A program made the position numbers and the translations under genes. From a virus, in IMG/VR virus record IMGVR_UViG_3300048032_000191, positions 1 to 20,409 of that record: a stretch of DNA of 20,409 nucleotides. One strand, written 5' to 3'. This document shows, piece by piece, positions 1-20,409 of the stretch. Position 1 is the stretch's first letter, and each line of letters starts with the position of its first letter. The notes under the pieces were generated by a model that worked only from the letters and a program-made list of their open reading frames with translations, made no database searches and was not told where the DNA came from.

Positions 1-1
1 C

Positions 2-2146
2 TTCGACTTTCAAGCAAAAGCAGATGAGTTGGCTGAAAAGTATGGACTAAATGGACTAGGCGAACAAGAGTTCTATAAACAAATTAATAACATCAGTGAA
101 TCAACAAAAGCTAGATTCGGCGAACTCAAGAACGCTCACATGGTTCGCACAGATAAGGCAGAAGCTATATCAGACCAATCTCAGCAAATCATCAACGGCA
201 CTTTTAATACTGACGTTATAGCTGAAGGTGGTTTCTATGATGCTATGGCTGGTAAGACACTCGCACAACAAGAAGCTATAGTGCAAGGAATGGTTACTAA
301 GTTAGCTGAAGATCATCCTAAGAAAGCTCTAGAGTTAATAGAGAGCTACGAGACTGGCGTTATCGCTTTAGGTAACGGAGTAGTTCGTGATGAGTTTGCT
401 GATAGTCTAGAAAACGCTTTTGCTAATGAAGAAAAACGAGTAGACCTGATAGCTAAAGGCGTAGAGACAAAACGCAATGATTCTATCGCTGAGTTCCAAG
501 CAGTCTATTCTAACGCTATTGCTTTAGGGCAAGACATTCCAGAATCTACAGACATATTTATCAACGATGGACTTACAATCACAGTGGATACATCGAACGC
601 TAAGAACGCTGCTGATGTTGCCAATGCTGTAAAAGACGCTGTCAATAATATTCCAGAGAACGACAAGACTATATCTAATGGAACTAAGGCTTTAATAATA
701 AATAAGTTCGCAGGTGAGGTTGAGAAGCAGAAATTGAATGTTGTCCAGCAACGAGAGAATGCAGGAGTAAATGTAGCAAGTTCTCAGTTCATGGATTTGT
801 TGGCTGTTCAAGATTCTGAAGGTAATTACATTTACGGAGAAGGTATGGAGACAACACTAGGTAGAGCTAGTCAAACACAAGAATGGGTGGAAGAGTTAAA
901 TCCTATCATTGACGCTATCTACGCTGATCCAGAACTCGATATTTCTCAAAAGGTTCAACAATCAAAGATGGCTACATTGAAGTTTGTGGCTGAGAAGAAA
1001 GAGTCTCACGATCAGTTCGTTAAAGAAAAAGAAGACGCTATAAAATCTATTGAAGCGGAGAAGCGAACAGGAGGCGACCAAGAAAGGTTTTATGTTGCTG
1101 ATGTGTTTACACAAGTTGCTAAGGAAAAAGGCGATCTTGAAGCAATGAAGCAGCGACCAGAGATTGTAGAAAAAGCAAGAGAGTTCAACGCTGAGACTGA
1201 AAGACTGCGTGATGAGATTCTTAATAGGTCAATGACTGATGAAGAGATTGCTTCAGGAATGACAAACGCAGAGTTCACGCTGAAGAAGGACGAAGAAATG
1301 CGAGCATTAAATGTAGACCGAAGAGCTTTGTATCAGCAAGATTATGGCGTTGACGAAGAAATTGATGGGGTAACTTCTGAAAAACAGATTCCAAAGGAAG
1401 TGCTAAAAGATCAGGAATCAATAAACAGAGGCTCAGAGACAGCAAACGTTGTTATTAAAGAATCTAGCGGTGCTGGACTGGCTCCCACTAATTTTAGTAT
1501 TAAGAATCTTGATCCTGATAAGCCTGTTGATTACGGTCTTCAATATGGTGGGGATGCAGTAAAATCAAACCCACAAACATTTAGAGCTATAAACTCAACT
1601 AATTTAGTTGAAGATATAAACACTCCTAAATCTATGGGTTCTGAGTTCAAAATAGGATTGTTTGATAACCTTCGCTTAAGTTGGATTACACGTAACCTTC
1701 CCCAAGAAATAGACACTATCCATAAAGCTAATCAAGTTAGAGCTATAAAGTTTCAAGAAGAAGGGGCGAATTACATGGACACAGAAAAAGGGCAAAGTAT
1801 TGTTGCTGAATTTGTGAGTGGCGAAACTATGACAAGAGTTGTTAGGGATGGAAAAGCTGGTATTACGGTTGATGAATTAGAAAGCGGAGACCTAGAGGGG
1901 GTGGCTTTTAATGCAACAGCTCTTAATCAATCTGCCACTCCGATATTACCTTTTGGTTTACTTAATAAAGCATTCTTAGACAGTGATAATCTCACTCCTC
2001 AAGAAGAACAGCAAGTTAGAGATTATGCAGACGCTCTTTATGATACAAGCGAGCTGGATGATAAAGGTAGAAAAGTAATCATCAATAAGATGGTTGAACT
2101 ACAAGTAAACGCTTACACAATAATTGGATTCGAGTTCGCAAAATAA
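2..2146 (+). CDS. Internal virion protein, T7 gp15-like (5' truncated)
   Basis: The reading frame is open from base 2, with no stop before the first possible start (TTG at 29), so the gene begins outside the window and only its last 715 or so codons are seen. The protein is hydrophilic and largely helical, rich in Glu, Lys and Ala, with charged helix-forming stretches around 1000-1300 nt. I see no enzyme motif, signal peptide or membrane segment. It lies directly before a gp16-like giant protein and a gp17-like tail fiber, which is the place of T7 gp15 (747 aa). In T7, gp15 is part of the ejectosome that forms a trans-periplasmic channel for DNA entry. The assignment rests on position, size and character rather than on a recognised motif. 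The last third (from about 1380) is visibly more AT-rich than the part before it. The next gene starts 12 nt after the stop. Confidence 0.6.
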   Translation, partial: FDFQAKADELAEKYGLNGLGEQEFYKQINNISESTKARFGELKNAHMVRTDKAEAISDQSQQIINGTFNTDVIAEGGFYDAMAGKTLAQQEAIVQGMVTKLAEDHPKKALELIESYETGVIALGNGVVRDEFADSLENAFANEEKRVDLIAKGVETKRNDSIAEFQAVYSNAIALGQDIPESTDIFINDGLTITVDTSNAKNAADVANAVKDAVNNIPENDKTISNGTKALIINKFAGEVEKQKLNVVQQRENAGVNVASSQFMDLLAVQDSEGNYIYGEGMETTLGRASQTQEWVEELNPIIDAIYADPELDISQKVQQSKMATLKFVAEKKESHDQFVKEKEDAIKSIEAEKRTGGDQERFYVADVFTQVAKEKGDLEAMKQRPEIVEKAREFNAETERLRDEILNRSMTDEEIASGMTNAEFTLKKDEEMRALNVDRRALYQQDYGVDEEIDGVTSEKQIPKEVLKDQESINRGSETANVVIKESSGAGLAPTNFSIKNLDPDKPVDYGLQYGGDAVKSNPQTFRAINSTNLVEDINTPKSMGSEFKIGLFDNLRLSWITRNLPQEIDTIHKANQVRAIKFQEEGANYMDTEKGQSIVAEFVSGETMTRVVRDGKAGITVDELESGDLEGVAFNATALNQSATPILPFGLLNKAFLDSDNLTPQEEQQVRDYADALYDTSELDDKGRKVIINKMVELQVNAYTIIGFEFAK

Positions 2147-2158
2147 CATTTAAAAATT

Positions 2159-5100
2159 ATGGCACTAGGAATAAACACAGAAGAAATACTCAATAACCTC
2201 AACGATACTAATAATGAGGAGCTGATACAGAACCAAAAAGACCCTAGCATGGTCAAGGACATCCTCGCTGCACCGTTCAGAGGTGTTGAAGGAGCTGTTC
2301 AAGGTGTCTACAATCTTGCTGATTGGGCTACGTTTGATTACCTACCAGACTACGATAACCGTTTCTTAGGTAAGTCAGAGACTATTGCTGGCTCTCTTGT
2401 TGAAGGTATCACACAGTTCATTGTTCCCTACGGTGCTATATCTAAAGGGTTGAGTGCAGCTGGTAAAGCTACTAAGTTTGCCAAGCCTTTCATGAAGGTA
2501 AACAAGAAGGGCAAAGAAGTCCTGAATTGGAAAGGTGTTCTAGCATCTGAGTCAGCTACAGACTTTGTAGCGTTCGATGCGCAAGAAGAGCGTCTCTCTA
2601 ATCTAGTACAAGCTTTCCCTTCTGTGGCTAATCCTGTTACTGAATACCTTGCAGCAGACGGAGATGATGCAGAACTTGAAGGACGTTTTAAGAACACCCT
2701 AGAAGGTCTAGGTATCACTGGTGCTATGGCAGGTACGTTTGCTGTGGCTCTTAGAGCGCACAAGAAATTCAGAGGAGGTAAGCCTGAAGAAGCCAAGAAG
2801 ATTGGTGAAAGCATGGACTTCAAACAGATTAATACAGTGCAAGTAAATGATTACAGCCCTGCTATCAAAGCTTCTAAGAGTGTGTTCACCAAGTCCAATA
2901 GAACAGACAAGAACAATTCTATTCCCTTTAATGTTTTAGAAAAAGAAATCATCAAGTATGGTGAAAAAGGAACAGCGGAAGAGTTACGCTGGATGGGTTT
3001 TGATGACTGGGCGAAAGGATATAAGTTTAGAACAGGCAAAGACCGAATAACTCAAAAAGAAGTTGATGAGTTCCTAGAAGAGAATCAGTTCAACTACTCA
3101 TTAACAGAGCGAACTGGAAAAGATACAAACTCTTTATACAGTGGATTTAAACAAGATGGCGGTGATAACTATCGTGAGTTTATATTAGAAACAAACGATG
3201 ATGCTGTTAGGTTGGCGTCTGAAAACGTAAACCAACACTTCACCGACAAAACTCTGCTTCACTACAGAACAACAGACCGTATGGATGAGGTGGATGGCTC
3301 AAGAGTTCTTTACGTAGAAGAGTTACAGTCTGACATCATACAAAAGAGTAGAGGCAACGACTTCACTGAAGGAAAACAAATTCCTCTCGAAGACAGCTAC
3401 ATACCAGCAGCTATGCGTATGATTATGCAGTTAGCCTCTAAAGAAGGCTACGACAAAGTTAGTTGGGCAACTCCTCAGCAGGTAGCCAATCTCTATGACT
3501 CAGCCGTTGATAACATTAAACTAAACAATGTTACTGATGATGGCGTTCGTTCGTTTGATATTACTAAAGATGGCAGGACGGAAACTAAAGTTGCAAAGAA
3601 CGATGCTGAAGTAGTTGCCATCTTTGGCAAGAAAGCAGCGGATGAATTAACAACACAGTTAACTAAAGCTGGAGATGAGACAGGTGCGTATACCGTCAAA
3701 CAAGACTCCAAGTCATTCAATCAATACAAAGACAAGATGGTGTCAGCTGTTAATAAGGTAGCTAAACCATTTGGCGGTAAGGTTGAAGGATCAAAAGTAG
3801 ACACAGTAGAGTCTGCTCAACTTGTAAACAGAGATGTTTATAATGATTCGAGCGACTTCAGCAAGAATGGAGAGCCAGCCCGCCAAGCAGAAGAGTTTTT
3901 AGAAATTAGAAGTACTGAAGCGAATAGATACCCTGACGTTGCTAAGTGGAATAAATCTCGCATAATGCACAACGGAAGGATGAAACTTTCTAGTAAAGCG
4001 GTTGTTGACGATTATAAGTTTGCAGCAGAGCGAACATTTAATGAAGAAGTTTTAGAAGACGGATTCAGATTAAGTGACGTAAATACTTTGGATGAGTTAA
4101 AAGATTGGTTAGACTCTGTAGACCCATTTGAAAGAGATGATGCTTTATCATTATTGGATGAAGTTTTTGTAGACCACTTCAACAGGCATAGACCAGAAGT
4201 AGGTGTGCAGAACTTCGGAGCAGGTTCGCAGGAAGCGTTCTCCATAAGTCTCAACAAAGGCATGAAGGAATCTGTAAAAGAGATTCGCACATGGGGACTC
4301 AAGACTGGCGACGAAGCGCAGCTCGGTGGTAAGATAGAAGACCCAGCACTAGCTCAAGCACTGCAACTACCAGCACTTCGTTACTTAAACGACAAAGAAG
4401 TTGTGCAAATGGAAAGTGAATTTGCAGGCGTATCTGTTGGAGAGACAAACACGAAGTTTGCTCTTGAACGTCTGGCTGAGAATGGATCAACGCCTCAAGT
4501 TCAGAAGGTAGCAGCTGGTCTTTTAGAAATGTTTGGCAAGGACGATGAGTTCCTTGAAACAACTATTCGTACTATCGTTGAAGACTCTGACTCATTTGGG
4601 TCGTTTGGATTTAAAGGTAGTAGACAGAACATCGATCTTTACTCAAACCGCACAAAGATAGACCAAGGCAACATGTCAAGAGATGCTGTGTTTACGGAAG
4701 CAACACTGCTTCACGAGATAACACACGCAGCACAAGTTCGGTTTATCCCAAGAGAAATATCTACAATCAGTAACCTTAAAGGTGCTGACTACTTAGCAAA
4801 GGTTGATGAACTCATCGCTAGTGCTGACACCGCTCCTCCACTCAAGCGTTTACTGGAGAGCTACAAGACTGCTCTTGATAACGCTCCTGAAGAGTTCAAG
4901 GGAATCGTTAACAGCTTGAATGATGCAACAGGATTCTTAGATAACTCTGGAATGCGTTCTCGTATCGGAGAGTGGTATGGTCTTAGTAACGTAGATGAGT
5001 TCTTAGCTGAAGCGATGAGCAACACTAAGTTCCAGAATTATCTAAAGAGTGTTAAGACTGGCAACGCAAGTCTATGGGATAACATCGTTCAGGTCTTGAA

Positions 5101-8100
5101 AGACTTTCTTGGTGTTGATGCTAAAGGCACTCTGCTAGGTGATACTCTTTCTAACTTTGCTGACCTAGTTAGTAAGCAGAACAGAAAGAATAAAGTAGGA
5201 GACTACACAACTCCGTTTGTTAATCCTATCAGGTCAAGAGGCACACGAATAAACGAGAACCGTTTCTTCCAAGCTTCAGGAGCTGGTAAGTCTGGAGTCA
5301 CTGTAGAAAACAGAGGTGGGCAAATTGCTGTTGAAGGAACGGTAAAGGCTATCGGTGAAGTTGAAACAGCATATGACCTTGGCGAAGTATTAGCGAAGGC
5401 TGAGACGCAAGTCCTAGAAGAAATGGAAAGGACAGGAAGCATCGGCTTCTATGAAGACGGTAAGCTACAAGGTTCTGATGGACTTAAAGGTGGCGGTATC
5501 GTCCAAGCTGTTGAGCAAGCTCGACGAATGGCTGAGATGTCTGGTCAAAAGATTGACATAATTGAGTCAGAAGTTCGAGCAGCAGGTAAAGACGCTGGAC
5601 AGCTTCGTCGAATCGCAGCTCGTATGTATACGGTAGAATCTATCGCCGTACAGCAAGGTGCCGACATCGTCGCTAAAGCTAAGAAGATTGCAGCGCAAAG
5701 TGCTGAAGCTACTGATGCAGACCGTGCAGAGCTGATGGGAGACATCCAGAAGATGTTGAACCTAGTTGCTGCTGGCTCGAACCTCCGTCGAGGATTTGGT
5801 CAAGGTCTACAGTCAACACAGTTTGCTAGAACTAAGCTAAGTCTATCAGCAGCAGAGAGACGCTCTCAGGAGATTGTTAACCAATACATGGCGAGCAACA
5901 AAGGAGAGAAGAACAACTTTGATGTGCTGATTAACCGAATCATTCTTGCAGGTGCTGATCCTAAGAACACATCAGCTAAGGACATGATTGACCAGATGCT
6001 TGGTGTCGTTAAAGCAGGACGTGCTTCCGAAGGCGGCAAGTTTATGGAGATGGCACAGAACTGGTTTATCAACTCCCTACTGTCTGGTCCAAGGACTATG
6101 ATGAAGAACGGTGTTGGTAACATGATTACTCAGACCCTTCTCCAAACAGAGCTAGCAATCGGTGGACTTACAGTTGACCCAGCTATCACTCGTATGGTGC
6201 TGAAAGAGATGGCAACCTTTGAGTCGTTCCGTGAGTCTATGAAGTATTTCTTAGATGTGTATTCGATGAAGGACCAACTGTTGGACATTGGACGTAACCC
6301 ACTTGAGAACACAGCAAACACTGGTATTCCAAAATACTTTGATAACGCTGCTCCAGAAGAGACAATGAAGAACTCCATGAACTGGTTCAGTGAGAATGTT
6401 GTTAACATTCCTGCTAAGACTCTCATGGCGATGGACGAAGTCTTCAAGCAATCAATATTCCGTCAGAACGCAAAGATGGAATGGACACTGAAAGGTATGA
6501 AGTTAGGTATCAAAGACCCTGACGCATTGACCGAGTATGTCATGAGAGGTATGGACGCTGTTCTTGTAGACGGTGAACGTGCGTTCTCCGATGCTGGTGT
6601 CATGAAGTTTGCACAAGCATCCGTCAAGAAGATGGACGACGAACTTGTAGCTGCTGGTCAAAAGCCAATGACTCCTCAGAAGAGAGGTGCCGAAGTAAAT
6701 CGTATCATCGGTGAAGAGACTAACAAACGTGCAGAGATGCTAAAGTCATACGAAGAAGGCGGTCTTGGATTAGAGAACATCTCTGACATTGACAACGTAG
6801 CAGCTCGCTCGCTAGAGCAAGCACGTTACGGAACATTCACAAACGATGCTGGTGCTTTTGCAGACTTGGCGCAAGCTATGACGCAGAAGGTTCCACCACT
6901 TCGTCTGATCTTTCCGTTCATTCGGACTCCAGTAAACATTCTGAAGTTCTCGTTCGATCGTGCATCAGGTGGTGTGATGGATGCAGGACGTAGCGCACTT
7001 GCTATGATGCCTGACATGCCGATGCTGAAACGAACTCAAGATGAGTTGCGTATGAAGCTAGAGTCTCGTAACCCTATCGAGGTTGCACGAACACGAGGTA
7101 AGATTGCTACATCTGTTATGATCAACGGCACGTTGCTGTATATGATTATGGCAAACCGTGACTTCATTACAGGTGGTGGTCCAAAAGATATTGCACAGCG
7201 CAAGACACTTGAAGCAACAGGATGGCAGAAGTATTCGCTTAAGTTTGGTAACAAGTATGCAAGCTTTGCAGGTCTTGATCCTCTTGGAACACACTTTGGT
7301 GTTCTTGTAGATATTGTTGAGCAGTTGGATGAACATGCCAGCCACAACACAACAGTTGCAGAGCAGATGTTCGCAGCAGCTTCTATATCTCTATCACGTA
7401 ACGTAACTGAGAAGTCTTATCTAGCAGGTCTTAAATTCCTGACTGATGCTATCTCTGAGCCTGACCGTAAGATGGAACGAGCAATCCGAAACATTGCTGG
7501 TGGGTTTGTTCCCAATGTTCTGTATCAAGGTCAGTCTGTTATGGGTGACACAACTTCTAGAGAAGTTCGTAGCCTTAGTGATGCGTTCATGAAGAAGCTT
7601 CCGTTCGGTAACGACAACCTAGACCCCAAGCGTAACATCTTAGGAGAGCCTGTCATCATGGAACAGGTTCCATTCGTTGGTCCGTTCAATCCTTCGGCTA
7701 TCTCTACAAGAGATGGTGACGTAGTGTTTGAAGAACTTGCAGCACTTGATCATGGATTCACTCAGACAAGCACAATGCTTGACCGTAGTATCGACATGAC
7801 CGAGTTCGTTAACGATAAAGGACAGACTGCTTACGACAGACGCTTAGAACTCCTGAGTGACACTAAGATCAGAGGTAGAACTCTCCGACAAGAACTTGAG
7901 AAGTTAATCAACAGCAGACGCTACCAACGACTCTCTCCACTTACGGACGGAGCGTTAAAGAGCCCTCGTGTTCAACTTATCAATAGAGTCCTGAGCAAGT
8001 ATCGTTCACGCTCTCTGAGTTTGATGATGGAAGAGTTTCCAGAAATCGAACAAGAGTACAAACGTATGCGCTCAATCAACAAACAAGCACAGAGAGGTGC

Positions 8101-8137
8101 TTCAACCGAAACATTACAAGCATTGCTAGACGCATAA
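2159..8137 (+). CDS. Giant internal virion protein, T7 gp16-like, with polyvalent-protein and HExxH metallopeptidase domains
   Basis: This 1992-residue protein sits where T7 gp16 (1318 aa, ejected into the cell envelope) sits. Residues 1-220 form a hydrophobic/amphipathic N-terminal part without a clear lytic transglycosylase signature. Residues of about 250-560 resemble the domain repeatedly found in phage polyvalent proteins: VEELQSD near 385, a GYDKVSWAT segment near 425-440, and a KVAKPFGGKV segment near 535. Residues 852-856 are HEITH, a zinc-metallopeptidase HExxH motif, followed about 95 residues later by EFLAEA (Glu 947 and 951) as a plausible third ligand. The C-terminal half is long and helical, with hydrophobic patches near 1560-1660, as in marine podovirus ejection proteins. 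No Shine-Dalgarno precedes the ATG; the leader is an A/T run. The family role is membrane passage of DNA. The peptidase and its target are inferred. Confidence 0.75.
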   Translation: MALGINTEEILNNLNDTNNEELIQNQKDPSMVKDILAAPFRGVEGAVQGVYNLADWATFDYLPDYDNRFLGKSETIAGSLVEGITQFIVPYGAISKGLSAAGKATKFAKPFMKVNKKGKEVLNWKGVLASESATDFVAFDAQEERLSNLVQAFPSVANPVTEYLAADGDDAELEGRFKNTLEGLGITGAMAGTFAVALRAHKKFRGGKPEEAKKIGESMDFKQINTVQVNDYSPAIKASKSVFTKSNRTDKNNSIPFNVLEKEIIKYGEKGTAEELRWMGFDDWAKGYKFRTGKDRITQKEVDEFLEENQFNYSLTERTGKDTNSLYSGFKQDGGDNYREFILETNDDAVRLASENVNQHFTDKTLLHYRTTDRMDEVDGSRVLYVEELQSDIIQKSRGNDFTEGKQIPLEDSYIPAAMRMIMQLASKEGYDKVSWATPQQVANLYDSAVDNIKLNNVTDDGVRSFDITKDGRTETKVAKNDAEVVAIFGKKAADELTTQLTKAGDETGAYTVKQDSKSFNQYKDKMVSAVNKVAKPFGGKVEGSKVDTVESAQLVNRDVYNDSSDFSKNGEPARQAEEFLEIRSTEANRYPDVAKWNKSRIMHNGRMKLSSKAVVDDYKFAAERTFNEEVLEDGFRLSDVNTLDELKDWLDSVDPFERDDALSLLDEVFVDHFNRHRPEVGVQNFGAGSQEAFSISLNKGMKESVKEIRTWGLKTGDEAQLGGKIEDPALAQALQLPALRYLNDKEVVQMESEFAGVSVGETNTKFALERLAENGSTPQVQKVAAGLLEMFGKDDEFLETTIRTIVEDSDSFGSFGFKGSRQNIDLYSNRTKIDQGNMSRDAVFTEATLLHEITHAAQVRFIPREISTISNLKGADYLAKVDELIASADTAPPLKRLLESYKTALDNAPEEFKGIVNSLNDATGFLDNSGMRSRIGEWYGLSNVDEFLAEAMSNTKFQNYLKSVKTGNASLWDNIVQVLKDFLGVDAKGTLLGDTLSNFADLVSKQNRKNKVGDYTTPFVNPIRSRGTRINENRFFQASGAGKSGVTVENRGGQIAVEGTVKAIGEVETAYDLGEVLAKAETQVLEEMERTGSIGFYEDGKLQGSDGLKGGGIVQAVEQARRMAEMSGQKIDIIESEVRAAGKDAGQLRRIAARMYTVESIAVQQGADIVAKAKKIAAQSAEATDADRAELMGDIQKMLNLVAAGSNLRRGFGQGLQSTQFARTKLSLSAAERRSQEIVNQYMASNKGEKNNFDVLINRIILAGADPKNTSAKDMIDQMLGVVKAGRASEGGKFMEMAQNWFINSLLSGPRTMMKNGVGNMITQTLLQTELAIGGLTVDPAITRMVLKEMATFESFRESMKYFLDVYSMKDQLLDIGRNPLENTANTGIPKYFDNAAPEETMKNSMNWFSENVVNIPAKTLMAMDEVFKQSIFRQNAKMEWTLKGMKLGIKDPDALTEYVMRGMDAVLVDGERAFSDAGVMKFAQASVKKMDDELVAAGQKPMTPQKRGAEVNRIIGEETNKRAEMLKSYEEGGLGLENISDIDNVAARSLEQARYGTFTNDAGAFADLAQAMTQKVPPLRLIFPFIRTPVNILKFSFDRASGGVMDAGRSALAMMPDMPMLKRTQDELRMKLESRNPIEVARTRGKIATSVMINGTLLYMIMANRDFITGGGPKDIAQRKTLEATGWQKYSLKFGNKYASFAGLDPLGTHFGVLVDIVEQLDEHASHNTTVAEQMFAAASISLSRNVTEKSYLAGLKFLTDAISEPDRKMERAIRNIAGGFVPNVLYQGQSVMGDTTSREVRSLSDAFMKKLPFGNDNLDPKRNILGEPVIMEQVPFVGPFNPSAISTRDGDVVFEELAALDHGFTQTSTMLDRSIDMTEFVNDKGQTAYDRRLELLSDTKIRGRTLRQELEKLINSRRYQRLSPLTDGALKSPRVQLINRVLSKYRSRSLSLMMEEFPEIEQEYKRMRSINKQAQRGASTETLQALLDA

Positions 8138-8160
8138 TTTATTAACAAGAAAGTACAATC

Positions 8161-10239
8161 ATGGCTCAATCATATAAAGAATACACTGGTAGTGATCTAT
8201 CAGCCACAACCTATAGTGTGGATTTTAAATACCTCAGAATCGACGATGTACATGCGATCGGTTTTGATGGGGAAAAATGGACTCCACTGGCTCTAGACGC
8301 CTCTGCACCACGAAGTGCTACCAACAAGACAGTTACGCTGGCAACAGCTCCTAGTGCATACGAGAAGCTTCGTATATATCGTGCAACTTCTAACACACAA
8401 CTAGTGGACTTCCAGAACGGCTCACGGTTGTCCGAGAGTGACCTTGATACAGCTTACCAACAAGGTCTGTTTGTGGCTCAAGAGGTTTCTGAGGATGCTA
8501 ATACAAACCAATATGTAAATCTTGCAGATGCTGCTCTACTAGCCAACACAAGTCTCTCTGAGTTTAGCTCTAGCTCGCATACAGGAGATGGAACAGAGGT
8601 CACTTTTGATTTGTCTTTTGTTCCTAAAACATCCATACCCCAAGCGTTCCTTGTTATCATTGACGGTGTCCTACAGTCTCCTGTGGATGCGTATACGATG
8701 TCCATCAACCCTGCTCAGATTACCTTTGCGAGTGCGCCTCCAGCGAGCTCTAAAATCGTTGTAACAACTACAGCGGCAGCTACAGGAGCAGTTGTTGACG
8801 GTATCTCAGTAACAGCTACTGGCTCCACCACTTCTCGTAGTCTTTCCGATAGGTTCGCTGATACAGTGAACGTAAAGGACTTCGGGGCTAAAGGTGACGG
8901 TGTTACTGATGATACCAGTGCTATTCAGGCTGCCATTGATTATGTGGGAGAGCTTGGCGGCGGCTCTGTTTTACTTCCTTCAAATGACTACAAAGTAAGC
9001 TCAGAGATTGTATTAACAAAATCAAACGTAGCACTGATAGGTGAAGGACATGATTGTAACTTATTTACTAAAAGCACAAAAGGCTCGCGGCTGATTTGGA
9101 GTGGTGGTGTTAATACTGGATACATGATTGGTATTAGAACTCCTGATTCAAGTTCTTCAAAAAAAGTTGGATCCATTCAAGTCTCTAATATTGTGTTTAA
9201 TGGTTCTAGCTCTATTGCTAGAGGTTTAAACATACGTACGGTAGATAATTGCACATTCTCCAACTTAGCCTTTGAGGGATTAACCGAATGGTGTGTATAC
9301 ACCGACACTAACATCAACCAACCGCAAGGAGGCACATACGTCGAGGCTTTAGATAATCAGCATAATCATTTTAATGGTATTTTATGTAATTGCATTGGCG
9401 AAGATAATTGTGGCGGTATAAAACTTACGGCAAACCCTAATTCTGCTTCGTCCAATACGAGCATGAATGAGCTTCATAATATATCTGCCCACATTGTTGA
9501 TGGAACTGCTTTACATTTTGGCAACGCTGACAGTAATACAATTCAGCATTTCAGGGTATTTAGACAAATTGTTAAGTCAGGTTATGCCGTTATTTTTGAT
9601 GAGCAATATAACGACCCTGCCTTGTCGGGGTTGGTAAATAAGATGTATGCTCGTACAAATGTAATTTATCATATGCACACCGCTCAAGCTACTGTGAAAG
9701 CTTACAGTTCTACTGGTGCACATAGACAAGCAAAAGATAATGTTATTATTGGTTGGAACCTTGATGGCGCCGCTCCCGATGTTGAGCCTGAAGTAACTTC
9801 ATTAACTGCTTTAAGGATTGTTTCCGCACGACAGTCTCAAATACCACAGGTAAACGCTATTACTTGTGCTGCCTCTGATTATGTTAATGGAAATTATACT
9901 GCTGCTGCGGCAACAAGCGCATTAAACGCTTTAGGGCTCACAAATACTCCAGCACAATTTTTACATAACTCTAATGCAAATTCAGCCCCTCTTCAGGTTT
10001 ATGCTCAAGAATCGGGGGATGCTTGGTCAGTGACATTGCGTAGGACGGACGGAAACCTTGTCTTTGATAGAGAGGCAGGAAATGGAGCTATTGAAATCCA
10101 CCAACCTTTAACCCTTCAAACCCAAACAGTAGATACCTCAGCTACTTCTGGGCCTGCTTCTTCGTTACCCTCCTCACCTCAAGGCTACCTTGAAATTAAA
10201 ATTAATGGAGTCAATCGAAAGATTCCGTTCTATGCTTAA
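8161..10239 (+). CDS. Tail fiber / tailspike protein with T7 gp17-type N-terminus and pectate-lyase-like beta helix
   Basis: The 692-residue product starts with the tail-attachment domain typical of T7 gp17-type fibers (residues 1-120, including a YRATSNTQLVDFQNGSRLSESDL segment). A second beta-rich repeat of similar style (about 135-205) follows. At about 236-250 comes VKDFGAKGDGVTDD, the hallmark entry of pectate-lyase/glycosyl-hydrolase-28-like right-handed beta helices in tailspikes. Residues of about 250-520 have the short-strand, Asn/Gly-rich pattern of such a helix. The C-terminus is Ser/Thr-rich. The N-terminus joins the tail; the helix and tip bind or degrade a surface polysaccharide. 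DNA from about 8985 on is clearly more AT-rich than the N-terminal coding part, which suggests that the receptor-binding part was exchanged. The intergenic leader holds only a weak GA-rich stretch before the ATG. Confidence 0.85.
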   Translation: MAQSYKEYTGSDLSATTYSVDFKYLRIDDVHAIGFDGEKWTPLALDASAPRSATNKTVTLATAPSAYEKLRIYRATSNTQLVDFQNGSRLSESDLDTAYQQGLFVAQEVSEDANTNQYVNLADAALLANTSLSEFSSSSHTGDGTEVTFDLSFVPKTSIPQAFLVIIDGVLQSPVDAYTMSINPAQITFASAPPASSKIVVTTTAAATGAVVDGISVTATGSTTSRSLSDRFADTVNVKDFGAKGDGVTDDTSAIQAAIDYVGELGGGSVLLPSNDYKVSSEIVLTKSNVALIGEGHDCNLFTKSTKGSRLIWSGGVNTGYMIGIRTPDSSSSKKVGSIQVSNIVFNGSSSIARGLNIRTVDNCTFSNLAFEGLTEWCVYTDTNINQPQGGTYVEALDNQHNHFNGILCNCIGEDNCGGIKLTANPNSASSNTSMNELHNISAHIVDGTALHFGNADSNTIQHFRVFRQIVKSGYAVIFDEQYNDPALSGLVNKMYARTNVIYHMHTAQATVKAYSSTGAHRQAKDNVIIGWNLDGAAPDVEPEVTSLTALRIVSARQSQIPQVNAITCAASDYVNGNYTAAAATSALNALGLTNTPAQFLHNSNANSAPLQVYAQESGDAWSVTLRRTDGNLVFDREAGNGAIEIHQPLTLQTQTVDTSATSGPASSLPSSPQGYLEIKINGVNRKIPFYA

Positions 10240-10269
10240 AATAATAAAAAATCTTAACCAAAACAATAT

Positions 10270-10827
10270 ATGAGTCTAACAAAATCAAACACTCGAATGC
10301 TGGAGGGAACTCTGGGCGTAGATAAACTCTCTGCAACTGGAACAAAGGACGCTACTACATTCCTCAGAGGCGATAACACATTTGCTGCTCCTGCTGCTGC
10401 TGCAAGTAACAGTCCAACGTTTTTAGCAACAAGTTCAAATACATCTATTTTAGCAAATACTAATACAGTAGTTATAAATGGTACTGAAGAGTACGATAGC
10501 AATTCTTTGTATAACAATTCTACAGGAAGGTTTACTGTGACAGAAGCCACCGCTGGATTATATTATATTTATGCAGGTGTGGGTTATCCTCTAATAACAG
10601 CTTCAAGAATACAATGTAATATATGGAAAAATGGCTATGCAACAAGTGAAGGTTTCAGAATAGAAACTCATGCAAGTAATGGCTATCCAGCTTTGCAAAT
10701 ATCTGGCGTGTTTAATCTAAGTGCTGGTGACTACGTAGAAGTAACTACTCAACAAAACAGTAGTAATACGGCGGCTTTGTCAGGAGAAGAAATTAAAAAT
10801 TATTTTGGAGGATTCAAGCTCGCATAA
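10270..10827 (+). CDS. Accessory tail protein with C1q-like beta-sandwich C-terminus
   Basis: The 185-residue product follows the tail fiber by 30 nt. Its N-terminus (about 20-42, GTKDATTFLRGDNTFAAP) is the linker commonly seen at the ends of phage tail fibers, just before a distal domain. Residues of about 50-185 look like the C1q/TNF-like jelly-roll fold often placed at fiber tips, with segments SLYNNSTGRFTV, AGLYYIYAGVGY, SRIQCNIWKNG and SAGDYVEVTTQQ. This predicts a trimeric host-binding or fiber-capping protein, an inference from fold resemblance alone. It is AT-rich like the distal part of the preceding fiber, so the two may have been acquired together. There is no Shine-Dalgarno before the ATG. 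Confidence 0.7.
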   Translation: MSLTKSNTRMLEGTLGVDKLSATGTKDATTFLRGDNTFAAPAAAASNSPTFLATSSNTSILANTNTVVINGTEEYDSNSLYNNSTGRFTVTEATAGLYYIYAGVGYPLITASRIQCNIWKNGYATSEGFRIETHASNGYPALQISGVFNLSAGDYVEVTTQQNSSNTAALSGEEIKNYFGGFKLA

Positions 10828-10831
10828 TACT

Positions 10832-10996
10832 ATGAACAACGATAGCCATCTTACACCTACCGTAGCCATCGCTGGATTACTAGGATCAATAACTCTCGAA
10901 CACGTGAACACGTTCGTTGCAATTATACTCGGACTTGTTTCACTCGCTTATGTAAGCGTTAAACTATGGAAGGAGATTAAGAATGGCAGGAAATAA
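10832..10996 (+). CDS. Small membrane protein, holin candidate (T7 gp17.5 position)
   Basis: This 54-residue protein has a short polar N-terminus (MNNDSHL), a hydrophobic stretch from about residue 9 to 40 that holds one long or two short transmembrane helices (AIAGLLGSI, then FVAIILGLVSLAYVSV), and a basic tail ending KNGRK. Size, topology and position between tail genes and terminase match the T7 gp17.5 class II holin, which permeabilises the inner membrane for lysis. The frame is open further upstream to 10805, but that longer start would overlap the previous gene and adds no hydrophobic segment, so I chose the ATG at 10832, 5 nt after the preceding stop. The 3' end overlaps the next gene by 14 nt, indicating translational coupling. 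No endolysin is visible in this window. Confidence 0.65.
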   Translation: MNNDSHLTPTVAIAGLLGSITLEHVNTFVAIILGLVSLAYVSVKLWKEIKNGRK

Positions 10997-11213
10997 AGAA
11001 CTACTAGACGAGTTGATGGCTCTTACAATCGAAGAGCTGTTGACCGTCATCAAGTCTGGAGAAGCAAATCCAGCAATACTCAACGTAGCTAGGCAGCTAC
11101 TCAAAGACAATCAAGTCACTGCCTCCGTCAAGGAAGACAACGCCATGCAGAACTTAGTAGAGGTGTTGCCATTCCGTGAAGATGATGAACCAATCGCAGC
11201 CACAAATACCTAA
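10983..11213 (+). CDS. terS: Terminase small subunit (T7 gp18-like)
   Basis: The 76-residue protein lies between the holin candidate and the large terminase, exactly as gp18 does in T7 (89 aa). The sequence is helical, with a segment EANPAILNVARQLLKDN typical of podovirus small terminase subunits, and an acidic C-terminus. It would bind the concatemer near the packaging site and recruit the large subunit. It has the clearest Shine-Dalgarno in the late region, AAGGAG at 10970-10975, 7 nt before the ATG. It overlaps the upstream gene by 14 nt and the downstream gene by about 30-38 nt, so holin, TerS and TerL are probably translationally coupled. Confidence 0.75.
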   Translation: MAGNKELLDELMALTIEELLTVIKSGEANPAILNVARQLLKDNQVTASVKEDNAMQNLVEVLPFREDDEPIAATNT

Positions 11214-12867
11214 CGAACTCCGAGACTTTCGTAACTTCCTTTATTTCATTTGGCACTCGCTAGAACAGATCAAGCGTGACCCAACAGAGATACAATACGA
11301 TATAGCTGACTTCATGCAGCACGGTCCAAAGAGGGCTGTGGTTCAAGGCTTTCGAGGAGTAGGCAAGTCTTGGATTTGTTCTGCGTTCGTAGTACACCAA
11401 CTGTTCCTAGACCCAACTAAGAACATCCTTGTTGTCTCTGCATCGAAGACACGTTCTGATGACTTCTCTACGTTCACGCTGAGACTTATTCATGACATCC
11501 CTCTTCTGAGTTTCTTGAAGCCCAGTGCTGACCAGCGGTTCTCTAAGGTGTCGTTCGATGTTGGACCCTCTGGAGCCTCACACGCACCCTCTGTCAAATC
11601 ATTAGGTATCACTTCACAGTTAACGGGTTCTCGTGCTGACATCATCATTGCAGATGACATTGAGGTAGCGAACAACTCTGCTACACAGCAGATGAGAGAC
11701 AAGCTATCAGAACAAGTCAAAGAGTTTGACGCTATTATCAAGCCCAACGATTCATCTAGAATTATTGTTCTAGGAACCCCACAGTGTGAGGACAGCCTCT
11801 ACACTAAATTACAGGAACGAGGATTTACAACTAAGGTATGGTCAGCTGAGAAGGTAGACCCCAAGAAAGCTCTCAACACTTATGGAGACACGCTGTCTAC
11901 CCTCTGTATAGATGAAGATACCAAAGGCGATTCAGCCGAGCCTACACGATTTACAGACTTTGATTTGCAGGAGCGAAAGATTTCTTATGGATCAGCTGGT
12001 TACGCAATGCAGTTCATGCTCAACCCCAACCTTGCTGACCTTGACCGTTACCCTCTTAAGCTTGGTAACTTGGTTGTGCAAGATATTGACCAAGATGTTG
12101 CACCAGAGAAGCTAGTATGGGCGCAGACACCTGAGCTTGAATGGGAAAGGCTTCCCAATGTAGGACTGAGAGGCGACCGCTTCTACAGACCGATGAAGAT
12201 TCTAGGTGACATGATACCTTACAGTGGCTCTGTCATGTCCATCGACCCCTCTGGTAGAGGTAAGGACGAGACAGGCTACGCTGTAGTAAAGATGTGTAAC
12301 GGCACTCTGTTTGTTCCAGAGGCTGGAGGACTCAAAGGTGGTTACGAAGAACCTACCTTGCTAGAACTAGTCCGCATCGCTAAGAGGAACAAAGTGAACG
12401 CTGTTATTACAGAGAGTAACTTCGGTGATGGTATGTTCACCCAACTTATAACGCCCATATTTAGCCGAGAATACCCTGTCACTCTTGAAGAGGTACGTCA
12501 CCATCAACAGAAAGAGAAACGAATCATAGACACCCTTGAGCCTCTTCTAGCAGCACACAGGCTCGTGATAGCACCCTCTGTTATTGAGAACGACTACAAG
12601 ACTGCACAAGGCTATCCAGCAGAACAACAACTTAGATACATGATGATGTACCAGTTGACTAGACTAACAAGACTAAGAGGAGCCTTAAGGAACGACGATA
12701 GACTAGATGCTCTTAGTATAGCCTGTAACTATTGGGTAGAACAAATGGCTCAAGATGCAGACATGAAGATTAAGGAACGAAGAGATGACCTAGCCTCTAA
12801 ACAACTAGATGAGTTCATGGATGCCTACTATAAGAGAACAACTAGATCACAGTCCTCATGGATATAA
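11176..12867 (+). CDS. terL: Terminase large subunit (T7 gp19-like ATPase/nuclease)
   Basis: This 563-residue protein is the DNA-packaging motor. Counted from the GTG at 11176, the ATPase has a Walker A motif GFRGVGKS at 58-65 and a Walker B DIIIADD at 155-161, with Glu163 as likely catalytic carboxylate. The RNase H-like nuclease half shows MSIDPSGRGKDETGY (Asp357), VITESNFGDG (Glu413) and DDRLDALSIA (Asp511), the acidic triad expected for metal-dependent cleavage of concatemers. Length and motif order match T7 gp19 (586 aa). The start is uncertain: GTG at 11176 has AGAGGTG about 10 nt upstream, but ATG at 11182 or 11185 is equally possible. All of these overlap terS. It is the last recognisable late structural or packaging gene. 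Confidence 0.95.
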   Translation: MKMMNQSQPQIPNELRDFRNFLYFIWHSLEQIKRDPTEIQYDIADFMQHGPKRAVVQGFRGVGKSWICSAFVVHQLFLDPTKNILVVSASKTRSDDFSTFTLRLIHDIPLLSFLKPSADQRFSKVSFDVGPSGASHAPSVKSLGITSQLTGSRADIIIADDIEVANNSATQQMRDKLSEQVKEFDAIIKPNDSSRIIVLGTPQCEDSLYTKLQERGFTTKVWSAEKVDPKKALNTYGDTLSTLCIDEDTKGDSAEPTRFTDFDLQERKISYGSAGYAMQFMLNPNLADLDRYPLKLGNLVVQDIDQDVAPEKLVWAQTPELEWERLPNVGLRGDRFYRPMKILGDMIPYSGSVMSIDPSGRGKDETGYAVVKMCNGTLFVPEAGGLKGGYEEPTLLELVRIAKRNKVNAVITESNFGDGMFTQLITPIFSREYPVTLEEVRHHQQKEKRIIDTLEPLLAAHRLVIAPSVIENDYKTAQGYPAEQQLRYMMMYQLTRLTRLRGALRNDDRLDALSIACNYWVEQMAQDADMKIKERRDDLASKQLDEFMDAYYKRTTRSQSSWI

Positions 12868-13003
12868 TATATATAATATATAAGGTCTAGTTCTTGACCT
12901 AGAATTAGGTCTGTGGGAGACTAGGTCTCCTTCTCTAGTGCTAGCACCATCTCGTATTAGTATATAATAATTATAATAGCAGTTCCAAACCTGTCAACAC
13001 CTC
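12868..13003. other. Intergenic segment after terL: AT run, AGGTCT repeats, hairpins
   Basis: Directly after the terL stop there is an alternating AT run (12862-12882) and then three AGGTCT hexamers (12883, 12907, 12923); a fourth is at 13270. A perfect hairpin GGAGAC-TAG-GTCTCC (12916-12930) is followed by a weak pyrimidine tract, and the self-complementary decamer GTGCTAGCAC lies at 12938-12947. CTAG tetramers are unusually frequent. A second AT-rich patch (12959-12978), containing TATAAT at 12972-12977, precedes the next gene, but no good -35 is present. The hairpin could be a weak terminator or an mRNA-stabilising 3' end for terL. Confidence 0.5.
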
Positions 13004-13252
13004 ATGTCGGATAATCCTTTAGAACAGATTCAAGCCATTGCTGGTGAACACTTTGAGAACTATTTTATTATGGTAGTTCATCCAGAGATGGAGATGGAAT
13101 ATGTCTATGATAACGTCTATTCAGCCAGAGGATTGCTAGAAATGGCTAGAGATGAGATGGTAGAGACCACATTCGAGTGTCTAGATGATGACGATATTGA
13201 CTGGGAAGATGCTTGGAATGATGAAATAGATGACGAAGATTGTGAATTTTAG
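13004..13252 (+). CDS. Very acidic small protein of unknown function
   Basis: The 82-residue product has about 27 Asp/Glu, only two Arg and no Lys. The last 24 residues (from CLDDDDIDWEDAW onward) are almost entirely acidic with aromatic residues between. I recognise no family. Such a charge pattern is seen in DNA-mimic proteins such as T7 Ocr, but length and sequence give no homology, so this is only a hypothesis. It lies between the large terminase and a strong terminator, at the expected right end of a T7-like genome, and there is no Shine-Dalgarno before the ATG (A/C-rich leader). Codon use is compatible with its neighbours and the frame is closed cleanly, which makes a real gene likely. 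Confidence 0.65.
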   Translation: MSDNPLEQIQAIAGEHFENYFIMVVHPEMEMEYVYDNVYSARGLLEMARDEMVETTFECLDDDDIDWEDAWNDEIDDEDCEF

Positions 13253-13325
13253 CTTGCAAATTGAAGGTTAGGTCTTCATATTGCTAGAACATAATTTCAA
13301 CGTGTGTGTGTTGTTATATGTGTGG

Positions 13326-13372
13326 GGGAGTCATTGCTGATTATTCGGTGGTGGCTCCCTTTTTTGTTTTTG
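13326..13372 (+). terminator. Rho-independent terminator of the late transcript
   Basis: An 8-bp stem, GGGAGTCA (13326-13333) with TGGCTCCC (13352-13359), including one G-T wobble, closes an 18-nt loop and runs directly into TTTTTT G TTTTT. It lies 73 nt after the stop of the acidic gene and reads in the direction of the late genes. It is the best terminator in the window and probably marks the end of the late operon. Confidence 0.85.
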
Positions 13373-13828
13373 TTACAAATTTCTGAGAGGGTTTATATAC
13401 GTGTGTTTTACCGCTAACCCCCCATACACCCTTTAGGGTGAGGATTGGCACAGCTTTGGTCACATACTAGTCCTAAGACTAGTGTTTATCGGCACTGCAA
13501 CGGATTATAAATCCGATTAGCCTTGTCAAATGCACAAGGAAGGCGTGTTTGAAAGCTTTCGGTCTGCTTCACTCATCTTTTTCTACACAGATGTTTTTTC
13601 ATTTTAGAGCATAGCTCTAGCACCTCTCCAGCATAAGACTTTTAAAGTCTTGAGGCGCACTGCCTCCGCACCTTCCGTAGGTATTATACGATCGCCGAAC
13701 ATGATCATGCACGAGGCAAAGCTCTCTCCAAAACTTTTTTCGTCTTTTCGTAGGGTATCGTGATCGCATTATGCGTAGGCGATACTGCGCTGTAAAAGTC
13801 CTGATCACACGAGGCGACTTGACAAGGT
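13373..13828. other. Non-coding hairpin-array region, probable genome-end / early control region
   Basis: No convincing gene is present. Between 13427 and 13785 there is a dense series of perfect hairpins or palindromes: CACCC/GGGTG (13427-13440), ACTAGTC-CTAA-GACTAGT (13466-13483), CGGATT-ATA-AATCCG (13501-13515), CCTTGT/ACAAGG with 7-nt loop (13521-13539), GAAAGCTTTC (13551-13560), TAGAGC-ATA-GCTCTA (13605-13619), AAGACTT-TTA-AAGTCTT (13635-13651), GAGGC/GCCTC (13652-13666), CATGATCATG (13700-13709), and a nested hairpin GTATCG/CGATAC around CGCAT-T-ATGCG (13755-13785). In T7-like genomes the stretch between the terminase and the first early gene holds the terminal repeat, packaging signals and early promoters. 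That role is inferred here from position. Confidence 0.55.
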
Positions 13829-13837
13829 TGTTATAAT
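13829..13837 (+). promoter_or_regulatory. Extended -10 promoter for the early operon
   Basis: TG-T-TATAAT (13829-13837) is a perfect extended -10 element for host sigma70-type RNA polymerase, about 80 nt upstream of the first early gene. A TTGACA at 13819-13824 is only 7 nt away and cannot serve as its -35. The hexamer at normal spacing is poor, as is tolerated for extended -10 promoters. Early transcription of T7-like phages by host polymerase makes this position sensible. Confidence 0.5.
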
Positions 13838-13916
13838 TGAAGCGGCAACTCACTCCGAGTCAAGCCAAGCCAAGCAAGGCACAGCACACAATAACACATC
13901 AAGGAAACACACAATT

Positions 13917-14288
13917 ATGGAAGCTACCCAAAAACAATGGTTCTCAGACTCACCCTTCGCAAAAGAGTTCGCTCAAGTTATCTTCGATAACGAATGCAGT
14001 AAGGCAAGCGAAGACTTCGTCTGGTATACGATCGGTGAAACCGATGAGTCACCTACTGAACTATCGTTCAGCTTTGAAAATGAAGACGGTGGAAGAAGCT
14101 CACTCACCTTGGCTCTTACCGAAGGTAAAGTGGAAATGATGCACCTTATCAAAGATAAAGGCGAATCTGAGGTTACACCTCAAGTTTGGTCACTTGGCGA
14201 AGACCTTGAAATCTTTCTTGAAGATTTAGCGGATAAGCACGGTGTTGAACTTGTTCAAGCTGACTCTCACGGCTCAGAAATCAAATAA
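13917..14288 (+). CDS. First early gene, acidic protein of unknown function
   Basis: The product has 123 residues, is acidic and Ser-rich, and shows no motif that I recognise. Central segments (TELSFSFENEDGG, RSSLTLALTEGKVEMMHLIK) read like antiparallel beta strands, and the C-terminal part (LGEDLEIFLEDLADKHGVEL) like a helix. It is the first gene after the presumed genome-end region, the place where T7 encodes its host-takeover and anti-restriction protein gp0.3, but nothing in the sequence shows that function. The start lies in the local signature ACACACAATTATG. An AAGGAA sits about 10 nt upstream of the ATG, a long spacing. The 5' leader has a short tandem AAGCC repeat (13861-13875). Confidence 0.75.
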   Translation: MEATQKQWFSDSPFAKEFAQVIFDNECSKASEDFVWYTIGETDESPTELSFSFENEDGGRSSLTLALTEGKVEMMHLIKDKGESEVTPQVWSLGEDLEIFLEDLADKHGVELVQADSHGSEIK

Positions 14289-14339
14289 TCACCTACAGTT
14301 TACACTCACAATTCCAATCACACAAAACCACACACAATT

Positions 14340-14597
14340 ATGCAAAAACTCGACAAAAACCTAACTGCTAAAATCTACGATTTCCTACGTATGAACTTCG
14401 AAGAAGTTTACCAAGACGGCGATTCCGAAGGAACTTGTAAGGAGTTCTTTATAAAGCGAAATGCTGAGTCACAAGGTCATGACATGTTGTCAGTTTATAC
14501 TGACTGTGACGGAAAACTTACAGTTTCAGCTGACTGCTGGGACGATAAGAACAACGTTCTTCTAGAAAACGCCATCAATTGGCTCATCACAGCGTAG
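14340..14597 (+). CDS. Small early protein of unknown function
   Basis: This 85-residue protein is of no family that I recognise. It begins with an amphipathic helix (LTAKIYDFLRMNFEEVY), then a Cys-containing middle (GTCKEFF, YTDCDG, ADCWDD) with predicted strands, and ends with a helix (LLENAINWLITA). It starts in the same CACACACAATTATG context as the gene before it, with no Shine-Dalgarno. Its stop codon TAG lies inside the conserved GCGTAGTA that opens the duplicated intergenic element described at 14592. Confidence 0.7.
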   Translation: MQKLDKNLTAKIYDFLRMNFEEVYQDGDSEGTCKEFFIKRNAESQGHDMLSVYTDCDGKLTVSADCWDDKNNVLLENAINWLITA

Positions 14598-14637
14598 TAT
14601 ACGCAGATCAATCTTTGACAAAGTAAAGTGGCGACTC
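14592..14637 (+). repeat. Duplicated intergenic element, copy A
   Basis: It starts on the stop codon of the upstream gene (GCGTAGTA), then has CAATC (14609-14613) and an 18-base core GACAAAGTAAAGTGGCGA (14617-14634) identical in copy B at 15979-15996, followed by a pyrimidine and TC. A small hairpin GCGTA-GTA-TACGC (14592-14604) is present only in this copy. The AGTAAAG part recalls the core of single-subunit phage RNA polymerase promoters (ACTAAAG in T3, ACTATAG in T7), so a phage promoter is one explanation; a translation or RNA-processing leader is another. Confidence 0.6.
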
Positions 14638-14690
14638 TCGCTAAAATTCAACAGCCTAGCTTCGGCATAACACAGGAAGCAACACACATT

Positions 14691-15431
14691 ATGAAAATCA
14701 CCGTCAACACCGAATTACTTTCAGTAAATGCCGATGCTAAAACTAGCAAAGGCTCTAACGCTGGATACCTTACAGGTATTCTTTACTTGGCTCCAGCCAA
14801 CGAAGCCTCACCGAAGGTTAATGTTTGTCCTCATGCTTCCGAAGGATGCAAGGCTGTATGCCTATACAGTGCAGGACGAGGCAAGATGGACTCCGTCGTC
14901 AAAGCACGAGTTGCCAAAACCTTACGGTTTATCGAAGACCCGAAGGCTTTCGTAGAACTGTTGGCAATCGACATTCAGAAAATCGTCAACAAGGCAGCTA
15001 AGGTGGGTATGATACCTGCCATTAGACTCAACGGCACATCTGACCTGCCTTGGGAAAAGCTTGGTGGTAAACTTGGCGTAGCCTTAATGAATCGGTTTCC
15101 AAGCGTAGCTTTCTACGATTATACCAAAAACCCTAACCGTGCTATTGCCTATGCCGAAGGCAAGATGCCAGACAATTACCACCTTACTTTCAGTAAGTCT
15201 GAGTGCAATGACGAAGCTGTTGCCAAGGTGATCGAGGCAGGTGGTAACGTAGCTGCAGTTTTCAGCACGAAGAAGGCAGACGAACTGCCTATGTGGCACG
15301 AAGATATTCCTGTTGTCGATGGTGACAAGACTGACTTACGGTTTAACGACCCAAAGGGTGTCTTCGTAGGACTTCGAGCTAAAGGCGATGCACGAAGTGA
15401 CCGCTCTGGCTTCACCATCATACTTGACTAA
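14691..15431 (+). CDS. GP88-like conserved phage protein with Cys cluster
   Basis: The product is 246 residues from the ATG at 14691. It resembles the phage GP88 family: an N-terminal LSVNADAKTSKGSNAGYLTGILYLAPA segment (about 10-37), then Cys46, Cys53 and Cys57 in a CPHASEGCKAVCL pattern, an SAGRGK motif, and later motifs RLNGTSDLPW and FYDYTKNP. The function of the family is not established to my knowledge. The Cys cluster suggests metal or Fe-S binding, which is inference. The frame also allows a GTG at 14628 inside the duplicated element. I prefer 14691 because it has the CACACATTATG context shared by neighbouring genes and because the 21 extra residues look unrelated to the family. An AGGAAG lies 11 nt before the ATG. 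The gene ends in GACTAA, which is also the first strand of a hammerhead ribozyme. Confidence 0.8.
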   Translation: MKITVNTELLSVNADAKTSKGSNAGYLTGILYLAPANEASPKVNVCPHASEGCKAVCLYSAGRGKMDSVVKARVAKTLRFIEDPKAFVELLAIDIQKIVNKAAKVGMIPAIRLNGTSDLPWEKLGGKLGVALMNRFPSVAFYDYTKNPNRAIAYAEGKMPDNYHLTFSKSECNDEAVAKVIEAGGNVAAVFSTKKADELPMWHEDIPVVDGDKTDLRFNDPKGVFVGLRAKGDARSDRSGFTIILD

Positions 15432-15487
15432 GGCGAAACGGTCGTAAGACCGTCTGGCGGTAACCTTCCGTCACTGACGAGCCTGTC
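15426..15487 (+). ncRNA. Type II hammerhead ribozyme, copy 1
   Basis: All conserved parts of a hammerhead are present in the circular order open at stem II. Stem II: AGGC (15431-15434) pairs with GCCT (15481-15484), and GAC (15426-15428) can add three pairs with GTC (15485-15487) around a two-base bulge. GAAA lies at 15435-15438. Stem III is A15438-CGGTC with GACCG-T15453 (6 bp) closed by a GTAA tetraloop. GTC (15452-15454) is the cleavage triplet, so cleavage is expected after C15454. Stem I: TGGCGG (15455-15460) pairs with CCGTCA (15468-15473), including one G-T wobble, around loop TAACCTT. The core CTGACGA is at 15474-15480. It overlaps the stop codon of the GP88-like gene and would cut the mRNA 23 nt after that stop and 62 nt before the next ATG. 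Confidence 0.92.
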
Positions 15488-15516
15488 AGCTACACACAAT
15501 CCAATCCTACATAATT

Positions 15517-15969
15517 ATGCAATCAGTAAAAAATCGCACCATCGACAAGTCCAAACCTTTAAAGGTTTACTGGAATCTACAACGCAAATGCTACTCCGTG
15601 CAACAGAACGGGCTAGTAGTAGGTCATACTGACCGCATTGAGCTTTGTGATGTTACCTTTAAGGTAAGCGAAGCTGGTCGGCAACGAGTCTTAAAAGAGC
15701 GCAAGAAGAATGTCCATGCTTTCGTAACTGGCTACCTATATGATGAGAAGGAAGAGCGAAACTACGTTTTCCCAAACTTAAGGAGATTTCCAAATGAAAT
15801 ACATATTGTTTACAATCCTTATAAATACGACAGCTTTCGAGTCCAAAATTGCGACAGATTAGCTGTTACAACAGCTGACTTTGTATCGCTCCAATCGGAG
15901 AACGGCAAAGGACGTATCCTTGCTGATCGTGATGTGGAATCATACGTCACCTTCCCGCAGTCTGCGTAG
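15517..15969 (+). CDS. Conserved phage protein of unknown function
   Basis: The 150-residue product begins with a Lys-rich stretch followed by KVYWNLQRKCYSVQQNGLVVGHTD (about 16-39), DVTFKVSEAGRQRVLKERKKNVHAFVTGYL (about 45-75) and basic/aromatic strands. This pattern (phage mRNA-less description: small basic beta protein with a KNVHAF motif) is one I associate with a widespread family of uncharacterised phage proteins; no activity is known to me. It starts at an AATTATG after an A/C-rich leader with no Shine-Dalgarno, directly downstream of hammerhead copy 1. Its transcript would begin with the cleaved ribozyme half. It ends in GCGTAG, the first part of the duplicated element copy B. Confidence 0.75.
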   Translation: MQSVKNRTIDKSKPLKVYWNLQRKCYSVQQNGLVVGHTDRIELCDVTFKVSEAGRQRVLKERKKNVHAFVTGYLYDEKEERNYVFPNLRRFPNEIHIVYNPYKYDSFRVQNCDRLAVTTADFVSLQSENGKGRILADRDVESYVTFPQSA

Positions 15970-15999
15970 TACAATCAAGACAAAGTAAAGTGGCGATTC
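15964..15999 (+). repeat. Duplicated intergenic element, copy B
   Basis: The order is the same as in copy A: GCGTAGTA on the upstream stop codon (15964-15971), CAATC (15972-15976), the 18-base core GACAAAGTAAAGTGGCGA (15979-15996), then TTC. It lacks the nine-base insert and the hairpin of copy A. The next ATG, at 16014, is much closer than in copy A. The repeat of both the stop-codon-overlapping start and the core, between unrelated genes, shows a mobile or functionally conserved spacer. Confidence 0.6.
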
Positions 16000-16013
16000 A
16001 TGCCAACAAAATT

Positions 16014-16193
16014 ATGGAAATCAAAATCACATGGACTACCGATGACGTTTTTGACGTTGCCGAAGAACACGACATCACACTCAGCGAGGCGCAAGCTGAT
16101 GCCATACTTGGCATAGTAGGCGACAGTCACGATGCGAATATTGGCATCAACTACGGTGTCATTCTCGACACTATTCAACAACATATATCATAA
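16014..16193 (+). CDS. Small early protein of unknown function
   Basis: This 59-residue acidic protein has no recognised family. It reads as a beta strand (MEIKITWTTDDVFDVA) followed by helices (ITLSEAQADAILGIVGD and ILDTIQQHI). I chose the ATG at 16014 because it has the AAAATTATG context of its neighbours; a GTG at 15990 in frame lies inside the repeat core and would add eight residues. The next gene starts 4 nt after its stop, so the two are probably translated together. Confidence 0.6.
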   Translation: MEIKITWTTDDVFDVAEEHDITLSEAQADAILGIVGDSHDANIGINYGVILDTIQQHIS

Positions 16194-16197
16194 CATC

Positions 16198-16377
16198 ATG
16201 CTCAATCAAATCCTATCTACCTGCAAGCAACTCAATCGTCTACTCAAGGCGAAAGACCCATACCATGCCGACCTTGTAGAGACTCTACTCGCCAAGATCG
16301 ACAAGGCTATACCATCCGATAACCCACAAGGGGTTGACAAGGATGCTATAGTAGAGGCTCTCAACAAAAAAGACTAA
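16198..16377 (+). CDS. Small helical early protein ending in hammerhead copy 2
   Basis: The 59-residue product starts MLNQILSTCKQLNRLLKAKDP and appears fully helical and charged. The frame is open further upstream to 16132, but that would overlap the previous gene by 62 nt, and the ATG at 16198 lies 4 nt after the preceding stop. I recognise no family. The gene ends in GACTAA, identical to the end of the GP88-like gene, because these bases form the first strand of the second hammerhead ribozyme. Confidence 0.65.
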   Translation: MLNQILSTCKQLNRLLKAKDPYHADLVETLLAKIDKAIPSDNPQGVDKDAIVEALNKKD

Positions 16378-16436
16378 GGCGAAACAGGGTGCAACTCCCT
16401 GTCTGCTGGTAACCTTCCAGCACTGACGAGCCTGTC
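16372..16436 (+). ncRNA. Type II hammerhead ribozyme, copy 2
   Basis: The architecture is the same as in copy 1. Stem II: AGGC (16377-16380) with GCCT (16430-16433), plus GAC (16372-16374) with GTC (16434-16436). GAAA lies at 16381-16384. Stem III is A16384-CAGGG with CCCTG-T16402 around a TGCAACT loop. The cleavage triplet GTC ends at C16403. Stem I: TGCTGG (16404-16409) pairs perfectly with CCAGCA (16417-16422) around the same TAACCTT loop as copy 1. The core CTGACGA is at 16423-16429. Stem I and III sequences differ from copy 1 but keep pairing, which supports the fold. Cleavage would fall 26 nt after the upstream stop and 66 nt before the DUF932 start. Confidence 0.92.
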
Positions 16437-16469
16437 AGCATTACACATAATCAGATACATATACTGCAC

Positions 16470-17456
16470 ATGAAAAATGATACATACATCGTAAACACAC
16501 AACAAAACGGCTGGTCTCAAAAGATCACAGACAGCATCAACTCCGTTGAAGACATCGGTCTTAACTGGGACGTTCAAAAGACTCCTATGGTAGCTTTGCT
16601 AGAGGGCAAGTATCCTCTACCTATCGACACTCACGTCAGCATCAATCGCTCTGACTCTAACGAGTCCATCGGTGTGGTCGGCTCTGGCTATGAGCCAATC
16701 CAGAACACTCGCATTTGGGAAGCTTTGCACCAGTCACTGGAAGGCACGAAGCACGAAGTTGTAGGTGGTGGATACACTCACAACGGTGGTCGAGTATTCG
16801 TTCAGACCAAGGTCTCCGACGAAGACTTCACCGTCGACGGAGATGCCTTCGATAACTACGTTACGTTCTACAGCTCTCACGATGGTAGCTCTGCCTTCGA
16901 GATGTTCGACACTAGTGTCCGTATGATTTGCCAGAATACATTCCGTCTGGCTAAACAGCAGGGAGGCAAAGCCTTCAAGCTTAAGGTGCGACACACTAGG
17001 AATGCTGAGGTGCGTTTCGAGAACGTCATGCAACACCTTGAGTCCATGTTCGCCAACCGTAGGGTTGCTTATGAGAAGCTCAACCGCACTGCCGAAACTC
17101 CTATGGCTTATCCAGAGATGATTGCTTGGGCAACTTCGTTCTTCAACAAGTCCAACAAGCTGTCTACTGTAAGTAGTAACAAGGCTCACGAGGCTCGTCG
17201 GCTTGCCATTGGTGGTATAGGCAACAACGGTCGTACATCCTACGACATGTTCAACGGAGTCACGGAGCTACTCACTCACGGCGACCGTCAGACATCCAAG
17301 GATCGCTCTGCAATCTGGCGTTCGTCAGAGCTAGGAGCAGGTGCTGTGCAAAAGGCAGATGCCTTGGATCACCTGTCAATCGACAACGCTCGGCAAGACC
17401 ACATCCGTAGAGGTCGTGAGCTTATCAACACTGGCGAGACTTTACTGTCTGCATAA
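16470..17456 (+). CDS. DUF932 / phage-plasmid-like protein
   Basis: The 328-residue product matches the DUF932 (phage/plasmid-like, TIGR03299-type) family: IGVVGSGYEPIQN at 67-79, GGRVFVQTKV at 106-115, DNYVTFYSSHDGSSAFEMF at 128-146 and VRMICQNTFRLA at 150-161 are its typical signatures, and the C-terminal part (MFNGVTELLTHGDR) also fits. The length is usual for the family. Its biochemical role is not settled; members occur in phages and plasmids near replication or defence genes. It is downstream of hammerhead copy 2 with an A/C-rich, Shine-Dalgarno-free leader. Its codon use looks richer in GC than that of the flanking small genes. Confidence 0.85.
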   Translation: MKNDTYIVNTQQNGWSQKITDSINSVEDIGLNWDVQKTPMVALLEGKYPLPIDTHVSINRSDSNESIGVVGSGYEPIQNTRIWEALHQSLEGTKHEVVGGGYTHNGGRVFVQTKVSDEDFTVDGDAFDNYVTFYSSHDGSSAFEMFDTSVRMICQNTFRLAKQQGGKAFKLKVRHTRNAEVRFENVMQHLESMFANRRVAYEKLNRTAETPMAYPEMIAWATSFFNKSNKLSTVSSNKAHEARRLAIGGIGNNGRTSYDMFNGVTELLTHGDRQTSKDRSAIWRSSELGAGAVQKADALDHLSIDNARQDHIRRGRELINTGETLLSA

Positions 17457-17506
17457 CTGAAACCCAAACTGTCCTGAGCATGACTGTAAAAGGCTCACCT
17501 TTTATT

Positions 17507-17713
17507 ATGAATGATATAGCACAACAACTGGAGGCGTTAGACTTCCACCACAAGCAGAAGTATGCGAAGCTCAAGCACGAGCTGTTCGCTAAGGATGACG
17601 TGATCACACGGCTCAAGCAGGACATCGTAGACCTACAAGACAAGCTTTCGGAAGAGCGTCACATGACAGCAACGCTGGAAGACGAGCTACTCGAAATCAC
17701 AGGAGAAATCTAG
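17507..17713 (+). CDS. Small coiled-coil protein of unknown function
   Basis: From the ATG at 17507 the protein has 68 residues, almost entirely a charged heptad-like helix (IAQQLEALDFHHKQKYAKLKH, then VITRLKQDIVDLQDKLSEER and LEDELLEITGEI), so a coiled-coil oligomer or adaptor is likely. The ATG at 17480 would add nine residues. I prefer 17507 because it has the local TTATTATG signature, but neither start has a Shine-Dalgarno. No family recognised. The following gene starts 4 nt after the stop. Confidence 0.6.
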   Translation: MNDIAQQLEALDFHHKQKYAKLKHELFAKDDVITRLKQDIVDLQDKLSEERHMTATLEDELLEITGEI

Positions 17714-17717
17714 GCTT

Positions 17718-17999
17718 ATGAAATATGTAATCAAACTACCTAAGCAAGCAGGCTACCTGTGTCACGCTGGAACTAATCGTGTCGTTATATATGACGAGCC
17801 TACAGGCTACCCCATCGGGATGGATGTGATGGCTTGTAATGGTGAGCGCAAGACTCTGGAAGGTGATACCCTTCACGATGTCTTTGTGTCTGGCTGGTAT
17901 GAAAACAACATCGACGAGATTGAGTGTCCTATTAAATCATTACATGATTTCAAAGATTTCTTCAGAGAGTATGACGAACCTACCGTCTATCTTCCATAG
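17718..17999 (+). CDS. Small early protein of unknown function
   Basis: The 93-residue product reads as a small beta-rich domain (KYVIKLPKQAGYLCH, NRVVIYDEPTGYPIGMDVMA) and an acidic helical end (SLHDFKDFFREYDEPTVYLP). I do not recognise the family. It starts 4 nt after the preceding stop, and GGAG inside the preceding gene lies about 12 nt upstream of the ATG, so coupling is plausible. It is the last gene before the integrase promoter. Confidence 0.65.
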   Translation: MKYVIKLPKQAGYLCHAGTNRVVIYDEPTGYPIGMDVMACNGERKTLEGDTLHDVFVSGWYENNIDEIECPIKSLHDFKDFFREYDEPTVYLP

Positions 18000-18017
18000 C
18001 TGTTACATATTGCTCAA

Positions 18018-18046
18018 TTGACATATGATATACTATCACCTATATT
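18018..18046 (+). promoter_or_regulatory. Sigma70-type promoter of the integrase
   Basis: A perfect -35 TTGACA (18018-18023) is followed after exactly 17 nt by TATATT (18041-18046), one mismatch from TATAAT. It is placed 28 nt before the integrase ATG, giving a leader of about 20 nt. This is the best host-type promoter in the window and means that the integrase can be expressed separately from the early operon. Confidence 0.8.
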
Positions 18047-18073
18047 ATTCATCACACACACACGGAGTAACAC

Positions 18074-19174
18074 ATGAAAATAAGAAGACGAGGCAAGAGC
18101 TGGCAAGCTGATGCGCACGTAGAAGGCAAGCGAGTTCGTAGACTATTCAAGAGTCTGGCAGATGCCGAAGACTTTGTCACTAACCTAGAGCATCGCTCTA
18201 AGCTGGGACTGAAGGTTACTCACATACTCAGCACGAAGAATGCGAGCCTAACCCTGAAGGGTCTAACCGATACCGTTTACGAAGCAGTCTGGAAGGACAC
18301 AGCTAACGGCATCAATGCTCTACGCAATGTAGAATTAATCCAGCGGATTGTTGGCACCAACATTAGGGTTGAGGAAATCAACACGATAGTGATTGATGAA
18401 ATCATTCAGACCTTAAAGTCGCAAGGCAACAGCAACGGCACCATCAACAACAAGATGTCAGCTCTAATGGTATGCCTGAAGTACGCACACGACAGGGACT
18501 GGATACAGAACGTGCCTAAGTTCAAGCGATACAAGGCATCAGAAGGTAGGCTTCGATACTTCTCACCTGAAGAGGAAGAGATGATTGTGTCTACCAACAA
18601 GAGGCTAGGTCAAGAAGACTTCGCTGGTTTTGTTAAGGTTCTCATAGATACGGGATTGCGTACGGGTGAGCTTTGCCGTGTCCAATACAAGGACATCGTG
18701 AAGGAATCCAATAGGTGGAAGATGTATGTGTGGGCGAGAGGTCACGACTACAGAACTAAGAACGGAGAGATGCGTATCGTTCCGCTATCGGATGAGGTCG
18801 TAGAGATTATGACTAACAAGTGGAATGCGCTTGACACAAACTCTACCCATCCTACTATAGATAATAGTATTACTTCTATTGCACACCGTAATAGCAAGGT
18901 ATTCAACTACACTAAATCCAACATACGCACACAATGGAACAACGTCCGTGACATACTAGGCTACATGGAGGACGAGGAGTTTGTTCCTCACCTGTGTAGA
19001 CACACCTGCGCTACTCGCTTAGTGCAAGCAGGAGTCCCACTACTCGCAGTCAAAGACTGGATGGGACACAAATCTATACAGGTCACCATGCGCTACGCCA
19101 AGCTAGCTCCCGACGCTGTATTTGACGCTCTCGACACACTCAATAAGAAACGCAGAGGTAACCAGCTGGCTTAG
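18074..19174 (+). CDS. int: Tyrosine site-specific integrase
   Basis: The 366-residue tyrosine recombinase has an N-terminal Arg-rich arm-binding-like domain (about 1-60), a core-binding SAM-like region (about 65-150) and a catalytic domain with all active-site residues visible: Arg196 in TGLRTGEL, Lys229 in the beta hairpin, His306 and Arg309 in HLCRHTCATRL, His332 in MGHKSIQ, and Tyr341 in TMRYAKL. It should integrate and excise the phage genome at an att site. It has its own promoter and a proper Shine-Dalgarno (GGAG at 18064-18067, 6 nt before the ATG), unlike its neighbours. The position before the RNA polymerase region, near a tRNA-Leu, matches integrases of marine T7-like phages such as P-SSP7, for which a tRNA-Leu att site is known. 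Confidence 0.95.
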   Translation: MKIRRRGKSWQADAHVEGKRVRRLFKSLADAEDFVTNLEHRSKLGLKVTHILSTKNASLTLKGLTDTVYEAVWKDTANGINALRNVELIQRIVGTNIRVEEINTIVIDEIIQTLKSQGNSNGTINNKMSALMVCLKYAHDRDWIQNVPKFKRYKASEGRLRYFSPEEEEMIVSTNKRLGQEDFAGFVKVLIDTGLRTGELCRVQYKDIVKESNRWKMYVWARGHDYRTKNGEMRIVPLSDEVVEIMTNKWNALDTNSTHPTIDNSITSIAHRNSKVFNYTKSNIRTQWNNVRDILGYMEDEEFVPHLCRHTCATRLVQAGVPLLAVKDWMGHKSIQVTMRYAKLAPDAVFDALDTLNKKRRGNQLA

Positions 19175-19190
19175 ATAATCCCGATTACAT

Positions 19191-19219
19191 GTAGCTAGAC
19201 TACAACGATAGGGTATAAT
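19191..19219 (+). promoter_or_regulatory. Weak promoter candidate after the integrase
   Basis: A perfect TATAAT (19214-19219) lies 28 nt upstream of the next ATG, but the hexamer at 17-nt spacing (GTAGCT) is a poor -35, and there is no extended -10 TG. Confidence 0.3.
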
Positions 19220-19246
19220 CTAACCAACACCAATAACACACAAACT

Positions 19247-19543
19247 ATGAAAAACATAAATACAGAAAAACTAATCCAATACATTAACGACTGGGCGGAG
19301 GAATCCGAGAAGCAAGCCTATAAGTGGGGTGCCGATGGTTACTTTTCGGAAGCGCACAAAGCTCAAGCGATTGCTGAGTTCTTAAGGGAAGACCTTGTGC
19401 GAGGTATCGAGATAGACTTGATGAACGAAGAGAGCAAGGCATTACACATCACAGCAGAGTGCCACGAGGAAGGCGGGGAAATTTTCGTCACCGACCAAAG
19501 CGGCAACGGCAACCACGCTAAACTTAACACAATAACCACTTAA
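19247..19543 (+). CDS. Small early protein of unknown function
   Basis: The 98-residue product is helical at the N-terminus (LIQYINDWAEESEKQAYKWG, AHKAQAIAEFLREDLVRG) and strand-rich at the C-terminus (ALHITAECHEEGGEIFVTD). No family is recognised. It starts after an AACACACAAACT leader without Shine-Dalgarno. An 11-base repeat, AAACTTAACAC, occurs at its 3' end (19520-19530) and again just after it (19551-19561). Confidence 0.65.
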   Translation: MKNINTEKLIQYINDWAEESEKQAYKWGADGYFSEAHKAQAIAEFLREDLVRGIEIDLMNEESKALHITAECHEEGGEIFVTDQSGNGNHAKLNTITT

Positions 19544-19559
19544 TCCCATCAAACTTAAC

Positions 19560-19580
19560 ACGTAGTAATAATATCTACGT
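19560..19580. other. Inverted repeat before the next gene
   Basis: ACGTAG (19560-19565) and CTACGT (19575-19580) form a 6-bp stem with a 9-nt AT loop, 8 nt before the ATG at 19589. It could be an operator or a hairpin that limits access to the start; it lacks a proper T tract for a terminator. Confidence 0.4.
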
Positions 19581-19588
19581 TTAATCCT

Positions 19589-19981
19589 ATGAAACCACTA
19601 AGTGAAACATTCAAAGAACTCGGAATTGCGTTTAAATTCCCTATCGAGATTAGAGATGCCAATGGCAATCTGACTTACCGTGCAACCAGTGATGACTGGT
19701 GGGCGAAGTGGGAGCGTGATGACAATGGCAACGAGACTTACTACGAGAGCAGTGAAGGCATAACGAGAGGCACACCTCGGATTCACCCATGTGCTAGTCA
19801 CGCACCGAACCATCTTCGCTTGGTGGATTTGTGCGAAGAGCTAATTGGATACTTAGAAGCAGTGGAGGAGTCCGACTCAGGACGAGAGTTTCATCCAACC
19901 ACAATTGCATCCTGCCGTTGTATGGTCAATGCTCGACTAGAAGAAATCATCCCAGAGATAAAGTCCATTTGCGAACTATGA
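19589..19981 (+). CDS. Small phage protein with a DxNGN-repeat N-terminal half
   Basis: The 130-residue product contains two related units, RDANGNLTYRATSDDWWAKWE and RDDNGNETYYESSEG (about 22-57), a short beta pattern found in many uncharacterised phage proteins. The C-terminal half (from about HAPNHLRLVDLCEELIGYLEA) is helical with Cys and Arg. I know no function for this type. It lies between the integrase and the tRNA and has no Shine-Dalgarno before the ATG. Confidence 0.7.
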   Translation: MKPLSETFKELGIAFKFPIEIRDANGNLTYRATSDDWWAKWERDDNGNETYYESSEGITRGTPRIHPCASHAPNHLRLVDLCEELIGYLEAVEESDSGREFHPTTIASCRCMVNARLEEIIPEIKSICEL

Positions 19982-20042
19982 CGGTGATGTTACCGAAATC
20001 TACTTCGGGAACATACGTAAACCACTGACCAATAACAGCACT

Positions 20043-20210
20043 ATGAAACCTGCACCAACACTATTCCGACCTACGGAAAAACAACTACTCACGAGAGGTC
20101 TAAACTCTATGACAAAAGCTTGCGAAGCACAGGAGGCTTTGATTAAAAAGATGGAGGAAGATATTGATGAATTAAAAGCAAAGCTTAGAATACTGGACGA
20201 AAAGGAATGA
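20043..20210 (+). CDS. Short helical protein (55 aa)
   Basis: This short frame starts ATG at 20043 and ends TGA at 20208-20210. The protein starts MKPAPTLFRPTEKQLLTRG and continues as a charged helix with heptad spacing (ALIKKMEEDIDELKAKLRILDEK), which looks like a genuine coiled coil. The leader (AACAGCACT) fits the A/C-rich style of neighbouring genes. It fills the gap before the tRNA in the same strand. No family recognised. Confidence 0.5.
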   Translation: MKPAPTLFRPTEKQLLTRGLNSMTKACEAQEALIKKMEEDIDELKAKLRILDEKE

Positions 20211-20239
20211 GTGACTTGTGCCAGTTATGTGTCTATAAT
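20211..20239 (+). promoter_or_regulatory. Promoter candidate for tRNA-Leu
   Basis: TATAAT (20234-20239) has GTGACT (20211-20216) at exactly 17 nt upstream, four matches to TTGACA. The start point would be a few bases before the tRNA 5' end at 20254. Confidence 0.5.
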
Positions 20240-20253
20240 GCCATCAGGAAGCA

Positions 20254-20339
20254 GGGCGTGTGGTGGAATGGTAGACACGGTAGACTCAAAATCTACTGTC
20301 AGCAATGGCTTGGAGGTTCGAGTCCTCTCACGCCTACCA
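20254..20339 (+). tRNA. tRNA-Leu (anticodon CAA), CCA encoded
   Basis: The acceptor stem GGGCGTG (20254-20260) pairs with CACGCCT (20329-20335; first pair G-T). The D-arm is GTG/CAC with a GG-containing loop. The anticodon stem GTAGA/TCTAC holds the loop CTCAAAA, giving anticodon CAA (codon UUG). The long variable arm (GTC/GGC) is typical of type II tRNAs. The T-arm is GGAGG/CCTCT with loop TTCGAGT. Discriminator A and an encoded CCA end at 20339. All stems are intact, so the tRNA looks functional. It may be phage-borne, or a host tRNA next to an integrated phage (see findings). Confidence 0.93.
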
Positions 20340-20345
20340 TACCAT

Positions 20346-20396
20346 CGGATTCAAAATCCGTTGCATAATTAAATATCCGTGACAAATCCGTAGGGA
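20346..20396. other. Repeat-rich stretch after tRNA-Leu, candidate attachment region
   Basis: CGGATT-CAA-AATCCG (20346-20360) is a perfect hairpin that also reads as the anticodon arm of a tRNA-Leu(CAA). Three direct ATCCGT repeats lie at 20356, 20375 and 20386, and the last runs into CCGTAGGG. The location near an integrase and tRNA-Leu suggests an attP core with arm-type repeats, but no host sequence is available to prove it. Confidence 0.35.
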
Positions 20397-20409
20397 GTAC
20401 TTAACTTTT

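Follow-up and report, generated by a model that had tools for sequence, protein, structure and literature searches.

The function of hammerhead ribozymes in phage genomes has been a question since 2011, when Perreault et al. (PMC3088659) published type II hammerheads lying between phage genes. Besides the ribozymes, their pseudoknot and their clustering around prophage genes, that work reported that clustered prophage hammerheads self-cleave in vivo (Agrobacterium DNA expressed in E. coli), noted ardA adjoining hammerheads and suggested the processing of long phage transcripts; the terms "stop codon", "RNase III" and "mRNA stability" are absent from its text. The same question is raised by the locus considered here, in which two elements of this kind lie between early genes of a T7-like phage.

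The stretch of DNA analysed (hereafter the window) is a 20.4-kb IMG/VR record of 20,409 nucleotides, from a temperate T7-like marine phage with a bacterial host. It encodes internal virion proteins, a tail fibre, the large terminase, an early region, an integrase and a tRNA-Leu. The large terminase is 64% identical to that of MedDCM-OCT-S45-C18 and about 57% identical to those of Roseobacter CRP phages, and the early region contains GP88-like, L5-gp82-like and DUF932 genes according to Pfam. An earlier note, made from the sequence alone, had recognized a T7-like early region and a GP88-like gene upstream of the first ribozyme copy, and both are borne out: the Pfam match is strong (Table 1), and the order terminase, GP88, integrase is that of Autographiviridae such as HTVC309P and Bylgja, the same genes being followed by the RNA polymerase in cultured pelagiphages. 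The tRNA-Leu (CAA) is complete, lies after the integrase region (20254-20339) and also occurs in four relatives (G002, G003, G004 and G028). It is probably linked to the attachment site, and in a search for the host its sequence had no exact match in bacterial genomes. Two further signals were observed: a strong terminator-like hairpin with a T-run at 13324-13361, between the terminase and the early genes, and a perfect (12/12) sigma-70-like site on the minus strand at 12997-12970.

Table 1. Positions in the window of the two ribozyme copies, their parts and the neighbouring genes.
Feature	Position	Strand	Remarks
GP88-like gene (PF17338)	14628-15431	+	Pfam GP88, 9.6e-49
Stop codon (TAA) of the GP88-like gene	15429-15431		last codon GAC; both within the stem II region of copy 1
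Copy 1, complete type II hammerhead with outer stem II and tail	15424-15489	+	
Outer stem II, 5' strand (TTGAC), copy 1	15424-15428	+	pairs with GTCAG at 15485-15489
Stem II (AGGC/GCCT), copy 1	15431-15434 with 15481-15484	+	
Catalytic GAAA (G12 A13 A14 A15.1), copy 1	15435-15438	+	G12-A13-A14 at 15435-15437
Stem III hairpin, copy 1	15438-15453	+	GTAA loop; 15438-15443 pairs with 15448-15453
Predicted cut, copy 1	between C17 (15454) and 15455	+	placed by motif position
Stem I hairpin, copy 1	15455-15473	+	loop UAACCUU; 15455-15460 pairs with 15468-15473
Core CUGACGA, copy 1	15474-15480	+	N7 is C15478
Tail GTCAG, copy 1	15485-15489	+	complements core CTGAC (15474-15478) and also outer stem II
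L5 gp82-like gene (PF25735)	15517-15969	+	Pfam; downstream of copy 1
Small ORF, 59 aa	16198-16377	+	C-terminus KKD, then TAA; upstream of copy 2
Copy 2, complete type II hammerhead	16370-16438	+	
Predicted cut, copy 2	between 16403 and 16404		26 nt past the stop codon
Tail GTCAG, copy 2	16434-16438	+	complements core CTGAC (16423-16427)
DUF932 gene	16470-17456	+	Pfam; downstream of copy 2
Natural empty site, TAGTATACGCAGATCAATC	14595-14613	+	equals the 3' flank of the hammerhead in relative G008

Both copies display the type II permutation, in which stems I and III are closed by loops and stem II is open, and all invariant elements (CUGANGA, GAA, A15.1-U16.1 and H17) are present in each. For copy 1, the elements are found where the earlier note had placed them, in agreement with the fold, and its cut position coincides with the predicted site; the second copy that it had claimed is present as well. 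Its extent of 15426-15487 is 2 nt too short on either side, so that the outer stem II and the tail are both clipped: in copy 1, stem II is lengthened past the stop codon by the TTGAC/GTCAG pairing. In both copies, the ribozyme starts at the upstream stop codon and ends about 25 nt ahead of the next start codon, and in copy 1 the end of stem III, at the predicted cut, falls 23 nt past the GP88 stop codon.

Several lines of evidence bear on the identity of these elements. A composite hammerhead pattern matches only the two copies in the window, where the chance expectation is 0, and the minimum-energy fold of both is the expected three-way junction (-24.8 and -24.0 kcal/mol, z about -2.3). The earlier note had proposed the Rfam type II model as a check, to be read as a refutation if no hit above threshold appeared. 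RF02276 (Hammerhead_II) matches copy 1 with 29.6 bits (E 0.0065) and copy 2 with 30.2 bits (E 0.0045), both under the gathering score of 37 bits that defines membership; the model thus recognizes the element, while a strict reading of the check would go against it. Falling short of this score does not settle the matter, the structure being established by the low E-value together with covariation in relatives; the gathering cut-off is a curation threshold rather than a biochemical criterion, and the covariation outweighs it. At that threshold, an Rfam scan of the window reports only the tRNA, so that standard annotation would overlook both ribozymes. A model built from the clade scores the two copies at 93 and 86 bits, although both were training sequences, which makes this a consistency check only.

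The strongest evidence for the structure is covariation within the clade. Eleven related phage contigs (the window and 10 further ones) bear 1-4 copies each, on the coding strand and, in contigs that have both terminase and integrase, invariably between these two genes. Across 19 distinct sequences aligned from this clade, stems I and III are 100% paired and the catalytic core is intact in 19/19; 52 doubly compensated cells are found, a number reached in 0 of 500 shuffles, and double changes affect 11 base pairs, with slid registers nowhere near these values. The GAC/GUC pairs of the outer stem II (columns 8 and 9) are retained in 15 of the 19. In addition, the ACUA upstream of the core is invariant while the upstream genes vary, which means that the genes of unrelated proteins all finish with a GAC or AAC codon and then UAA or UAG; the ribozyme extends into the upstream coding sequence. 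On these sequence grounds, the two window elements are almost certainly hammerhead ribozymes.

To evaluate how general this arrangement is, viral contigs were scanned with patterns, which demand particular stem II sequences, followed by a structural parser; as IMG/VR is redundant, the fractions given below describe this sample. Among the matches listed, at least 844 type II hammerheads in at least 462 loci were recovered, forming 484 similarity clusters, compared with 0 when these sequences were reversed or complemented. In 317 of the 484 clusters from the matches listed, a frame spanning at least 60 codons ends in a stop codon located at -14 to -4 of G12, most commonly at -6 (UAAGGC-GAAA), and no such stop codon is found at -3 to +8 in any of them. 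For the first sample, again among the matches listed, 103 of 185 had a stop codon so placed, against 6.45 at random positions. Still within the matches listed, the distance from the stop codon to the predicted cut is 22-37 nt, and the next start codon with a Shine-Dalgarno sequence follows at a median of 25 nt past stem II. The type II hammerhead is a module that fills the gap between adjacent genes.

The sequence following stem II turned out to be a second shared feature. In 421 clusters from the matches listed, the 14 nt past stem II complement loop I by at least 5 bp in 77 clusters, against 13.4 in shuffles, and the core CUGANGA in 62, against 9.1; complementarity to the other ribozyme segments was nowhere comparably above background in these clusters. 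Pairing of the tail mainly with the upstream flank was considered as a general cause and rejected (17 against 9.1 and 7 against 8.8 expected). Over all 484 clusters from the matches listed, 65 have a core-matching tail, where shuffles predict 9, and 179 have the loop I-tail pseudoknot (at least 4 bp). Both pairings occur together in only 5 of the 484 (p=1.3e-8), and neither in 245, about half. The class with anti-core tails thus almost excludes the known pseudoknot class.

Since the match between tail and core had first been noticed in the first sample, it was evaluated again in 348 held-out clusters sharing no member with it, where 47 show the match (matches listed) against 6.5 after shuffling. 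Swapping the tails between ribozymes, which isolates the dependence on N7, the sole free core position, gave a mean of 25.4 (sd 3.5, maximum 34 in 500 runs), compared with the 47 observed. In the clusters from the matches listed, the tail carries G in 24 of the 26 with C at N7, whereas with U at N7 it carries A in 27 of 43 and G in 6 of these 43. There is covariation between the tail and core position N7. After merging clusters by a common contig or 30% of variable 6-mers, 28 matches are left against 5.4 expected in 249 groups (matches listed). Bacterial genomes yielded only 36 clusters, 2 of them with an anti-core tail against 0.95 expected, which does not confirm the class there. The core match usually begins right after stem II, whose 3' strand then forms the hairpin loop, so that the tail-core hairpin breaks the core and stem II alike.

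Both window copies belong to this anti-core class (CUGAC/GUCAG, at least 5 nt with N7 matched), and their tails can alternatively extend stem II by pairing with the upstream GAC. No 4-bp pseudoknot match is found between loop I UAACCUU and the tail GUCAGCUACAC, and loop I-tail pairing reaches 2 bp in the clade copies listed (L109). The pseudoknot is a feature of the majority, not of all, type II members, and the window copies differ from that majority in RF02276 by its absence and by scoring under the gathering score. They resemble the type II hammerheads of RF02276 and PMC3088659 in the open stem II, the invariant core, the GUC triplet and the several same-strand copies between phage genes, but are distinguished from them by an outer stem II that spans the stop codon and by the core-complementary tail. 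The novelty assumed in the earlier note is consequently reduced, hammerheads flanking prophage genes being already contained in PMC3088659, whereas the stop-codon geometry and the core-complementary tail are absent there. Neither was found described in the open-access literature, and both the geometry and the anti-core class appear new.

Taken together, these data make it likely that the hammerheads act as mRNA scissors that work autonomously and leave ends capped by hairpins, while the tail would latch the downstream product or attenuate cleavage. Cleavage in the cell is very probable. Once transcribed, each hammerhead would cut itself after C17 (15454 and 16403). With a loop closing both stem I and stem III, each product would bear a hairpin at its cut end: the upstream mRNA would end with stem III, 23-26 nt past the stop codon, and a 2',3'-cyclic phosphate, and the downstream RNA would begin with stem I and a 5'-OH. 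The early polycistronic RNA would thereby be chopped into messages the size of single genes whose ends are protected, and this role in intergenic mRNA processing seems probable. In T7, RNase III sites between the early genes serve to cut the polycistronic early RNA into hairpin-ended messages. The window elements lie in the corresponding region of a T7-like genome and would likewise yield messages ending in hairpins; in T7, however, a host protein enzyme cuts, whereas the window RNA would cut itself, the ribozyme thus doing the job of the host RNase III. In this way, the succession of stop codon, scissors and next start codon offers a definite and testable answer to the question of hammerhead function in phages.

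Concerning the tail, both classes would pair inside the downstream product, either with loop I, as in the known pseudoknot, or with the core. Formed after cleavage, the tail-core pairing would lock the product and add a second 5' hairpin; formed before, it would compete with cleavage. That the tail acts as a latch or an attenuator is on balance the favoured reading, by a small degree, and it would give N7, otherwise unconstrained, a non-catalytic role. More tentatively, and with somewhat less than an even chance, a large class of phage type II hammerheads would possess a built-in, mutually exclusive tail-core hairpin, with N7 covarying, as a genuine switch or latch setting how far the operon is cut into single-gene messages.

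Among the alternatives, the one that survives best, although it is rather unlikely, takes the tail-core hairpin as a true OFF switch: the uncut RNA would adopt the hairpin, and cleavage would occur only when pausing, a ribosome on the next gene or a protein holds the tail away. Secondary-structure calculations on full-length RNA of 62 anti-core members, which leave out the tertiary contacts that stabilise hammerheads, give medians of 0.01 for stem II and 0.98 for the tail-core hairpin. The hammerhead leads only for transcripts whose end lies 1-4 nt past stem II; in longer ones the tail-core hairpin takes over for the class as a whole, and the hairpin ends at a median of 21 nt ahead of the start codon (matches listed). 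The omitted contacts weaken this argument, as does copy 1 of the window, for which the same calculation still prefers the hammerhead (0.85 against 0.15); for copy 2, hammerhead and tail-core hairpin are about equal, the hairpin reaching 0.999 in the 3' product.

Alternatively, the ribozyme DNA could mainly serve as a recombination joint for swapping early gene cassettes between phages, with catalysis being secondary. In favour of this, the ribozyme at one and the same junction is preceded by different genes, and sites occur with and without it. Copies in the clade precede or follow GP88, follow another early gene (G005) or precede DUF932; up to four early junctions keep their hammerheads in the 11 related contigs though the adjoining genes change, a conservation that speaks for the processing role. 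Relatives have a copy ahead of GP88 that is missing from the window, which makes the presence of the ribozyme polymorphic, and at its empty site the relatives' 3' flank TAGTATACGCAGATCAATC is fused directly to the end of a different gene. Besides, neither RF02276 nor the clade model detects the element in the cultured T7-like HTVC019P, HTVC309P, HTVC120P, Bylgja, CRP-114 and RHEph21 or in two uncultured relatives (a match of 13.5 bits with E 0.06 in HTVC019P was treated as noise), and BLASTN of the region against cultured phages returned no phage relative bearing it. This absence, together with sites that come and go within the clade, indicates that the element is dispensable, a point against the processing role. 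Nevertheless, the double compensation in stems I and III lowers DNA homology while keeping the RNA structure, and the ribozymes are positioned precisely after stop codons, so that a recombination joint is an improbable main function.

A/C-rich leaders (CACACAATCCAATCCTACA) separate ribozyme and start codon in the window (15490-15516 and 16439-16469) and in clade relatives, with no obvious Shine-Dalgarno sequence between ribozyme and start in the clade, from which most other hammerhead phages differ. A shared leader (..ATCAA..GACAAAGTAAAGTGGCGA..) occurs at two ribozyme-free junctions of the window (14595-14635 and 15967-16000) and 3' of ribozymes in relatives G006-G008, as a repeated 5' leader.

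Marginally less probable still is the excision of gene cassettes by pairs of hammerheads, whose 5'-OH and 2',3'-cyclic phosphate ends would be closed by an RtcB-type ligase into circular mRNAs. The end chemistry of hammerhead products suits RtcB. The two window cuts would free a 949-nt RNA (15455-16403) with three ORFs, and 35 of the 103 first-sample contigs bear several copies, which share one strand in 35/35 (matches listed). Against this, the 41-kb relative G028 holds a single copy, no RtcB or RNA-ligase family gene was found in the phages tested, though a host enzyme is possible, and the authors of PMC3088659 sought circular products in 2011 and found none. Finally, a chance resemblance or dead relic, to which the scores under the Rfam gathering score might point, can be dismissed in view of the covariation, the intact core in all clade copies, the multi-copy conservation and the lack of matches in reversed and complemented sequences.

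The intergenic processing proposed here has counterparts in unrelated phages. The theta ribozymes of gut phages (PMC10879173) are also small self-cleaving ribozymes processing phage transcripts, as predicted for the window, but they have an HDV-like fold and adjoin tRNAs. RF02276 matches 11 times in Streptomyces phage Janus (NC_054660) and 8 times in Tefunt (NC_054665), in one gene cluster and on one strand. As in the window, the matches mapped lie mostly between annotated genes, with a start codon 23-39 nt downstream; unlike those of the window, they are mostly of the pseudoknot type by eye and belong to unrelated phages and genes. These cultured phages, with their 8-11 elements, make testing feasible now. 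In close relatives, the version of the hammerhead gene cluster of Janus and Tefunt (L716, L717) includes an annotated OCR-like antirestriction gene. Moreover, one hammerhead per cluster in the Streptomyces-type L009, L084 and L716 has a different 5' flank (...TTCAGTGC or TCAAGC-GCGAAAC) and a longer stem III with CCTCAGTG and an internal CCUCAGUG, and possibly represents a second variant.
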